Shown: positions 1 to 64,000 of the stretch, in pieces
How positions within the stretch are numbered: position 1 is the stretch's first letter
How the letters are laid out: every line of letters starts with the position of its first letter
NCBI GenBank assembly: GCA_017409845.1
Contig: JAFQRY010000002.1
Span: 104,940-168,939, forward strand
Reading direction: 5' to 3'
Source: Clostridia bacterium
Lineage (GTDB): Bacteria; Bacillota; Clostridia; Oscillospirales; Acutalibacteraceae
Length of the DNA stretch: 64,000 nt
Position numbers and translations under genes: made by a program
Notes under the pieces: generated by a model
Told to the model about the DNA's origin: nothing
The model's database searches: none
The model's input: only the letters and a program-made list of their open reading frames with translations

Positions 1-621
1 ACCCGCACATAGAGATTTGACATTGAATCCGCTGATTATGCTCAGGGTCATCACCGTTATAAAAACGCAAACGGCTATCGACCAGAAATATATGTTTCTT
101 CCGTTGAGGATTGCAGGGATAAGCACAACGAAAACAGAAAGGCAGGTGAAAGCAAGCGAAACAACCGTTTTGAGTCCCTGCATTCTGGAAAAGGCAATAA
201 CAAGAACGCAGAAAATAACAAGAAGCCATATCAGCGGAGTTATCCTCACGAAATCGCCGAAATAATAAAGCATTTCACCACCCTCAGTATAGCCCTCAAC
301 AAGGATTTTATCGCCCTGCTCAACCTGCTTGGGGCTGAAAACATAGGATCTGTCAATTTCCTGCAGAACTTCAATCGTTTTGCCCCTGAGAGAGGTGTTG
401 AGTGCCTGTGCCTTGAAAGAAACGGTTACAAATTCATTTTCTCCGCTTACATTCTGTGTCTGAACATCGGTAACACGGATAACCCTGCATTTTATCGTTT
501 CGCCTTCCATACTGCCTTTGAAAATTGTTCCGTTGCCGACTATGTTAAGGTAAGCAAGAAAAATAAGCAAAGCCGAAACAAAAACGGAAATTATCTGATA
601 TACGGTCTGCTTATTTTTCAT
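1..621 (-). CDS. YibE/F family membrane protein (3' end beyond window)
   Basis: I translated this by hand on the minus strand from an ATG at 621; 207 residues are visible and the frame is still open at base 1. Residues 8-26 form a first membrane helix, followed by an outside beta-rich domain with an EGDKILVEGYTEGG-like stretch, then two further helices (about 121-137 and 142-160) separated by the short loop SRMQGLKT and more hydrophobic sequence to the edge. This layout fits the YibE/F family (function poorly known, sometimes linked to transport). A ribosome site AGAGG lies 7 bases upstream. It follows the sugar symporter by 21 bases and probably shares its transcript. Confidence 0.75.
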   Translation of the reverse strand, partial: MKNKQTVYQIISVFVSALLIFLAYLNIVGNGTIFKGSMEGETIKCRVIRVTDVQTQNVSGENEFVTVSFKAQALNTSLRGKTIEVLQEIDRSYVFSPKQVEQGDKILVEGYTEGGEMLYYFGDFVRITPLIWLLVIFCVLVIAFSRMQGLKTVVSLAFTCLSVFVVLIPAILNGRNIYFWSIAVCVFITVMTLSIISGFNVKSLCAG

Positions 622-642
622 TGTGCCACCTCTTTTTATGAA

Positions 643-2232
643 TTATTTTGAAGCCTTTGCTTTTCTTGCTTCGATTTCAGCAACCATCTTGACCTGCTTC
701 TTCTCAGTGATTGTATAGAAGAACATGGGAACTGCACATGCAAACATGCTGATTACGCCCGAGAGAACAAGCATATTCCAGAGTGTGTCTGCACCTTCTG
801 CCGAAATATAACCGGTTTCGGAGTTGATGCCTGCTGCCGAGAAGGAGATAACGCCGATGAAAGCACCGACTGCCATACCGATTTTGTTGATAAGAGTCTG
901 CATTGCAAAGCAGATACCTTCGCCTCTTTCTCCTGTTTTCCATTCAAGATAGTCAACTGTATCGCCGATCATCGCATATGTAATGATGTTGTTGACACCC
1001 TGAGGAATACCGAGAAGAACAAGACCGATTGCAGCGATAACAAGCTTCCACGGTGCATCATAGCCTACAAAGTACATAATCGCCATAACAACGCCGCCGA
1101 AAAGGTGAACAACGATATATGACCATTTCTTTGTGAATTTCTTTGACATCCAGGGAACAAGAACGGATGCAACAAGACCGCCGGGAACAACAAGAAGGGT
1201 TATAAGGCTGTAAAGACCTTCGTTCTGAAGAACGTATTTTGCAAAGTAAAGACCGCCTGTGTAGGAATAAACCATTCTTGCACCGCCGAAAATACCCGAA
1301 AGAACGATAAGAAGAAGTTCCTTATTCTTGAAAAGAAGCTTGAGGTTGTGACCGAATGAGGGAGGATTATCCTCTGCTGTGAAGCGTTCTTTGGTGTTTT
1401 TGAAGCCGTAGAAGAACATAGGAACAGCCGCAACAACAAGAACAACTGCACAGATGAAATAAATCATCTTGAGAGTATCTGCATTTGCAAGCTCCTGACC
1501 CTTGATAACGGTGCCTACGAATGACTGAGCAGCTTCTTCAGCCGAAATGCCCTGATTGATAACAATCTTTGCAATTGCGTCAGCCTTATCAACCATGATT
1601 TTGCCGATATCATCTGCAGTATACTTGAATTTTGCTGTGATTCCGTTTGTGATAATGGGAACAAAAACGGTAACGATACCTGCACCGACTGTGCAAGCCA
1701 TACGGGCAACGGTAAGAATATTGCCTCTGACAACGGTATCGTTTGTGAGGCAGGTTGAAAGACCCCAGTAAGGAACGTCTGCAATAGTATAAACAACCGA
1801 CCAGATAACATAGATAATTGCAATTATAATGAATGATGACGGTGCCTTAGCCTGGAAAACAGGAAGGAAGCAAGCGATAGTCATAATTGCAATGGGAATT
1901 GCCATCCACTTGAGGTAAGGGCGGCATTTACCCCACTTTGTTCGTGTTTTGTCAACGATTGAACCCATGATGGGGTCGTTGAATGCATCAAATACTCTTG
2001 TGCCGAGCATAAGATATGCAACAGCCATCGAACCCGTAACTGAACCAATGGTTACACCCTCTGCACCGAAAAGAAGTGCATCGGTGAGAAAGATTGTGAG
2101 ATATGAGCCGATGATGGTGCAGATAAAGTTCTGACCGAAGCCGGCTACGCTGTAGGCAATAGCCTCTTTGGGCTGTACGCCCTTGCCCGGAGTTGTTCCG
2201 AACAGCTTGTGGAGAAATCCGTCGAGTTTCAT
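643..2232 (-). CDS. MFS sugar:cation symporter, GPH (MelB/LacS-like) family
   Basis: A 529-residue protein with about twelve hydrophobic segments. Near the N terminus it has a sequence around DAFNDPIMGSIVDKTRTKWGK, which is the characteristic loop 2-3 motif of glycoside-pentoside-hexuronide:cation symporters such as melibiose permease, and later a YLEWKTGERGEG motif typical of the same family. The predicted job is uptake of a glycoside or uronide with Na+ or H+. I prefer the ATG at 2232 over the one at 2250, because AAAGGAAA lies 7 bases before it and the first candidate lies within that site. An internal insert of about 60 residues (around residues 205-260) is larger than usual. It sits 20 bases after recO and is probably read through from that operon. 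Confidence 0.85.
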   Translation of the reverse strand: MKLDGFLHKLFGTTPGKGVQPKEAIAYSVAGFGQNFICTIIGSYLTIFLTDALLFGAEGVTIGSVTGSMAVAYLMLGTRVFDAFNDPIMGSIVDKTRTKWGKCRPYLKWMAIPIAIMTIACFLPVFQAKAPSSFIIIAIIYVIWSVVYTIADVPYWGLSTCLTNDTVVRGNILTVARMACTVGAGIVTVFVPIITNGITAKFKYTADDIGKIMVDKADAIAKIVINQGISAEEAAQSFVGTVIKGQELANADTLKMIYFICAVVLVVAAVPMFFYGFKNTKERFTAEDNPPSFGHNLKLLFKNKELLLIVLSGIFGGARMVYSYTGGLYFAKYVLQNEGLYSLITLLVVPGGLVASVLVPWMSKKFTKKWSYIVVHLFGGVVMAIMYFVGYDAPWKLVIAAIGLVLLGIPQGVNNIITYAMIGDTVDYLEWKTGERGEGICFAMQTLINKIGMAVGAFIGVISFSAAGINSETGYISAEGADTLWNMLVLSGVISMFACAVPMFFYTITEKKQVKMVAEIEARKAKASK

Positions 2233-2252
2233 TGTGTGATTTCCTTTCATTT

Positions 2253-2981
2253 TTAAAATAATGATTTATAAAATTCAAGCGTTTTGAACCTCTTTCCCGT
2301 CTGTGAAAGCAAAAACTTTTCACAAACCGCGGCAAAACGCTTTTCATCCTCAGTCGGCAGAGAAAACGAATAAATTTTCTCTATGGGATTTGCACATACA
2401 TGACGCATTGCAGCAAGCACGGTGGAATTGATTTTTTCACCCGTACCGCAGCCCCTGCAATAAATGCAGCCGTCATTCACATTAAAATATATTTCGCCGG
2501 TAGGCTCAGTTGAACACTTTGAGCATCCCGTAAGGTCGGGCATAAATCCCGAAAAAGCCATAAACTTAAGCTCTGTAACGGCTTTGATAAAATCGCCCGT
2601 GCGTCTTTGTTTTTCAAGCAGATGCATGGAATTGAGAATAACTCTCAGATAATTTCTGGCAGGCTCCATTTCGGGCACAAGCTCCGCCGCAAGAGAACAG
2701 AAATACTGCGAAAGTGCAAGCTTTTCAATATCCTCACGCAGACCGAAAAAAACTTCTTTTGCAACGGCATCATCAATTATGTAGCTGTCCCTGCTTTTGT
2801 AGATTGAAAAATCTCCGTAGCAAAGGGACTGCGTTGCGCCGTGCATTTTGCTGTTTATTTTTTTAGCTCTGTTTGCAAATGCCCTCAGCACTCCGTATTC
2901 CGAGGTAAGAAGAGTAACGAGTCTGTCACTTTCCCCCGTATCCGTTACCCTGAGCACCAGAGCGTCGGTATTCATTCTCAT
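2253..2981 (-). CDS. recO: DNA repair protein RecO
   Basis: RecO mediates RecF-pathway recombination by loading RecA on SSB-coated DNA and annealing single strands. The 242-residue product has the N-terminal OB-fold signature (TDALVLRVTDTGESDRLVTLLT) and a four-cysteine zinc site, GCSKC followed by IYCRGCG, as in the Firmicute form. The start was set at 2981 because GGGAG lies 9 bases upstream; the frame stays open further upstream but that part matches no RecO. Its first 56 bases overlap the small YqzL-like gene, suggesting translational coupling, and the order era-yqzL-recO matches Bacillus. Confidence 0.92.
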   Translation of the reverse strand: MRMNTDALVLRVTDTGESDRLVTLLTSEYGVLRAFANRAKKINSKMHGATQSLCYGDFSIYKSRDSYIIDDAVAKEVFFGLREDIEKLALSQYFCSLAAELVPEMEPARNYLRVILNSMHLLEKQRRTGDFIKAVTELKFMAFSGFMPDLTGCSKCSTEPTGEIYFNVNDGCIYCRGCGTGEKINSTVLAAMRHVCANPIEKIYSFSLPTEDEKRFAAVCEKFLLSQTGKRFKTLEFYKSLF

Positions 2982-3087
2982 TCTGTTTTGCTCCCGAAGT
3001 AACATTTGAAATGCTGTTTCTGAATTCAAGATAATCTGCCACAAGACCCGTCTGCGTGAATTTACGCCAGGCTTTTTCTTTTTCCAT
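2926..3087 (-). CDS. YqzL-like small protein between era and recO
   Basis: A 53-residue frame found by hand. It starts at an ATG at 3087 with GGGAG about 9 bases upstream and ends in TGA inside recO. The first 25 residues (EKAWRKFTQTGLVADYLEFR) resemble the YqzL family, in which a Trp-Lys-x-Phe-xx-Thr-Gly pattern is followed by a YL(L/E)(Y/F)K-like stretch. YqzL has no firmly known role and is found between era and recO in Firmicutes. The last part of the frame, overlapping recO, is low in complexity (GAQGNGYGG) and probably an extension caused by the overlap. The family call is from memory and the position is the strongest support. Confidence 0.65.
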   Translation of the reverse strand: MEKEKAWRKFTQTGLVADYLEFRNSISNVTSGAKQNENEYRRSGAQGNGYGGK

Positions 3088-3306
3088 TCTCATCATCTCC
3101 CGTTAATAAGTTAACCCTTTTTGCAAGGATTAAAGCAGGGAAATAATGAAAAATACCATACGCCGTTTTATGGAATTCAGCTTTTGCGGATTGATTGTAT
3201 GATTGCTGAGAAATGATGACGGAGGGTGTTTTTCTTATGTGAAGGCGTATCGTGTATACGTCGAACATAAAAAAATACCATACGTCGCATTTATCACAAT
3301 CAGACA
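3088..3306. other. era-yqzL intergenic spacer with short repeats
   Basis: This 219-base gap is unusual in an otherwise tight operon. It holds two direct copies of AAAAATACCATACG (starting near 3149 and 3268) and a CGTAT-CGTGT-ATACG hairpin near 3246. No ribosome-site-preceded reading frame was found, although one minus frame stays open by chance through most of it. It may be a remnant of a small mobile repeat or an RNA processing site. Confidence 0.35.
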
Positions 3307-4194
3307 TCAATCCAGGCCGAAATTGCGGATAAGCCCCTCTCTGTTTCGCCAGCCTTCTTTGACCTTGACCCAGCACTGGAGATTGATTTTGCATTGGAAG
3401 AAATTTTCCATGTCAACTCTTGCTCTTGAAGAAATCTTTTTAAGCATATCACCCTTCTTGCCGATGATGATGCCCTTATGACTTTCTCTTTCGCAATAAA
3501 TAATTGCTTCAACATCCATGATGTTGCCGTCGGTGCGTTCACGCATCTTTTCGATGCTGACTGCAACACCGTGAGGCACTTCCTTATCAAGAAGAAGAAG
3601 CATTTTTTCTCTGATAATCTCACCGGCAAGCACTCTTTCAGGCTGGTCGGTAAGGGTATCGTCGGGGAAGAAATGAACCGATTCATATGTCAGCTTGTTG
3701 AGCTCCTCAATAATAAGGTCAACATTTTCGTTTCTGAGTGCACTGACGGGCACTACCGCTTCAAAATCAAATTCATTTGTAAGCTTCACGATTTTTTCCA
3801 TGATAGCTTCTTTTTGTTTAACGGTGTCAATCTTATTGATTGCGAGCACAACAGGTGCCCTTTCCGCCTTAAGCTTCTGAAGAAGCTCAAGCTCTGCTTC
3901 CCTGATATCGCCCTCGGGCTCAGTTACGAAAAGGCAGGCATCAACGCCGTTAATTCCCTCACCGACGGCTTTTATCATTTTTTCACCGAGCTTGGTTTTG
4001 GGTCTGTGATAGCCGGGGGTATCGGTAAAAACAAGCTGTGTTTCACCCTCGGTGAGCACGCCCATGATTCTCGTTCTCGTTGTCTGCGGCTTCTGGGTGA
4101 CAATTGCCACCTTCTGACCGAGCATTCTGTTGAGAAGCGAGGATTTGCCGACATTGGGGCAGCCGACGATTGCAACAAATGCGGTTTTTGTCAT
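3307..4194 (-). CDS. era: GTPase Era
   Basis: Era is a ribosome-assembly GTPase that binds the 3' end of 16S rRNA. All G motifs are visible: GCPNVGKS (residues 11-18), the TTR switch I region, DTPG, NKID and SAL. The C-terminal KH RNA-binding domain is marked by GIIIGKKGDMLKKI. The length of 295 residues is standard. It lies 10 bases after dgkA in the phoH-ybeY-dgkA-era order that is common in Firmicutes. Confidence 0.97.
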   Translation of the reverse strand: MTKTAFVAIVGCPNVGKSSLLNRMLGQKVAIVTQKPQTTRTRIMGVLTEGETQLVFTDTPGYHRPKTKLGEKMIKAVGEGINGVDACLFVTEPEGDIREAELELLQKLKAERAPVVLAINKIDTVKQKEAIMEKIVKLTNEFDFEAVVPVSALRNENVDLIIEELNKLTYESVHFFPDDTLTDQPERVLAGEIIREKMLLLLDKEVPHGVAVSIEKMRERTDGNIMDVEAIIYCERESHKGIIIGKKGDMLKKISSRARVDMENFFQCKINLQCWVKVKEGWRNREGLIRNFGLD

Positions 4195-4204
4195 TTTATT
4201 TTCC

Positions 4205-4696
4205 TCATTTTACATGTTTTTTGAAAATATTCTTTATCCCCTGCGGTCCTGCAAAAACAAATATTACACTCGCAATAAAGCTGATTATAAATCCGATTAA
4301 AACGGGGATGTTTTCTTTATAGAAGTCAAACATTTTTATGAATGCTTCAGGCTGCCACAGAATTGATATTCCGACCGCAACCGCCGCGATTGCGGCAATA
4401 AGCACCGCACCCGCCGCCGCATCCTTTGAGATTTTTGCAAGCGGATTGATTTCTTTCGTTTCAAGGTCAACCGCTTTTTCAACTGCGGTATTGACGGCTT
4501 CAAGTGCCATAACGCAGCCGCAGACGGCAAACAGCAGAGCAAACTGAGTTCTGCTGACCTCAAAGAAATCATGAACGGTCAGAAATCCGAACATATAAAC
4601 CGCGAAGCAGAGATGAATACGCATATTCCTCTCATGTGCCATGCAGTATGTAATTCCTCTGAAGGCATAAACGAAGCTTTTAAGCAGATTTTTCAT
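4205..4696 (-). CDS. dgkA: Undecaprenol/diacylglycerol kinase (DagK family)
   Basis: A small membrane kinase; in Gram-positives this family mainly phosphorylates undecaprenol for cell-wall lipid recycling. The core signature EAVNTAVEKAVDL (around residues 86-98) holds the catalytic Glu and Asn-Thr motif, and the protein starts with the usual FxYAFRGI region. At 163 residues it is longer than the usual 120-130, with an extra pair of hydrophobic helices at the C terminus (IPVLIGFIISFIASVIFVF). Its ATG overlaps the stop of ybeY by four bases (ATGA), so the two are probably coupled. Confidence 0.9.
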   Translation of the reverse strand: MKNLLKSFVYAFRGITYCMAHERNMRIHLCFAVYMFGFLTVHDFFEVSRTQFALLFAVCGCVMALEAVNTAVEKAVDLETKEINPLAKISKDAAAGAVLIAAIAAVAVGISILWQPEAFIKMFDFYKENIPVLIGFIISFIASVIFVFAGPQGIKNIFKKHVK

Positions 4697-5205
4697 ACGT
4701 TTTCGTCATCCATATAGTAGCTTGAATTTCTTTTAAGACCGAGCTTTGTGAGAACGGTTTCTTCTTTTTCACGCATTCTGACACTCTCAATTCCGCCGTT
4801 GACATGGTCATAGCCGAGCAGATGAAGCATCGAATGAACCGTCAGAAAGCCTATTTCCCTCTGAAGAGAATGACCGTATCTGTCTGCCTGGTCAATCGCA
4901 TGATTGATTGAGATAACGATATCGCCGAGCATCTTTGCTCCCGTATCATGGTTTATATCATAAACGCCGTTTTCGCCGAGCGGAAACGATAAAACATCGG
5001 TTGCTCTGTCAATATTGCGGAACTGCTTGTTGAGTCTGTGGATTTCCTCATCGTCAATGAAGGTCACACTTACCTCTGCGGCACCTTCAAATTCTTCCTG
5101 AACAAGAACCGCCGTGCAGCAGCGACGCACAAGCATACGCACACCCGTAGGAATACGGATTTCGTTCTGACCGTTTGAAATAACAACCTTAACCTTTCCT
5201 GTCAT
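4693..5205 (-). CDS. ybeY: Endoribonuclease YbeY
   Basis: YbeY is a zinc-dependent endoribonuclease for 16S rRNA 3' processing and ribosome quality control. The three-His zinc motif is visible as HSMLHLLGYDH, preceded by the family's TDVLSFP stretch. The start was taken at 5205 (MTGKVKV), 17 bases inside the end of phoH, with GAGGAG about 10 bases upstream. The longer frame reaching 5286 is only phoH sequence read in another frame. The result is 170 residues, normal for the family. Confidence 0.94.
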   Translation of the reverse strand: MTGKVKVVISNGQNEIRIPTGVRMLVRRCCTAVLVQEEFEGAAEVSVTFIDDEEIHRLNKQFRNIDRATDVLSFPLGENGVYDINHDTGAKMLGDIVISINHAIDQADRYGHSLQREIGFLTVHSMLHLLGYDHVNGGIESVRMREKEETVLTKLGLKRNSSYYMDDENV

Positions 5206-6166
5206 TTCTTTTACGCTCCTCTTCCTGCTTTTCATAAGCCTTGATGATATCCTGCACCAGTCTGTGGCGCACAACATCCTTTTCACTGAATCTCACCGTG
5301 CCGATATCCTCAACATTTTTGAGAATCCGCACCGCCTCCTTGAGACCCGAACGCTTTCCGTCGGGAAGGTCAATCTGAGTAACGTCACCGGTAACAACCA
5401 TTTTTGAATTGAAGCCGAGACGGGTGAGAAACATTTTCATCTGTTCCGCCGTTGTGTTCTGTGCTTCATCAAGGATGATGAAGCTGTCATCAAGAGTGCG
5501 TCCTCTCATATATGCAAGAGGAGCAACCTCGATATCTCCCCTTTCCTGATGCTTCTGAAAGTTCTCTGCACCGAGCATATCAAAAAGTGCATCATAAAGA
5601 GGTCTTAAATAAGGGTCAACCTTTGACTGCAGGTCACCCGGAAGAAAGCCGAGCTTTTCGCCCGCTTCAACCGCTGGACGGGTCAGGACAATTCTGTTGA
5701 TTTCCTTTGCTCTGAAAGCCGTGACCGCCATTGCAACGGCAAGATAGGTTTTGCCGGTACCCGCAGGGCCTATGCCGAAGGTGATTGTGTTGTTTCTTAT
5801 GGTTTCGATATATTTTTTCTGGCCGAGCGTTTTAGGCTTGACGGGCTTGCCCTTTGAGGTTATGCAAACGCAGTCTGCCGCCATATGAACAAGCTTATCC
5901 TCGTTGCCGTCATTCACAAGAGAAAGAACATAGCGGACATTCTGGTCGCTGAGAGATTCGCCCCTGTTGATAAGGGTCAGCAGACCGTTGATTGCACGCA
6001 CGCCCTTCTGAACATTTTCAGCCTCGCCCGCAACCTTAAGCTCCGAGCCCCTGCTGATAACAGAAACAGAAAACTCCTTTTCAATCAGCTTGATATTTTC
6101 ATCAAAGCTTCCGAAAAGGCTGACCGCCTGCTCCATTCTGTCAACATTGATAATCTGCTCAAACAT
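5189..6166 (-). CDS. phoH: PhoH-family ATPase
   Basis: A PhoH-like P-loop ATPase of 325 residues, usually paired with ybeY and thought to act in RNA metabolism. GPAGTGKTYLA is the Walker A motif, DEAQNTT the Walker B region, and a KH-like N-terminal domain precedes them. The ATG at 6166 is preceded by GGGTGA and by a good promoter; the open frame upstream of it runs through that promoter and is rejected. This is the first gene of the minus operon that runs to the left edge. Confidence 0.93.
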   Translation of the reverse strand: MFEQIINVDRMEQAVSLFGSFDENIKLIEKEFSVSVISRGSELKVAGEAENVQKGVRAINGLLTLINRGESLSDQNVRYVLSLVNDGNEDKLVHMAADCVCITSKGKPVKPKTLGQKKYIETIRNNTITFGIGPAGTGKTYLAVAMAVTAFRAKEINRIVLTRPAVEAGEKLGFLPGDLQSKVDPYLRPLYDALFDMLGAENFQKHQERGDIEVAPLAYMRGRTLDDSFIILDEAQNTTAEQMKMFLTRLGFNSKMVVTGDVTQIDLPDGKRSGLKEAVRILKNVEDIGTVRFSEKDVVRHRLVQDIIKAYEKQEEERKRNDRKG

Positions 6167-6200
6167 AGATTCACCCCGGTAACTCATAACAATACAGTTT

Positions 6201-6229
6201 AGTATAACACAATACTTTATAAATGTCAC
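6201..6229 (-). promoter_or_regulatory. Promoter of the phoH operon
   Basis: On the minus strand GTGACA and TATACT are spaced 17 bases apart, 35 bases ahead of the phoH ATG. Confidence 0.7.
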
Positions 6230-6263
6230 TATATAAACAGAGAATATTTTTAAAAAAGCAGAG

Positions 6264-6292
6264 TTGATATTATCGGCGGCATGTGATATACT
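6264..6292 (+). promoter_or_regulatory. Promoter of the DUF1858-trmK-nif3 operon
   Basis: TTGATA and TATACT are spaced 17 bases apart, 37 bases before the DUF1858 ATG. It is divergent from the phoH promoter. Confidence 0.75.
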
Positions 6293-6329
6293 TATTGTGT
6301 ATTTCAACAAACGAAAGGATGTTTTAACC

Positions 6330-6530
6330 ATGACAGAAATCAACAAAGACATGAAAATCGGCGAAATTCTCGACGCTAACCGCGAAGTTGCTCCCTTCTT
6401 CCTTGAAATGGGAATGCACTGCCTCGGCTGTCCTTCAGCAAGAAACGAATCCGTTGCACAGGCTTGCATGGTTCACGGCGTTAACGCTGACGAGCTCATT
6501 GCAAAAATCAATGCATTTCTTGCAAAATAA
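6330..6530 (+). CDS. DUF1858 domain protein
   Basis: A 66-residue single-domain protein. It matches the DUF1858 family (small helical domain with redox-type cysteines, function unproven): [20 protein letters not shown] is followed by a CLGCPSA motif with the two conserved cysteines. The ATG at 6330 follows AAAGGA by 9 bases; the frame upstream to 6264 covers the promoter and is not coding. It heads the trmK operon, with its stop 2 bases before the trmK start. Confidence 0.88.
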
Positions 6531-6532
6531 GG

Positions 6533-7228
6533 ATGCTTAATCTGAGCGAAAGAATGCTCATGGCGGCAAGAATGGTCAGAAAAGGAAGCTCTGTTGCCGA
6601 TATCGGCACAGACCACGCCTATCTGCCCGCATATCTTATTCTTAACGGCATTTCTCCGAAGGCTCTTGCGTGCGATGTGCGCAAGGGTCCTCTTGAAAAT
6701 GCCGGAAAGACTGTTGAGCATTACGGAATTGAAAAAGAAATAACTCTGCGGCTTTCTGACGGCTTTGATGAGATCGAGCCGTTTGAAGCCGATGATTTTA
6801 TTATGTGCGGAATGGGCGGAACACTTATGGAGCAGCTTGTATCACGCACTTATTGGCTGAAAGACAAGCGAAAAAGAATTATCGTTCAGCCTCAGTCACA
6901 CGCAGAGGATATCAGAAGATTTTTTGTTGAAAACGGCTTTGAAATCCTCTTTGAGGACGCATGCATTGACAGCGGAAAGCTTTACTGTGCAATGGCGGCG
7001 GAATACACGGGTGAAATCACCGTAAAACCGCTTTCATACATATATTCAGGTGAGCTTTCAAAGTGCCAAAAAAAAGAAGCAAAGCTGTTTCTTGAAAATA
7101 TAAATTCACGGCTGAAAAAGAAGCTTGAAGCCGAAAAAGTTCACGGCTGTGCAGAAAATGCGGAATATCTTGAAAAAGTAACAGCCGAGCTGGAGGAAAC
7201 AATCAATGGAATGCAGACCGACAGTTAA
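6533..7228 (+). CDS. trmK: tRNA (adenine-22-N1)-methyltransferase TrmK
   Basis: TrmK uses S-adenosylmethionine to methylate A22 of tRNA. The SAM-binding motif DIGTDHAYLP sits near residues 23-32 and the family signature MCGMGG further on, followed by IVQPQSH. A coiled-coil-like C-terminal region (KKKLEAEKVHG) is also typical. It has 231 residues. The trmK-nif3-like gene order matches Bacillus yqfN-yqfO. The gene overlaps the next one by 23 bases. Confidence 0.93.
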   Translation: MLNLSERMLMAARMVRKGSSVADIGTDHAYLPAYLILNGISPKALACDVRKGPLENAGKTVEHYGIEKEITLRLSDGFDEIEPFEADDFIMCGMGGTLMEQLVSRTYWLKDKRKRIIVQPQSHAEDIRRFFVENGFEILFEDACIDSGKLYCAMAAEYTGEITVKPLSYIYSGELSKCQKKEAKLFLENINSRLKKKLEAEKVHGCAENAEYLEKVTAELEETINGMQTDS

Positions 7229-7967
7229 AAATATTTATGATTATATTGACTCAATCGCACCCTTTGAAGAGCAATGCGAATGGGATAACAGCGGACTTTT
7301 AGTCGGCAATCCCTGCCGTGAAATTTCAAAAATCGGCGTGGTGCTCGACATAACCGCCGATGCAGTCAGATATGCCGCAGCAAACGGAATTGAGCTGATA
7401 GTCAGCCATCATCCCGTTATTTTCAGACCCGTCAAAGCCTTTCTTGAGGGCGATGTTTCTTATCTTCTCGCCAAAAACGGAATTTCCGCAATTTGTGCTC
7501 ACACCTCGCTCGACCGTGCAAACGGCGGAGTCAACGATGTGCTTGCAGAAACGCTCGGCTTCAGAAACCCCGTGCCCCTTGCAGCAGAGGGTGAATCGGC
7601 AATGATACGAAAGGTCATTATCGAAGAAACTGAGGCAAATGAGCTTGCAATGCTTGTTGCAGACAGACTTTCAACGGGCGTTCAGGTTGCAGACTGCGGA
7701 AACAGAATTGACACGGTTGCTCTCTGCGGCGGTGCAGGCGGAGATTTTATTCACGCCGTTGCCGAAAGCGGATGTGATGCATATATCACAGGCGAAGCAA
7801 AACACCATGAATTTCTTGCCGCTCACGAGCTCGGAGTTACGCTTATTGCGGCGGGTCATTTTGAAACGGAAAATCCCGTTGTTTCCGTGCTGGCAGAAAA
7901 AATTGCCGCTGCGTTTGAGTGCGAGGTTGAAGTCATACCTCAGAAGTCACCGGTTGAATATTATTAA
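7206..7967 (+). CDS. Nif3-like dinuclear metal centre protein (YqfO family)
   Basis: The 253-residue product has the Nif3 hallmarks: the N-terminal EQCEWDNSGLLVG motif, the metal ligands SHHP (around residue 75), AHTSLD, and a C-terminal AGHFETEN motif. The family binds two metal ions and is linked to GTP cyclohydrolase-like folds; the true substrate is unsettled. It lacks the PII-like insert of the long YqfO form. The start has GGAGG 9 bases upstream within trmK. Confidence 0.92.
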   Translation: MECRPTVKNIYDYIDSIAPFEEQCEWDNSGLLVGNPCREISKIGVVLDITADAVRYAAANGIELIVSHHPVIFRPVKAFLEGDVSYLLAKNGISAICAHTSLDRANGGVNDVLAETLGFRNPVPLAAEGESAMIRKVIIEETEANELAMLVADRLSTGVQVADCGNRIDTVALCGGAGGDFIHAVAESGCDAYITGEAKHHEFLAAHELGVTLIAAGHFETENPVVSVLAEKIAAAFECEVEVIPQKSPVEYY

Positions 7968-8027
7968 ATCAGGCAAGGGCGAAGCCCTTCCTTAACTCTT
8001 CACTCTACACTTAACGAGGAAAAAAAC
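7968..8027. repeat. Short intergenic repeat related to one at 36411-36452
   Basis: The spacer carries CTTCCTTAACTCTTCACTC. The minus-strand reading of the spacer between lysA and the M16 pair (36411-36452) carries CTTCCTTAACTCTT followed by a related CACTCTTCACT run. This looks like a degenerate repeated element. Only two copies are visible here. Confidence 0.4.
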
Positions 8028-9782
8028 ATGCCCCTTGACGGAATTACAATAAATTTACTTAAACAGGAGCTTTCGCAGCATATTGTCGGAAGCCGCATAG
8101 AAAAAATACACCAGCCATCAAAGGATGAACTGGTGTTTCATCTGCGTTCAAGAGAGGGTGCATACCGCCTTCTTGTGTCTGCATCGGCAAACAGCCCGAG
8201 GCTGCATCTGACCGCAAGAGCACCCGAAAATCCTGCAACGCCACCCATGCTCTGCATGCTTTTCAGAAAGCATCTGACGGGTGCAACTATAACGGATATA
8301 CGCCAGCTCGGTCTTGACAGAGTTGTTTTTATCGACCTTGCAGGCACAAACGAAATAGGTGACGCCGTAACCTTCACGCTCTGCGTTGAAATTATGGCAA
8401 AACACAGTAACATTATTCTTGTAAATTCCGACGGAACAATCGTCGACTCTGTAAAGCGAGTTGACTTTACACAGTCGTCGGTGCGTCAGATTTTGCCCAC
8501 CTTCAGATATGAATTTCCGCCCCGTCAGGGCAAGCTGAATTTAGCCGAAACAGAGGTTTCCGATGCCGTTTCAGCAATAAAAAGCCTCACCGGGAAGCGT
8601 CTTTCGGCTGCAATTCTTGAAACACTTGAAGGCGTTTCTCCCTTGATAAGCCGTGAGATTGCGTCATTTGCCTGCGGCGGTGACATCGGCACGGCGGAAA
8701 TGAACGAAATAAACACCGAAAGGCTTACATCAAAGCTTTCCGAAACCAAAGAAACCCTGCTTTCGGGCAAGGCTTCTCCGACCATGCTGATGCGTGAAGG
8801 TGTAAAGCCCTATGACTTTACATTTATGGATATCACGCAATACGGCTTTACCGTAACCGCAAGGGAATTTGAGAGCTTTTCGGAGCTTCTTGATGACTTT
8901 TATTACGAAAAAGACCGCTTTGAAAGAACCCGTCAACGCAGTCAGTCACTTCTGAAGCTGCTCACAAATGCTGCTGCAAGAGCGGCAAGAAAGCTGCAGA
9001 GCAGGCAGGCTGAGCTTGAGGCATGTGCCGACCGTGATACCCTAAGAATCAATGCGGAATTAATTCTTGCAAATCAATACAGACTCGAAAAAGGCTCACT
9101 TTTCTATGACCTTGAAAACTTCTACAACAACAACGAAATCATCCGTATTTCCGCTGACCCCGCACTTTCTCCTGCAGCAAATGCACAGAAATATTTCAAG
9201 GAATACAGAAAAGCAAAAACCGCCGAGAGCATGCTCGGTGAGCTGATTGAACAGAGCGAGCAGGAGCTTGCATACCTTGAATCGGTCATTGATTCGGTCA
9301 ACCGTGCAGACGGCTACACAGAGCTTGCCGAAATACGCAACGAGCTTTATGAGCAAGGATATTTAAAGCGTGCAAAAAATGATAAAACAAAAAAAGCCAA
9401 GCCCATGCCGCCGATGGAATATGTTTCGGATGACGGTTACACAATCCTCGTCGGCAGAAACAATGTTCAGAACGATTTACTGACATTCAAGACAGCAGCA
9501 AAGGATGATTCATGGTTCCATACGCAAAAAATACCGGGTTCTCATGTTGTTGTTATCGGCAACGGTGACATAATCCCCGAACTTACCTGCCGTCAGGCGG
9601 CAATCCTTGCTGCATATCACAGCGGAGGAAGAGAATCCTCGCAGGTTGCGGTTGACTATACCGAAGTCCGCATGCTAAAAAAACCGACAGGGGCAAAGCC
9701 CGGCAAGGTTATTTATCATACCTATAATACTATGTGGGTTACACCAGACAGAGAGCTTTGCGAGAGGTTGAAGAAGAAATGA
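8028..9782 (+). CDS. rqcH: Rqc2/NFACT-type ribosome quality control protein RqcH
   Basis: RqcH binds stalled 50S-peptidyl-tRNA complexes and recruits tRNA-Ala to add C-terminal alanine tails. The 584-residue product has the NFACT-N domain (starting PLDGITINLLKQEL), a central coiled-coil segment (about residues 295-450), and the NFACT-R domain with DDSWFHTQKIPGSHVVV near residues 495-511. These proteins were once called fibronectin-binding protein A; the ribosomal role is established for B. subtilis RqcH. Confidence 0.93.
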   Translation: MPLDGITINLLKQELSQHIVGSRIEKIHQPSKDELVFHLRSREGAYRLLVSASANSPRLHLTARAPENPATPPMLCMLFRKHLTGATITDIRQLGLDRVVFIDLAGTNEIGDAVTFTLCVEIMAKHSNIILVNSDGTIVDSVKRVDFTQSSVRQILPTFRYEFPPRQGKLNLAETEVSDAVSAIKSLTGKRLSAAILETLEGVSPLISREIASFACGGDIGTAEMNEINTERLTSKLSETKETLLSGKASPTMLMREGVKPYDFTFMDITQYGFTVTAREFESFSELLDDFYYEKDRFERTRQRSQSLLKLLTNAAARAARKLQSRQAELEACADRDTLRINAELILANQYRLEKGSLFYDLENFYNNNEIIRISADPALSPAANAQKYFKEYRKAKTAESMLGELIEQSEQELAYLESVIDSVNRADGYTELAEIRNELYEQGYLKRAKNDKTKKAKPMPPMEYVSDDGYTILVGRNNVQNDLLTFKTAAKDDSWFHTQKIPGSHVVVIGNGDIIPELTCRQAAILAAYHSGGRESSQVAVDYTEVRMLKKPTGAKPGKVIYHTYNTMWVTPDRELCERLKKK

Positions 9783-9810
9783 CCACAGCATACGCAAAGG
9801 AGTTGTATAT

Positions 9811-10368
9811 ATGAAACTGTTTAAAAAATTATTCAAAGAAAAAGAACAAAGTGCACCGCCCGTTCTTTTTCCGAATGAGCCTGCACCGCCCTCACGCAAA
9901 ACCATTCCCACCAAGCTGAAGCCGCCCGAAGAAAAATATAAGCTTTACCGCCTGATCAATGTCTGCCGCACTCCCGAAGAAAGAGTTGAAAAAATCAAAA
10001 AATTCATCAGAGAGGTTGAGTTTCTCGGCTTTAAGCTCGATTACATTTCCACCACAGGCGAGAACGAAAGCCACTGCGGCATCATTGCATGGAAAGAAAA
10101 ATACGATAATGCCGATAACTATTTCAGCAATGCTCTTGAGGATTACCGCAGGGTCCGTGAAGAAAACAAAGGCGAGTGGGATGTCACATGGACAGGTTCG
10201 GGTGCACATTTCACCCATCCCGACGGCGTAAGGCTTTATCTCGGAATAGATAAGCCCGACTGCAAAAAGAACACAATGTATATTGACCTTGAAAAAATCG
10301 ACCTCAACCCACAGGTTTCTCTGGATTTTAAAAGATTTTTCATTGAGTGGGATAAGAATAACAAGTAA
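9811..10368 (+). CDS. Hypothetical protein, 185 residues
   Basis: I do not recognise this family. AAAGGAG stands 8 bases ahead of the ATG, so it is probably real. Residues 1-40 are basic and proline-rich (MKLFKKLFKEKEQ then PPVLFPNEPAPP), with no signal peptide, so a cytoplasmic protein with a flexible head is likely. The remainder is a mixed alpha/beta domain with RTPEERVEKIKKFIREVEFLGFKLDYIS and a repeated aromatic pattern near WDVTWTGSGAHFTHPDG. It follows rqcH by 28 bases and is followed by a strong terminator, so it ends the operon. Confidence 0.7.
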   Translation: MKLFKKLFKEKEQSAPPVLFPNEPAPPSRKTIPTKLKPPEEKYKLYRLINVCRTPEERVEKIKKFIREVEFLGFKLDYISTTGENESHCGIIAWKEKYDNADNYFSNALEDYRRVREENKGEWDVTWTGSGAHFTHPDGVRLYLGIDKPDCKKNTMYIDLEKIDLNPQVSLDFKRFFIEWDKNNK

Positions 10369-10383
10369 ATATAAGCTTATACG

Positions 10384-10407
10384 GGCAGGGTGCTTCCCTG
10401 CCTTTTT
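10384..10407 (+). terminator. Rho-independent terminator
   Basis: GGCAGGG and CCCTGCC form a 7-bp stem with a TGCTT loop, followed by TTTTT. Confidence 0.85.
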
Positions 10408-10479
10408 GCTTGTCAAAAATCAAAAAAGAATTACGATTCTTAAGAAATCAGAAAAATTATTAAGAAATACTTAATTCTG

Positions 10480-10508
10480 TTGACATTCAGCGTTCGACTA
10501 TATATAAT
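10480..10508 (+). promoter_or_regulatory. Consensus promoter of the tandem paralogue cluster
   Basis: Perfect TTGACA and TATAAT hexamers lie 17 bases apart. Two TTAAGAAAT repeats sit just upstream (about 10439 and 10460). The short 5' leader has a GGGGTCACCCC palindrome at 10519-10529, before the ribosome site AGAGGA. Confidence 0.9.
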
Positions 10509-10548
10509 CTAATCAAAAAGGGGTCACCCCGAAGAGAGGACTGTATAT

Positions 10549-11523
10549 ATGGACAAAATCTGCAAATCAATCTCCGCATTCATTCTTGCAATCATCGTTG
10601 CAATCAACGCATTCGGAAACCTGATCGGCATCGGCGACATCATCCCCACCGAGCCTGCAACAACCGTTGAAGAAACAACAACTATTCCCGAAGAAACAAC
10701 TATTCCCGAGGAAACAACAAGCCATCCCGATGATGAAGATTGGTACATGCCGACATTGGGCTACAAATACAATCAGGAAGACGGCTCTTACTACATGGAC
10801 GACAAAGACCTCTGGGTCAAAGGAACATCCTACAATGATGTTTACGATAACATTGATCAGGCAACAGCTATGTTTGTTGACCAGCTCCGAATCCGCTTCA
10901 GCTATGAAGACAAGGATTGGATGATTCAGCTCTGGAAGGGTCAGTTCGGTTTTCTTCTTGTAGGTGCGGAAACCGCTGTTTACACCGCTCCGCTCGGCAC
11001 AGTTCAAGGAGCCGAAGTTGACCAATATACGGTTGCCGAAAATGAAGACTGGCTTGATATGCAGCTCGACTGCTACTGGAGCGAAAACAACACGGGTCAC
11101 TACAAAAAAGTTTTCACAAGAGAATACGGAAAATACTGGTGGGCAACAGGCTTTGTCAAGGGTCAGCTCACAAAATATACAATGCCCCGAACCGAGCTCA
11201 AGGTAAAGCATAGAATCACCTTCAAATCCGAAGAAATGGCAAACCTCTTTGTTGAAGGGCTTAAATCTGCAGGCTTTGTAAGAACAGACGATGCAACCCA
11301 CCTTCTTGACGATTCATATTATCAGAGCGGTGCGGATGTTTATCTTCTCTGGGCAACGGTTAATCACGACAATTATAATTATGATGTTACTCCCGTGACA
11401 ACCTTGCCTGCATCAACAACACCTGCAACACATGCACCCACCACAACATCACCTGTATTCACAACAAAAAAAGCTGAATCACCGACCACCACACACCTCA
11501 ACAATTATACTGAATCATATTAA
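10549..11523 (+). CDS. Membrane-anchored DUF4474-like protein, paralogue 1 of 3
   Basis: The 324-residue protein starts with a module shared with the next two genes: an uncleaved-looking helix (residues 8-27, SISAFILAIIVAIN then GN and IGIGDIIPTEP), then an acidic Thr/Pro stalk (VEETTTIPEETT). The outer domain (about 75-275) has GTSYNDVYDN, a DWMIQLWKGQFGFLLVGAE stretch and VYTAPLG, which fits DUF4474 as I remember it; this family has no known function. A second Thr-rich tail (TTLPASTTPATHAPTTT) ends the protein. No sortase motif or lipobox is present. It is the first gene behind the consensus promoter. Confidence 0.75.
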   Translation: MDKICKSISAFILAIIVAINAFGNLIGIGDIIPTEPATTVEETTTIPEETTIPEETTSHPDDEDWYMPTLGYKYNQEDGSYYMDDKDLWVKGTSYNDVYDNIDQATAMFVDQLRIRFSYEDKDWMIQLWKGQFGFLLVGAETAVYTAPLGTVQGAEVDQYTVAENEDWLDMQLDCYWSENNTGHYKKVFTREYGKYWWATGFVKGQLTKYTMPRTELKVKHRITFKSEEMANLFVEGLKSAGFVRTDDATHLLDDSYYQSGADVYLLWATVNHDNYNYDVTPVTTLPASTTPATHAPTTTSPVFTTKKAESPTTTHLNNYTESY

Positions 11524-11549
11524 TTTTTTGAATAGAAAGGGTTATAATC

Positions 11550-12377
11550 ATGGACAATCTCTGCAAATCAATCTCCGCATTCATTCTTGCAATCATCGTT
11601 GCAATCAACGCACTCGGTAACTTCATAGGTATCGGCGATATCATCCCTACCGAACCTGCAACAACCGTTGAAGAAACCACTCTTCCCGAAGAAACTACGC
11701 TTCCTGAAGAACCCACTCTTCCCGAAGAAACCACAGCAACCGACGGCATGACTCAGGCTGAATTCGCTGCTTTCCTTAACGCTGAAACAGCTAAGGCAGC
11801 AAAGGGTTCATACAGCTTCAACAGAAATTGCTCGTACACAGCCCCCATTGACGTCGGCGATTCAACAGATGCTCTCAACAAGGTTATTCAGATGATTGAT
11901 GATAATTCAAACGTTGATACGGTTGTCGGCAGCTTCCTCGGAATCGGCACAAAGAAAGGCTCTTTCCCCGAAGATTATCTTGATGAAAGATATCAGCTTA
12001 AGGCGACAACGCTCACAGCTGATGACCTTGAAAGCTTCAGCTATGCAGACGGTGTTTACAGCTTCACTCTTGCAGATGCTTCAAATCCCAAAAAGACAGA
12101 AGCAACTCCCATTTCAAGATTCACAAACGACTTCAACACTCACGAAGAGGTTGACACAGCAATCAAGGATCAGGTAGGCAGCCTTATCAAGCTCAACAGC
12201 TCAGATGTTGACTACACAAACATCAAGGTTTCAGTTACCGTTGATGGCGGCAAGATTACAAACATTAAGTATCAGTATGATTTCGCTGCAGCTCTTCAGG
12301 TTAAGATCCTTGTCGGTAATGTCAACGGCACCGGTGCCGCTGTCACAAAGGCTGAATTCTCAGATATCGCTTATTAA
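11550..12377 (+). CDS. Membrane-anchored Thr-stalk protein, paralogue 2 of 3
   Basis: The 275-residue product repeats the anchor and stalk of the previous gene (residues 1-45 nearly identical, with four PEET/PEEP repeats) but has a different outer domain. That domain has an N-terminal helical part (QAEFAAFLNAETAKAAKGS), the segment TLTADDLESFSYADGVYSFTL, and a C-terminal beta part with VSVTVDGGKITNIKYQYDF. The same order of features appears in paralogue 3 and, more weakly, in the lipoprotein at 23857-24726, so I infer one uncharacterised domain family. It starts 26 bases after paralogue 1 and is followed by a terminator. Confidence 0.75.
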   Translation: MDNLCKSISAFILAIIVAINALGNFIGIGDIIPTEPATTVEETTLPEETTLPEEPTLPEETTATDGMTQAEFAAFLNAETAKAAKGSYSFNRNCSYTAPIDVGDSTDALNKVIQMIDDNSNVDTVVGSFLGIGTKKGSFPEDYLDERYQLKATTLTADDLESFSYADGVYSFTLADASNPKKTEATPISRFTNDFNTHEEVDTAIKDQVGSLIKLNSSDVDYTNIKVSVTVDGGKITNIKYQYDFAAALQVKILVGNVNGTGAAVTKAEFSDIAY

Positions 12378-12388
12378 TAAATGATTCT

Positions 12389-12420
12389 TCTCCGCATCCG
12401 TCAGAGGTGCGGAGATTTTT
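12389..12420 (+). terminator. Rho-independent terminator
   Basis: TCTCCGCA and TGCGGAGA form an 8-bp stem with an 11-base loop, followed by TTTTT. It separates paralogue 2 from paralogue 3. Confidence 0.75.
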
Positions 12421-12434
12421 CAACTCTTGTTTTG

Positions 12435-12463
12435 TTGACAAATCATACAAAATCTCCTATTAT
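12435..12463 (+). promoter_or_regulatory. Promoter of paralogue 3
   Basis: TTGACA and TATTAT lie 17 bases apart, with the ATG 36 bases downstream. Confidence 0.75.
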
Positions 12464-12498
12464 ATGTATAAAATCACATTTCAAAGGAAGGTATTTTT

Positions 12499-13329
12499 AT
12501 GGATAACTTCATCAAATCAATCTCCGCATTCATTCTCGCAATCATCGTTGCGATCAACGCATTCGGCAACTTCATCGGCATCGGCGACATCATTCCCACC
12601 GAGCCCGAAACAACCGTTGAAGAAACAACAACCATTCCCGAAGAAACTACCGTTACGGCAACCGAGCCTTCATCCGCTCCTTCAATAGTTGTAATGCCCT
12701 CAACAAAAGAGGAAATCGTTGATGCTTTCAATACTGCTGTTAACGCAGTCAAGACAGATGCAAAGAGCGTAAAGCATTCATATTCAAATATCAGCCTCAA
12801 CGGTTCTCCCGTTATTCCCGGCAGTGTTGACAGTATCCTCAAGCTTCTCGGAGGTGCAGAACAATTCCTCAATGATCAGCTTTCAAAAAACAGCAAGGGC
12901 GAAGAAACATATACAGGCGACCGTATTGACGCCGTTTACCCCGTTGAAGGCGAAAGCTACGCATCAAAGCTTACTGCTGAAGATGTTAAGGAAGCAACTA
13001 TCACAGAAAAAGACGGTAAGTGGATTATCACAATCAAAACCGTTGATGACGAAAAATCAGACAGCATCAAGCACGGTCAGGGTCACGCCCCCAAGGCATT
13101 CAATGTTGTTCTTCCCGGTATTGTCAACGACAATGTTCCCGCTGTCGCAGCAAGTATTGTTGGCACGGCAACAATGAATTATCCATCATCCACCTGCACA
13201 GTTACGGTTGATCCCGCAACAGGCAGAGCGGTTATTGCCGATTACTACCTTAACTGGACTATCAACTTTGATAAAGCAGGCGTTTCTATACCCTTCACAA
13301 CCAACGACTACTTCACAATTACTTACTGA
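12499..13329 (+). CDS. Membrane-anchored Thr-stalk protein, paralogue 3 of 3
   Basis: The 276-residue product again opens with the shared anchor (SISAFILAIIVAINAFGN, then IGIGDIIPTEP) and stalk (VEETTTIPEETT). The outer domain holds STKEEIVDAFNTAVNAVK, LTAEDVKEATITEKDGKWIITI and a C-terminal TCTVTVDPATGRAVIADYY strand pair, mirroring paralogue 2 at the level of pattern. AAAGGAAGG precedes the ATG. It has its own promoter, so the three paralogues can be expressed separately. Function unknown; an envelope-associated protein is inferred from the anchor. Confidence 0.75.
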   Translation: MDNFIKSISAFILAIIVAINAFGNFIGIGDIIPTEPETTVEETTTIPEETTVTATEPSSAPSIVVMPSTKEEIVDAFNTAVNAVKTDAKSVKHSYSNISLNGSPVIPGSVDSILKLLGGAEQFLNDQLSKNSKGEETYTGDRIDAVYPVEGESYASKLTAEDVKEATITEKDGKWIITIKTVDDEKSDSIKHGQGHAPKAFNVVLPGIVNDNVPAVAASIVGTATMNYPSSTCTVTVDPATGRAVIADYYLNWTINFDKAGVSIPFTTNDYFTITY

Positions 13330-13416
13330 TTTAAAAACCCGATGACCGTTATTCGGAGGTCACTTTATTGTGCAAGCAAAAAAGCGAACAGTTTTCAAAG
13401 AATAACAAATAAATAA

Positions 13417-13444
13417 TTGACATTCATTGAAATTTTGGTATAAT
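13417..13444 (+). promoter_or_regulatory. Promoter of fba
   Basis: TTGACA and TATAAT are spaced 16 bases apart, 39 bases ahead of the fba ATG. Confidence 0.85.
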
Positions 13445-13483
13445 ATATAAGGTTAAATAAAAAACTTTTCAGGAGTGATAAAA

Positions 13484-14419
13484 ATGGCATTGGTAACAAC
13501 CAAAAAAATGTTTGAAGATGCATACAAGGGCGGCTACGCTGTTGGTGCATTCAATGTTAACAACATGGAAATCATTCAGGGTATCGTTGAAGCAGGTAAG
13601 GCTCTCAATGCTCCCCTCATCCTTCAGGTTTCCAAGGGTGCAAGAGCTTATGCAAACCACACCTATCTTGTTAAGCTCGTTGAGGCTGCTGTTGAAACAA
13701 CAGGCCTCCCCATCGCTCTTCACCTTGACCACGGTCCCGATTTCGAAACATGTAAGGCTTGCATCGACGGCGGCTTCACATCAGTTATGATCGACGGCTC
13801 ACACCTCCCCTACGAAGAGAACGTTGCTCTCACAAAGAAGGTTGTTGATTACGCACACGCTCACGGCGTTGTTGTTGAAGGTGAGCTTGGTCAGCTCGCA
13901 GGCATCGAAGACGATGTTAACGTTTCAGCTGAAGATGCTTCATACACAAATCCCGCTGAGGTTATTGATTTCGTTACAAGAACAGGCGTTGACTCACTTG
14001 CAATCGCTATCGGCACAAGCCACGGTGCATTCAAGTTCAAGCCCGGTCAGGATCCCAAAATCCGCATCGACATTCTCGAAGAAATCGAAAAGAAGCTTCC
14101 CGGCTTCCCCATCGTTCTTCACGGTGCATCATCAGTTGTTCCTGAGTTTGTTGATCAGATCAATGAATTCGGCGGCAAGATGGATAACGCTATCGGCATT
14201 CCCGAAAGCGAGCTCCGCAAGGCTGCTTCACACGCTGTTTGTAAGATCAACATCGACTCAGACCTTCGTCTTGCAATGACAGCTGCTATCAGAAAGTACA
14301 TGGCAGAGAATCCCGGTCACTTCGACCCCAGACAGTATCTTGCTCCCGCTCGTACCGCTATCCAGGGCATGGTTGAGCACAAGATCAAGAACGTTCTCGG
14401 CTGCGACAACAAAGCATAA
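13484..14419 (+). CDS. fba: Class II fructose-1,6-bisphosphate aldolase
   Basis: A zinc-dependent aldolase that splits fructose-1,6-bisphosphate into dihydroxyacetone phosphate and glyceraldehyde-3-phosphate in glycolysis. Class II features are visible: GAFNVNNMEIIQGI at the start, the zinc ligand motif HLDHGPDFE, the signature SVMIDGSHLPYEENV, and VLHGASSVV. It has 311 residues. The ATG at 13484 has AGGAG 8 bases upstream; a GTG nine bases earlier lies too near that site. It stands alone between its own promoter and terminator. Confidence 0.96.
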   Translation: MALVTTKKMFEDAYKGGYAVGAFNVNNMEIIQGIVEAGKALNAPLILQVSKGARAYANHTYLVKLVEAAVETTGLPIALHLDHGPDFETCKACIDGGFTSVMIDGSHLPYEENVALTKKVVDYAHAHGVVVEGELGQLAGIEDDVNVSAEDASYTNPAEVIDFVTRTGVDSLAIAIGTSHGAFKFKPGQDPKIRIDILEEIEKKLPGFPIVLHGASSVVPEFVDQINEFGGKMDNAIGIPESELRKAASHAVCKINIDSDLRLAMTAAIRKYMAENPGHFDPRQYLAPARTAIQGMVEHKIKNVLGCDNKA

Positions 14420-14434
14420 GATAACAATTGATAA

Positions 14435-14462
14435 CGACCCCGGAACGAGTGTTCCGGGGTCG
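14435..14462. terminator. Terminator after fba
   Basis: A perfect 12-bp stem, CGACCCCGGAAC with GTTCCGGGGTCG and a GAGT loop. The T-run is weak on both strands; it lies between two convergent genes. Confidence 0.75.
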
Positions 14463-14477
14463 CTTTACATTCAATGC

Positions 14478-15557
14478 TTATCCAAGAACAGAAAGGATTT
14501 CTTTGAATTCTTCTGTTGCTTTGAAATCGTCTGACAGAGGATATTTTTGGGTTAAAAGCTCTTTTACTCTGCTTTTGGCGATAAACGTGCTGCCGAGTGT
14601 GTGCTTATCAAATTCTTTGCCTTCAAACATTGTTGAGTGCATGGTGGTAATTCTGTCCATGCCGTCAAATTCAATTGCAAGCCCGGCAGCCCTTTTGAAG
14701 TTGTGAATTGCATTTTCATAATCGTTAAGATTGTAATATTTCACACCCAGATGACCGTAAAGATTCATCATCATTCTCCACATCTTGCCGTAGTTTCCGT
14801 CATCATAAGCAAATTCAAGATATTCAATTTCTTTTTGCACGGATTTTATCTGCCATTCATCGGTACATCTGTCATTGTAGAAATAAAAGTGCGAGTAAAA
14901 TGTTGTGCGGAGTAAAAAGCTTTCTTCAATTGCATTTTGAATTTTGAGGTCGTGTTCGGGATGATCTACGGGATAAAAGGTGCCAAACATTTCCTGCCCA
15001 TCTCTCATTCTTGGCATCTCTTTTATGATTTTTTCACAGTCCTCAAATGTTATGCCGCTTCCTTCTTTTAATGAAAGCTCTTTATAAAGTTCGGCGATAT
15101 GTCTTTTGGCAGAAATTCGTATTTTATCATTGCTGCAATTCTGCTTAATATTTTCGTATATCGCAATTATTTTTGCAACATTTTCAACTGTCTTTTCTTT
15201 GAAGTGAACAAGACAAGTCATATATCTCAAAAGAACACGGAAGTCATTAGGGAATTTTTCTTTAAGTCTGTCTATTATTTCCTGTTTTAATTTTTCATCT
15301 GAAAGATTATCATAAGCTTCGAGTTCTTTGGTGATTTCTGCCTCATCTTCAGCTCTGTTAATACCGAGCAACTCATCGACGCTTACCTTGAAAAATCCCG
15401 CAATTTCAGGAAGCATAGTGATGTCAGGGTAACTTTCGCCACGCTCCCAATTGCTGACACTCTGAAAAGTCACTCCCAGAAATTCCGCAAGAGTTTCCTG
15501 AGTAAGCTCTTTTTCCCGTCTTAATCTTTTGATATTTTCGCTTAAATAAATGGTCAT
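14478..15557 (-). CDS. XRE-family regulator with TPR-like C-terminal domain
   Basis: Residues 5-60 form a Cro/CI-type helix-turn-helix (LSENIKRLRREKELTQETLAEFLGV then FQSVSNWERG), followed by DELLG, the usual end of such domains. The remaining 290 residues are helical with TPR-like features (YYNLNDYENAIHNFKRAAGLA). The architecture suggests a regulator that senses a peptide or protein, but no signal can be named. The start at 15557 has GAGGAGAG 7 bases upstream. A weak promoter (TTGTTT-17-TATCAT at 15601-15629), a GACCGGTC palindrome at 15586-15593 and a TTTTCAAGA inverted repeat at 15649-15669 lie ahead and could serve autoregulation. Confidence 0.85.
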   Translation of the reverse strand: MTIYLSENIKRLRREKELTQETLAEFLGVTFQSVSNWERGESYPDITMLPEIAGFFKVSVDELLGINRAEDEAEITKELEAYDNLSDEKLKQEIIDRLKEKFPNDFRVLLRYMTCLVHFKEKTVENVAKIIAIYENIKQNCSNDKIRISAKRHIAELYKELSLKEGSGITFEDCEKIIKEMPRMRDGQEMFGTFYPVDHPEHDLKIQNAIEESFLLRTTFYSHFYFYNDRCTDEWQIKSVQKEIEYLEFAYDDGNYGKMWRMMMNLYGHLGVKYYNLNDYENAIHNFKRAAGLAIEFDGMDRITTMHSTMFEGKEFDKHTLGSTFIAKSRVKELLTQKYPLSDDFKATEEFKEILSVLG

Positions 15558-15696
15558 TGTTTTTCTCTCCTCTGTTAAATTCATTGACCGGTCTGTTTAT
15601 ATGATATCGCATGGGAACGCAAAAAACAATAAAATATCCTTTGAATGGTTTTCAAGAGATTCTTGAAAAACTCAATTGCAATCCCGTATAAAAAAT

Positions 15697-15734
15697 AAAT
15701 GACCTGCATCGGATTTTTCCTTTGCAGGTCATTT
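15697..15734 (-). terminator. Terminator after the NlpC/P60 gene
   Basis: AAATGACCTGCA and TGCAGGTCATTT form a 12-bp stem, and the minus strand continues into a T-rich tail. Confidence 0.75.
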
Positions 15735-15799
15735 TAGGTTCAGGATTGCAAGAGAATTCTTGCACGATTATTATTCTTATCTGCAGAAATTCTTTTTGA

Positions 15800-16426
15800 T
15801 CAGCTGAAAAGCACCGTGACAGGCATGAAGAGCTTTTTGAAAAACTCAACGATTTCTCTGTTTCTTTTTTCGATTCTTTCTTTAAAAGAAAGATGCTGAG
15901 ACTTTGAGCTTTCTGTGTTTTCTTCAACCGCTTCTTCAGAAGCATCATCTGCGTAGCCGAAGGGTCTTATAAAGAAATGCGAAGGATTCTTGTTACCGTT
16001 TTTATCAACAAAATCCTCAACCTCTCTGATGCAGACACCCCATTTGGCATTCATTGCGGAAATACATTCTCCGTCGCCGAGATAAACCGCCGCATGGCTG
16101 CTCCACACAATAATGTCGCCTTCCTTTGCATCTGCCATGCTGTTGATAACTGTGCCGAAGGCTGCTGCTTCGTCTGCCGAGTTATATTCCGAGGTGCTGT
16201 TGCCGAAGGTGATTCCGAAATTGCCGAGAACATAATGCACAAATCCCGAACAATCAAATTTTTCGGGACCTTTGCTTGCATACTGATATTTACAGCCGTT
16301 ATGCTGAGATGCAAATGCAGCAACATCGCTGCCGATAACGGGCTCTGTGCCCATAGCACCGAAGGTAAGAGTCAGGATTATAGCCGCTGCCGCAACAATT
16401 GCCGTTAAGCTTTTTATAATTCTCAT
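15800..16426 (-). CDS. Secreted NlpC/P60 cysteine peptidase
   Basis: A 208-residue exported protein, probably a peptidoglycan hydrolase cutting stem-peptide bonds. Residues 1-26 are a signal peptide (basic MRIIK, then an Ala/Ile/Leu core). The catalytic Cys59 lies in FDCSGFVHYVLG and His111 in SSHAAVYLG. After the catalytic domain there is an acidic stretch and then a charged, amphipathic end (KERIEKRNREIVEFFKKLF) that may bind the membrane or wall. The start at 16426 follows GGAGG by 5 bases. Promoter and terminator are both visible, so it is a single-gene unit. Confidence 0.9.
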   Translation of the reverse strand: MRIIKSLTAIVAAAAIILTLTFGAMGTEPVIGSDVAAFASQHNGCKYQYASKGPEKFDCSGFVHYVLGNFGITFGNSTSEYNSADEAAAFGTVINSMADAKEGDIIVWSSHAAVYLGDGECISAMNAKWGVCIREVEDFVDKNGNKNPSHFFIRPFGYADDASEEAVEENTESSKSQHLSFKERIEKRNREIVEFFKKLFMPVTVLFS

Positions 16427-16479
16427 TTTATCCTCCATGATTTGTTTGATTTTCACAATTCCAAACGCCACAATTTGGC

Positions 16480-16508
16480 ATTATACACAACAAGGAGGAC
16501 AATGTCAA
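16480..16508 (-). promoter_or_regulatory. Promoter of the NlpC/P60 gene
   Basis: TTGACA and TATAAT lie 17 bases apart on the minus strand. Just downstream an imperfect palindrome CCAAACGCCACAATTTGG (16461-16478) may be an operator. Confidence 0.8.
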
Positions 16509-16553
16509 GCTTTTTTACTTGTCAACCCAAAAAGAATTATATAAATACAAAAA

Positions 16554-16583
16554 AGGCAACAACCTTTTGGTGGGCTGCTGCCT
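16554..16583 (-). terminator. Terminator after the HAD gene
   Basis: AGGCAGCA pairs with TGTTGCCT (one mismatch) on the minus strand, followed by TTTTTTG. Confidence 0.7.
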
Positions 16584-16605
16584 GAATTATAATAATTATA
16601 TTATG

Positions 16606-17172
16606 TTATTTTATTTTGATGAGTCTGTCGCCCTTGACGAGGAATGCATTCTTTGCAAGGTCGATCATGGGCTGGTCGTTGAGAGAATCGGTGTAAAAAT
16701 TATCGATCTCTGCATCGGGAAATTTTTCTTTGAATGCCTTGACCTTGTTTTCACGGAAGCAGAAATTTATGAGCTTTCTGTTTTCAAGGTCAGTTTTTGA
16801 GCCTACAAAATGCTTGATATTCATTCTGCGGCAGATTTCTTCAAGCACAACATCAAGACAAGCGGAAATGATGATATCGTCATCCTGTCTCTGTCTGAGA
16901 TAAAACGGCTTGATTTTGCTGCTGTTTTTATCCCAGAAATCAATAACATCGCCCTCAAGGTCTTCAATTGACTGAGCGAATTCTTCAACAACGCCTGCAT
17001 ATTTATCCATAACATCATCGAGCGACATTTTGCCGGTTTTGTATTTATAGATACATTTTATTGCCATGGGAAGCTTGGCAAGAAGCCTGGGCTCTTTTTT
17101 CAGATAACCGAGAAAAAGGTCAACGCCCGACTCGCCCTGATAAATTGTATTGTCAAAATCATATACATTCAT
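16606..17172 (-). CDS. HAD-superfamily phosphatase (class IB-like)
   Basis: A 188-residue hydrolase. Motif I is VYDFDNTIYQGESG with the nucleophile and acid aspartates; motif II is IISACLD (Ser); a Lys is in NKVKAFKEKFP; motif IV is YTDSLNDQPM with the metal-binding Asp pair. This is the phosphoserine-phosphatase-like class. The substrate cannot be told. The start at 17172 gives motif I at its usual position; AGGA lies 12 bases upstream. It is divergent from the MATE gene. Confidence 0.85.
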   Translation of the reverse strand: MNVYDFDNTIYQGESGVDLFLGYLKKEPRLLAKLPMAIKCIYKYKTGKMSLDDVMDKYAGVVEEFAQSIEDLEGDVIDFWDKNSSKIKPFYLRQRQDDDIIISACLDVVLEEICRRMNIKHFVGSKTDLENRKLINFCFRENKVKAFKEKFPDAEIDNFYTDSLNDQPMIDLAKNAFLVKGDRLIKIK

Positions 17173-17305
17173 TAAAAAATACCATCCTTGTGATTTCTTT
17201 TGTCCCTGAGTAAAGTATATCATCTTTACACGGTGTCATATTTCTGTTTCAGAATAAAATTCTTATGGTTTTCTTAAGATTTGTGTAACTTTTTATGAAT
17301 TTCCG

Positions 17306-17334
17306 TTGAAACATGGTTTTTCAGGTGGTATAAT
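17306..17334 (+). promoter_or_regulatory. Promoter of the MATE transporter
   Basis: TTGAAA and TATAAT lie 17 bases apart, 34 bases ahead of the ATG. Confidence 0.8.
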
Positions 17335-17368
17335 CACATTGGATTTTTAAAATACAGGTGAAATAAGA

Positions 17369-18724
17369 ATGAAAAGCAAAATAAAAGATACGGGGTTTTA
17401 TAAAGCGTTTTTCACAATGACCCTTACCCTTGCCCTGCAGAACCTGATAGTTTTCGGCGTTAATCTTGCCGACTCGGTTATGATGGGTGCCTACAGCGAA
17501 ACCGCACTCAGCGGAGTCGGCATATGTAATAATATCCAGTTTTTTCTCAACATGGCAGCATCCGGCATTGCCTCAGGAATGACGGTTATCGCCTCACAAT
17601 ACTGGGGTCAGAAGGAAACAAAACCCATCCACCGTGTTTCCGCGGTTGCAATGTGGCTCGGAATTATTTTCACAATGGCGATTTTTGCTTTTGCTGCAAT
17701 TGCACCCGAAGCACTTATCCGACTTTTCACCGATAAGGAAGCTGTTATCGCTCAGGCGGTGGAATACCTTGATGTTATAAAATACACATATCTTATGTTT
17801 ACACTGTCAACTCTGCTGCTTGCAATTCTCCGCAGCGTTGAAACGGTAAGAATAGGCTTTTATGTATCGCTCTCCTCATTTGCACTCAACATTTTTCTGA
17901 ATTATGCTCTTATTTACGGTAGATTCGGTGCACCTGAAATGGGAATAAGAGGTGCGGCGGTTGCAACCCTTGTTTCAAGAGCGATTGAACTTGCCGTGAC
18001 TGTTATTTATATTCTTTGCATAGACAAAAAGCTCGATGTCCGAATCCGTGACCTTTTCAGAGTTGATATGCCCATGGTGAAGGATTATTTCAAAACCGGC
18101 TTGCCGCTTATGATGAGCAGCGTTTCGTGGGGAATTGCGATGAGCATTCAGGGTGCGATTATCGGCAGACTGATTGAAAGTGCAATTGCCGCAAACAGCA
18201 TTGCAACAACTCTTTTTCAGGTTGCAACGGTTATCTGCTATGCATCAAGCAACGCCGCATGCGTGCTGATAGGTAAAACCGTCGGCGAAAATATGGGTAT
18301 GGATATCATAAAACGCAGAAGCAAGAATCTTCAACTCATATTTCTTGCAATCGGTATTGCCTCAAGCACCATCCTTCTTCTTGTAAAAAATCTTATGATA
18401 GGCTTCTATAACGCATCACCTGAAACGCTCAGCATCACAAATCAGTTTGTGTGGGTACTCTGCGTCACCGTAATCGGAACTGCGTATGAAGCACCATGCC
18501 TTTGCGGAATTGTTTCAGGCGGCGGCGAAACCTCGTTTGTGCTGAAAAACGATATAATCTTTATGTGGTTCATCGTTCTTCCGCTTAGTGCACTGAGTGC
18601 TTTCGTTTTCAAGTTTCCCGTTGTTGTTACCTTCGCCTGCCTCAAGGCAGATCAGGTTCTCAAATGTGCCGTAGCGGTTGTGAAGGTTAACAAATTCAAT
18701 TGGATAAAAACCGTTACGCATTAA
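17369..18724 (+). CDS. MATE-family efflux transporter
   Basis: A 451-residue membrane protein with about twelve helices. It has family motifs such as NLADSVMMGAYSETALSGVG, GMTVIASQYWGQKE and, in the second half, ANSIATTLFQVATV. MATE proteins export drugs or metabolites in exchange for Na+ or H+. The substrate is unknown. It is monocistronic, with a clear promoter and a strong terminator. Confidence 0.92.
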   Translation: MKSKIKDTGFYKAFFTMTLTLALQNLIVFGVNLADSVMMGAYSETALSGVGICNNIQFFLNMAASGIASGMTVIASQYWGQKETKPIHRVSAVAMWLGIIFTMAIFAFAAIAPEALIRLFTDKEAVIAQAVEYLDVIKYTYLMFTLSTLLLAILRSVETVRIGFYVSLSSFALNIFLNYALIYGRFGAPEMGIRGAAVATLVSRAIELAVTVIYILCIDKKLDVRIRDLFRVDMPMVKDYFKTGLPLMMSSVSWGIAMSIQGAIIGRLIESAIAANSIATTLFQVATVICYASSNAACVLIGKTVGENMGMDIIKRRSKNLQLIFLAIGIASSTILLLVKNLMIGFYNASPETLSITNQFVWVLCVTVIGTAYEAPCLCGIVSGGGETSFVLKNDIIFMWFIVLPLSALSAFVFKFPVVVTFACLKADQVLKCAVAVVKVNKFNWIKTVTH

Positions 18725-18750
18725 AAAGAAACAAAAAAGATATGTGACAG

Positions 18751-18789
18751 ACAAGGGGTTCTGCAGGATAATCCTGCAGAACCCCTTGT
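18751..18789. terminator. Bidirectional terminator
   Basis: A near-perfect inverted repeat with 19-bp arms (ACAAGGGGTTCTGCAGGAT and its complement) around a single base, between two convergent genes. Confidence 0.8.
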
Positions 18790-18823
18790 TACAGTTTTAT
18801 ACAGTCTGTTTTACGGCTATTCA

Positions 18824-20614
18824 TTAAATCAAAACATAATCAATCGAATTTGCAACCGAATAATCATGGGCTGCGGAATTTTCTTCGCATCTTATTGTTA
18901 GGGAATCACAGCCGTCAAACGCATTATCTGCAATACTTGTGACACTTGACGGAATTGTTACGCTTGAAAGTGTTGAGCATCCTGCAAACGCCTCATCCCC
19001 TATTGTTTCCGTACCCGAAGGAAGAGAAACGGATTTGAGTGCCGTACAACCGTAAAATGCACCTATTCCGACAAGCTTCAGCGTTGACGGAAGAGAAACG
19101 GAGCCGAGCAAGGTGCAATCTGCAAATGCCTCCTGGCCTATCTGAGTAACTCCCGAAGGAAGAGAAACGGATTTCATTTCCGTGTTGCCTGCAAAAGCAC
19201 CCGCACCGATTGCGGTCACCTTATTTCCGCCGATGCTCTGAGGAATGCTGACATTCGTTTCACTGCCCGTATATTCCGTAATCACTCCGCCTGAGGTTCC
19301 GTAATTATTTTCGGGACTTGTCGTCGGTGCAACGGTTGTAGTCGGTCTGCGGGTCGTGGTCGTCTTCTGCGTTGTTTCTTCTTCGGTTGTGGTTTCTTTC
19401 TTTGTTGTGGTTATTTTTTCGGTTGTGGTCGGTGCGGTTGTTGTTACTCGCACGGTTGTTGCCCTTGTCGTTGTTTCTTTTTTGGTTGTAACAGGCTTTG
19501 TTGTCTGTTTTCTTGTTGTTTCGGTATGTGCACCGGTTGTTGATGCCGCAGTATGTGAAGCGGTCTGTGTAACCGTTTTTTCGGTTTTGCTTTCGGCTGA
19601 TGTTGACTCTTCGGTTGCTATAATTTCTGTTATAACTGCAGCAAGCGTGGTTTCCGCAACCGTGCAGGTCTCTTCGGGCATTGTTGATGCATAAGCAAGT
19701 GTAGTTTCTTTTTCTGCCTTATTATCAACATGATTTTTGATTGCTGCCGTTCCTCCGACTGCAACCGAACCTGCAACCGCTACCGCAGCAACCTTAACCG
19801 CTATTGATGTTGCAGCTGTAGCCGCTGTTCCCGTCACAGCCGAAGCAGCTGATGCTGCAGAAGCAACACCTCCTGCCGACGCCGCACCTGCACCTGCCGC
19901 AGAAGCTGCAGCAGCTCCCGTGCCTGCAGCAGCTGCCGAGGATAGAACTGCCTGAGTCAATGCAGCGGGAACCGTAACATTCTCCGCCTGAAACGCCATA
20001 AAGGAAATAAGTGCAGGAATCGCCGCAATACTGTAAAGGGTCGGATCCTTTTTACGAAGCTTATTGAATTCCTTTTCAATCTGCTTTCTGCCGTTATGCA
20101 AACGGCTTTTGACCGTTCCGAGAGGTAAATCAAGAAGCTCCGAAATTTCGCTGAGACTTTTATCCTCATAGTGAAAAAGAACGATGCATGCCCTTATTTC
20201 GGGTGAAAGCTTATCAACAACAGCTCCGATGCTTTTTCTCAGCTCCTCACGCTCCATATATTCCTGCGGAACGGGCTGATTCCATTCCTCCGAATATTCC
20301 GTGCTTTTGTTTTTCAGAAATACAATCGGAGCATTTATTCTTTTTTCTTTTTTTATGTAGTTCTTGCTCTCGTTTTCAACAATGGTTTTTACCCAGCCCT
20401 CAAACTTTTCGGGATTTTTAAGCTCATTCAGATTGAGCGAAACCTTAAGATAAACATTCTGAAGAACGTCCTCAACATCACTCGGATTTTTGAGCAGGAG
20501 GCTTGCGGTATGATATGCACTTTTGCTTGTCAGGCGGTAAAGCTCTTCAAAGGCGGTATTATCGCCTTCTCTTGCCCTGCCGACAAGTACGGAAAAATCA
20601 GCTGTTTCCTTCAT
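18824..20614 (-). CDS. ECF sigma factor fused to membrane segment, Thr stalk and LRR domain
   Basis: A 596-residue fusion. Residues 12-90 are sigma region 2 (AFEELYRLTSKSAYHTASLL, then VEDVLQNVYLKV) and 133-187 are sigma region 4 with its helix-turn-helix (SLSEISELLDLPLGTVKSRLHNGRKQ). An Ala/Gly-rich stretch (about 210-270) leads to a likely membrane helix (269-291). A Thr/Lys-rich stalk of about 130 residues follows, then BspA-type leucine-rich repeats (about 443-596; AFAGNTEMKSVSLPSG-like units). If the helix spans the membrane, the sigma part is inside and the repeats outside. AAGGAGG lies 5 bases before the ATG. It is divergent from a large LRR protein gene. The link between the two is inferred. 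Confidence 0.9.
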   Translation of the reverse strand: MKETADFSVLVGRAREGDNTAFEELYRLTSKSAYHTASLLLKNPSDVEDVLQNVYLKVSLNLNELKNPEKFEGWVKTIVENESKNYIKKEKRINAPIVFLKNKSTEYSEEWNQPVPQEYMEREELRKSIGAVVDKLSPEIRACIVLFHYEDKSLSEISELLDLPLGTVKSRLHNGRKQIEKEFNKLRKKDPTLYSIAAIPALISFMAFQAENVTVPAALTQAVLSSAAAAGTGAAAASAAGAGAASAGGVASAASAASAVTGTAATAATSIAVKVAAVAVAGSVAVGGTAAIKNHVDNKAEKETTLAYASTMPEETCTVAETTLAAVITEIIATEESTSAESKTEKTVTQTASHTAASTTGAHTETTRKQTTKPVTTKKETTTRATTVRVTTTAPTTTEKITTTKKETTTEEETTQKTTTTRRPTTTVAPTTSPENNYGTSGGVITEYTGSETNVSIPQSIGGNKVTAIGAGAFAGNTEMKSVSLPSGVTQIGQEAFADCTLLGSVSLPSTLKLVGIGAFYGCTALKSVSLPSGTETIGDEAFAGCSTLSSVTIPSSVTSIADNAFDGCDSLTIRCEENSAAHDYSVANSIDYVLI

Positions 20615-20650
20615 TGCAGCCTCCTTAATCAGTAATTTATATTATGATAA

Positions 20651-20679
20651 AGTATAACACAACAAAGAAATCTCTTCAA
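20651..20679 (-). promoter_or_regulatory. Promoter of the sigma-LRR gene
   Basis: TTGAAG and TATACT lie 17 bases apart on the minus strand, which looks like a housekeeping (SigA-type) rather than an ECF promoter. Confidence 0.7.
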
Positions 20680-20727
20680 TAAATATCCGGAATTTTTTCA
20701 TCATATTTCCGTCTTATTCAAAATGTA

Positions 20728-20756
20728 TTGTAAAAAATCAAAAAATACTGTATAAT
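20728..20756 (+). promoter_or_regulatory. Promoter of the large LRR surface protein
   Basis: TTGTAA and TATAAT lie 17 bases apart. The promoter is 48 bases away from that of the sigma-LRR gene, pointing the other way. Confidence 0.7.
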
Positions 20757-20787
20757 TCAGGAATACAGATAAAAATGAGGTGTTTGT

Positions 20788-23700
20788 TTGAAAAGATCAG
20801 TTTCGATTTTTGTTGCCGCCGTTATTGCTGTCTTGCCCTTTTTTACGGGGCTTACCGGCTTTGTTCATTCCGAAGCCGCAACGGAAATTGACAACAAATG
20901 CGGCGATAATGTTACATGGAATATAAGCTCCGACGGCACACTTACCATAAGCGGAGCAGGTGAATTATATGACAGTGTCCGTCCGTGGAAACCGTTTGCT
21001 TCACAAATCAAATCCGTCGTTGTGGAAGAAGGCATAACAAGACTGGGCACATTTTCTCTTTTTGACTGCTCATCGGCAAAGAAAATTCACCTTGCCGCAT
21101 CAATCGAAGTTCTCGATTCGTTTTCGCTGCCAGACAATGTTGAAATAATCACCTTTGGCGAAAACAGTCTTCTTTCAGATGTTTACAAAGGTGCATACAG
21201 CGGCACAAAATGGTTTAAAAATCAGCCTGCGGATAAGCCTGTTTATCTCGGAAGATGTCTTGTTCAGATACCTGAAAATCAGGATTTCACATCAATTGAA
21301 ATAAAAGAGGGCACTTATGCAATCAGCGAATATGTATTCAGAAACAGCACAGTAACCGATATTGTCTTTCCCGACAGCCTGACTGCAATCGGACGCAATG
21401 TATTTGACGGCTGTGCATGGCTTGAGGCTCAGCCTGACGGTCCGGTTTATGCAGGAAATGTTTTTCTGACATACAAAGGCGTTATGCCTCTCGAAAAAAT
21501 CGATTTTGTGTTGCCCGAAGGCACCACCGGAATTGCCGGAACAGCTTTTTTTGAAAATACAATGCTCTGCACAATAAAAATCCCTGAGTCGGTCAGACAC
21601 ATAGGCGAATACGCCTTTGTAAATGCATACAACTTATATGACATCGAATTTGCAGAAAAAAGCAACCTTAAAAGTCTTGCAGAAGGTGCTTTCAGCGGGT
21701 GCAGTAAGCTCAAGGAAATAAATCTGCCGGATTCACTTGAAACAATAGGCAAATATGCCTTTTCAAGCTCAGGTTTAAGTCATATTCATATTCCAAAAAA
21801 TGCCCTGATTCATATTCATCATTTTGCCAGACTCTCACAGATCGAATCATATTCTGTTGATGAAGCAAATCCTTTCTACTGCACGGATGAACACGGTGCA
21901 CTTTACAGCAAGGATATGACGATTCTTTATTCCTTCCCTCCGTCATCGGTATATACGGAATACCATGTAAAACCCGAATGCAAAACAATCAGGGAATCGG
22001 CGTTTTCACGTTCAACAAATCTTGAAACAATCAATCTGAATTACGGACTCAAAAAAATCGAGATAAATGCATTTGAATTCTGCAAAGGTAATGTATATGT
22101 TTCTGCGACCGTGACAAATGTCAACAGCTATGCTTTATCGGATTTCAGGGGAACGGTTTATTGCTACGAAAATTCCGCAATGCATGCCGTTGCCGAAAAA
22201 TGGAGTAAGCCCTATGTTCTTCTTGACGAAGCCGTTGATGACACAAAAATCACACAGCTCATCTCTTCTGCAGAAAACACAGACCGCACTTTATATACTG
22301 TAAGCAGTCTTGAGGCTCTTGATGCTGCACTGAATGCCGTTGACCTCGAAATGACCGGTCTTACTCAGGAAAAGATTATCGAATGGGAAACCGCAATTGA
22401 AGATGCCCTCAAAAACCTTGAATATAAACCTGCCGACTATTCGGATACAGAAAAAGCAATTGCACTTGCAGAAAAAATCAACCGCTCACTTTACACACCC
22501 GAAAGTCTTGAAAGGCTTGACAGTGCGATTTCGGCAGTCGATTATGAGCTGACGGTTGACAGGCAGGCTACGGTTGAGCAATGGACAGACGATATCGAAA
22601 AAGCTCTTGATGCCCTGGAATATAAATCTGCAGATTATTCCGCAGTTAATGAACAGATAAAAAAAGCAAACGGCATTGACAGAAAATTTCATTCCGAAAT
22701 ATCTCTTGTTGCACTTGACACTGCGGTTAATGCCGTTGAATACGGTCTTGATATCACTCAGCAAGAGAAAGTGAATTCTTTCGCACAGGCAATTGCCGAT
22801 GCAATCGGCAATCTCGGATATGCCTCAGTTGTGCTCCGTCACGACGGCTGCGGAGTCATTGTTTCCGCAACAGCAAAGGAAATCAACCCCTATTCAATTC
22901 TCACCGCCGAAAAGGTTGACCCGTCAAACTACGAGGGCACTAATTTCGCCGTTGGCGGCTCGATAAGAAGCCTTCATTTCTATGATATCAACCTTGTTCT
23001 GGATAACAATAAGGTTCAGCCCGACGGTACGGTAACCGTCAAAATCAAGCTTGCAAACGGAGTTGACCCTGCAAAATGCAAGGTTTATCATGTAACCGAG
23101 GATATAGTCAATCCGCTCGTTCGCTTTGCAAGCACGATTGACGGAAACTATATTGTTTTTGAAACAACTCATTTCAGCGAATTTGCCGTTATCGAGGTTG
23201 AGACGGTGCTTGAAAGCATTGAAATCACAAATCCGCCCGCAAAAACAGACTATATTGCCGGCGAATCTCTTGACACCTCAGGCATGAAGGTTGCTGCAAA
23301 ATTCAGTGACGGTACAAGCAGGGAAATCACGGATTACACCGTCGGAATGGTAAGCCTTGACAAGGCAGGAAACTGCAAGGTGACAATTTATTACACCTTC
23401 GGCAGCATAACCAAAGCCACTGAATATGAGGTTAACGTTGCCGCAAAAGCAGTTAACGCCGATATCACGGAAAACGGAAAATCCGTTAACGCCGTCAACA
23501 AGAAGCTCGGCCTTTTCTCACTCTACAGCAGAGCGGCAATACAGCTTGACTGTATAGCAGAAAATGCCGAAGACTGCACCCTCCGCTGGTCATCCGATAA
23601 CAAAAGGGTTTTGGTTGACGAAAACGGCAGAGTTACCTGCAAGGGACTTTTCGGTGCAAAGAAAGCAAATATAACCCTTGAGGTTGTTGATGCCGACGGA

Positions 23701-23805
23701 AATGTTGTTGCAACGGACAGCGTAAGAGTTATTTTCTATAAGCTCTCATTCCAGCTTTCAAATGCGGTTTCGGTTGCAATCAATCTTGTCAAAAAGGAAT
23801 TTTAA
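20788..23805 (+). CDS. Secreted LRR/FIVAR/Ig-like surface protein
   Basis: A 1005-residue exported protein starting at TTG (GAGGTG 5 bases upstream); no better ATG is in range. Residues 1-31 are a signal peptide ending near SEAA. BspA-type leucine-rich repeats fill about 70-470 (units such as LKEINLPDSLETIGKYAFSSS). Three FIVAR-like repeats of about 65 residues follow (484-685; RTLYTVSSLEALDAAL, RSLYTPESLERLDSAI, RKFHSEISLVALDTAV). Then comes a beta domain, a Big_3-type Ig domain from about 808 (KTDYIAGESLDTSGMKV) and a last Ig-like domain with LRWSSDNKRVLVDENGRV. No sortase motif or membrane anchor is seen, so attachment is unclear. It may bind host or polymer surfaces. Confidence 0.88.
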   Translation: MKRSVSIFVAAVIAVLPFFTGLTGFVHSEAATEIDNKCGDNVTWNISSDGTLTISGAGELYDSVRPWKPFASQIKSVVVEEGITRLGTFSLFDCSSAKKIHLAASIEVLDSFSLPDNVEIITFGENSLLSDVYKGAYSGTKWFKNQPADKPVYLGRCLVQIPENQDFTSIEIKEGTYAISEYVFRNSTVTDIVFPDSLTAIGRNVFDGCAWLEAQPDGPVYAGNVFLTYKGVMPLEKIDFVLPEGTTGIAGTAFFENTMLCTIKIPESVRHIGEYAFVNAYNLYDIEFAEKSNLKSLAEGAFSGCSKLKEINLPDSLETIGKYAFSSSGLSHIHIPKNALIHIHHFARLSQIESYSVDEANPFYCTDEHGALYSKDMTILYSFPPSSVYTEYHVKPECKTIRESAFSRSTNLETINLNYGLKKIEINAFEFCKGNVYVSATVTNVNSYALSDFRGTVYCYENSAMHAVAEKWSKPYVLLDEAVDDTKITQLISSAENTDRTLYTVSSLEALDAALNAVDLEMTGLTQEKIIEWETAIEDALKNLEYKPADYSDTEKAIALAEKINRSLYTPESLERLDSAISAVDYELTVDRQATVEQWTDDIEKALDALEYKSADYSAVNEQIKKANGIDRKFHSEISLVALDTAVNAVEYGLDITQQEKVNSFAQAIADAIGNLGYASVVLRHDGCGVIVSATAKEINPYSILTAEKVDPSNYEGTNFAVGGSIRSLHFYDINLVLDNNKVQPDGTVTVKIKLANGVDPAKCKVYHVTEDIVNPLVRFASTIDGNYIVFETTHFSEFAVIEVETVLESIEITNPPAKTDYIAGESLDTSGMKVAAKFSDGTSREITDYTVGMVSLDKAGNCKVTIYYTFGSITKATEYEVNVAAKAVNADITENGKSVNAVNKKLGLFSLYSRAAIQLDCIAENAEDCTLRWSSDNKRVLVDENGRVTCKGLFGAKKANITLEVVDADGNVVATDSVRVIFYKLSFQLSNAVSVAINLVKKEF

Positions 23806-23810
23806 ACAAA

Positions 23811-23843
23811 AAAGCACTCAGAGGATTCTCCTTTGAGTGCTTT
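23811..23843. terminator. Bidirectional terminator
   Basis: AAAGCACTCA and TGAGTGCTTT form the outer stem with AGGA/TCCT inside, between convergent genes; T-rich flanks on both strands. Confidence 0.8.
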
Positions 23844-23856
23844 ATTATTCAATGCT

Positions 23857-24726
23857 TTAAAATCCGCCGCCGACGGTGATAACATAATCCACCGTGCCGT
23901 AGCCGCTTTCAACTGTTGCCGAAAGAGGAAGCCTTCTGCCGCCGACATAAAGATTTGCTGCTGTTATATAAATCTCATATGACCATGTTCCCTTTTCGAT
24001 TATTCCGTTTTCATTGATTTTAACCTTAAGCTTTGCATTCTTATAATGAAGCCTGAACACCGCTTCGTCAAAGCCGATTTCAAGCATCGGAAGTGCTTTT
24101 TCAACTTCTGCAAGATCACCTACAACCGAAATCGCATGACCGACCGTGCCGCTGTATCTTTCTCCGTGGGCACCGTCAATCTGGTCCTTCATTGTCATTT
24201 CAACAACGGTATATTTTCCGCTTTTGTATGCCCTGACACTCTGAGTATCGGAAAGCTCAAGATTTTCGTAGCCGCCCGTGATGCCGTCAAATTCAACCTG
24301 GCTGTCTTCAAGTGCCGACACAAGGATGGGGGTAACCATTTCAACGAGAGTGCCGAGAAATCCGTCACCGTCATTAACAACCATTTCCCTGAGGTTTTTA
24401 TATTCCGTTGATTTCACCTTTGTTTTGCTTCTGATCGCCGCTGCCTTATAAAAAGCAACAATCTCCTCATCCGTCCACTTTGAAGGGTCGGCTTCGAGCG
24501 GAAGATTTTCCGCTGTTGTTTCGGCTGAAGCCGTTGTTTCCGTCGCAAGCTCCGTTACATCATCGGCAGATATTCCCGCTTTGCCGTTATCCACGGTAAC
24601 GTTTTCCGCTTCGGTCTGCTGTGTGTATGATGCGGCTGTTGTTTCATCTGCGGTGCTTTCATTTTTGCACGATGCAAAGCCGAAAAGCATAAGCAGGGTC
24701 ATAAAAACTGCAATTGTCTTTTTCAT
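23857..24726 (-). CDS. Lipoprotein of unknown function
   Basis: A 289-residue exported lipoprotein: basic start, hydrophobic core, lipobox FASC with Cys20, then a Thr/Glu linker to about residue 80. The mature domain starts DEEIVAFYKAAAIRSKTKVK and contains VRAYKSGKYTVVEMTMKDQ and a C-terminal beta region (KLKVKINENGIIEKGTWSYEI). The order of these features resembles the outer domains of the genes at 11550 and 12499, so they may share a fold. Function unknown. A promoter is visible upstream. Confidence 0.8.
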   Translation of the reverse strand: MKKTIAVFMTLLMLFGFASCKNESTADETTAASYTQQTEAENVTVDNGKAGISADDVTELATETTASAETTAENLPLEADPSKWTDEEIVAFYKAAAIRSKTKVKSTEYKNLREMVVNDGDGFLGTLVEMVTPILVSALEDSQVEFDGITGGYENLELSDTQSVRAYKSGKYTVVEMTMKDQIDGAHGERYSGTVGHAISVVGDLAEVEKALPMLEIGFDEAVFRLHYKNAKLKVKINENGIIEKGTWSYEIYITAANLYVGGRRLPLSATVESGYGTVDYVITVGGGF

Positions 24727-24758
24727 AATTCCACCCGTTTTATAAATTTTGTAAAGCT

Positions 24759-24787
24759 ATTTTAAAACATTATGTCACAAAAGTCAA
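24759..24787 (-). promoter_or_regulatory. Promoter of the lipoprotein gene
   Basis: TTGACT and TAAAAT lie 17 bases apart on the minus strand. Confidence 0.6.
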
Positions 24788-24872
24788 TTAAACAAACGAC
24801 AAAATTCGTATGACTTTGTATACTTTTGACTTATCATTTATAAAAACGCGTATAAAATCCGCAGTCAAGTCC

Positions 24873-24901
24873 TTGTTATCGGACTCAATATGGTGTATAA
24901 T
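24873..24901 (+). promoter_or_regulatory. Promoter of the WYL regulator operon
   Basis: TTGTTA and TATAAT lie 17 bases apart, 24 bases before the ATG at 24926. Confidence 0.7.
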
Positions 24902-24925
24902 ATCAAAATGAAAGGAGCTGTTAAC

Positions 24926-25912
24926 ATGGCAAAATCATCAAATCAGAAGCTCAAGCTTCTGTATCTTGTTAAATACCTCATGCAGCACTCTGACGAAAAT
25001 CATCCCTGCAGCACAGCCGACATCATTGCCGAGCTTTCGAGAAACGACATTGCTGCAGAACGCAAAAGCATTTATGCCGACATTGAAGCTCTCAGGCTTT
25101 TCGGCATTGATATTATTCAGGTCAAGGGCAAAAACGGCGGCTACTACATAGGCGAGCGTGATTTTGAGCTGCCTGAGCTCAAGCTTCTCGTTGACAGCGT
25201 TCAATCCTCAAAATTCATAACAGAGGATAAAACATACAAGCTTATTCAGAAAATCGAAAATCTTGCAAGCGTTTATGACGGTCAGCTGCTTCAGCGTCAG
25301 GTTTATGTCAGCAACAGAGTCAAAAGCATGAACGAAAGCATCTATTATGCGGTTGACGTTATTTCCGATGCTATCGCCCTTAACAAGAAAATACGCTATC
25401 AGTATTTCGAATACACCGTCGATAAGGAACGCCGCTTCAGGCATGACGGTGCATTCTATGAGGTCAGTCCCTTTGCACTTATATGGGATGACGAAAACTA
25501 CTATATGCTTGCGTGGGATTCTGCTGCCGAAAAAATGAAGCACTACAGAGTTGACAAAATGTATAAGGCTTCACTGACGGATGATGAAAGAGAAGGTAAC
25601 GATATTTTCAAAAAGGTTGATATGGCAACCTATACCAAATCCGTTTTCGGAATGTTCGGCGGAAATGAGCAGAAGGTAAAGCTCCGATTTTCCAATCATC
25701 TTGTCGGTGCCGTTCTCGACCGCTTCGGCAGAGAAATAATCGTTATCAAAGACGGCGACAGTCATTTCACCGTTACCGTCAGCGTTGTTGTCAGCCAACA
25801 GTTTCTCGCATGGGTTTTCGGCTTCGGAGATGAAGCGGAAATCATTTCACCCGAAGAGGTAAGAGCCGAAATGAAAAAGCAGGCAAAGCTTGTTGCAAAA
25901 AAATATCAGTAA
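24926..25912 (+). CDS. WYL-domain transcriptional regulator
   Basis: A 328-residue regulator. Residues 1-85 are a winged helix-turn-helix of the HTH_11 type (STADIIAELSRNDIAAERKSIYADIEAL), then KNGGYYIGER forms the wing. The middle holds the WYL ligand-binding domain (KIRYQYFEYT then YEVSPFALIWDDENYYMLAWD), and a WCX-like C-terminal part follows (KVKLRFSNHLVGAVLDRFG). WYL proteins commonly sense nucleic acids or nucleotides in stress and defence settings. The start at 24926 has AAGGAG 8 bases upstream. It lies 12 bases before the metallophosphoesterase gene, so the two form an operon. Confidence 0.92.
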   Translation: MAKSSNQKLKLLYLVKYLMQHSDENHPCSTADIIAELSRNDIAAERKSIYADIEALRLFGIDIIQVKGKNGGYYIGERDFELPELKLLVDSVQSSKFITEDKTYKLIQKIENLASVYDGQLLQRQVYVSNRVKSMNESIYYAVDVISDAIALNKKIRYQYFEYTVDKERRFRHDGAFYEVSPFALIWDDENYYMLAWDSAAEKMKHYRVDKMYKASLTDDEREGNDIFKKVDMATYTKSVFGMFGGNEQKVKLRFSNHLVGAVLDRFGREIIVIKDGDSHFTVTVSVVVSQQFLAWVFGFGDEAEIISPEEVRAEMKKQAKLVAKKYQ

Positions 25913-25924
25913 AGGAATATCATT

Positions 25925-27049
25925 ATGAGCAGAATTTTAAAATCATTCCTTGCAGGTCTCATGCTCCCCTGCCTCGGTGCAATGGGAGCACCTCACAAAT
26001 GGCAGTCTGCAAAATTCAGGAGAGAAGGTCCCTCTCCGCTTAAATTTTCGGCGGACGGAAAATTCAGAATTCTTCATCTGACGGATATCCACGATGTTGA
26101 GCCCGAAATGGACGACGATGAAAACAGAGAAATCCCTGAAAGCCGCGACAAGGAAACAATAAACGTTATCGAAAAGCTTGTTGAAAAAACAAAGCCCGAT
26201 CTCGTTGTTTTCGGCGGCGACAACATCAGCGGCTACTGGGAGGAATTCACCTATGACCTCGTTGCAAGCACAATCCGTAAAATCACCGCACCCATACGGG
26301 AAAGAAACATTCCCCTCTGCGTTGTTTTCGGCAATCACGACGGCGAGGAAGGCTTTCACACGGAATTCCAGATGATGCAATATATGGAATACCCTAACTG
26401 CCGCTCCAATCTCAACGATGCCGATGTTTACGGCTGCGGCAACTGCTGCGTTACAATCAGAAACAGCAGCGGCGATAAGGATGCCTTTGCAATCTGGCTT
26501 ATTGACTCAAACGATTATCAGCGTAATTCTCAGGGCGGTCTTTCGTATGACTGCGTGCATGATGACCAGATTGAATGGTATGAAAAGAAATCCGAAGAAC
26601 TGAAAGCAGCAAACAGCGGAAAGCCACTGCCCTCAATCCTCTTTCAGCATATGCCCGTTCAGCAGATGTGTGACGGACTTAAAGAGGTTACCGCAGAGGA
26701 TGACTATTCATTATTCCGTGACGGAAAGTATTTTAAATTCGGTCATAAAATTATCGAAGGAAGAATCAGAGAATGCCCATGCCCTCCCTGCCTTGAAAAT
26801 AACCATCGCAGCCAATTTGAAAGCTGGAAAAAGACAGGTAATATCGTTGCGGCATTTTTCGGCCACGACCATGTGAACGATTTCCACATTAAAATTGACG
26901 GAATTGACCTCTACCAGACTCTCGGTGCGGGTTATTTCACCTACGGTGCGGAAAGAGGCGGCAGACTGATTATTCTTGATGAAAACGACCCCGAAAAAAT
27001 ATATTCGGAGTCGCTTGAGGTTGAAAGGATAACGGAAACAGAAATATAA
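25925..27049 (+). CDS. Calcineurin-like metallophosphoesterase
   Basis: A 374-residue phosphoesterase with the five metal-binding blocks: LTDIHD, FGGDN, FGNHDG, FQHMP and FGHDH. These match the purple-acid-phosphatase/Dcr2-like branch of the superfamily. A hydrophobic start (LKSFLAGLMLPCLGAMGAP) might be a membrane anchor or signal, but no clean cleavage site is seen. An unusual Cys-rich segment (ECPCPPC) sits near residue 282. It is co-transcribed with the WYL regulator. The substrate is unknown. Confidence 0.9.
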   Translation: MSRILKSFLAGLMLPCLGAMGAPHKWQSAKFRREGPSPLKFSADGKFRILHLTDIHDVEPEMDDDENREIPESRDKETINVIEKLVEKTKPDLVVFGGDNISGYWEEFTYDLVASTIRKITAPIRERNIPLCVVFGNHDGEEGFHTEFQMMQYMEYPNCRSNLNDADVYGCGNCCVTIRNSSGDKDAFAIWLIDSNDYQRNSQGGLSYDCVHDDQIEWYEKKSEELKAANSGKPLPSILFQHMPVQQMCDGLKEVTAEDDYSLFRDGKYFKFGHKIIEGRIRECPCPPCLENNHRSQFESWKKTGNIVAAFFGHDHVNDFHIKIDGIDLYQTLGAGYFTYGAERGGRLIILDENDPEKIYSESLEVERITETEI

Positions 27050-27292
27050 TCAGCATTTGCCCTCAACAAACCATTTTCCGTGGTTATCCTCGTAGATGAA
27101 GGTTTCCTTGCCGTTTATCTGCACGGTGTAGCGTATTTCACCGCCGCCGACATTGAGAGATTTTGCCCTGCATCTGTTAAGCAGACGCTCAACGGTATAA
27201 ACCGTACCATCCTCCCACTGAATTCTCAGCGGGCGGCGTTTACCGTCTTTATCAACAAGAACATATACATCAACAAAAACCTTTCTGACCAC
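27050..27292 (-). CDS. Small conserved protein under a LexA-type box
   Basis: An 80-residue protein beginning at GTG (27292) with AAGGAGG 8 bases upstream; an ATG two codons earlier sits too close to that site. The sequence (VRKVFVDVYVLVDKDGKRRPLRIQWEDG, then YTVERLLNRCRAKSL, GGGEIRYTVQINGKETFIYED, GKWFVEGK) is a compact beta-rich domain that I recall as widespread in Firmicutes without a known role. No signal peptide. Promoter plus palindrome suggest SOS control (see the operator entry). It ends one base after the stop of the convergent phosphoesterase gene. Confidence 0.8.
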   Translation of the reverse strand: MVRKVFVDVYVLVDKDGKRRPLRIQWEDGTVYTVERLLNRCRAKSLNVGGGEIRYTVQINGKETFIYEDNHGKWFVEGKC

Positions 27293-27314
27293 CTTCATCA
27301 CCTCCTTGTGTTTC

Positions 27315-27328
27315 AGAACATTTGTTCG
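27315..27328 (-). promoter_or_regulatory. LexA-type (SOS) operator
   Basis: On the minus strand the sequence is CGAACAAATGTTCT, matching the Gram-positive LexA/DinR pattern CGAACNNNNGTTC. It starts 6 bases downstream of the -10 hexamer, a position fit for repression. LexA itself is not encoded in this window. Confidence 0.75.
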
Positions 27329-27334
27329 ATAAAT

Positions 27335-27363
27335 ATAATAACTCTTTTTCCCCCGAATGTCAA
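27335..27363 (-). promoter_or_regulatory. Promoter of the small LexA-box gene
   Basis: TTGACA and TATTAT lie 17 bases apart on the minus strand. Confidence 0.8.
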
Positions 27364-27382
27364 CTGTAAAATATATACAAAT

Positions 27383-27411
27383 ATCCCGCCTGATTTTTCG
27401 TCAGACGGGAT
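27383..27411 (-). terminator. Terminator after the GH127-like gene
   Basis: ATCCCGTCTGA pairs with TCAGGCGGGAT (one G-T pair) on the minus strand; the tail is only moderately T-rich. Confidence 0.6.
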
Positions 27412-27418
27412 ATATTAT

Positions 27419-29230
27419 TTATTCAAGCACAGGCAATTCTGTCATACGGAGCTTTGCACAGCCGTAAGGATAAAGAAGGATTTCTTCCTTTTCTCCCATC
27501 GGTTCTCTTGATTCGGGCACCTTTGCACAGACGGTATCATATCCGTCTTCATAGCCCCAATTGATTTTTCTCACATTAGCTTTAACGGTTACGGGCGGAT
27601 TTTCTGAGGAGAACGGAATATCTCCCGGACTGTTTCTTTCTATGCCGAAAACTTCGCCGCAATAAGCATAGTTCCAGTCTGAAACGGGAATAAGCTCATA
27701 GTCGCAGTAAGGAAATTTACGCTCAACGCCGTCCCTTTCATATTCGAGCATTTTCGTTTCATACTTAACGGGAACGGAGAAAACAAGCGAGCCGCATCTG
27801 ACCGTGTTGAGAGCATTCGGTCTTTTATCAACGGAAAGCGAAACATCAAAAGCAATGTTGATTTTTTGTGCTTCACCTGCTTTTATATCGAAGGAAAGCT
27901 CGTCTGCATCGCTTTTTTCACCGTTGACGGTAAGATTTTCGGCAAACGAAGGTATTCTTATCCTGAATTCAAAATCCTTTTTTGCTTCAACCGTATATTC
28001 AAAGCTGTTTATGAAGGGATATTCCGTTTCAATTTTTATCTGCATATCATCCGTTCTGAGTTCGGAAGGAACGGGAACGGCATTGATAACGGTATTTCCG
28101 TTATACATAAATGCGGAAAGAGCAAATTTCGGCCATGCCTGATTGAAATTCGCCGTACAGCAGCCGTAATTCGGCTCAAGACCGAAAAGGTGGGATTCCT
28201 GCCAGTTAGTTCTGAAAATCGGCTTTCCCGGAAATTTTATGCAGGCAATCTGATTGCTCATCTGGTCATACTGATGAGTCCACATGTCGTCGCTGATTGT
28301 AGCGGGAAGGGCATTGAAAGCAAGCATTTCAAGCCTTTCCGCCCATTTCTCTTCACCCGTGAAAGCATAGAGTATTTCATAGGAATACATCTGCTCGGCT
28401 ACCGCACAAAGCTCGGTGCCCTGAATGGGGCTCAGACCCGAAAGACATTCATCGCCCGTAAAAAGACCGACGGGAGTGCCGTTATATTCTTTAAGAATTT
28501 CATGGAGCTTTTCGGCGTTATCGGTATATTCTTCGCCCAGAATGCTGCATGAAACCGCTTCGCTTTTAAGCATCATGCCGATATTGACGATATGGGTATC
28601 AAATCTCCAGAGATTGAGCGGTCTTTTCCAGCGGGGAACAGCTTCATTGTAATCCATGCCCTGCTCCTTAAGGATTTTCGCAAGGTCTTTAAGCCACTCC
28701 TCGCCCGTGCGTTCATAGATGAAATTAATTGCAATAAAGCACTCAAACCACCTTGCATTACCCCAGTCAAAAAGCTTTATTTCGCCCGTTCTGAGCAACT
28801 CATAATAGTTTTTCAGCACTTTGTAAATCACATCGGGAATTCTTTCATCCTTTGAGCATTCATAATAAACGGTGAGCGTTTTTGTTATGAGCTGAACAGC
28901 CCATGTGTCATATGTTTTTCTGTCCTCATCCTTGCACGGACAAATCCAGCCGTCGGGTCTCTGAAAAGAGATAATCGCATCTATATATTTCTTTGCTCTT
29001 GCAATCATATCTTCATTTTCAAGAAGATATGCAAGAGGAATAAATCCGTCGAGCCAATAGGGCACACGCTCCCAGCCCTCTTTATCGCCGCCGATCCATG
29101 CACTGTTTTTGACATCGGGCCAGATTTTGTCAAGATTTCCGCTCAGACCCTCTGCCTGGATTTCAAGCTGTCTTTTAAGCCATCCGAGAGGCTTTATTTC
29201 GTTTGAAGTATAAAAATTCCACTTATTCAT
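27419..29230 (-). CDS. GH127-like glycoside hydrolase (DUF1680), putative beta-L-arabinofuranosidase
   Basis: A 603-residue protein without a signal peptide, so cytoplasmic. It has the (alpha/alpha)6-barrel landmarks of this family: WIGGDKEGWERVPYWLDGFIPLA near residue 46, RPDGWICP, an EQMYSYEILYAFTGEEKWAERLE helix with the probable acid Glu, and YGCCTANFNQAWPKF with the paired cysteines that bind zinc and include the nucleophile in GH127. A beta-sandwich follows. GH127 enzymes release L-arabinofuranose from plant or glycoprotein glycans; the exact linkage is inferred only at family level. It follows the serine hydrolase gene by 10 bases. Confidence 0.85.
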   Translation of the reverse strand: MNKWNFYTSNEIKPLGWLKRQLEIQAEGLSGNLDKIWPDVKNSAWIGGDKEGWERVPYWLDGFIPLAYLLENEDMIARAKKYIDAIISFQRPDGWICPCKDEDRKTYDTWAVQLITKTLTVYYECSKDERIPDVIYKVLKNYYELLRTGEIKLFDWGNARWFECFIAINFIYERTGEEWLKDLAKILKEQGMDYNEAVPRWKRPLNLWRFDTHIVNIGMMLKSEAVSCSILGEEYTDNAEKLHEILKEYNGTPVGLFTGDECLSGLSPIQGTELCAVAEQMYSYEILYAFTGEEKWAERLEMLAFNALPATISDDMWTHQYDQMSNQIACIKFPGKPIFRTNWQESHLFGLEPNYGCCTANFNQAWPKFALSAFMYNGNTVINAVPVPSELRTDDMQIKIETEYPFINSFEYTVEAKKDFEFRIRIPSFAENLTVNGEKSDADELSFDIKAGEAQKINIAFDVSLSVDKRPNALNTVRCGSLVFSVPVKYETKMLEYERDGVERKFPYCDYELIPVSDWNYAYCGEVFGIERNSPGDIPFSSENPPVTVKANVRKINWGYEDGYDTVCAKVPESREPMGEKEEILLYPYGCAKLRMTELPVLE

Positions 29231-29240
29231 AAAGTATTCC

Positions 29241-30767
29241 TCACTTTTTTGATTTGAATTTCATCGGCATTTCGGTTGTTCTGAGAAAGAATTCAAGCCC
29301 TCTCACAATAACAGGCTTTATTATTCCGCTTTTTCTGACAAAGGAGCTTTGTTCAACATTATTTTTTATGAATTCAACAAAGCTTGGCGTACTTTTTATT
29401 GCGATTTTAACGGCTTCATCCGAAAACTCAAAGGTCATACGCTGAGTTGCAAGAGTATTTATCGGCTTCACGACTGCGTTGAGAACACCGTTTTTCATAA
29501 AGGCATAAGCCCATATTTTATAGTAATAACCCTTTATGCGGCATTCGGAAAGTCTCGGATTTCCGTCAAGTCCGCAGCGGATTATAACCTCATCCTCTTC
29601 TTCAAACCACCTGACGGTAAAAACATCCTCCGTCATTTCAAAAGAAACCTTATTAAGATTACTTTTCGGGCGTTTTGCAAAGCTCGAGGTCAGCGAACGG
29701 GGAATAAGGCTTGCAGGGAACATAAGCTTTGAAATCATATCCGAAACGGGCGTTATGTAAAAGGTTTTTCCCGTCGGCACTTTCGGAAGCTCATTGCATG
29801 CTGCAGGCTTTTCTCCCCTGCCTTCAAGATATTCCGAAAGCTTTTTATCATCTTCTTCGGTTGATTCTTCTTCAAGTGCTTTTGAAAGAACATCACGCAT
29901 CAGCCTTGCATTTTCATCGTCTTTTATCGCACAGTTAAAAACCGCAATAACCGCATTCTGCTTTGGAAAATATGAAACCTGCTGACCGAACATTCCCGTC
30001 ATGCTGAAAATATCATCATAAATCCAGAAAAGATAACCGTAGCCGTCTTCATTCAGCCTTTTGCCGAGATCAACCTGCTTTTTTGTCGCTTCTTTTGTCC
30101 ACCACTCAGGGATAACCTGAATTCCGTTATATTTTCCTCCGTTTGCATAGCATTGACAGATTTTTGCAAGGTCACGAAGGGTCATATATGCACCCGTGCC
30201 TCCGATATTTTCGCCGATTGAATTTGTTTCCCATTCGGGAGGATTGATTCCGAGCGGCTCAAAAAGTCGGGGAGTGAGGTATTCAACAAGGCTCTTTCCC
30301 GAGGTTTTCTGTATAAGAGCGGCAACCATATGAGCATCATTATTGCTGTAAAGAAAGCCCTTTTCCTTGCGGAACGGAGCCTTCATAAACATTTCGGCAT
30401 AGTTACCCGTCATATCCTGAAGAAAAGAAAATTCCTTGTTGCTCTGCATTGTCAGAACGGAACGGACAGTTAAGCTTTCCCATTCGTCGCTTTCGCAATG
30501 CTCATATCCGGGGAACAGATCAATGATTTTTGATTCAAGAGAAAAAAGACCTTCTTCAATTGCAAAGCCTGCCGCCGTTGAAACCACCGATTTCGTGAGC
30601 GAAAACATGGTATGCGGCATATCGGCAGAATAAGGGTAAGCATATTCCTCAAAAACCGTTTCCCCGTCCTTCATAATCAGAAGTCCGTGATTTTCAATGC
30701 CGCTTTTTTCAAGACCCTCATAAAATTCCAGAATCCGCTTGGATGAAATTTTGATTTTTGATTTCAT
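29241..30767 (-). CDS. Serine hydrolase of the beta-lactamase/penicillin-binding family (class C-like)
   Basis: A 508-residue protein. The catalytic SxxK motif is SLTK in MFSLTKSVVSTAAGFAIEEG and the second motif is YSN in FLYSNNDAHMV. No signal peptide is seen, so it is probably an intracellular esterase or amidase rather than a true beta-lactamase. An added C-terminal domain of about 170 residues has no motif I can name. The start has GGGGGA 6 bases upstream. It forms an operon with the GH127-like gene, suggesting a joint role in glycan breakdown such as ester removal (inference). Confidence 0.85.
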   Translation of the reverse strand: MKSKIKISSKRILEFYEGLEKSGIENHGLLIMKDGETVFEEYAYPYSADMPHTMFSLTKSVVSTAAGFAIEEGLFSLESKIIDLFPGYEHCESDEWESLTVRSVLTMQSNKEFSFLQDMTGNYAEMFMKAPFRKEKGFLYSNNDAHMVAALIQKTSGKSLVEYLTPRLFEPLGINPPEWETNSIGENIGGTGAYMTLRDLAKICQCYANGGKYNGIQVIPEWWTKEATKKQVDLGKRLNEDGYGYLFWIYDDIFSMTGMFGQQVSYFPKQNAVIAVFNCAIKDDENARLMRDVLSKALEEESTEEDDKKLSEYLEGRGEKPAACNELPKVPTGKTFYITPVSDMISKLMFPASLIPRSLTSSFAKRPKSNLNKVSFEMTEDVFTVRWFEEEDEVIIRCGLDGNPRLSECRIKGYYYKIWAYAFMKNGVLNAVVKPINTLATQRMTFEFSDEAVKIAIKSTPSFVEFIKNNVEQSSFVRKSGIIKPVIVRGLEFFLRTTEMPMKFKSKK

Positions 30768-30789
30768 TTTCCGCTCCCCCTTTGCAATA

Positions 30790-30817
30790 ATTATATCATT
30801 TTGTGTTAAATAAACAA
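30790..30817 (-). promoter_or_regulatory. Promoter of the serine hydrolase-GH127 operon
   Basis: TTGTTT and TATAAT lie 16 bases apart on the minus strand. Confidence 0.6.
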
Positions 30818-30831
30818 GTGTTAAATAAAAA

Positions 30832-30860
30832 AATCCGCCGTGCGAAAAGCACAGCGGATT
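30832..30860 (-). terminator. Terminator after rpmA
   Basis: AATCCGC and GCGGATT form the base of a hairpin with GTGC/GCAC above; the minus strand then reads into TTTTTTT. Confidence 0.85.
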
Positions 30861-30875
30861 GATTTTACTGTAAAA

Positions 30876-31160
30876 TTACTGCTCAACAGCGTAAACGCTG
30901 ACCTTCTTGCGGTCCTTACCCATACGCTCGAACTTAACTGTTCCGTCGATGAGTGCGAAGAGAGTATCATCTGAACCTCTGCCGACGTTGTTGCCGGGAT
31001 GGATGTGAGTACCTCTCTGCTTTACAAGGATGTTACCTGCAAGAACAAACTGGCCGTCAGCTCTCTTTGCGCCGAGTCTCTTTGACTCTGAATCACGGCC
31101 GTTACGGGTTGAACCCATACCTTTCTTATGAGCGAAAAGCTGAACATTTATCTTAAGCAT
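30876..31160 (-). CDS. rpmA: 50S ribosomal protein L27 (with cleavable N-terminal extension)
   Basis: L27 of 94 residues, reaching the peptidyl transferase centre. The N terminus reads [14 protein letters not shown], the Firmicute form in which Prp removes the first nine residues after the Phe so that AHKKG becomes the N terminus. The rest ([17 protein letters not shown], then [21 protein letters not shown]) is highly conserved. Its ATG overlaps the prp stop as TAATG. Confidence 0.98.
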
Positions 31161-31477
31161 TACTTTACACCTCCGTAGATTATTTTAATGTTTTCGGGAT
31201 ACTGCTTTGAAAGACCGGTCAGATGAAGCTCCAACCCTCTGAGAACCGTTTCGGTTTTTTCGTCGGGATTTTGAAGAGTTAAAAGCATTCTGCCGTCATC
31301 AGCTTCGGCATGAGCAGCTGCATTGATAACATCCGTTACCGTGTTTGCCGCCATATATGCCGCCGATGAAACCGCAGCACAAACAACATCTTCGCCGCTT
31401 TCTGCATACATTGCATGACCTTTGATTTCAAAGCCTGTCAGCTGTCTGTTACTGACCAAGAATTTTACCCTTATCAT
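31160..31477 (-). CDS. prp: Ribosomal-processing cysteine protease Prp
   Basis: The 105-residue protease that trims L27. The catalytic His is in [19 protein letters not shown] and the Cys 12 residues later, as in the family. Its place between rplU and rpmA and the matching L27 extension agree with this role. Confidence 0.95.
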
Positions 31478-31490
31478 AGGGAAACTTCAA

Positions 31491-31802
31491 TTAAGCGTTG
31501 ATAGCCGAGATTTCAACCTTTGTGTAGGGCTGTCTGTGACCCATCTTACGCTTTGAGTTCTTCTTGGGCTTGTAGGTCATAACGGTGATTTTCTTTGCCT
31601 TACCGTTCTTAACTACTTTTGCGGAAACGCTTGCTCCTGCAACATAGGGAGCGCCAACGGTGATACCGTCGTCAGTTCCGACAGCGATTACCTTATCAAA
31701 GGTGTATTCGCTTGCTTCTTCAGCGCCAAGCTTTTCGATGAAAATTACATCGCCGGCTTCAACCTTGTACTGCTTGCCGCCTGTTTCAATGATTGCGTAC
31801 AT
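31491..31802 (-). CDS. rplU: 50S ribosomal protein L21
   Basis: L21 of 103 residues, starting [18 protein letters not shown] and ending with the basic [19 protein letters not shown] segment that binds 23S rRNA. First gene of the rplU-prp-rpmA operon, behind a consensus promoter and a structured leader. Confidence 0.98.
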
Positions 31803-31814
31803 CGGATTTTCATT

Positions 31815-31922
31815 CCTTTTCTTTAAGACTCGCTATTCTGTAACTCTTATAAGTGGGTTACCGGAGGCACAGATTTTCATCTGTTTTTGGGCATAACTCA
31901 CCCGCCCCGAATATGCGGCATA
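31815..31922 (-). ncRNA. Probable L21 leader (ribosomal protein autoregulatory RNA)
   Basis: About 110 bases of transcribed leader lie between the promoter and rplU. The minus strand contains GCCTCCGGTAACCC and several short stems (for example ACAGATgaaaATCTGT and GGGGCGGGTGAGT). Firmicute rplU genes carry a known L21 leader at this place. I base this on position and partial sequence only; the limits are approximate. Confidence 0.6.
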
Positions 31923-31926
31923 TAGG

Positions 31927-31955
31927 ATTATAGCACAACAATCAACTGTTGTCAA
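31927..31955 (-). promoter_or_regulatory. Consensus promoter of rplU-prp-rpmA
   Basis: Perfect TTGACA and TATAAT lie 17 bases apart on the minus strand. Confidence 0.9.
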
Positions 31956-31966
31956 TCTCTTTTTTA

Positions 31967-32815
31967 TTATTTATTCTGCATCTTTGCGGCGGTGAGAGTG
32001 TTTCTCATAAGCATTGCAATTGTCATGGGGCCTACTCCGCCGGGCACGGGAGTTATCATTGATGATTTATCCTTGACCTCATCAAAATCAACATCGCCGC
32101 AGAGCTTTCCGTTTTCATCTCTGTCCATGCCGACATCAAGAACTATTGCACCGTCCTTGACCATATCGGCTTTAACGAATTTTGCAATTCCGACTGCTGC
32201 AACAAGAATATCAGCCTGTCTTGTGATTTCGGCAAGATTCTGTGTTTTTGAGTGGCAGATTGTGACGGTTGCGTTTCTTGCAAGCATGAGCATAGCCATG
32301 GGCTTGCCTACGATATCGCTTCTGCCGATAATAACACAATGCTTGCCGGTGGGGTCAATGCCTTCATATTCGAGCATCTTCACCATACCCATGGGAGTGC
32401 AGGGCACAAGCTCGCCGTTACCGATGCAGAGTCTGCCGACATTTTCGGGATGGAAGCAGTCAACATCCTTTTCGGGAAGGATTCTTTCGAGAACAAGATT
32501 TTTGTTGATATGTTTGGGAACGGGAAGCTGACAGAGAATGCCGTTAACGGATTTATCCGCATTAAGAGTGTCGATAAGCTCAAGAAGCTCTTCTGTTGTT
32601 GTTTCTTCGGGAAGAGCATATTCGAGCGAACGCATACCCGTTCTTTCACAAGCCGCTTTTTTGTTGTTGACATAAATTCTTGAAGCAGGATCGTTGCCGA
32701 CAATGATAACCGCAAGAGTGGGAAGAATTCCGTTTTCCTTAAGCTCTGCCACCTGCTCCGAAATTTTTTCAAGGTTATATTCCCTGATTGCTTTGCCGTC
32801 TATTATTTTATACAT
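31967..32815 (-). CDS. folD: FolD, methylenetetrahydrofolate dehydrogenase/cyclohydrolase
   Basis: The bifunctional enzyme interconverts methylene-, methenyl- and 10-formyl-tetrahydrofolate. Family signatures are present: the YVNNKKAACERTGM region with the catalytic Lys, GILCQLPVPKHIN, the NADP-binding GRSDIVGKPMAMLML, and PVPGGVGPMTIAML at the end. It has 282 residues. The start overlaps the lgt stop by 8 bases. Confidence 0.97.
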   Translation of the reverse strand: MYKIIDGKAIREYNLEKISEQVAELKENGILPTLAVIIVGNDPASRIYVNNKKAACERTGMRSLEYALPEETTTEELLELIDTLNADKSVNGILCQLPVPKHINKNLVLERILPEKDVDCFHPENVGRLCIGNGELVPCTPMGMVKMLEYEGIDPTGKHCVIIGRSDIVGKPMAMLMLARNATVTICHSKTQNLAEITRQADILVAAVGIAKFVKADMVKDGAIVLDVGMDRDENGKLCGDVDFDEVKDKSSMITPVPGGVGPMTIAMLMRNTLTAAKMQNK

Positions 32816-33833
32816 TTTTATTTACCTCCGCATCATCCGTTTCGGTTTCAGCTTCTTTTACACATTCATCTTTCGTTTCGGGAGCCGTTTCTTTCTCTTC
32901 CTCTGCTTTTTTCTTAAGCTCTTCTTCAAGGAAAAAGTCAATTCCGTCGATGGGCTGAGGATTTTTCTTGTGTTTTCTGAGAAGAACAATCAGAAGCACG
33001 GCACAAACCAAAACGAGAGCAGCTGAAAGTGCCTGCGAAACGCGGATTGTTGTGCCTGCAATATAAAGGCTGTCTGTGCGAAGGCCTTCAACAACGGTTC
33101 TTTCAAGACCGTACCATATACCGTAGCAAAGAGCAATCTGTCCGCTGAATTTTCTTGCCTTGCGGCAAATAAGATAAAGCACAAAAAATCCGAGAAGACA
33201 CCAGACCGATTCATAAAGGAAGGTGGGGTGTACGGGAAGATTCGGGTCAACGCTGAAGCCCTTTTCGGCATAGAGTGCCTGATTTCTCATTATATCCGCA
33301 GCAATTTTTTCGCTCCACATGCCCCAGGGAAGGTCGGTGTTGACACCGAAAGCCTCCTGATTTGTGAAGTTGCCCCATCTGCCGATGCCCTGACCGATAA
33401 GAAGGCTCATCGTTGCAATATCAAGCAGATTCCAGTAATTCATCTTGCGGACCTTACACACAACAAAGGCTGCCGCAAGACCGCCGATGATGCCGCCGTA
33501 AATGGCAAGTCCGCCCTGCCATATCTGAGGAATTTCAGCAAGATGACTGCCGTAGTAATCCCATTTTGAGAAAACATAATAAAGTCTTGCACCGATGATG
33601 GCAAAAACCGTTCCGTAAATAAGAACATCCACCATCTTATCAAGACTCATTTTCCATTTATATGCCATTCTGCCGCCGAAAAGCACGGCAAGCAGAAATC
33701 CGAATGCAATAATTGCACCGTAAAATTTTATTTCGATGTCGATTCCGAATATAGAGAAATCCGCAAGCACACTCGGCACGCTGAAGCCTCTTTTTATCAG
33801 ATTCGGGAAATAGACAATCGCATAATCCGACAT
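32808..33833 (-). CDS. lgt: Prolipoprotein diacylglyceryl transferase
   Basis: Lgt attaches diacylglycerol to the lipobox Cys of lipoproteins, of which this window encodes several. The 341-residue membrane protein has the signature GRWGNFTNQEAFG (the family's GRxGNFxNxExxG motif) and the essential Arg-rich loop further on. The last 45 residues form an acidic, Glu/Lys-rich cytoplasmic tail longer than usual. It lies 16 bases after the ymfH-like gene. Confidence 0.97.
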   Translation of the reverse strand: MSDYAIVYFPNLIKRGFSVPSVLADFSIFGIDIEIKFYGAIIAFGFLLAVLFGGRMAYKWKMSLDKMVDVLIYGTVFAIIGARLYYVFSKWDYYGSHLAEIPQIWQGGLAIYGGIIGGLAAAFVVCKVRKMNYWNLLDIATMSLLIGQGIGRWGNFTNQEAFGVNTDLPWGMWSEKIAADIMRNQALYAEKGFSVDPNLPVHPTFLYESVWCLLGFFVLYLICRKARKFSGQIALCYGIWYGLERTVVEGLRTDSLYIAGTTIRVSQALSAALVLVCAVLLIVLLRKHKKNPQPIDGIDFFLEEELKKKAEEEKETAPETKDECVKEAETETDDAEVNKNV

Positions 33834-33849
33834 TTTTTTATTCCTCCTG

Positions 33850-35124
33850 TCACGAAACCGGGCTTATAACCGAAAGAGCACACGATTCTTCTTTTATTGC
33901 CGCAAGTCGTTCGGCAGCCTTTTCCAACGTAAGATTTTTGCAGGCTTCAAGCTCCGCAAACGGCTCATAATCATTGAAATAAAGGTTCATCATCATATTT
34001 GCAATATCGTCGATATCGTTGTAGCACATAACATATCTGCCGTAGAATTTGCGTTTTGCTCTTTCAAAGGCTGCAGGGTCAATGCCCTCTGCCTGTGCTT
34101 TTTTGATTTCGGATTTGATGATATCCGCCGTTTTTTCGGGGTCGCAGCTTGTGCCGCCGACCATAACGCACGAAAAGCCGAAGCCGTTGAACATCTCCGA
34201 GCCGAAGCCCATATCAATCAATTCCTCATCAAGCAGACGCTTGAAAAGCGGAGAGGATTTTCCGAAAAGAGCTTCAAGCACGATTTCGGAAGCAATTTCA
34301 TCCTCAAGACTGAGAAGAGGCTCGCTGAGCTCCTCTTTGAAGCCGAGAAGGAACTGCTTCTGAGCAACGGAAAGCTTTTCTTCGATATAGCTCTGAACAG
34401 GCTTTGCACTCTCTTTTTCAAACTTTCTTTCGGCAGGCTTTGCAGTCTCCGACTTCTTTATACATCTGTCAACAATATCAAAAACCTCCTGCGGCTCGAT
34501 TGCACCGGCTACACAGAGCACCATGTTGGCAGGGTTATAGAAATTTTTATAAAGTCTGTAAAGCAGGTCGGCATCAATTTTTGCAATTGACTCCTGCGTG
34601 CCCGCAATATCAATTCTTACGGGGTGATTTGCATAGAGTGCCCTGAGAAGGTTAAACATAACCTGCCAGTCGGGCAAATCCTGATACATTCTGATTTCCT
34701 GACCGATAATCCCCTGTTCTTTTTCAACAGTCTGCTGAGTGAAATAGGGATTCTGAACGAAATCAAGAAGAATTTCAAGTGATTCGCCGATATTCTCTGA
34801 GCCCTTGAAGAGATACGCGGTTTTTTCAAAGCTTGTGTATGCATTAGCACTCGCACCTGTTTTTGCAAAACGCTCAAACGCATTCAGATCTTCGCTTTCA
34901 AAAAGCTTATGCTCAAGAAAATGGGCGGTGCCCTCAGGTATCGTTTCAAATTCACCGTTATCACTTTTCACGGCGGTATCAATCGAGCCGTATTTTACTC
35001 CGAAAACGGCATAAGCCGATGAATAGCCCTCCTTGGGCATAACTCTTATTTCAAGACCCGATTCGTGACGGGCACAGTATACGGTTTCGCCGAGCTTTTC
35101 GTTTGTTATCTGCTTAACCTTCAT
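33850..35124 (-). CDS. M16-family zinc peptidase, YmfH-like (active half)
   Basis: A 424-residue peptidase of the insulinase type. The inverted zinc motif HFLEH is followed by the distal Glu in the EKEQGIIGQEIRMY helix, so it should be catalytic. Its upstream partner lacks the motif. YmfF/YmfH pairs are widespread in Firmicutes and are named in some annotations for a link to EF-P modification; the substrate is not certain. Start and stop of the two genes overlap by 11 bases. Confidence 0.88.
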   Translation of the reverse strand: MKVKQITNEKLGETVYCARHESGLEIRVMPKEGYSSAYAVFGVKYGSIDTAVKSDNGEFETIPEGTAHFLEHKLFESEDLNAFERFAKTGASANAYTSFEKTAYLFKGSENIGESLEILLDFVQNPYFTQQTVEKEQGIIGQEIRMYQDLPDWQVMFNLLRALYANHPVRIDIAGTQESIAKIDADLLYRLYKNFYNPANMVLCVAGAIEPQEVFDIVDRCIKKSETAKPAERKFEKESAKPVQSYIEEKLSVAQKQFLLGFKEELSEPLLSLEDEIASEIVLEALFGKSSPLFKRLLDEELIDMGFGSEMFNGFGFSCVMVGGTSCDPEKTADIIKSEIKKAQAEGIDPAAFERAKRKFYGRYVMCYNDIDDIANMMMNLYFNDYEPFAELEACKNLTLEKAAERLAAIKEESCALSVISPVS

Positions 35125-36388
35125 CCGCTTCGCCCTCCTCTTCGGCTGAAAGCATGAATATGGTATCTATCGAAAGCTTCTTTGCCGCTTCGCACACCTG
35201 CTCCATAGTCACCTTTCCGATTTCTTCCATACGGCTTTCGGGAGTTAAAATTTCATCCTCAAGCACTTGTGATGCATACCAGCTGCAGATACCCTCAGGG
35301 GTTGTAAAGGTCAGCCTCTCCTTGAGCGAACGCTTTGAGCATTCAAGCACTTCGGGGTCGGTCTTTCCGCTTCTCAGATCCGAAAGCTGGCTGAGAATTT
35401 CAGCCGATACCTTCTTTTCCTTATCGGTATCTATTCCGCCCTCAACGAGCACAAGACCCTTTCTCGCAATCAGCTTTGACCAGCAATAATAAGCAAGGCT
35501 GAGCTTTTCGCGGACATTGGTAAAGAGCTTTGAATAAGTTCCCATACCGAAAATATCATTCATAACCGTTATTGCCGCAAGATTATCCCTGCTGTTCTGC
35601 ATGCCTGCTCTGAAGCCTATGACAAGCTTACCCTGATTAACGGGGAATTTTTCCTCGTATCTGTTGAAATGCCCGCCTCTCTGACGGAAAACGGTTACGG
35701 GCTTTACGGGGCTGCGTTCTATTTTTTCAAATTGCTTTGCAAAGATTTCCGCAATCTCATCCGCATCGGCACTGCCGACAACGGTTATCTGGAATATTGC
35801 TGTTGACAAAGCATTTTTCCATGCGGCATAAACATCCGCCATTTTAACTTTTTCAATTTCTTCAACCGTGCCGTATTTCGGTTTTCCGAAAGCCTCATTT
35901 TCGCACATGTAGCTTATGCAGCGATCAAACGCATAAGCTCTTTTATCGTTAAGCTCCTCTTCGATTCTCTGAATGAGAAGTCTTTTTTCGGCTGCAAGGT
36001 TATCCGCACCGAAGCTGCCGTTTTTGCAATTCGGAGAAAAAATCATGCTTGCAAGAAGCTGAGCACACTCCCCGGCGATGCTTTCTTCCGTAAGAGCAAA
36101 GCGGTCATCAAGACAATTGAGCGAAAGAGTGAGCACCTGAGCCTCTCCCGGCTTTGAAACGGTCGCGGAAAGGCTTGCACCGTAAAGCTCATCGAGCTTT
36201 CCGTTAAGAAGCGTAAAATCGGGATATTCCCTGCAGGAACGCTTGAGAAGATATATCAGCAGCGAATTTGCCGCCATTTTTTCATCCATGGGCAATGCCA
36301 TGGATACCGAAATCCGACCGGTTTTGAATCTGTCCGTTTTAACCGAAACAAGTCGCACCTGCTCGGCTATCATTCTGACATGGGGCAT
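35114..36388 (-). CDS. M16-family peptidase-like protein, YmfF-like (no zinc motif)
   Basis: A 424-residue M16 fold protein. Where the active partner has HFLEH this one has SLLIYLLKRS, and no HxxEH is seen elsewhere, so it is likely a non-catalytic subunit that pairs with the YmfH-like product, as in other heterodimeric M16 enzymes. The second-domain region AYYCWSKLIARKGLVLVEGGID is typical. It is the first of the pair to be transcribed. Confidence 0.87.
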   Translation of the reverse strand: MPHVRMIAEQVRLVSVKTDRFKTGRISVSMALPMDEKMAANSLLIYLLKRSCREYPDFTLLNGKLDELYGASLSATVSKPGEAQVLTLSLNCLDDRFALTEESIAGECAQLLASMIFSPNCKNGSFGADNLAAEKRLLIQRIEEELNDKRAYAFDRCISYMCENEAFGKPKYGTVEEIEKVKMADVYAAWKNALSTAIFQITVVGSADADEIAEIFAKQFEKIERSPVKPVTVFRQRGGHFNRYEEKFPVNQGKLVIGFRAGMQNSRDNLAAITVMNDIFGMGTYSKLFTNVREKLSLAYYCWSKLIARKGLVLVEGGIDTDKEKKVSAEILSQLSDLRSGKTDPEVLECSKRSLKERLTFTTPEGICSWYASQVLEDEILTPESRMEEIGKVTMEQVCEAAKKLSIDTIFMLSAEEEGEADEG

Positions 36389-36473
36389 TGTGTCACATCC
36401 TTTTAATTAGTGAAGAGTGATGGGTAAAGAGTTAAGGAAGAGCTCTGCACCTACCCGATTTTATTCTCTTTCA
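36389..36473. repeat. Intergenic spacer with degenerate repeat
   Basis: Positions 36411-36452 read on the minus strand CTTCCTTAACTCTT and CACTCTTCACT, related to the spacer before rqcH (7968-8027). Confidence 0.4.
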
Positions 36474-37772
36474 TCAGATATCATTCTGTGAAATCTGATC
36501 ATAGGTTTCTCTCTTGACAGCAACTCTTGCTTCGCCGTCTTTTACCATAACAACGGCAGGACGGGGTATTCTGTTATAGTTTGATGCCATTGAGTAGTTA
36601 TATGCACCCGTTGAAAGAACGGTAAGGATATCACCCGGCTTTACGGGTTGGATTTTTGTGTTTTCCTGAATAAGGTCACCGCTTTCGCAGCATTTGCCCG
36701 CAACGGTAACAATTTCGGTTCTGTCCTCCTCGGCTCTGTTTGCACAGACAACCTCATAATCCGACTTATAGAGAGCATATCTCGGATTATCAGTCATGCC
36801 ACCGTCAACCGAAACATAGGTTCTCACTCCGGGAATTTTCTTGACGCTGCCGACGGTATAAAGAGTTGCACCCGCAACTCCGACAATCGAACGACCCGGT
36901 TCAATAAGAATAAACGGAGTTTTTATTCCCAGCTCATGCGAAAAGCTGTGAACAACCGCCGAAACCTGCTTCATATATTCGCCGTATGCTTCGTGGGCAT
37001 CGCTTCTGAGATATTTTATTCCGAAACCGCCGCCGAGATTGAGTTCTTCAAGCTCAACGCCCGTTTCAGCCTTGATATCACGGTAAAATTCAAGCATAAC
37101 CTTTGCAGCAAGGCAGAAGGGGTCAACATCAAAAATCTGCGAGCCGATATGGCTGTGAAGACCTCTGAGCTTAAGATTTTTCATACCGAGAGCTGCTTTG
37201 ACAGCCTCCATTGCCTCGCCCGTTTCAAGAGCAAAGCCGAATTTTGAATCAATCTGACCCGTTTTGATAAAGTCATGGGTATGAGCATCAATGCCCGGCT
37301 TGATTCTGAGCATTATTCCTGCCGTTTTGCCTTCGGAAGCGGCAATTTCATCAAGCATTTTAAGCTCGGTTATGTTATCAACAACAATTCTGCCAACACC
37401 GCTTTCAACCGCTGCGGAAAGCTCTTCGGGAGTTTTGTTGTTGCCGTGAAAAACAATTTTTTCTGCAGGAAAACCAACCGAAAGAGCAGTATAAAGCTCG
37501 CCTCCCGAAACAACATCAACGCCGATATTTTCCTGCATACAAATTCTGTACATTTCCTTGCAGCTGAACGCCTTGCTTGCATAGCACACAAGGCCGTTGC
37601 CGTTATAATATTTGTTCATGGAGAGAACGAATTCTCTTATCTTCTGTCTGATTTTATTTTCACTGTAAACATATAAAGGGGTGCCGAATTCTTCGGCAAG
37701 CTCAATTGCATCCGCACCGCCGATGGTGAGATGTCCCTTCAGATTTGTTGAAACACATTTTGTAACAAGCAT
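36474..37772 (-). CDS. lysA: Diaminopimelate decarboxylase
   Basis: A PLP enzyme that makes L-lysine from meso-diaminopimelate. The PLP lysine lies in LVCYASKAFSCKEM, the phosphate-binding loop is GGGFGIKY, and the substrate-binding CESGDL and GAYNYSMASNYN motifs are near the end. It has 432 residues. AGGAGG lies 8 bases ahead of the ATG, overlapping the end of ysxC. Confidence 0.96.
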   Translation of the reverse strand: MLVTKCVSTNLKGHLTIGGADAIELAEEFGTPLYVYSENKIRQKIREFVLSMNKYYNGNGLVCYASKAFSCKEMYRICMQENIGVDVVSGGELYTALSVGFPAEKIVFHGNNKTPEELSAAVESGVGRIVVDNITELKMLDEIAASEGKTAGIMLRIKPGIDAHTHDFIKTGQIDSKFGFALETGEAMEAVKAALGMKNLKLRGLHSHIGSQIFDVDPFCLAAKVMLEFYRDIKAETGVELEELNLGGGFGIKYLRSDAHEAYGEYMKQVSAVVHSFSHELGIKTPFILIEPGRSIVGVAGATLYTVGSVKKIPGVRTYVSVDGGMTDNPRYALYKSDYEVVCANRAEEDRTEIVTVAGKCCESGDLIQENTKIQPVKPGDILTVLSTGAYNYSMASNYNRIPRPAVVMVKDGEARVAVKRETYDQISQNDI

Positions 37773-37775
37773 ATT

Positions 37776-38360
37776 TTAACCTCCTGCCGCATTGATTATC
37801 TGAGCCTTGACCTCTTCAACGCCCGTTCCTTTTATCGAAGAAAACTCGATTGTTTTGATTTCAGGGTAATCCGAAAGCTCCTCAAGAAGCTGTGCCCTTC
37901 TCTTTTCGGTTTCCGTTTTGTTGAGCTTATCGCATTTTGTGAGGGCGATCACAAAAGGAATTTCCATTTCACGCAGGAAGTTGAGCATGGTCATATCGTC
38001 TGCCGACGGTGCATGACGCATATCAATAAGCTGAATAACAAGCTTTATGTTTCTGCCCGACTGAAAATATCCCTCCATAAGCTCTGCCCAGCGTTTTTTC
38101 TCGCTCTGCTCACGCTTTGCGTAGCCGTAGCCGGGAAGGTCCACAAAATAAACACCGTCTCCTTTGAAAAAGTTGACTGTTATTGTTTTTCCCGGAACAG
38201 AGCTGACTCTTGCAAGATTTTTGCGGTTGAAAACTTTATTTATAAGCGACGATTTGCCGACATTCGAGCGACCCGAAAATACAATTTCCGCTTCTTTTGA
38301 TGGCGGAAGCTGCTTCGATGTGCCGTAAGCGGCGGTAAATTCTATTTTATCAAATCTCAT
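37776..38360 (-). CDS. ysxC: Ribosome-assembly GTPase YsxC/EngB
   Basis: A 194-residue TrmE-Era-type GTPase needed for 50S assembly. The P-loop is GRSNVGKSS, then PGKT, DLPGYG, TKCDK and SSIKGTG. It follows lon by 15 bases, the order known from Bacillus (lonA-ysxC). Confidence 0.96.
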   Translation of the reverse strand: MRFDKIEFTAAYGTSKQLPPSKEAEIVFSGRSNVGKSSLINKVFNRKNLARVSSVPGKTITVNFFKGDGVYFVDLPGYGYAKREQSEKKRWAELMEGYFQSGRNIKLVIQLIDMRHAPSADDMTMLNFLREMEIPFVIALTKCDKLNKTETEKRRAQLLEELSDYPEIKTIEFSSIKGTGVEEVKAQIINAAGG

Positions 38361-38375
38361 TTTTCTTTTTCCTTA

Positions 38376-40787
38376 TCATTGAGTTATGGATGTTCTCGCA
38401 CCCTTGCCGACATTCACGGGCTGAACAGCCGCTTCACCCTGCTTTGCAGGCTTTTCAAGTGCGATATCCCATACCGCATCAACCGTTTTGACGGGCATGA
38501 AGGTAACGTTTTCTTTAACAACGGGGTCAACCTCGTCAAGATCGGAAAGATTGTCATATGGAATAACAACCGTTTTTATGCCCGTTTTATATGCCGCCAT
38601 TGATTTTTCTTTGAGTCCGCCGATGGGAAGAACCCTGCCTCTGAGTGAAATTTCGCCCGTCATCGCAACATCCTTGCGAACCTTGATTCCCGAGAGTGCG
38701 GAAACAAGCGAGGTTGCAATTGTAACACCTGCCGAAGGGCCGTCCTTGGGAGTTGCACCTTCGGGAACATGAATGTGAATATCGCAATCCTTATAGAAGT
38801 CGCCGTTAATCGGAAGCTCATCGGATTTTGAACGGATATAGCTGACCGCAGCCTTTGCACTCTCCTGCATAACATCGCCGAGAGAGCCAGTCAGTTCAAG
38901 CTTACCCGTGCCCTTAAGCACAGCCGTTTCAATTTCAAGCATATCGCCGCCAACGCTTGTCCATGCAAGTCCGTTGACAACACCGACCTCGTTTTCACGG
39001 ATGATTGAATCATTTTTATATTTTCTTGTACCGAGAAGCTCTTCAACATTTTCGGGCTTGACGGAAATTTTTTCAGCACTGCCTTCAACAACCGCCATTG
39101 CGGATTTTCTGCATACGGCTGCAAGCTGCTGCTCGAGATTACGCACACCCGCTTCTTTCGTGTAGCCGTCAATGATAAGCCTGAGAGCCTTGTCGGTTAT
39201 TTTGAGCTGTTTCGGTGTAAGACCGTGACGCTTTATCTGCTTGGGAATAAGATGTTTCTTTGCAATATTGAATTTTTCCTCTGCCGTGTAGCTTCCGAGC
39301 TCAATGATTTCCATTCTGTCACGCAGGGGTTCGGGAATATTGGCTTCAACATTCGCCGTTGTTATAAACAGAACCTTGCTCAGATCAAAAGGCAATTCAA
39401 TATAGTGGTCTCTGAAGGAAGAATTCTGTTCGGGATCAAGAACCTCAAGCAAAGCGGATGTCGGGTCGCCCTTATAATCCGAAGAAAGCTTATCAACCTC
39501 ATCAAGCAGGATGAGCGGATTGCTTGTTCCCGCCTGCTGCATTGCATTTATAATTCTGCCCGGCATTGAGCCGATATATGTTTTTCTGTGTCCTCTGATT
39601 TCGGCTTCATCCTTGACGCCGCCGAGTGAAATTCTCACATAGTTTCTGCCCGTTGCGGATGCTATTGAGCGTGCAACCGAGGTTTTACCGACACCCGGAG
39701 GACCGACGAGGCAGATAATCTGACCCTTGATATCGGGAGCAAGCACACGCACGGCAAGATATTCAAGAATTCTTCTTTTGATTTTTTCAAGACCGTAGTG
39801 GTCACGCTCAAGAGTTTTTCTTGATTTTTCGATATTTGTGTTTTCCTGCGAAAACTTATTCCACGGAAGCGAAAGACATGTTTCGATATAATTTCTGCTT
39901 ACCGCAGCCTCAGGCGAATTCGGCGAATACTTTTCAAGTCTGTCACATTCCTTGAAAAGCTTTTCCTTGACTTCGTCGGATGCCTGCATAAAGAAGATTG
40001 TTTCTCTGAAACGGTCAAGCTCCTCTTCCTGAGAAACTCCGCCGCCGAGCTCCTGAGAAATCACCTTCATCTGCTCACGAAGATAATATTCACGCTGATT
40101 CTTGTCAATCTGCTCCTGAACCTTGTCACCGATATCCGCTTCAATCGCAAGAAGATTGCTTTCGTTTGCAAGAAGCACACAGAGCTCCTCAAGTCTTCTG
40201 AGGGGATTCACAACGGAAAGAATGCTCTGTCTGTCTTCATATTCAAGCATGATGTTGCCTGCAACATAGTCTGCAAGCTCACCCGCCTTCGACTTCTGTA
40301 GAACGCTTGTCACGAGGTCTGCGGGAAGCTGAGGTGCACAGTCCGAATAATCTGCGAAAACATCCTTTGCATGTCGGATAAGTGCCTTTTCATAGTCAAG
40401 GTTTTCCCTCTTCACCGTGGGCTCTTCAACAGGGAATATCATGGCCTTGAGATAATTACCCTTCGCCGAATCGAGCCCCTGAATAAGTCTTGCCCTGTGA
40501 AGACCTTCAACCGCAACACGGACATTTCCGTTCTTTCCGGGAAGCTTCAACACCTGCTTTACGGTTGCAACAACGCCGATTTCATAAAGGTCATTGTAAT
40601 CGGGATCGTCAACGCTGATATCCTTCTGAGTTACAAGAAAAATTTCCTGGTCTGTATCCATTGCCTTTTTGAGTGCATTGATTGACTTTTCTCTTCCCAC
40701 ATCAAAATGGATGAACATATCGGGAAATACAACCAGACCACGCAATGCGACGGTCGGCATTACCCTTATTTTTTCTTCTTTGGTCAT
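38376..40787 (-). CDS. lon: ATP-dependent protease Lon
   Basis: Lon, 803 residues: N-terminal substrate-binding LAN domain (VMPTVALRGLVVFPDM), AAA+ module with Walker A GPPGVGKTS, and the protease domain with catalytic Ser in KDGPSAGVTIA and Lys in the GLKEKSMAAYKTGIK segment. The start was set at 40787, with AGGAG 8 bases upstream; the longer frame to 40817 precedes this site. It begins the operon lon-ysxC-lysA-ymfF-ymfH-lgt-folD. Confidence 0.97.
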   Translation of the reverse strand: MTKEEKIRVMPTVALRGLVVFPDMFIHFDVGREKSINALKKAMDTDQEIFLVTQKDISVDDPDYNDLYEIGVVATVKQVLKLPGKNGNVRVAVEGLHRARLIQGLDSAKGNYLKAMIFPVEEPTVKRENLDYEKALIRHAKDVFADYSDCAPQLPADLVTSVLQKSKAGELADYVAGNIMLEYEDRQSILSVVNPLRRLEELCVLLANESNLLAIEADIGDKVQEQIDKNQREYYLREQMKVISQELGGGVSQEEELDRFRETIFFMQASDEVKEKLFKECDRLEKYSPNSPEAAVSRNYIETCLSLPWNKFSQENTNIEKSRKTLERDHYGLEKIKRRILEYLAVRVLAPDIKGQIICLVGPPGVGKTSVARSIASATGRNYVRISLGGVKDEAEIRGHRKTYIGSMPGRIINAMQQAGTSNPLILLDEVDKLSSDYKGDPTSALLEVLDPEQNSSFRDHYIELPFDLSKVLFITTANVEANIPEPLRDRMEIIELGSYTAEEKFNIAKKHLIPKQIKRHGLTPKQLKITDKALRLIIDGYTKEAGVRNLEQQLAAVCRKSAMAVVEGSAEKISVKPENVEELLGTRKYKNDSIIRENEVGVVNGLAWTSVGGDMLEIETAVLKGTGKLELTGSLGDVMQESAKAAVSYIRSKSDELPINGDFYKDCDIHIHVPEGATPKDGPSAGVTIATSLVSALSGIKVRKDVAMTGEISLRGRVLPIGGLKEKSMAAYKTGIKTVVIPYDNLSDLDEVDPVVKENVTFMPVKTVDAVWDIALEKPAKQGEAAVQPVNVGKGARTSITQ

Positions 40788-40876
40788 TATAAAAACTCCT
40801 TTTTGCCGCTCAATCAAAGCGGTTAAGACACTGATTTTAATTATAATTACAGAAAATAATATTTTCTTAGTTTAAT

Positions 40877-40905
40877 ATTATATATTATAAAAGTAAATCC
40901 GTCAA
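40877..40905 (-). promoter_or_regulatory. Promoter of lon
   Basis: TTGACG and TATAAT lie 17 bases apart on the minus strand. No CIRCE or CtsR repeat was seen. Confidence 0.75.
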
Positions 40906-41104
40906 CACCGCTGTATGAACAAACAGTTAATTTTGCAGGACTCCGCTGCAGTTACAAACGCAAAACAAAACGCTGCAGCAGACAACCTCAGAACCGTTCC
41001 GTTTTTAACCGCAAAAAAGCAAAAAACTATAATTCTGCCGCCATATTTTTTAAAACGCAAAACCGGATATCATTAAATACACTCTCCTCAGCAAAAACAA
41101 CAAA
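40906..41104. other. Non-coding flank, probable left end region of the mobile element
   Basis: No reading frame with a ribosome site was seen. The stretch is A-rich with several short CTGCAG-containing repeats (GGACTCCGCTGCAGTT, CGCTGCAGCAGAC). The recombination site of the neighbouring serine recombinase should be here or just beyond, but I could not define it. Confidence 0.35.
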
Positions 41105-41128
41105 GAGCCGCCGCAAAAGCGACAGCTC
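41105..41128 (-). terminator. Terminator after the serine recombinase
   Basis: GAGCTGTCGC pairs with GCGGCGGCTC (two G-T pairs) around TTTT on the minus strand, with a T-rich tail. Confidence 0.65.
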
Positions 41129-41147
41129 CCGTAAAACCGCAGTTTAC

Positions 41148-42896
41148 TTATTTCATACCGTTTTCATAAGCCTCGATCATCTTCTTGAACGTTTGACCCG
41201 TAGAAACAGATGTGTCTGTATCCGTTGATACGCTTTGATTTTCTGTCAGGTTGTCAGATGACGGGTTAATTTGTCCCGCACGACGTTTGAGCTTTCCGAG
41301 AAACTTTTCGGTTGATTCTCCCGTGAAAATCTTTATGCTCAGCCTCATACTGCCGTCATCAAGCGGAGTAACAAAAATCTTATCAATATAGGTATCAACA
41401 AATTCTTTGGAAATCGTGCCTTTCCTTGCATCGTTCTGTGCCGCAGATATCGCCGCACGGACTGCTGAAATATGCTTTTTGAAATCCTCACTTGATTCAA
41501 GTGCTTCATTAAGTTCAGCAATCGTCTTTTCAGCTTCTGCTATTTCGCGGTTGCATTGCTCAGTCATCTCAATGAAATCTCTGTCGGTAATCTGACCCGC
41601 AACGTTATACTGAAGCAACTTGGATTTCTTCTGTAAAGCAAAGTCAATAACCTTTTCCTGCTCCGATATCTTTTGCGGAAGTTTTCCGTTATCGGTCATT
41701 TCGGAGTACATACGCACATATTCGGCAACAAGTGCATCTGCATCCGCTTTTGTATCACGAAACACCTCAAACAAAATCGGTTTGATTTCTTCTTCATAAA
41801 TCGCAAATGAGGAACAGGAATCCGAGCCGCCTTTGATTTTACCCGAGCATATCCACTTGCTGTTTTTCTTTCCGCTTTTGTCTTTGGATTCACGGCGATA
41901 ATATGCCGTTCCGCAATCGGTACAGAAAAGCTTTCCTGTCAACAGATTTGCGTGGTTGCAAATACCCTGACGTGCTTTTACATCATCACTGCGTCTTTTC
42001 AGAATTTCGTTTGCCTTGTCCCACAGTTCTTCCGAAACAATTGCAGGCACTATTTCACCCGTTTCGTCTTTGAACATTACCCATTCTTCGGGCGGCAGGA
42101 ATTTCTGCTTCTTTGTGAACATATCAACGACACGAACTTTGTTACCGACATAATATCCCTTATATTTGGGATTTGAAATCATATTTGACATCGTTGAATG
42201 AGCAATTTTATTGCCCTTACTGTTTCGGTATCCTTTGTCCCAAAAGATTGTTTCAATCTGCTTCATGCTGTATTGGTCGGTAGCATAAAGTTCAAAAAGC
42301 TCTCTGACCATAGCCGCCTGTTCTTCATCAATAACAAGCTTCTTATCAACCTTTGTATAGCCGAAAATATTGCTGTTACCGAGTACAACGTTTGATTTTA
42401 TCGCCTGCTGATGACCGAATTTAACTCGGCTTGAAAGCTTACGGAGTTCATCCTGAGCGATTGACGACATAATCGAAAGTCTTAGTTCACTATCCTCGTC
42501 AAGCGTGTTGATGTTATCATTCTGAAAAAACACGCCCACGCCAAAGCCGAAAAGCTGACGGGTAAACTGAATTGAATCGAGAGTGTTTCTCGCAAATCTG
42601 GAGATTTCTTTTGTTATAACAAAATCAAATTTACCGTCTGCCGCATCATCAATCATTCTGTTGAAATTTTCTCTTTTCTTAACAGATATGCCTGACAAAC
42701 CCTCGTCAATATATCCCGGCACAAAAGTCCAAGCACGATTCTTTTTTATAAGATTTTCATAATAGCTTATCTGATTGCCGAGTGAATTTAACTGTTCATC
42801 ACTTTCCGACGAAACACGGGCATAATATGTTACCCTGAGCGGAATCTCATATATGCTCTTCATTCGCATTTGCATTCTAACGCTATGTATATCCAT
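41148..42896 (-). CDS. Large serine recombinase (element integrase)
   Basis: A 582-residue site-specific recombinase. The resolvase domain starts with VTYYARVSSESDEQ, whose first Ser after ARV is the nucleophile, and continues to KEISRFARNTLD. The recombinase domain (YRNSKGNKIAHSTMSNMISNPKYKGYYVG) and the zinc-ribbon (CTDCG near FYRRESKD and a later C) follow, then a coiled coil (about 385-460). This is the integrase type of Tn4451/Tn5397-like and other integrative elements. It lies at one end of the element, next to lon. Confidence 0.93.
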   Translation of the reverse strand: MDIHSVRMQMRMKSIYEIPLRVTYYARVSSESDEQLNSLGNQISYYENLIKKNRAWTFVPGYIDEGLSGISVKKRENFNRMIDDAADGKFDFVITKEISRFARNTLDSIQFTRQLFGFGVGVFFQNDNINTLDEDSELRLSIMSSIAQDELRKLSSRVKFGHQQAIKSNVVLGNSNIFGYTKVDKKLVIDEEQAAMVRELFELYATDQYSMKQIETIFWDKGYRNSKGNKIAHSTMSNMISNPKYKGYYVGNKVRVVDMFTKKQKFLPPEEWVMFKDETGEIVPAIVSEELWDKANEILKRRSDDVKARQGICNHANLLTGKLFCTDCGTAYYRRESKDKSGKKNSKWICSGKIKGGSDSCSSFAIYEEEIKPILFEVFRDTKADADALVAEYVRMYSEMTDNGKLPQKISEQEKVIDFALQKKSKLLQYNVAGQITDRDFIEMTEQCNREIAEAEKTIAELNEALESSEDFKKHISAVRAAISAAQNDARKGTISKEFVDTYIDKIFVTPLDDGSMRLSIKIFTGESTEKFLGKLKRRAGQINPSSDNLTENQSVSTDTDTSVSTGQTFKKMIEAYENGMK

Positions 42897-42987
42897 TTAT
42901 ATCCACATCTCCTCCAAATTGAATGTGATTTCGTTAAATCATTATCTATATATTAGCATAAGCGCAAAAAGAAATCAAGAGCGTAAT

Positions 42988-43176
42988 TTATCTTGATGGT
43001 CCGGATGGCTTGCGTGAGTGAATCTTATTTGCCATACGGTTTCTTTCCGATTCGCTTATCAGACCTTTTCCGTAAAGAGTGTCGTTGAAATAAATGAGCC
43101 AAAGCTTTTCGATAACACTTTGCTTTTCAGCTTCACTCATCTTTCTGCCCGAACTCTGTCCGTTATCTATCTCCAT
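42988..43176 (-). CDS. Small mobile-element protein, 62 residues
   Basis: AAGGGG lies 7 bases ahead of the ATG. The product has a charged start and the segment EKLWLIYFNDTLYGKGLISESERNRM, which looks like the short helical SHOCT-like motif found in many excision or accessory proteins of Firmicute elements. It might assist the recombinase. The family call is tentative. Confidence 0.65.
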   Translation of the reverse strand: MEIDNGQSSGRKMSEAEKQSVIEKLWLIYFNDTLYGKGLISESERNRMANKIHSRKPSGPSR

Positions 43177-43252
43177 AAGCCATCCCCTTTCTTTCTGATA
43201 TTTTTTGCCAAAAGTTTCTGTTTATTCTTACGAATTTTTCAATCTCCTTTTA

Positions 43253-44068
43253 TTAGTTAGTATTGTTATAGAAAGCAAACTCTGCCGAAACCGAGTTTGC
43301 CATTGTGGATGGTGCGTTATACAAAGCAGATATGAGATATGATTTTATGTTTTTAATTTTTGTTGTGGAACTTTCAATGCAGCCGATGACATATTCAATA
43401 TGCTCCGACGAAAGTTTTTTGAACCGTGAAATAACGACCTCTCTCGGGAAATCGCTTCCGCCGATTCTGACGGTAGGTGTTGTTCCCGACATAACATCTG
43501 CCATTATGAGAATAATTTCTCTGACCATTTCGGCATCGCCGTTGATACAGTCATATTCAATCTGTTCTTCAATACTTTCTATCAGCTCATCATAACTGAT
43601 AGATGGATTGATGTAGATGATATTATTATTATTCTCTTTATTATAGATAGAGTTCGATTCTGATACTTCACGAAGTTCGGTTTTAACACTTTCAGAAGTT
43701 TGATTTTGATACTTGTCAGGTTCGATTTTGAGCATTGACAAAGCCGACGGTGCAATTATTATTTTCGAAGGCTTTCCGCAGCCGTCACGGTACTTTTCTA
43801 TCAGACCCGAATTCTGCAATTCTTTGAGAAGTCTTACCGCCTTTGCACGGGCACAGCCGAGCTTTTCGCATATTTCATTTATTGTATAGACTACAAAAAT
43901 ATTGCCGTAGGAATCGGTGAATCTGTCTGCATTTATTTCCGACAGACCCGTTCGGTCAAGTATCATGGCAAAAAGCAATTTTGCATCAACTGACAAATCA
44001 GAAAACAAAGATGAATCAATCAGCGCTCTGGGAAACTTCAGAAATGAAAACTGTTCCCTATCGCCCAA
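43253..44068 (-). CDS. RepA_N-type replication initiator-like protein (DUF6017-like C terminus)
   Basis: A 271-residue protein. The N-terminal 115 residues match replication initiator A proteins: FSFLKFPRALIDSSLFSDLSVDAKLLFAMILDRTGLS, then a helix-turn-helix (TINEICEKLGCARAKAVRLLKELQ) with the wing GLIEKYRDGCGKPS. The C-terminal part (YDELIESIEEQIEYDCING to SYLISALYNAP) matches the domain seen in such mobile-element proteins. It could drive replication of the excised circle. A low-complexity Asn/Ile linker (ENNNNIIYIN) joins the halves. Confidence 0.85.
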   Translation of the reverse strand: MGDREQFSFLKFPRALIDSSLFSDLSVDAKLLFAMILDRTGLSEINADRFTDSYGNIFVVYTINEICEKLGCARAKAVRLLKELQNSGLIEKYRDGCGKPSKIIIAPSALSMLKIEPDKYQNQTSESVKTELREVSESNSIYNKENNNNIIYINPSISYDELIESIEEQIEYDCINGDAEMVREIILIMADVMSGTTPTVRIGGSDFPREVVISRFKKLSSEHIEYVIGCIESSTTKIKNIKSYLISALYNAPSTMANSVSAEFAFYNNTN

Positions 44069-44072
44069 TGAA

Positions 44073-44363
44073 TCACCCGTCTTTCTTTCCGAGACCGACT
44101 TTTTCAGCGTGAGCTTTTGCCTTTTCCGTCTGTTCTTTTGTCCTTGGCGGAATAAGTTTTATTGCAATGCTTGATTTCGGTACTTCATAAAGCTCTCCGC
44201 CATACTGGTCTGTGCGTATGTGACGGAGCACACCGTGATTCTTTCTGTCAAACTCTGCAAAACGCCTTTTAAGCGGTTTAGAATTGATATAAACAGACCA
44301 GAAATCTTCATCGGCATTTGAGAGAAGAATATTCTCTTTTTCATACTTGGTTAAATGATACAT
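44073..44363 (-). CDS. Conserved mobile-element protein, 96 residues
   Basis: It starts MYHLTKYEKENILLSNADEDF, a pattern I recall from small genes of Firmicute integrative elements, and has a VPKSSIAIKLIPPR segment and a basic tail. Function unknown. GGAGG lies 4 bases before the ATG. It precedes the replication gene by 4 bases, so they share a transcript. Confidence 0.75.
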   Translation of the reverse strand: MYHLTKYEKENILLSNADEDFWSVYINSKPLKRRFAEFDRKNHGVLRHIRTDQYGGELYEVPKSSIAIKLIPPRTKEQTEKAKAHAEKVGLGKKDG

Positions 44364-44692
44364 TTTACCTCCTTATTCGTTTAATATGTCCGTTATCGAC
44401 AGGTTAATATACTTACACCTACGTTCCGGCAGACGGATAAAAACCGTTGTCTAAGACTTGATTTCTCACCCGCATTTTGACGTTCACCTCCGTTCTTCGG
44501 CTTCCCGAAAAGTAATATATTAAATAAAAAACTACCTACAAGAAAGAAGCGGAAACAAATCCGATTCTTGTTCTTGCAGGTAGTCTCTCACGTAATATGT
44601 CTGGAAAACTCCTTACATTCAAGCAAGTGTTTCTTATATGGATTTACGGGCATATTTCATCAGAACCATACAGTTCACTTGCGCATTCAATT
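44364..44692. other. Leader region with hairpin and possible leader peptide
   Basis: The 329-base gap holds a minus-strand 18-codon frame at 44419-44475 (MRVRNQVLDNGFYPSAGT) with GGAGG 11 bases upstream, and the large hairpin at 44531-44584 upstream of it. The strongest idea is a regulated leader of the replication gene operon; 44585-44692 shows nothing else. Confidence 0.4.
44531..44584 (-). terminator. Terminator or attenuator hairpin
   Basis: ACTACCTGCAAGAA pairs with TTCTTGTAGGTAGT (one G-T pair) around a second inner stem; the minus strand continues with TTTTTATTTAA. It would end transcripts of the zinc-ribbon gene before the replication operon. Confidence 0.65.
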
Positions 44693-44905
44693 TTAATAGT
44701 TCAGTCCGTTGTTTTTAGGAGCATACGAATCAACCCGACGGTGGGTTCTGCTCAGTTTATGATAAATCTGTTCGCTGTGACACAGCGGGCAAACTGTTTT
44801 TGCATTTCCCTGCTCATTAAGAGTTGCCGTAAGAATTTTTCCGCAGTTCAGACAATGCCAGCTTGCATTGATATTCATACAGGTTCCTTTTGGGGTATCA
44901 TACAT
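44693..44905 (-). CDS. Small zinc-ribbon protein of the mobile element
   Basis: A 70-residue protein with WHCLNCGKIL and VCPLCHSEQIYHKL, a CxxC...CxxCH zinc ribbon, and a basic RTHRRVD end. Ribosome sites fit both the ATG at 44905 (GGAGG, 7 bases) and a later Met before NINASWHC. A DNA- or protein-binding accessory role is likely. Its promoter carries a striking pair of LexA-like half palindromes. Confidence 0.7.
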   Translation of the reverse strand: MYDTPKGTCMNINASWHCLNCGKILTATLNEQGNAKTVCPLCHSEQIYHKLSRTHRRVDSYAPKNNGLNY

Positions 44906-44977
44906 TTTTCACCCTCCAAATTTCGTATTCAGATATTCTGTGATTTTACAGTTTCATACTTCGTATGGGTTTAATAA

Positions 44978-45028
44978 GCGAACATTTGTCCTGTATGTAA
45001 TAATAGCACAAATGTTCGCATTCGTCAA
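44978..45028 (-). promoter_or_regulatory. Promoter with inverted LexA-like repeats
   Basis: On the minus strand TTGACG (45023-45028) and TATTAT (45000-45005) lie 17 bases apart. GCGAACATTTGT (44978-44989) and its exact complement ACAAATGTTCGC (45008-45019) flank the -10. Each arm resembles a LexA box but lacks a good second half (GTCC, GTGC). Confidence 0.7.
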
Positions 45029-45141
45029 TGATTTTTTCCAAAGTTTTTCATTTGACTCTAGACCTCCCGTCAAAAGACTGATTTGCAAAAAGGGTAAAAT
45101 TAAAAGCACCTCACCGAAGTGAAGTGCTTATGTAAAATTTT

Positions 45142-46608
45142 CTATTCAATAGTTTCTTGTTTTGCTATTTGAGATGTTTTCCGTGGTTCTTCCTGCTCAT
45201 GATATTTAACATTTGCAAGAACTTTTGAAATGATAAATTTTGCACGTTTGAGTTCTTCAAGGCTGCCGTAGTTGCTTTCGATTAAAGCTTCATCGGCAGC
45301 TTTTTCTGTTTGCAATTTTTCGAGTTCGGCTTTCAGAGATTTGCTTGTTGCCTTCGTATTTTCATCAACCCATCGCTTTGCCCGGTAGAATGAATTTAAC
45401 TCCTTGCTGTGTTCGGTTTTAAATTTATCTCTGCCGAATTTCTTTTTGCTGTATTCATCTGCAACAGATTTATATTTCGCATAATCACCGAGGAATTTAA
45501 TTCCCTTTTTGAGTTCTTTGATTTTTTCATCGGCAGTGTCGATACGGCTTTGAACCGCAGAAACTTCTTCAATCATTTTCCATAAAGAATCTGTGGAAGT
45601 GATATTATGTTCTTGAAGAAATGCGACTATTTGTGATACTTGTTTCAAATCAACTGCAAGGTCTTTGTTGTAATAATATTTGCTTTTACCGTTGTGAGCT
45701 TCTTGTCGGGAGTTCAGGTAGTCGATAAGAATATCTGCGATTGACGGCACTTTTTCTTCTTTGAGTTCGGAAAGTATTTTCTTGATTTCTTCAATCCATT
45801 CTTTCAATTCTGCAAGCGCTTTTCGTAAATGTTTTCTTACAGAGTTGAATTTCACAATGTCCCGATTCAGAGTGCCGAGAATTGTTTCTTCACCTCTGCG
45901 TTCCATTTCCGATGAAGCGGGACCGAGATGAACGGTTGGCACTAAATCAATTCCTTGCCGTTCATAAGAACGCATATCAATTCTTTCGGGTCGGTTGTTC
46001 TTTTCGAGATACTCGTTGACTTTTTCTTCCCAAGCGTGCCGCCAGATTTCTGCATTTTCTCTTTTATTCCAATCAACTATATCTTCACGGTGACTGCCGA
46101 TACGGTTGCCATGCTCATCAAGTTCATAAACTTTTCTGCACTTCGGTAGCCACTTTCCGTTTTCGTCAATCGCCCTCATCGTCAGCATAATATGTGTGTG
46201 CGGATTGCCGTCACCTTTATCGTGAACGGCAAAATCGCAACACATTCCTTTTGAAACAAACTGCTCATTGCAATAACTTCTGACAAGCTCTGCATACTGC
46301 TCAGTTGGGATTTCTCTCGGAAGTGCGATGATAATTTTTCGGGCGAGTTGAGAATTCCATTATGTTTCAACTTTCTCGGCAGAGTTCCATAAAGTTTCTC
46401 TGTCGAAATATTTTTCGGGTGTGTTGGGTGGGAGAAGAATCTCGGAATGGATAACTTCGTTTTGTTTTTGTGTGTAGTTTTTTGTTCGGTTATCATATTC
46501 CGAGAAAAGCTTGGAGCCGCTTTGGTAAGCGGCTCCTGCAACAGCGGATTTATTTTCACTCCGCTTTTGTATTGATATTTGAAAATGAGTACAAGATATT
46601 TTTATCAC
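45142..46608 (-). pseudogene. MobA/MobL-family relaxase interrupted by an in-frame TAA
   Basis: A relaxase gene in one reading frame across 489 codons but with TAA at 46360-46362. The N-terminal part (82 residues) has KSAVAGAAYQSGSKL, the family start. After the stop the frame goes on with NSQLARKIIIALPREIPTEQY and the metal-binding histidine motif HDKGDGNPHTH, then a long coiled-coil end. Conserved sequence on both sides shows this was one gene. The first codon, a GTG, is only one base from GGAG, so the start may also be damaged. Unless the TAA is suppressed or a sequencing error, the element cannot mobilise itself by this protein. Confidence 0.85.
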
Positions 46609-46974
46609 TCTCCTATAATTTTAAAAATTGGGGTAGACGAAGTCGCAGGGGTGAAACCCTTGTCTGATGAAATCAGCGGAACGTTGTTCCGAGTATTTTT
46701 GAAAAAATCGCAATGGCACCTACGGGGTCCCCGAAAAGTTCAAAAAACTTTTTGGGGAAGAGGAAGAACAGCGGAGTGATTGAGTTTTCGGGCAAACAGA
46801 GTTTGAAGGCACGGAAACGAAAGATACGCAGCTTGTTCAGACGTGGTGTATAATTGCGCACTTTTACAAAGTGGTGTTTTCAGATAAAAAACCGCCTCAC
46901 TGAAAGTGAAACGGTTTGATGAAATGTATTTAATTTTTATTGTGTAGATCAGGCAATTTCAACAGTCTGAAAAA
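46609..46974. other. Probable transfer origin (oriT) region
   Basis: This 366-base gap precedes the relaxase gene. At 46851-46864 TAATTGCGCACTTT resembles nic regions of IncQ/MobA-type origins, which centre on TGCGC, and CACTTT-TAC-AAAGTG follows as an inverted repeat. A hairpin with arms CCCCGAAAAGTT and AACTTTTTGGGG lies at 46729-46757. Several GC-rich short repeats fill the rest. No gene was found in it. Confidence 0.5.
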
Positions 46975-47847
46975 CTACTGTTTCTGAAAATATAATTTTG
47001 ATTGATGTTCAATCTCCATTTGCAGACGTTCTACTGTACCATCTATATGAACATTATCCATATAATCTTTTACACTGTTCGGAAATATATTTCTCATATC
47101 ATCGTAATAATAACTTCCATCTCTTGGTATTCTTGAATCTATTACAGTAAATATTCCATCAATATTTTCTACAACAAACTTATGAGGAATAGACGAACCG
47201 CTATCTTTTTTAATTTCGCCGTTTTCTAAATAATGCTTTTCTGTAACTACCCAAGCATAAACATTATATAGTTTATCGTCTTCAACTTCTTCAAGCAGAA
47301 AAACTTGCATGCTGGCAAATGTTTTTTCGTTTTCATAATGTTTTGGCTCGGAATCGCCTTTGCTTGTTACATAATCAATAATTGAAAAATAAATTTCATC
47401 TTCTTTGATATCAATAGGTGGAGAATAAAGATATCCCCAAGTACTAAAAACAACAGGCTTGCTATTTCTCATTCTGTTTATATCAATACCGAACATTGTT
47501 ATAACTACAAGTATAAATATCAAGATTGATGATAAAACAAAAGCGAATATCTTTTTATTCTTCTTGATTTTTTTATCAGAATAATCAATTGTATTAATAA
47601 TATTTTCTTCCAGTTTTTCTTGATAGTCATCTTGTTCTAATCTTTCACCGCTTAACAATTCGTTAACCGAAATATCTAATGCTTCACATAACGGCAATAA
47701 CAAAGACAAATCGGGCATGCCTCTACCGTTTTCCCATTTTGAAATTGCTCTATCTGTTATCCCCAATTTATTTGCTAAATCAACTTGTGTCATATTCTTT
47801 TCTTTACGAAGTTCTGCAATAAACTTTCCTATTTTTTCTTGATTCAC
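46975..47847 (-). CDS. XRE-family regulator with a membrane segment
   Basis: A 290-residue protein: residues 5-62 are a Cro/CI helix-turn-helix (KIGKFIAELRKEKNMTQVDLANKLGI then AISKWENGRGMPD), then a linker, a membrane helix (about 99-120, IFAFVLSSILIFILVVITMF) and an outside domain of about 165 residues with no match I know. It would be a one-component membrane regulator. AT-rich composition fits the surrounding element, which may carry it as cargo. Confidence 0.85.
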   Translation of the reverse strand: MNQEKIGKFIAELRKEKNMTQVDLANKLGITDRAISKWENGRGMPDLSLLLPLCEALDISVNELLSGERLEQDDYQEKLEENIINTIDYSDKKIKKNKKIFAFVLSSILIFILVVITMFGIDINRMRNSKPVVFSTWGYLYSPPIDIKEDEIYFSIIDYVTSKGDSEPKHYENEKTFASMQVFLLEEVEDDKLYNVYAWVVTEKHYLENGEIKKDSGSSIPHKFVVENIDGIFTVIDSRIPRDGSYYYDDMRNIFPNSVKDYMDNVHIDGTVERLQMEIEHQSKLYFQKQ

Positions 47848-47976
47848 AAATATCTCTCCTTTCGCAAATAAATTATAATATAAACGCTGTAAAATAACAC
47901 CAAACGAACCGTAGAGTTGTATGAATTCTTTTATTTTTTAATATTTTAACATAACAAACATGGAAAAGTAACCCCT

Positions 47977-48285
47977 TTAATCAAAACCGTTTTCGTTATT
48001 CTCTCTGAATTGCTCAATCGCCCTGCCGACTGATTCGGGTTGAAACGCAATTTTAAGAAGTTCTTCAACCTGCTCGTCGGTAAGTTCGTTGGGACAACCG
48101 AGAAATTTTTCAAGCATTGCTCCACGGGTGCAGAGTCTGTGAGTGCGTTCTTTGCGTGTGAACTGTTTTTCCTGCGATTCAAGATATTTTATTTTGTTTT
48201 CCATATATTTGATTTTTGCTTCTCCCTTCGCTTTCATTTCGCGAAGTTCGTCAATGGATTTGTTTTTCAGATTTTTATTCGACAA
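47977..48285 (-). CDS. DUF3847-type mobile-element protein
   Basis: A 102-residue helical protein starting at TTG (48285) with AAAGGAG 8 bases upstream; the frame runs further up but through the promoter. A coiled coil (residues 5-45, rich in Lys and Glu) leads to RKERTHRLCTRGAMLEKFL and a helix with LTDEQVEELL, the pattern of DUF3847 proteins that go with relaxases and may act as their accessory. Its promoter has a LexA-type box. Confidence 0.8.
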   Translation of the reverse strand: MSNKNLKNKSIDELREMKAKGEAKIKYMENKIKYLESQEKQFTRKERTHRLCTRGAMLEKFLGCPNELTDEQVEELLKIAFQPESVGRAIEQFRENNENGFD

Positions 48286-48332
48286 TAATTTTTCTCCTTT
48301 TTCTTTCACAAAAAATATTTTAAATTTCAAAA

Positions 48333-48346
48333 CAAACAAATGTTCG
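48333..48346 (-). promoter_or_regulatory. LexA-type (SOS) operator on the mobile element
   Basis: On the minus strand CGAACATTTGTTTG fits CGAACNNNNGTTYG. It starts 5 bases after the -10 hexamer, the same arrangement as at 27315-27328. Confidence 0.75.
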
Positions 48347-48351
48347 ATATA

Positions 48352-48380
48352 ATTCTATATCATTTCAGCGGTATTGTCAA
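48352..48380 (-). promoter_or_regulatory. Promoter of the DUF3847 gene
   Basis: TTGACA and TAGAAT lie 17 bases apart on the minus strand. Confidence 0.75.
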
Positions 48381-48477
48381 TAGGCTATATAAAATGAGTT
48401 TTACCGTGAAATAAATATAGATTTTTTATTGCTTCTATGTTATTATTAAATTGGTTTATTATGAGAGGAGGCGGAAT

Positions 48478-50139
48478 ATGATCAAGACACAGAAAAAGAC
48501 TCTGATTTATCTTGTCTGCGCATTGGTTCTTGCAATGGCTGGCATACTCTATAACGGCATCAACTTTCCGCTTACCAACTCATTTTCAGGGAATGCATTT
48601 ACGATTCTTCCTCATATGATTTTTGTTGCATTATCATTCGGCTGGGTTATTTCCGTGCGGCGCAGAATTCTTGATAAAAGAATCCGAAGCTATCTGATTT
48701 CCGTCGGTATGCTTATGTCATTCTGGCTTGCGGAGAGAACTACGAAATGGTTTTTTATTTCTGAATTTTCTGATTTGTGCCGATACCTGTGGTATGCTTT
48801 TTATATTCCGATGATTCTTATTCCGCTTCTCGGCGTATTTATCACAACCTATATCGGAAAACCCGAAACATACAAAATGCCGTGGTGGCTCAATCTTCTT
48901 TATATCCCTGCATTCGCACTCATTATTTTTGTTTTCACAAACGATTTTCATAATCTCGTGTTTGAATTCCCGAACGGAATTTACTATTTCAATGAACAAT
49001 ACGAATACGGTTTCGGTTTTTATATAGTTGCTGCATGGTTCATTATTCTCGGCTTTTATTTTGTAATTTCCCTCGTTATCAAAAGCCGTGTGCCCGGCAG
49101 TAAAACATTCCAGAAATTGCCTCTTATCATTATGGCGTGCTCCGTTATTTTCTGGGTGCTTTATGCTCTTGGTCTTATCAACGCCGACCTTACTGCGGTT
49201 GACTGCCTTATGATTACTCTTCTCCTTGAAAGTGCAATTCAGAGCGGTCTCATCCGTTCAAATTCGGGTTACACGGAATTCTTTGAGATTTCAACGGTTG
49301 CGGCGCAGGTTGTTGATAAGAATTATCAGACTATGTATATATCTTCCTATGCCGACGATTTGCCCGATGATGTGATGCAAAACGCTTTGGACAGACCCGT
49401 TGAGCTCGGCAAAACAATGCTTCACGGCAAGCCTGTTTCGGGCGGATATGTATTCTGGCAGAACGATATAAAAGAAATCAAAAAGCTGATGAAGAGCCTT
49501 GAAGAAACCCGTGAAAGGCTCAGCGAAAACAACTTTCTGCTGAAAGCGGAAATTGATATGAACGAGCAGAAAGCCCGTTTTGAAGAAAAGAACAGACTCT
49601 ATGACCGTATTGCCCGTGACGTTTCATCACAGCTTATAAAAGCGGAAGAATTGCTCACTCAGGCAAAACAAAATCCCGAAGAAGCTCACAACGCGCTGGC
49701 AAAAATCTGTGTTATAAGCGCCTACATAAAACGAAGAAGCAATCTGCTTTTGCTCGGCGAGGAAAACAAGATTATTTCATCGTCAGAGCTTGAATTCTGT
49801 CTTCGTGAATCTCTTGACAATATCCGCTTGCTCGGCGTTCATTCATCATTAAAGAGCAAATGCTCGGGTAGCCTGTATGTTGAAAATGCGGTTGCTGTTT
49901 ATGACTTGTTTGAAAAAACAGCCGAGTTATTCATCGACGATATCAACGCTCTTATGGTATCGCTTAAATGCGAAAACTCCGTTATTAAACTTAATCTCCA
50001 GATAGGTCTGAATGACGGTGCCGATACTTCTTCACTGAACACACTTTCTTTAGCCGACGGAAGTATTACCTGCGATGTTGATGAAAACGATGTTGCGGTT
50101 TGTATTCTTCTTTCCGAAGGAGGTGCATCGGATGATTAA
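48478..50139 (+). CDS. 7TM sensor with degenerate kinase domains (pseudo-kinase)
   Basis: A 553-residue protein. Residues 1-270 have seven or so membrane helices of the histidine-kinase 7TM sensor type. A PAS-like stretch (EISTVAAQVVDKNYQTMY) and a coiled coil (about 340-385) follow. Where a kinase would have its phospho-accepting His there is NRLYDRIARDVSSQL, without His, and no N or G box of an ATPase is visible in the C-terminal part. I infer a sensor that signals by pairing with the next gene's kinase. GGAGG lies 6 bases before the ATG; the stop overlaps the next gene by 8 bases. Confidence 0.8.
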   Translation: MIKTQKKTLIYLVCALVLAMAGILYNGINFPLTNSFSGNAFTILPHMIFVALSFGWVISVRRRILDKRIRSYLISVGMLMSFWLAERTTKWFFISEFSDLCRYLWYAFYIPMILIPLLGVFITTYIGKPETYKMPWWLNLLYIPAFALIIFVFTNDFHNLVFEFPNGIYYFNEQYEYGFGFYIVAAWFIILGFYFVISLVIKSRVPGSKTFQKLPLIIMACSVIFWVLYALGLINADLTAVDCLMITLLLESAIQSGLIRSNSGYTEFFEISTVAAQVVDKNYQTMYISSYADDLPDDVMQNALDRPVELGKTMLHGKPVSGGYVFWQNDIKEIKKLMKSLEETRERLSENNFLLKAEIDMNEQKARFEEKNRLYDRIARDVSSQLIKAEELLTQAKQNPEEAHNALAKICVISAYIKRRSNLLLLGEENKIISSSELEFCLRESLDNIRLLGVHSSLKSKCSGSLYVENAVAVYDLFEKTAELFIDDINALMVSLKCENSVIKLNLQIGLNDGADTSSLNTLSLADGSITCDVDENDVAVCILLSEGGASDD

Positions 50140-51412
50140 CCTTCTTGAAACGGGAACTTTTATTCAGGCGTTATTTATGTCGGTTTTGTTTCTTGAAGCC
50201 GTAATAAATATTTGCTGTGTTCCGAATCTTTTTTTTCGTGATTACAAGCCTTTGACAAAGGTGTTTACCGTTGTTTTTAATCTTGCGGGTTTTGCTCTGC
50301 TTGTTATTCTTACAACAGGACTCAACGCATTTATTTTCAACCGTGATATTCCTTATCCGAGTATACTGCTTCTTGAAAATGCGGAATACTCTCTGATATA
50401 TATTCTGGCAAACCTTGCTTTTCTTGTTTTTCTCGGTGTCGGAGAAATCCGTTTCCGCAAAAACAGCGTTTCTTCACTTTCTATAAAAGAAAGTTTCGAC
50501 CATCTTCCGACAGGTCTTTGTTTTTCAAAGGCAAACGGTACCGTTCAGCTTGTAAACCACAAAATGAACGAGCTCGGATATATTCTGACGGGCGAAGAAA
50601 TTCAGAATGCCAACAAATTCTGGAAGGCACTTGTAAACGGTGACGTTCTTCCCGACGTTCATCGGGTTTCCGACAGCAAGCAACCCGAATACCGTCTGTC
50701 TGACGGAACGGTCTATACTTTCAAGCGTGAAAAGGTTGAAAATGTTTTTCAGATCACCGCAACCGATACAACAAGCCTTCATAAGCTTACAAACAGACTT
50801 CGTATGAACAACGAAGAACTTGAAGAAATGAACGCAAGACTCAGGCACTACGGCGAAACCGTTGACGAAACAACAAGGGCAAGAGAACGCCTTGAAACAA
50901 AAATCCGTATTCACAGCGAGCTCGGTCAGGCACTACTCGCAACCCGTCACACGTTGAGTTTGCCTGAAGCCGATTTTCAGCCGATTATCAGCACGTGGAA
51001 CAGAAACATTGCCGTTCTCCGCACAGAAGCTGAACCTGCGCAGAACAGCGGTCTGCTTAACACACTCATTGATATTGCCGAATCCGCAGGCGTTACCGTT
51101 GAAATCAGCGGTGAATTCCCTATGAACGATGCAATCGGCAGTATACTTACTTCCGCCGCAACGGAAGCACTGACCAACGCCGTTATCCACGCAGATGCCA
51201 AAACCCTGTTCGTTGAGTTTTATGAAACGGATGACGGTTACTGTGCAAGGTATACCAACGACGGAAATCAACCGACAACCGAAATACACGAGGGCGGCGG
51301 TCTCGGTTCGCTCCGCAGTAAAATTGAACGTCTGGGCGGAAATATGGAAATTCAGTCTGTACCGCAGTTTGTAATGACTGTGCAGATGCCGAAAGAGGTG
51401 AAATTATTTTGA
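50132..51412 (+). CDS. Sensor histidine kinase
   Basis: A 426-residue kinase. The N-terminal 120 residues hold three membrane helices, followed by a PAS-like region (FDHLPTGLCFSKANGTVQLVN), a coiled coil, and RIHSELGQALL with the candidate phospho-accepting His. The ATPase domain shows TEALTNAVIHADAKTLFVEF (N box) and GGGLGSLRSKIERLGG (G box) of the DesK/NarX type. The start ATG at 50132 lies inside the end of the preceding gene, with AAGGAGG 7 bases upstream. Confidence 0.85.
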   Translation: MINLLETGTFIQALFMSVLFLEAVINICCVPNLFFRDYKPLTKVFTVVFNLAGFALLVILTTGLNAFIFNRDIPYPSILLLENAEYSLIYILANLAFLVFLGVGEIRFRKNSVSSLSIKESFDHLPTGLCFSKANGTVQLVNHKMNELGYILTGEEIQNANKFWKALVNGDVLPDVHRVSDSKQPEYRLSDGTVYTFKREKVENVFQITATDTTSLHKLTNRLRMNNEELEEMNARLRHYGETVDETTRARERLETKIRIHSELGQALLATRHTLSLPEADFQPIISTWNRNIAVLRTEAEPAQNSGLLNTLIDIAESAGVTVEISGEFPMNDAIGSILTSAATEALTNAVIHADAKTLFVEFYETDDGYCARYTNDGNQPTTEIHEGGGLGSLRSKIERLGGNMEIQSVPQFVMTVQMPKEVKLF

Positions 51413-52041
51413 TTAACGTTCTTATTGTTGAAGATGACCCCATGGCTCGCAAGCTGCTTGAAATATACATAAACGACAGCGAAGAATATAAGCTTTCGCA
51501 ATCTATTGAAAGTGCGGCAATGGCAGAGCTTTACTGCCGCAGAAACCCCATTGACCTTATTCTTATGGATGTATGCACGGCAATGGATGCAAACGGACTT
51601 GATGCGGCGGCAAAAATCAAAAAGAGCTGTCCTCATATCAAAATAATTATTGTTACGAGTCAGCCCGAATTCAGCTTTATTGAAAGAGCAAGAAAAGCGG
51701 GTGTTGAAAGCTTCTGGTACAAAAGTGCATCGGCAGAGGAAATCATTGAGGTTATGAACAGAACGATGGCGGGCGATTCCGTTTATCCCGACACAACGCC
51801 ATCGCTCAGACTCGGCGAAGCACTCAACGTTGATTTCACGGAAAAAGAGCTTCTTGTTCTTCGTGAGGTTGTTGACGGAGAAGCTGATGCGGATATAGCC
51901 GAAAAGCTCGGTATGTCCGTGCGTACCGTCAAGGCTCACATTCAGAATATGCGTGATAAAACGGGCTTCCGTAACCGCACCGAACTTGCGGTAAGAGTGC
52001 GTGAAAGCGGTCTTGTTATCAACGACCATAAAACGGAATAA
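51409..52041 (+). CDS. NarL/LuxR-family response regulator
   Basis: A 210-residue regulator. The receiver domain shows the acidic pair EDD near residue 8, the phospho-accepting Asp in LILMDVCTAMD, the conserved Thr in IIIVTSQP and the Lys in FWYKSAS. The LuxR helix-turn-helix is LTEKELLVLREVVDGEADADIAEKLGMSVRTVKAHIQNM-like. It starts at TTG, overlapping the kinase stop by 4 bases, after AGAGGTG. Target genes are unknown. Confidence 0.92.
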   Translation: MINVLIVEDDPMARKLLEIYINDSEEYKLSQSIESAAMAELYCRRNPIDLILMDVCTAMDANGLDAAAKIKKSCPHIKIIIVTSQPEFSFIERARKAGVESFWYKSASAEEIIEVMNRTMAGDSVYPDTTPSLRLGEALNVDFTEKELLVLREVVDGEADADIAEKLGMSVRTVKAHIQNMRDKTGFRNRTELAVRVRESGLVINDHKTE

Positions 52042-52055
52042 CACAGAGTGATATA

Positions 52056-52250
52056 ATGAAAATAAATTCAAACAATCTCGAAACAAAAAAAGATTTGAAA
52101 TCGGAGCAAAAAAACCATCCGAATGCATATATCAACAGTCTGCATATGAGTGACAAAAAGTCTGATACCGATTATTTCATTTCTCCTGATGAAGGAAAAG
52201 AAATAATCGCTTCATGGTTGGATATGTGGATAAAACATCTTAATGATTAA
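52056..52250 (+). CDS. Hypothetical small protein, 64 residues
   Basis: It begins 14 bases after the response regulator with AGAGTG as a weak ribosome site. The product is hydrophilic, Asn/Lys-rich, and ends WLDMWIKHLND. No family recognised. Lower GC than the upstream gene. It could be a small output or anti-factor of the signalling module or a chance frame. Confidence 0.4.
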   Translation: MKINSNNLETKKDLKSEQKNHPNAYINSLHMSDKKSDTDYFISPDEGKEIIASWLDMWIKHLND

Positions 52251-52404
52251 ACTCTTTCATTTGTAACGCATAAAACGCAAAATTATGGTTACAGGTCAAA
52301 CTATACGTACACTTCAATTACCACCCTTTGAAACCGTTGATATATAAAGAGTTTCGGGTCTTGTTTTTTCCACTTTTAAATTCATTTCGATTTCGGATAC
52401 AAAA

Positions 52405-52440
52405 ACAGGCAACATCAATAACGATGCTGCCTGTTTTTTT
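52405..52440. terminator. Bidirectional terminator
   Basis: ACAGGCAACATC pairs with GATGCTGCCTGT (one mismatch) around AATAAC; T8 follows on the plus strand and T5 on the minus strand. Confidence 0.85.
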
Positions 52441-55064
52441 TATTTCACTATCTTTTTATTTTTGACGAGCTTGCTGTTTGCATTGATGTAAGAATATTTA
52501 CGGCATTTGAAAAGCTCTTTTCTGCCGTTTTCGTTTCTTGTGAAAACGAGTTCAAATTTACCGCCTGCGGATTTGAGATTCTTTGCAAGAATTTCCGCCG
52601 TTTCTTTATTGACGGCAATTACCGACGGGCAAGCATAGCTCTGAACGTAGTTTCTGCTTGTGAGTTTTGAAATACCCTTTGTGCCGATGAGAAGATATCT
52701 CGGGTCATCAATGGGCGAAAGAAGCTCGGAAACCGCCTTTGCAAAAACGTTCTTTTCTCTGACGGTTGCTTTTGAAAGAGAACAGTTGACGGTATTCTTC
52801 TTTTCGGATTTTCTGACAGAAACGGTTGCTCCCCTGCTCTCGATTTCGCCGATTTCTTTGAGCGTTTTAAGAATAGCATTTGAAATGTTGGAAACTGTTT
52901 TTTCGGGCGATGAATTCTTCATAACAACCGATGCTGATTTGATAAGTAACACGGCAGCAATTGCCGCTATAATAAATCCGAGCAGACCGCCGAAGAATCC
53001 AGACGTTGCGATTATGATTATTGCAAGAACAATCAGAACAGCTAAAACTATTGCATAAATCTTGTTCTTATGTACTGCACTTGCAGGCTGAACTTCGGCA
53101 GGGATTTCGCTGACTTCTTCAATCTCGGGTCTTGCCTTGCCCTTGACGGCGGCATTCCATCTGCCTGCCATAAGTTTTCTTGCAGCGGCAAGTGAAAGCA
53201 TCTGATTATTGATGCTTTCAAGTCCGTTTGCATCATAGGGCGCTTTGAGAATATCAATTCTGTCCGTACCGCTTTCGATAACATCGCTGTTATATGCGGG
53301 TGCCTGGAAGCAGGCAAAACGGCGTTTCATCGTTTCAAAATCATCGCTGATGATTTCGTCTTTTGAATCGGGTTCAACCGTCACGAGATGCCAGATATTC
53401 GACACCTTTTCGGGATTCTTTTTATCAATTCGGATTGCTCTGCCACGCATCTGATTTGAGAGCATAAAGCTGCCCACAAAACTTGCAAGAATGAGCGAAT
53501 TGATATTCGGCGAATCCCAGCCTTCGCCGAGCAAGGATTTTGTTCCGATAAGTACATTGATAACACCAAGCTGAAATGCTTTTGTTATAATGCTGACCTT
53601 ATTTTTATTTGAACCGCTGAAAATGATTTCGGTGTGATTTGTGTTTTCAAGCTTCTTTATTCTGCACGGCACACCTTCGTTATATGCGATTTCCTGCGCA
53701 GTTTCAACGGCTGAATCGGGCAGAAGAACAAGCGTACCCGAAAGCACGGCAACCTTCGCATCGGGATTTGTTCTGCGAATTGATTCAAAAACGGGTACCG
53801 TGCCGAGAGCGTGGATTTCTTCGTCCGTGCCGACAAGCTTCAGCATATCCTTTTTGATGTAGTCGGTAAGAATGAGCATACGCAGAAAGTCACCGAGATT
53901 CTGATATTCGCTTGCAACGATTTTATTTATGCTTTCAAGCTTGCCCGTTGAAGAAACGAGCATTTTGTTGATTTTATCGCTTGATGCAAGTCTGACCTTT
54001 CTCTTTTCAATAAGAGCTTCTTTTGAAAGAATCGCTTTTAATTCTTCGCTGATTTCTTCCGTAAAAACATCGGGCTTATCAATGATAAACTGAAATGCTT
54101 TTTCGGCTTCGGCTATTGAATAAACGAGTGCTTTTCTGCCTTCAAACACCTTTTCTTCAAGACTTTTTGAAATATTAGCATTCCCTTGTTTTGCAACACA
54201 GACAAGCGATTTGAAGCCTGCAAGGTTATCATAGAGTATTTCTTCGTTACCTGCCGCATTTGAAACCTGCAGAGCCTTTGAAAGCAGACCGCTTCTGATT
54301 ATTTCATCGGTAACAGCCGTTGCTTTTGCCTTGTAATTTGCAAGAATCTGCGATTCTTCCGCTGTCGGATAGCTGAAATATATATAGTCCTGATGAGGGC
54401 AGAGAGTTTTCTGCATAACAAGCTGAGGAACGAAAATCTCCTCGTCAATATCGCCGCAGAGAGTCTGATATCTGTTCCATTCGGCAGGTGCACTGTCATA
54501 GGGCGGCGTTGCGGTGAGAGCGATGATTGTTACGCCTTCTCCAAGCATTGCAACAAACTTTTCAAGAGCCTTCTGCCATTCGCTTTTAAGATGATGCGCC
54601 TCGTCAAGGCAGATTGTCTTTATGCCTGCCTTTTTGATTTCGGAAAGCAAATCGAAATTACTGAAATCCTGCGTTTCTTCGGCTTCAAATTCATCTTCAT
54701 CCGCTTCGGATTCCATAACGGTTTTTGTGAAAGCGGCGTGAAGTGCCTGATATGTGATTGAGGTTATCAGCTTCGGATTTGTGAGCGAATAGGAAATATA
54801 TTCATCGGGATTCTCCGTTTCGGGCAGATATGCTTCAACAAATCTTTCGCCCCACTGCTGACGGATTGTAACCGACGGCGACATAACGAGCGCAGGCGCA
54901 TTCTGCCTGCGGACAAGCTCCAGACCGAGAATAGTTTTACCGCTGCCCGGTGCGGCAACAATATGTATTCTTTTATCTTTCAGATGCTTCTGCGAATTAT
55001 CAAGCACTGCCTGCTGATAATCACGGAAGGTCCATTTGAATTTTACTTTGCTGAAATCTTTCAT
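52440..55064 (-). CDS. Superfamily II DEAH helicase with C-terminal membrane segment
   Basis: An 874-residue protein. The helicase core is clear: FRDYQQAVLD, Walker A APGSGKT (38-44), DEAHH from residue 154, TATP (184-187), and motif VI QMRGRAIR near 535. This is the RES_III/XPB-like branch. At about 668-713 there are two hydrophobic stretches (IYAIVLAVLIVLAIIII and GLLGFIIAAIAAVLLI) forming a likely membrane hairpin, so both the helicase and the last 155 residues would be cytoplasmic. That last part is an unrecognised mixed domain. No nuclease motif found. It stands alone between terminators, next to a mobile element. A role in phage defence or RNA/DNA handling at the membrane is only a guess. 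Confidence 0.88.
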   Translation of the reverse strand: MKDFSKVKFKWTFRDYQQAVLDNSQKHLKDKRIHIVAAPGSGKTILGLELVRRQNAPALVMSPSVTIRQQWGERFVEAYLPETENPDEYISYSLTNPKLITSITYQALHAAFTKTVMESEADEDEFEAEETQDFSNFDLLSEIKKAGIKTICLDEAHHLKSEWQKALEKFVAMLGEGVTIIALTATPPYDSAPAEWNRYQTLCGDIDEEIFVPQLVMQKTLCPHQDYIYFSYPTAEESQILANYKAKATAVTDEIIRSGLLSKALQVSNAAGNEEILYDNLAGFKSLVCVAKQGNANISKSLEEKVFEGRKALVYSIAEAEKAFQFIIDKPDVFTEEISEELKAILSKEALIEKRKVRLASSDKINKMLVSSTGKLESINKIVASEYQNLGDFLRMLILTDYIKKDMLKLVGTDEEIHALGTVPVFESIRRTNPDAKVAVLSGTLVLLPDSAVETAQEIAYNEGVPCRIKKLENTNHTEIIFSGSNKNKVSIITKAFQLGVINVLIGTKSLLGEGWDSPNINSLILASFVGSFMLSNQMRGRAIRIDKKNPEKVSNIWHLVTVEPDSKDEIISDDFETMKRRFACFQAPAYNSDVIESGTDRIDILKAPYDANGLESINNQMLSLAAARKLMAGRWNAAVKGKARPEIEEVSEIPAEVQPASAVHKNKIYAIVLAVLIVLAIIIIATSGFFGGLLGFIIAAIAAVLLIKSASVVMKNSSPEKTVSNISNAILKTLKEIGEIESRGATVSVRKSEKKNTVNCSLSKATVREKNVFAKAVSELLSPIDDPRYLLIGTKGISKLTSRNYVQSYACPSVIAVNKETAEILAKNLKSAGGKFELVFTRNENGRKELFKCRKYSYINANSKLVKNKKIVK

Positions 55065-55153
55065 AATATCACATCCGTTTGCCGATTTTTACAAATATAA
55101 TTATATCATATATTTTCGGTTTTTCATCATGCTTTTTTGAATTTTTTAAAAAA

Positions 55154-55175
55154 GACGGCAGATTTCTCTGCCGTC
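55154..55175 (-). terminator. Terminator after the secreted Cys-tail protein
   Basis: GACGGCAGA and TCTGCCGTC form a 9-bp stem with a 4-base loop; the minus strand then reads TTTTTT. Confidence 0.85.
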
Positions 55176-55192
55176 CGATAAAGCATTCAATT

Positions 55193-55984
55193 TTAGTGCT
55201 CTGCTCCGCATTCGCAGACAAGATTTTTGTCGAAGAGCTTCTGGAAGAAAAGAACAATCTTATAGAAGAAACCTTCAATTCCGCCTTTATGGCATTTGCA
55301 TTCACAATCTTTGTAAACTGCTTCTGCAGAAACATTGAAAACTCCCATTGTGAACGTTGTTTCAGAATCATAATAATCTTCGGGGGTTGCGCCTGTGATA
55401 TTCCAACAATAAAAAATCTTGCCGTCAATCTGATCTGCCGTGATTGTTACAACGTTGCCGATAACCGCACTTGAAGCAGAAGCTTTTCCGTTTATAACGC
55501 TGATATCGGTTCCGGGTGTTTCAGAATCACCGAGTTTGATTCTTATAATGCACATTGCTTTGCCGTTACTGCCATGATTATAAAGATAATATGCACTGTC
55601 GCTGGGCAGATATGAATTGAAATTATAATAGGGAATTTCTTTGCCGTCATATACAACCTTGAACTCATCAGCGGCAGGAAGCTCATAGCCGCCGATATAG
55701 AATGTTGTGAGCACATAATATTCCTTTTCGGGGTCAGCTATCTGGCCGTCGCAACTGGGAACCTCTGTTGACATGATTACCGAATAATATGGCTCCTGAT
55801 TGTAGTCAAGCGAAGGGAAGCAAGGGGTGAGGTTTGAGTTTTTGAGAGTTTCTCCGTAATAGATTGAGGGGAACTTGCTGATTTCAATAACCTTTGTTGC
55901 AGCTGATGCCGAAGTCATTGAAATGCTCATCATTGCAAAAACAGTAATGACAGCGAGCATAATTGCCGTTATTTTTTTTATCAT
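55193..55984 (-). CDS. Secreted protein with Cys/His-rich C-terminal tail
   Basis: A 263-residue exported protein: residues 1-29 are a signal peptide ending SASAA. The mature part is beta-rich and Tyr-rich with no named family. The last 35 residues are distinctive: CECKCHKGG, then an amphipathic GFFYKIVLFFQKLF, then CECGAEH. I recall similar CxCxCH...FFxKIxxFFxKLF...CxCG tails on other secreted Clostridia proteins, which suggests an uncharacterised sorting or anchoring signal. It follows the frameshifted gene by 17 bases. Confidence 0.75.
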   Translation of the reverse strand: MIKKITAIMLAVITVFAMMSISMTSASAATKVIEISKFPSIYYGETLKNSNLTPCFPSLDYNQEPYYSVIMSTEVPSCDGQIADPEKEYYVLTTFYIGGYELPAADEFKVVYDGKEIPYYNFNSYLPSDSAYYLYNHGSNGKAMCIIRIKLGDSETPGTDISVINGKASASSAVIGNVVTITADQIDGKIFYCWNITGATPEDYYDSETTFTMGVFNVSAEAVYKDCECKCHKGGIEGFFYKIVLFFQKLFDKNLVCECGAEH

Positions 55985-56001
55985 CTTAAATTATCTCCTT
56001 T

Positions 56002-57590
56002 TTATCCTGCATAATAAATCTCTTCAAAAATCTCATATTCGGGAATGCCGTTGATACAGAGCTGATAATCTGTGCTGTTTCTCTCAACATAAATTCTGCA
56101 TTCTCTGCCGTCACCAAGCTTTGCATCAACGTATGTTTTGCCGTCTGTACGCAGAAGAGTGAACTCTGAGCCTGCTTTGATAAGCTCGGATTTCATATCT
56201 GGAAGAATTTTAATGTTAAAAGCTTCTTTTGATGTAAGAACAAACGGGAAGCTTTTGTCTATGGTATAGAATTCATCGGTCGATTCGGGCATACCTGTTT
56301 CGGAATTCACGGTGTAGGTTTTATCGGCAGCGTATGTTCCGAGAATATCAAAGGTTGTTTCAAGAACAAACTGTGTGGGATTATTGAAAAGAAGCTTCGA
56401 CTGATGGGTATCTTCGTTTTCATCCTCCCAGACCAGACTGCCGAAAGCTGTTCTGTCAAGTTCACCTGCTTCTTTTATCTCATTGCCGTTCAGGTCATAA
56501 ACGAGAATGTTTGTGTAATCGTTATAGCCGTGGGGCACAAGATAAACAAAATATCTGCCTTTTGAATTGACAAGATAATATTCGGCGCTGAAAGCATAAA
56601 CATCTTCAACCGTGAATTCGTTACCGTTGAGATTAATGCTGATATCTTTATATGAGCCTTCTTCCGTGTAATACGAAAGACCGGCGCTGATAGTATCTTT
56701 TTTACCGTCAGACGGATTCATATCAAACTCAACATCGTTCCATTCGGAAAGTGTTACGGCATATGATTCGGGGGCAACCGTATATTTCTTATTGAAAAGC
56801 TCGGGATATTCGTCAAAATAAACCGTGGCGGTAATAAGACCTGCTGCAAAGGATGCAATTTCATAGGGACTGAAACAGAAGGTTACACCCTGATAACCGA
56901 TTGTCCAGTTAAACTGTTCTGCTGTGTATTCCGAAAGAACTTCTTCAAGTGAACCGAAAAATCCGTCTGCAAATTCATCTTTTGAATTTATCTTTTCCGA
57001 AAGAATTGCAGGAAGAGATGAAATGTCGGTCATAACATCGGTTATAACAAGCTCTTTACCCGTTACGGTATCGAAGTTATATCCGCCATAGCCGTAGTTG
57101 GGATGTGCGCCGCCCGAAAACTCATCGGCATCGCTTCTGACGCTCAGAACAACGTTATCTGCTCTTTGGAGAATTCGTTGTTTGCGGTGTAAACCGCAGG
57201 CTGTTCGCCGTCTTCATAATAATAATCAAGCTGTTCCGATGCATATTCATCAAGCTCTTTTGCCTTATCCTTATAGAACTCTGTTTTATCATCATTAAGA
57301 GAATCAAGAGCTTTTGCAAGGCGGGGATATTCTTTTTTATTTTCTTCTGAAAGATGCAATTTCTGATAGTTTACCTCTGTCAGATAGTAATACTCTTCAG
57401 TATACGTTTCATACTCATAGGCTTTTTCTGTATAAACGGAAAGAAACTCTATGTCATTTTTCTTTTCTGCTGAATTGTTATTTCCTGCACTTGTTGATTC
57501 ATTTACGGGATTTTCGGGATTATCTGCATTGCAAGCTGCAAAGCTGAAAAGCATAGCAGCTGCGAGAACAAGCGATATAAACTTTTTCAT
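56002..57590 (-). pseudogene. RsiV/DUF3298-type lipoprotein gene with a frameshift
   Basis: The N-terminal frame (from 57590) encodes a lipoprotein: MKKFISLVLAAAMLFS then FAAC, a Glu/Tyr-rich region, and ends near 57144. The following sequence, in another frame to 56002, continues with RADNVVLSVRSDADEFSGGAHPNYG, KELVITDV and IGYQGVTFCFSPYEIASFAAG, the hallmarks of the DUF3298/RsiV-like outer domain. The frames must join near 57165-57175 (GAATTCTCCAAAGAGCAG), where one base seems lost. The C-terminal 200 residues are an extra domain. The RsiV domain binds lysozyme in Bacillus. The break may be real or an assembly error. Confidence 0.8.
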
Positions 57591-57612
57591 AAAATCACCT
57601 TAAAAATTAATA

Positions 57613-57639
57613 GGAGTGACCGCCGAAAACGGCCACTCC
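57613..57639 (-). terminator. Terminator at the end of the zinc-ribbon cluster
   Basis: GGAGTGGCCG and CGGTCACTCC-type arms form a hairpin on the minus strand, followed by TATTAATTTTT. It separates the cluster from the frameshifted gene. Confidence 0.7.
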
Positions 57640-57646
57640 GTTAAAT

Positions 57647-58636
57647 TCAGTTGATTACGATTGTTTCGATAAGGGGTGTTGCATCTGCAACGGAGCAGCT
57701 CCATACCATAACGTACATTGCATTGCCTGTTGATGTTTTTGCAACAAGATATGTAACACCTGTGTTGGATTCGATAGCATCAAATGAGTTTGCACCGATT
57801 GTTACAGATGTGTATTCCTTGTTGGGATATGCATAGCCGAACTGCCTTTTCTGAACTTCGTATTCCATGCTCTGCTCGTCATAAACATAAACAGCGGCAT
57901 TTGCACCGAGAGAAGTGTTGGTGAAAGCAAGTGAGCTTTTATCCGATTGTGCTTCGTCATAGATAAAGCCGCCTGCAGGAGTAACTGTTACAAAGCCTTT
58001 ATCTGTTGTAATAGGTCCGTTTGCGGGAGCTTCGGGTTCGCCTGCATCGGTGTTTTCAACTTCTGCGGCACCTGCTTCAATTGTAAGATTTTCATAAACA
58101 GTCTTGAAAAGTTCGCCTGCACGGAGTGCTGCGTAATCGTCCCTCTTTGCGCCTTCAGGAAGCTTGAACTCAAGCATAGCAAACTCAAAATTGTTGAAGC
58201 AAACGATAATCTGCATTGCGGAAGGTCCGTTCTGACGGATATATGTTGTGAATTCGCCGATTTTACCTTCTTCAAAGATTGTATTATTTCTGAAGCTCTT
58301 TGTTACATAATCGTGAACTGAATCGTATGCTGCATGAGTGACGGCAAAAGCAACACCGATATTCACTTCTGCATTTTCAAGAGTACCGCACTTGACGATA
58401 TTGGTCTGTGCAAGGAAGTTGCCCTCTGTGTTGGCTTCGTTGAAAGCAAACTCACCAATGGGAGTTCTGATTGTGAGCTTGTTGGTTTTGCCGTCTGTAA
58501 CAACGGTTTCATCAAATTTGGGAGCTTCGGTTGTTGTTTCGGTGGGCTGAGTTGTGTCGGGATTTTCGTTACCGCCGCAGGCAGCGAATGAAAGAAGCAT
58601 TGCAAAAGCCATAAGAATTGCTAAAAGTTTTTTCAT
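57647..58636 (-). CDS. Lipoprotein with two related domains
   Basis: A 329-residue lipoprotein: signal with lipobox FAAC (Cys20), Thr-rich linker, then two related domains (about 50-185 and 212-329). Each has a beta start with a PxGxFxxxEAxxx pattern (TPIGEFAFNEANTEG; TPAGGFIYDEAQSDKS), a VYDxxSMxYE/YDSVHDY-like helix and a late aromatic strand (MQIIVCFNN; MYVMVWSCS). The family is not known to me. It ends the minus cluster and follows the zinc-ribbon protein by 30 bases. Confidence 0.8.
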   Translation of the reverse strand: MKKLLAILMAFAMLLSFAACGGNENPDTTQPTETTTEAPKFDETVVTDGKTNKLTIRTPIGEFAFNEANTEGNFLAQTNIVKCGTLENAEVNIGVAFAVTHAAYDSVHDYVTKSFRNNTIFEEGKIGEFTTYIRQNGPSAMQIIVCFNNFEFAMLEFKLPEGAKRDDYAALRAGELFKTVYENLTIEAGAAEVENTDAGEPEAPANGPITTDKGFVTVTPAGGFIYDEAQSDKSSLAFTNTSLGANAAVYVYDEQSMEYEVQKRQFGYAYPNKEYTSVTIGANSFDAIESNTGVTYLVAKTSTGNAMYVMVWSCSVADATPLIETIVIN

Positions 58637-58666
58637 TTTAATTTACCTCCAAAAAATATTCTTTGG

Positions 58667-59263
58667 TTATTGATTTTTCGGCTTTCCGCATTCCGTGCAG
58701 AACTTGCCTTTATTTCTGTTTCCGCAGGAACAGACCCAATCTTCAGGCTTTTTTGTTCCGCATTCGGTACAGAACCTGCCCGAATTGTTATTGCCGCAGA
58801 CACATTGCCAGACGGCATTGCCCTGCGGTGCAGGTGCAGAAACAGGAGCAGAAGCAATGTTCATAGTCGCAACAGTCGAAAGCAATTTTTCCGTTCTGGG
58901 GTCAATTTCGATAAGCACATCATTTATTGCGGTGGCTCTGATGCCTGCTCTCGCTTCCCAACCTGCAATTGCGAAGTCCTGCAGAATCAAATCAGCCTGT
59001 GTGTCTGCCTTATATTTCAGCTCATCAACAGAGCAGCCTTCCGCAAACATTTTTGTAAAGGTCATTTCAGCAACACGTGATGCATCATTTTTAATAAGGT
59101 CAACGGGAAGCTGACCGCCGAACATAGTATTGAATTTATCAGGATCTGCAATCTCAATATTAAGAATTGCCGTAAACTTAACTTCCGTAAACAGTTTATA
59201 TGTACCCTGTACCACTTCGGTATGAAAACGACCGTCAAATTGAATTCCGTTAAAAGCTTCCAT
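58667..59263 (-). CDS. SPFH-like fragment protein with double zinc ribbon
   Basis: A 198-residue protein starting at 59263 (GGAGG 7 bases upstream). The first 140 residues (GTYKLFTEVKFTAILNIEIADPDKFNTMFGGQ, then a helical stretch) resemble the second half of YdjI/virion-core-type SPFH proteins, without the usual N-terminal half. The end has two zinc ribbons: CVCGNNNSGRFCTECG and CSCGNRNKGKFCTECG. It may join or compete with the full-length SPFH protein whose end lies at the right edge. The SPFH link is an inference from pattern. Confidence 0.7.
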   Translation of the reverse strand: MEAFNGIQFDGRFHTEVVQGTYKLFTEVKFTAILNIEIADPDKFNTMFGGQLPVDLIKNDASRVAEMTFTKMFAEGCSVDELKYKADTQADLILQDFAIAGWEARAGIRATAINDVLIEIDPRTEKLLSTVATMNIASAPVSAPAPQGNAVWQCVCGNNNSGRFCTECGTKKPEDWVCSCGNRNKGKFCTECGKPKNQ

Positions 59264-59278
59264 TTGTTTCACCTCCGA

Positions 59279-59887
59279 TTATGCCCAGGGGTTTGCACTT
59301 TCAGGCTGACGGATACCGACGAGAATAAACTGCTCCCAGAGATACCATTTACCGTCCTTTGCCTTACGCATCTGAACGCTTCGGGGACTGTCTGCACCAC
59401 CCGATGTGATATAAAGCGTTGCATAACCCTCATTCTGATATGAATAGGGACTTTCGCTGACGATTATTGTATAGGGTTCCGCAGGAGTATAATCGTTTGC
59501 AGGAATTGAGCCTTCAAAATAGGAACGGGGAACGTAATCGCTGTCACGGAATCTGTCTGCAATAAATGACATTTCTTCGCCGCTTAAAGGTCTTGGTCCG
59601 CGAAGGAAGTTAACCATCTGCAAAGCAAGGTCTTTGTTCTGCGGATAATAGCAGAAGGCAAGAACGGTCATTGCGGCTGTTTCAAACGGAGTTGTCAAAG
59701 CAGCCTGAGGCAGAGAAGCAAATTCTTCAAAGGTCGAAGGCAGAGAAGAAAAAACAATCTTTTCTTTCTTGTTTCCGAGATTGCTGACTGCTGATGTTGC
59801 TTTGTTGAAGCCCTGTGTTACAGCAGAGTTTACGCTCTTTTTAATAGCATTTTCTGCTTTGCTTTTGAACATATCAAAAAGTGCCAT
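59279..59887 (-). CDS. Conserved hypothetical protein of the YdjGHI-like cluster
   Basis: A 202-residue protein without signal or membrane helix. It begins with a short amphipathic helix (MALFDMFKSKAENAIKKSVN) that could lie on the membrane. The rest has LRGPRPLSGEEMSFIADRFRD and a C-terminal YATLYITSGGADSPRSVQMRKAKDGKWYLWEQF strand region, which I recall only as an unnamed family common beside TPM-domain genes in Clostridia. It sits between the TPM and SPFH-like genes with tight spacing. Confidence 0.7.
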   Translation of the reverse strand: MALFDMFKSKAENAIKKSVNSAVTQGFNKATSAVSNLGNKKEKIVFSSLPSTFEEFASLPQAALTTPFETAAMTVLAFCYYPQNKDLALQMVNFLRGPRPLSGEEMSFIADRFRDSDYVPRSYFEGSIPANDYTPAEPYTIIVSESPYSYQNEGYATLYITSGGADSPRSVQMRKAKDGKWYLWEQFILVGIRQPESANPWA

Positions 59888-59900
59888 AAGTAATCACTCC

Positions 59901-61118
59901 TTAGAATTTTGCACCCGAGCCGCTGTGAGTTCTGCCTGAAGAGCTTGTGTGCGTTGAGTCATCGTCGCTGCTGTCGCTTGTCTGCTTGGGCTTTGTGTCA
60001 ACGAACGAATATGCATATACATCCTGAGCGCCCGTAACAACCATACTGCCCTGACGGGTATAAACCTTTGCGTGATTCTGAGCAACAACGCTCTTGTTCT
60101 TTGAAGTCATTGAGCCTGTGATAAGCAGACCGACAACTGCACCGACAAGTGCAAGAACAAAGAGCCAGATAACGGGAGTGCCGGGCTTGAGCTGTTCTTC
60201 CGCTCTGTCAAGGTATGTGTTGAATGCCTTTTCGTAATCTTCAGCAATGAGGTAATTCTTCATATCGGTAATGATGCCTTCACGGATTCCCTGGAAGAAA
60301 ACGGATGAGCCGTTACCGTGGGTTGTGATATAAATTTCTCTTTCGCCCTCTTCACCGGGTTTATACACAACAAGCATACCGTCATCGTTTTCGCCGTAAC
60401 CGTAGCCGTTGTAATCATAGAAATCATCGGCATAAGCCTCGGCGATAAGACCGCCGAAATCGGAAGCGGTAACAATAGCAACTTCCATTTCGTATTCTTC
60501 CGCTATTGTATCGCATCTTGCGATAAGTGCGGCTTCAACGTCATCGGGAATGATGTTTGCCTGGTCAACAACGAGAGGAAGAGTTCTTTCAACCTTTTCA
60601 AACTCGGTTACATAGGAACCGGGTGCGTTTGTGACCGCATTGCCGCCTATGGGTGCGGTGTTATAAGAAGGAGCTTCAAGTGCAGTTTCGGCAGCCGCAT
60701 AGAAGCCCATAATGCCGCCGTAGTAGCTTTCGTTTGTGTCGTAAGCTGTTTTCATTGCATCAATAACTGCATCACTGAAAGCTCCGTTTTCATCGCCTGC
60801 AATGTAGTAGTTATAGACCTTTTCCGTTTCATTATGAACGAAAACAACTGCATTTTCCGAATCTGTGTAGCTGTAATATGCTTCTTCGGCAAACTCAGCG
60901 TTTGACATACCGCCGTTATCGGAGATGATGCAGAAAATGAGAGCATAACCGCTTTCGTTTTCTATGCCTGCGGCATAGTTATTGAGTTCATAAAGCTCGC
61001 TGTCGGAAAGATTATACTCAGGGTCATAAACATACTGGCTTGTATAAGCCGATGCGGAAAGCGCCATTGAAAGGCAGACCGTAGCCGCAACAAGAATTGC
61101 AAAAATCTTTTTAGTCAT
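59901..61118 (-). CDS. TPM-domain membrane protein (YdjH-like)
   Basis: A 405-residue exported membrane protein: signal peptide 1-24 (ending ASAY), two TPM-like domains (about 30-160, and 175-300 with LPLVVDQANIIPDDVEAALIARCD), a membrane helix (about 325-345, WLFVLALVGAVVGLLIT) and a Ser/Gly-rich tail ending SSSGRTHSGSGAKF that is typical of these proteins. In B. subtilis YdjH is part of the PspA-linked YdjGHI membrane complex. Confidence 0.85.
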   Translation of the reverse strand: MTKKIFAILVAATVCLSMALSASAYTSQYVYDPEYNLSDSELYELNNYAAGIENESGYALIFCIISDNGGMSNAEFAEEAYYSYTDSENAVVFVHNETEKVYNYYIAGDENGAFSDAVIDAMKTAYDTNESYYGGIMGFYAAAETALEAPSYNTAPIGGNAVTNAPGSYVTEFEKVERTLPLVVDQANIIPDDVEAALIARCDTIAEEYEMEVAIVTASDFGGLIAEAYADDFYDYNGYGYGENDDGMLVVYKPGEEGEREIYITTHGNGSSVFFQGIREGIITDMKNYLIAEDYEKAFNTYLDRAEEQLKPGTPVIWLFVLALVGAVVGLLITGSMTSKNKSVVAQNHAKVYTRQGSMVVTGAQDVYAYSFVDTKPKQTSDSSDDDSTHTSSSGRTHSGSGAKF

Positions 61119-61133
61119 TTCTTCCGCACCTCC

Positions 61134-62213
61134 TTAAAGTGATGAAATAATGTTGATAATTATGTAGATAAGAGCGCCCACAGCCGCACCGCCGAGACCG
61201 CCGATGAGCTTGGCTTTCTTTTCTTCCGTGGGGATATTGCCGACGAATTTACCCGTTTGACCGTTCATTGCGAAGGTGTGATTCTGACCCTTCCACTTTA
61301 CATTGAGAATCCACACGGGATAAAGAGCATACTTATATGAGCCGTTTGCAACCTGCATTGCCGCCTGCATGGGAGTTACGGCATTGTAGCCCTCAACGGT
61401 ATCTTCAAACGCATCAAGTGCGCTTGCCTGAATTCTCTCGTTTGCTCTGCCCATACTCTGGTTTACGTCAACATCATATTTATCTGCAAGGTAGCCTGCA
61501 AGATACGCCGTGTTGAAAGGTACGGCTTCGTTGAGATTGAAGGGCTCGATTGACTCCATAAGGTCGTCGGGCATTTTTGTTGAGCCGTCAACGGGAACAT
61601 TGTCAAAGCCGATTGAGCCGCTTCTGTAAACATTGTAAGCGGTTGTTTCGGTGTATTCGTTCTTACTGTCCGACCAATGCTTATATTTTTCAGCCTGATA
61701 TGTTGCGTTGACAACCGCATCGCAACTGAAAAGCCAATGGGGAACATAAACACCCTTTACTTCGTCAAGCTTGTTTTCGGCAAGGAATGCCTTGGGAACA
61801 AACTTTTTGCCTCTGAAATGCTTTTTGAGCGCTTCCTTTGCGGCTTTTTTATCGAGCTTGAAGGGAATAACAAGGTCGGGCTTGAGTGCACCAGAGAACT
61901 GACCCTGCATAACGACCTGATTGCCGCAGTAGGGGCAGCTTGTTGCGCCGGTTGTCGCATCGGCAACAATCTCACCGCCGCAGGATTTGCAGGCATAAAC
62001 GTTCATTCCGTCTGTTTCGCCTGCATCCCACTGTGAGCCCTGTGAATTCCAGTTAATCTGTTCAACCGTATTTGCGGCAAAATCTTCCGCCTGCTGCATA
62101 GCGGCAATATCAAATTCTGCATCGCAATAGGGACATTTGAGTTTCTGTGCGCCGACATTGAATTCGACTGCACCGCCGCAATGCGGACATTTCTGTTCAG
62201 TTATTGCTGACAA
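61134..62213 (-). CDS. Zinc-ribbon membrane protein (YdjG-like)
   Basis: A 359-residue protein with two N-terminal zinc ribbons (CPHCGG...CPYCDAEF and CKSCGG...CPYCGNQV), a central domain (PDLVIPFKLDKKAAKEALKKHFRGKKFVPKAF, then KGVYVPHWLF) and a C-terminal membrane helix (about 336-357, GGLGGAAVGALIYIIINIISSL). Such proteins are sometimes mislabelled as PriA-like helicases; no ATPase motif is present. It fits YdjG of the B. subtilis ydjGHI operon. Confidence 0.82.
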   Translation of the reverse strand: MSAITEQKCPHCGGAVEFNVGAQKLKCPYCDAEFDIAAMQQAEDFAANTVEQINWNSQGSQWDAGETDGMNVYACKSCGGEIVADATTGATSCPYCGNQVVMQGQFSGALKPDLVIPFKLDKKAAKEALKKHFRGKKFVPKAFLAENKLDEVKGVYVPHWLFSCDAVVNATYQAEKYKHWSDSKNEYTETTAYNVYRSGSIGFDNVPVDGSTKMPDDLMESIEPFNLNEAVPFNTAYLAGYLADKYDVDVNQSMGRANERIQASALDAFEDTVEGYNAVTPMQAAMQVANGSYKYALYPVWILNVKWKGQNHTFAMNGQTGKFVGNIPTEEKKAKLIGGLGGAAVGALIYIIINIISSL

Positions 62214-62215
62214 GG

Positions 62216-62749
62216 TTAATTACCTCCTTGTGTGTTGTATTCATCAAGAATTTCATAGAATGCCGTGAAGAAACCTGCTGAATTCTTCGGAAGCTCACGG
62301 CTTGAATTAACAGAATAATATTCGTTATCACCGTAGGTAAAGCTCACGGAAGTTGTAGGTGCATCAAGAAGCTGTAATTCGCTCGGTCTGAGTTCTCCCC
62401 ATTTGAGAACACCGAATTCCTTGCATTTGCGCCTTATCTTTTCCAATGCTTCGGCGTCAATCTGAAAACTTGCGGATTCTTCTTCAGCACCGATATACGG
62501 CTGATTATAATATTCAAACCATACCTCGTTTTTTCCGTTGAGATATATTCTCATATTCATTGAGCCGCCGTCCATTCCGCCGCCCGTGGAATAAGAGCAG
62601 GATACAACTGTATCCGACAAATCCCGTTCCATGCCGCCTTTATCAGGTATGTAAAATTTCGTTTTGTAATACCACACACCGACTGCGGCGGCAATGGCAA
62701 CAGCACCGACCAGAATCACGGTTATCGCAACTTTCATTCTGTTATTCAT
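62216..62749 (-). CDS. Membrane-anchored hypothetical protein, 177 residues
   Basis: Residues 6-27 are a membrane helix (VAITVILVGAVAIAAAVGVWYY) without a cleavage site, followed by an outside domain of about 145 residues with SYSTGGGMDGGSMNMRIYLNGKNEVWFEYY and ALEKIRRKCKEFGVLKWGEL. No family recognised. Its ATG overlaps the stop of the upstream gene (TAATG-like), so it is tightly coupled with the cluster. Confidence 0.75.
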   Translation of the reverse strand: MNNRMKVAITVILVGAVAIAAAVGVWYYKTKFYIPDKGGMERDLSDTVVSCSYSTGGGMDGGSMNMRIYLNGKNEVWFEYYNQPYIGAEEESASFQIDAEALEKIRRKCKEFGVLKWGELRPSELQLLDAPTTSVSFTYGDNEYYSVNSSRELPKNSAGFFTAFYEILDEYNTQGGN

Positions 62750-63786
62750 CAGTTAGCCTTGGGAGTTCCGCAGCAAGCACAGAATGCACCGCTGTCATTT
62801 GTTGCGTTGCAAGCGGGGCAAACCCAGTTCTGTGCAACGGGAGCCTGTGCAGGCTGCTGTGCATAGGGATTAGGCGGCTGCTGTGCGTAAGGATTCTGCT
62901 GTGCATAGGGGTTTGCCTGAGGCTGACCGTAAGGATTCTGCTGTGCGTAGGGGTTTGCCTGCTGAGGCTGTGCATAGGGATTCTGCTGTGCATAGGGGTT
63001 TGCCTGAGGCTGACCGTAAGGATTCTGCTGTGCGTAGGGGTTTGCCTGAGGCTGACCGTAGGGATTCTGCTGTGCGTACGGGTTTGCCTGAGGCTGACCG
63101 TAAGCGTTTGCAGGTGCATAACCCTGATTCATAGGCATACCGTTGTTCATACCCATACCGCCATTCATCATGTTGGGCATTGCGCCGCCTCTGCCGGGAG
63201 TGAGAGTGTTGATAACTTCCATAGCCATCTGCTGATATTTGTTGTATTCCATTGTGCCCATACCCTCGATACGGAATGTATTGAGCTGAACTCTGAAATC
63301 GTCAAAATAGGGGTTATTTACCGTAAACTCAAGAATGAAGTTATAGTAGAACTTATATCTGGGAGGATTGTAGCTTACTCTCTGACCGTCTTTGCCCTGA
63401 GTATAGATTTCGTCCTTATCCTCATCAATCTTGAGGTTGCAGCTCATAATTGATGAAAGAGCCATAACGTCGGGATTCTCGTCATCCCAGTTGTTGGGGC
63501 TGAAGTTTGAAACAACAAAGTTGCCGTTTGCCATATCAACATAAATCTTCTTGCCGTCACCGAAAGTGAGGTTGGGTCTGAATGAATTGAGAGCCTGCTT
63601 GTTCTGCTCTCTGTAAGCAAGCTGCTGCTTGATTTCGTCGATTGTTGAGCTTCTTCTGTCGCTGAAGAAGGGTGAAAGCTTCTTTGCGCAATCCTTACAC
63701 ATATTGCCGTCTTCGAGCTTTCTGTTGCCGAGAAGTCCTATTTTTTCACCGCAGATGTCACAAAATTTCTTATCAAAAAGTCCCAT
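62749..63786 (-). CDS. DUF4428-type zinc-binding protein with NPYAQQ repeats
   Basis: A 345-residue cytoplasmic protein. Residues 8-40 are a Cys4 treble-clef-like domain (CDICGEKIGLLGNRKLEDGNMCKDCAKKL), as in DUF4428. A middle domain follows (FGDGKKIYVDMANGNFVVSNF). Residues 220-322 are a low-complexity stretch with Asn-Pro-Tyr-Ala-Gln-Gln and Gly-Gln-Pro-Gln-Ala units, and the end is a zinc ribbon (CPACNATNDSGAFCACCG). It belongs to the zinc-ribbon-rich cluster. Confidence 0.85.
   Translation of the reverse strand: MGLFDKKFCDICGEKIGLLGNRKLEDGNMCKDCAKKLSPFFSDRRSSTIDEIKQQLAYREQNKQALNSFRPNLTFGDGKKIYVDMANGNFVVSNFSPNNWDDENPDVMALSSIMSCNLKIDEDKDEIYTQGKDGQRVSYNPPRYKFYYNFILEFTVNNPYFDDFRVQLNTFRIEGMGTMEYNKYQQMAMEVINTLTPGRGGAMPNMMNGGMGMNNGMPMNQGYAPANAYGQPQANPYAQQNPYGQPQANPYAQQNPYGQPQANPYAQQNPYAQPQQANPYAQQNPYGQPQANPYAQQNPYAQQPPNPYAQQPAQAPVAQNWVCPACNATNDSGAFCACCGTPKAN
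62870..63120 (-). repeat. In-frame tandem repeat coding for NPYAQQ/NPYGQPQA units
   Basis: Units of 21 or 42 bases (minus strand, around CCCTATGCACAGCAGAAT) are repeated with small changes across about 250 bases. Length variation between strains is likely. Confidence 0.85.
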
Positions 63787-63828
63787 AATAATTTTCTCCT
63801 TTTAAAATAAATATTTATTACAATTTAA

Positions 63829-64000
63829 TTATTTAGCATCGCTTTCGTTGAAGATGTCGCCGCATTCGGGGCAGAACTTCGGCGGATTGTGGGGGTCTTC
63901 GGGTTTCCAACCGCATTTGTCGCACTGATAAAGAGGTGCATTTGCAGGGCGCTTAGAACCGCAGTTTGAGCAGAAATTACCTTTGTTAACATTTCCGCAG
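63829..64000 (-). CDS. C terminus of an SPFH/YdjI-like zinc-ribbon protein (start beyond window)
   Basis: I translated the last 57 codons by hand. The sequence reads CGNVNKGNFCSNCGSKRP, then LYQCDKCGWKPEDPHNPPKFCPECGD and ends ESDAK. This double zinc ribbon with a CDKCGW...FCPECGD motif is the usual end of YdjI-type SPFH proteins. It is the first visible gene of the minus cluster and supports the YdjGHI interpretation. Confidence 0.75.
   Translation of the reverse strand, partial: CGNVNKGNFCSNCGSKRPANAPLYQCDKCGWKPEDPHNPPKFCPECGDIFNESDAK

Follow-up and report, generated by a model that had tools for sequence, protein, structure and literature searches.

The window, a stretch of 64,000 nucleotides of a contig from a Clostridia bacterium, carries on its minus strand a gene (18824..20614) that, according to the ORF listing, runs as one open frame from an ATG at 20614 to a stop at 18824 and encodes a protein of 596 aa. 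Judged by the ORF, the Pfam matches and the relatives, this protein joins an ECF sigma factor, an uncharged leash, a predicted transmembrane segment, a Thr-rich stalk and LRR_5 repeats. The sequence-only reading had given the same coordinates, and the parts it had described in one frame, namely sigma regions 2 and 4, a hydrophobic segment, a Thr stalk and BspA-type leucine-rich repeats, were all recovered by ORF, Pfam and hydropathy analysis.

The two ends of the protein were defined by Pfam matches, all of which exceed the curated cut-offs. Sigma-70 region 2 covers aa 26-92 (20339..20539, minus strand; PF04542, Sigma70_r2, E 2.4e-8), region 4 covers aa 128-179 (20078..20233, minus strand; PF08281, Sigma70_r4_2, E 7.9e-12), and the BspA-type leucine-rich repeats cover aa 463-572 (18899..19228, minus strand; PF13306, LRR_5, E 2.4e-30). 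Sigma regions 1 and 3 gave no Pfam match at E 0.1. The presence of regions 2 and 4, along with the absence of regions 1 and 3, places the N-terminal part among ECF sigma factors, and the LRR_5 match places the C-terminal part among BspA-type proteins. The NCBIfam model TIGR02937 (sigma70-ECF) scores 84.9 bits against a cut-off of 42.9, and the remaining 24 models among the best 25 of 75 matches stay below their own cut-offs. The PDB relatives are divided in the same way: the N-terminus matches SigW (5wuq, over aa 12-184) and other ECF factors, and the C-terminus matches LRR proteins such as 4gt6 and 4fs7.

The part between these ends is built of four elements, all on the minus strand. Behind region 4 lies a Pro-containing hydrophobic motif (aa 190-212; 19979..20047), recognised in alignments and hydropathy, whose L-aromatic-small-x-x-P-like form recurs across the family, as judged by eye. 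It is followed by a leash rich in A/G/S/T (aa 212-273; 19796..19981), a run of 62 uncharged residues of which 81% are A/G/S/T, by a transmembrane helix predicted from hydropathy (aa 269-291; 19742..19810), and by a Thr-rich stalk (aa 300-436; 19307..19717) with 52 Thr in 137 residues (38%). The hydrophobic peak in simple hydropathy (aa 268-286, KD 1.88) lies close to the helix at 269-291 claimed earlier, and the stalk agrees with the roughly 130 residues expected. The Ala-rich part that had been described is present as well, but most of it turned out to be the uncharged leash ahead of the hydrophobic segment. No zinc-finger anti-sigma domain was recognised in the extension (Pfam, E 0.1), the sequence that follows region 4 is free of Cys up to the far end of the membrane helix, and no Pfam match to an RsgI domain was obtained. 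A strong terminator-like hairpin (19 pairs, loop of 3) at 18750-18790 separates the fused gene from a convergent MatE gene.

Conservation of the fusion and exchange of the outer ends

The same domain order occurs elsewhere, at nine loci in 8 of the 24 other genomes of the genus that were searched (L052-L059, L129). Eight of these relatives could be aligned over their full length, being 35-64% identical to the window protein and free of internal stops; in the ninth, L059, the 5' end is cut by the contig. Clostridia MAGs of goat and sheep gut contain the nearest named relatives (L072-L074); one of these, L073, a contig of a sheep rectum MAG that covers residues 1-596, was not counted as a further genome. 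In the tree, the nine rows of LRR-type sigma domains are set apart from the others by a branch supported at 100/99. The tree omitted L059, L120 and L140, whose 5' ends are cut, and L137:5853; it includes five rows labelled plain, four of which are long-branched and one of which is L018:5753 with another C-terminal extension, and the soluble rows intended from L051 and L105-L107 are absent from it. The 81 matches in phage records all fall short of 80% coverage of the query. The genome is assembled in 35 contigs, and a frameshift, an assembly join or a chimeric contig that unites a sigma gene with an LRR gene had to be considered for this reason. However, the recurrence of the layout at nine loci in eight other genomes, with eight of the loci complete and uninterrupted, and the coherence of the LRR-type sigma domains in the tree reduce the chance of such an artefact to a negligible one, and a frameshift or assembly join was therefore excluded. 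The fusion is real and conserved. Since the fused order is kept in the relatives, a sensor-like end is joined to a sigma factor, as had been proposed.

The LRR end had also been regarded as the feature that makes this protein exceptional, and this view was not upheld, since the same core carries many other ends. In the own genome of the window (2.53 Mb), five genes share the core of sigma factor, leash and putative transmembrane segment (the window gene, L062, L063, L064 and L018:1828), and two more distant sigma-transmembrane genes are found at L017 and L128. A profile of 23 family members (A2) was searched in 245 genomes of the order, the own genome included, and the core was found in at least 15 of the 244 others (E limit 1e-30; matches that extend at least to model position 225 within an uninterrupted open frame of 350 aa or more). 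Beyond the genus, at least 1 of 18 genomes of the own family carries it (profile A2), and, in the class as sampled, at least 8 of 244 other genomes do so (profile A2, E limit 1e-40). The order and class counts are lower bounds, with up to 9 candidates per genome scored with A2. L116, L123 and L126, which had been taken as order-level members, gave no family ORF, likely owing to a longer overlapping frame, and are absent from the later counts.

Six types of end with Pfam names were found on the core, i.e. LRR_5, CAP, Lipase_3, Big_2, Cu_amine_oxidN1 (partial) and WG, along with at least two unnamed ones. Several of these ends are typical of exported proteins. The first unnamed end is a small domain common to most cassettes of the genus; it gave no Pfam match in the single representative scanned (L062), and within the set of loci it has relatives in the family alone. 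The second, of the L018 type, measures about 430 aa and looks Ig-like by eye, and Pfam gave no match for it. At L118:1-3591, a fused gene with a cut 5' end combines the sigma factor with an enzyme-like end, Lipase_3. The longest uncharged run has a median length of 39 residues (range 15-78; median 83% A/G/S/T) over 57 proteins, and in some members this run is the membrane helix itself. One line possesses an untethered form: L022:2889-3515, on contig C19 of the own genome, encodes an ECF factor of 208 aa without extension that is nested in the L018-type fused clade at 100/98. This position among fused factors suggests a secondary loss of the anchor, and L022 is apparently an anchor-less derivative of the L018 type. 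The relatives identified by sequence thus indicate a core that recurs through the order and the class with exchanged ends, of which the window gene is one case.

LRR partner genes and candidate promoters

Of the 38 in-genus family genes, a number that includes two 5'-cut and two distant genes, 29 are followed within 250 nt by an ORF of 170 aa or more on the same strand. LRR_5 was detected in 18 of the 21 downstream partners scanned, and those of L066, L068 and L134 carry Flg_new-type repeats and no LRR_5. Among the eight partners outside the scan, those of L018 and L137 do not resemble exported proteins, and the L059 one is a homologue of the divergent partner in the window. A hydrophobic N-terminus is present in 21 of 22 partners, the divergent gene of the window counted, compared with 148 of the 325 non-sigma ORFs at these loci, a set that contains the partners too. 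In the own genome, 4 of the 5 core genes adjoin an LRR_5 gene; the probability of this by chance is about 3e-7 to 2e-6, assuming 1800-2800 genes and 22 other LRR_5 ORFs, in a test framed after the pattern had been seen.

The window gene has no downstream partner. Instead, a divergent neighbour on the plus strand (20788..23805; 1005 aa, TTG start as listed) encodes a protein with LRR_5 and Big_3 (Pfam) and a signal-like N-terminus (hydropathy). Its match to the L055 partner extends over almost the whole length (41% over 1067 aligned positions). It also matches the partners of L056-L059 and L129, as well as divergent genes at L052 and L054, both of which are cut by the stretch ends; in L053, no match was found among those listed within the stretch examined. 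Judged from gene order, the family is genetically linked to LRR partners with predicted signal-like N-termini. Both this partner gene and the ECF-type promoter motif described below had escaped the sequence-only reading, which as a whole was supported in part.

Further proteins of these loci deserve description. Just upstream of the fused sigma gene, ten cassettes encode a small and conserved protein, some 85-100 aa long, with a core like VNLDGLHSLDISV...YAEKFDEPCNYLK (L060:7566-8000, L061:8804-9064, L062:8749-9024, L063:8759-9070, L064:9124-9447, L065:2463-2750, L066:7190-7510, L067:2300-2575, L068:6429-6725 and L070:6891-7193). It gave no Pfam match above the cut-off in the two copies scanned, and it sits behind the ECF-type promoter wherever that promoter is present. 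A Trp-rich hydrophobic tail (like WWQWIIRILLLGFLWY) ends 12 of 356 ORFs (L060-L068, L070, L135), and FFxKIIAFFRxLF-like tails occur in eight other ORFs, one of them at 55193-55984 of the window; both kinds of C-terminal tail are possibly surface-retention signals. At 10549-13329, the window contains three adjacent same-strand ORFs with near-identical hydrophobic N-termini followed by Thr-rich stretches.

The ECF-type element was read from the aligned upstream regions of ten cassettes, whose genes were also counted later. In the 700 nt ahead of the gene, RACC-N16-CGTMWWA was detected for 12 of the 36 in-genus genes, compared with 9 of 235 other ORFs at these loci (p 6e-7), a count that omits open-ended ORFs, L018:5753 and L137:5853; eight of the twelve positive genes are among those from which the motif was read, and the genes not used for it give 4/26 (p 0.03). 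The element is absent upstream of 24 of the 36 in-genus genes and of all 17 outside-genus genes scanned. A longer pattern, with TGAA added, has 9 sites in the own genome vs none for the reversed pattern, and 71 sites vs 1 over 41 genus genomes, counts that are not independent owing to near-copy genomes (G002 and G276 have the same site places, and G271 and G280 are alike). It is present in 20 of the 41 genus genomes and in 3 of the 13 high-quality ones. Four of the nine sites in the own genome precede fused-sigma genes or cassettes (L062, L063, L064 and L018). The remaining five lie ahead of genes for a transporter-like protein (L144), an HTH protein (L143), two proteins that look exported (L146, L149) and, close to one cassette, a small membrane-like protein (L147). 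L149 (contig C33:42106) resembles the outer end of the L018 sigma protein (25% over 262 aa, pairwise E 6e-8), a likeness that hints at a sensor and a target of one kind.

The ECF-type motif thus stands ahead of 4 of the 5 core genes in the own genome, the window gene being the exception: the RACC element was not found in its 700 nt upstream, and a match to a looser pattern was rejected, as it lies within the divergent coding gene. The fused gene is instead preceded by a sigmaA-like promoter candidate, TTGAAG-N17-TATACT (20651..20679, minus strand; 9/12), where 7 sites of the 9/12 type occur in the stretch vs a shuffled mean of 3.2; similar hexamers at N17 were seen by eye in five relatives. 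The partner gene has a sigmaA-like candidate of its own, TTGTAA-N17-TATAAT (20728..20756, plus strand; 10/12). A possible ECF-type promoter towards the partner, GGAA-N17-CGTCTTATT (20689..20718, plus strand), was noticed by eye. On the divergent strand of all five relatives examined (L052, L053, L054, L073, L074), GTGAAC-N17-TGTCT is present; the strict form of this pattern has a single match in each of G002, G006 and G016 and none in the own genome. The candidate in the window is therefore a weak one, since its -35 departs from that of the relatives and the strict pattern is unmatched in the own genome.

Topology and possible modes of activation

A KD peak of at least 1.5 precedes the variable end in 56 of the 57 family proteins profiled, the sole exception being L018:5753 with its different extension; L118 has a second hydrophobic peak near the C-terminus. 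In the window protein itself, aa 192-210 form a weaker hydrophobic stretch that contains Pro (KD 1.52), and a Hessa-type scale does not separate it (+4.4) from the main segment (+4.0), which makes the membrane helix a marginal one on this sum. If both segments spanned the membrane, as a hairpin of aa 192-210 and 268-286, the C-terminus would face inward, and an additional KD peak (about 1.5-1.77) near aa 192-216 in the window protein and most of its LRR-type relatives, along with one at aa 98 of the 5'-cut L059, speaks for such an arrangement. However, the stretch contains Pro, just 11 of the 54 complete proteins of the family reach a KD of 1.5 there, and no such peak is listed for the close relatives L053 and L054. 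Moreover, the distant members L017 and L128 have one clear transmembrane segment each (KD 3.2 and 3.0) before a large C-terminal part, and the CAP and Lipase_3 ends and the LRR partner with its signal-like N-terminus point outside. A cytoplasmic C-terminal part is thus very improbable, and hydropathy and the kinds of end carried lead us to infer that the C-terminus of the window protein is outside. The Thr stalk was dropped as proof of export, since its control gave 25 family ORFs and one other, a single informative ORF.

The window protein is rather probably a transmembrane ECF switch made of one protein, from which the sigma factor would be freed by proteolysis. The LRR end, possibly together with the partner, may sense a surface or polymer cue, and tethering would keep the sigma factor inactive, perhaps helped by the hydrophobic motif behind region 4. 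A first cut outside, for which signal-peptidase cleavage, as for RsiP, is a candidate, would be followed by site-2 cleavage in the Gly/Ala-rich membrane helix, which would free the sigma part. The freed factor may then transcribe genes for surface proteins, in the lineage of the window probably the divergent LRR gene. By analogy with known systems, such a release is plausible. The own genome contains a strong match to PF02163, and proteases of this family also occur in 14 of 14 control genomes; their presence therefore lends little weight to cleavage. ClpXP, if it took the released stub as with RsgI, might destroy the sigma factor. According to the part of the source available, Gly-Ala tracts are not slippery and lower ClpXP degradation of very stable substrates only (PMC9531181), so the leash as a simple slippery stop was abandoned, save in a bolder reading that we offer as tentative and doubtful. 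There, the family would be a modular one of Clostridia, with one chassis of sigma factor, leash and transmembrane segment and with interchangeable outside sensors, each driving an exported partner with the same kind of domain (an LRR sigma with an LRR partner, the L018 sigma and its unnamed end with L149, which looks exported and follows a matching promoter motif); the cell would in this way monitor its own surface layer. In this reading, the leash rich in Gly and Ala would act as a degradation stop that lets Clp trim the stub and spares the sigma factor.

Membrane-bound one-component regulators of the CadC/ToxR type are familiar, and the sigma factor may likewise work from the membrane without cleavage, its long flexible leash reaching RNA polymerase. 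The uncharged run, 62 residues long here and of median length 39 over 57 proteins, would give such reach, and the extension lacks an anti-sigma domain recognised by Pfam. Tethered activation is nevertheless unlikely, as the membrane-fused ECF factors described in the sources available act once released, which was shown for IutY and proposed for ECF52; the untethered L022 also runs counter to it, but does not decide how tethered forms act. Control by conformation, in which the Pro-containing motif behind region 4 clamps the sigma factor until the LRR end is bound or pulled and the factor is thereby unlocked uncut, would agree with the retention of this motif in the genus and in other families of the order while the remaining leash drifts, as judged by eye. 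A long flexible leash and a Thr stalk would, however, be poor transmitters, and this possibility appears more distant still. Proteolytic release of a membrane-held sigma factor therefore remains our preferred reading.

ECF signalling is usually drawn as a sigma factor and a separate membrane anti-sigma factor. With sensor, membrane passage and sigma factor in one chain, with many different ends and with candidate promoters, this family would be a compact test bed for sensing in gut Clostridia. It could show how membrane-fused sigma factors that have no recognised anti-sigma domain come to be released and what role BspA-type proteins play, and its chassis is directly testable and open to study with swapped sensors in harmless laboratory hosts.

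Comparison with known systems

The joining of a sensor to a sigma factor, uninterrupted and conserved as it is here, is not unprecedented. The statements below follow the parts of the cited papers that were available. Membrane-fused ECF factors are known as ECF48, ECF52 and ECF53 in Actinobacteria, as some members of ECF36, and as IutY (PMC5826349, PMC8999054), and C-terminal extensions occur in many ECF groups (PMC8103513). ECF52, described as exclusive to Actinobacteria, has a carbohydrate-binding end, and proteolytic release has been proposed for SCO4117 (PMC5826349, PMC8999054). For IutY, release of the fused factor through cuts by Prc and RseP is proven (PMC8999054). Among separate sensors, RsgI of Clostridium thermocellum is acted on by RseP and ClpXP (PMC12203970), and RsiP is cut at site 1 by signal peptidase (PMC8844934).

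As far as these sources describe them, ECF52 and ECF53 (SCO4117) resemble the window protein in plan, with an ECF sigma factor, a transmembrane region, a low-complexity stalk and a binding domain in one chain, a likeness of hydropathy and composition in which the topology of the window protein is a predicted one. They differ in having a zinc finger between the sigma factor and the membrane, where none was found here, a Pro-rich stalk instead of the Thr-rich stalk and A/G/S/T-rich leash, and a carbohydrate-binding module instead of LRR_5; they belong to Actinobacteria, whereas the relatives of the window protein are Clostridia MAGs with a linked LRR partner gene. IutY (ECF243) of Pseudomonas putida is likewise an ECF factor fused at its C-terminus to a membrane-bound part, but it serves cell-surface signalling for aerobactin and its extension is anti-sigma-like, which was not recognised here. 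SigI/RsgI, in the parts of the literature available, share a transmembrane sensor, several paralogs per genome for different substrates and an RseP cut in the membrane, whereas sigma factor and sensor are separate proteins there and the window protein is one chain with an ECF sigma factor and no RsgI domain match. BspA-type LRR surface proteins share the LRR_5 end, and LRR_5 and Big_3 with the partner, and the solved chains among the matches listed (4gt6, 4fs7) have no sigma part. In the literature searched, no description of the Clostridia family was found; the ECF groups of Casas-Pastor 2021, which may include it, were outside that scope. The family differs from the known fused ECF factors in its lineage, in having no recognised zinc-finger anti-sigma domain, in its leash, in the range of its ends and in its partner. 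The principle of a fused ECF factor therefore has precedent, and what is unusual is the exchange of ends, the missing anti-sigma domain, the LRR partner and the candidate promoters.
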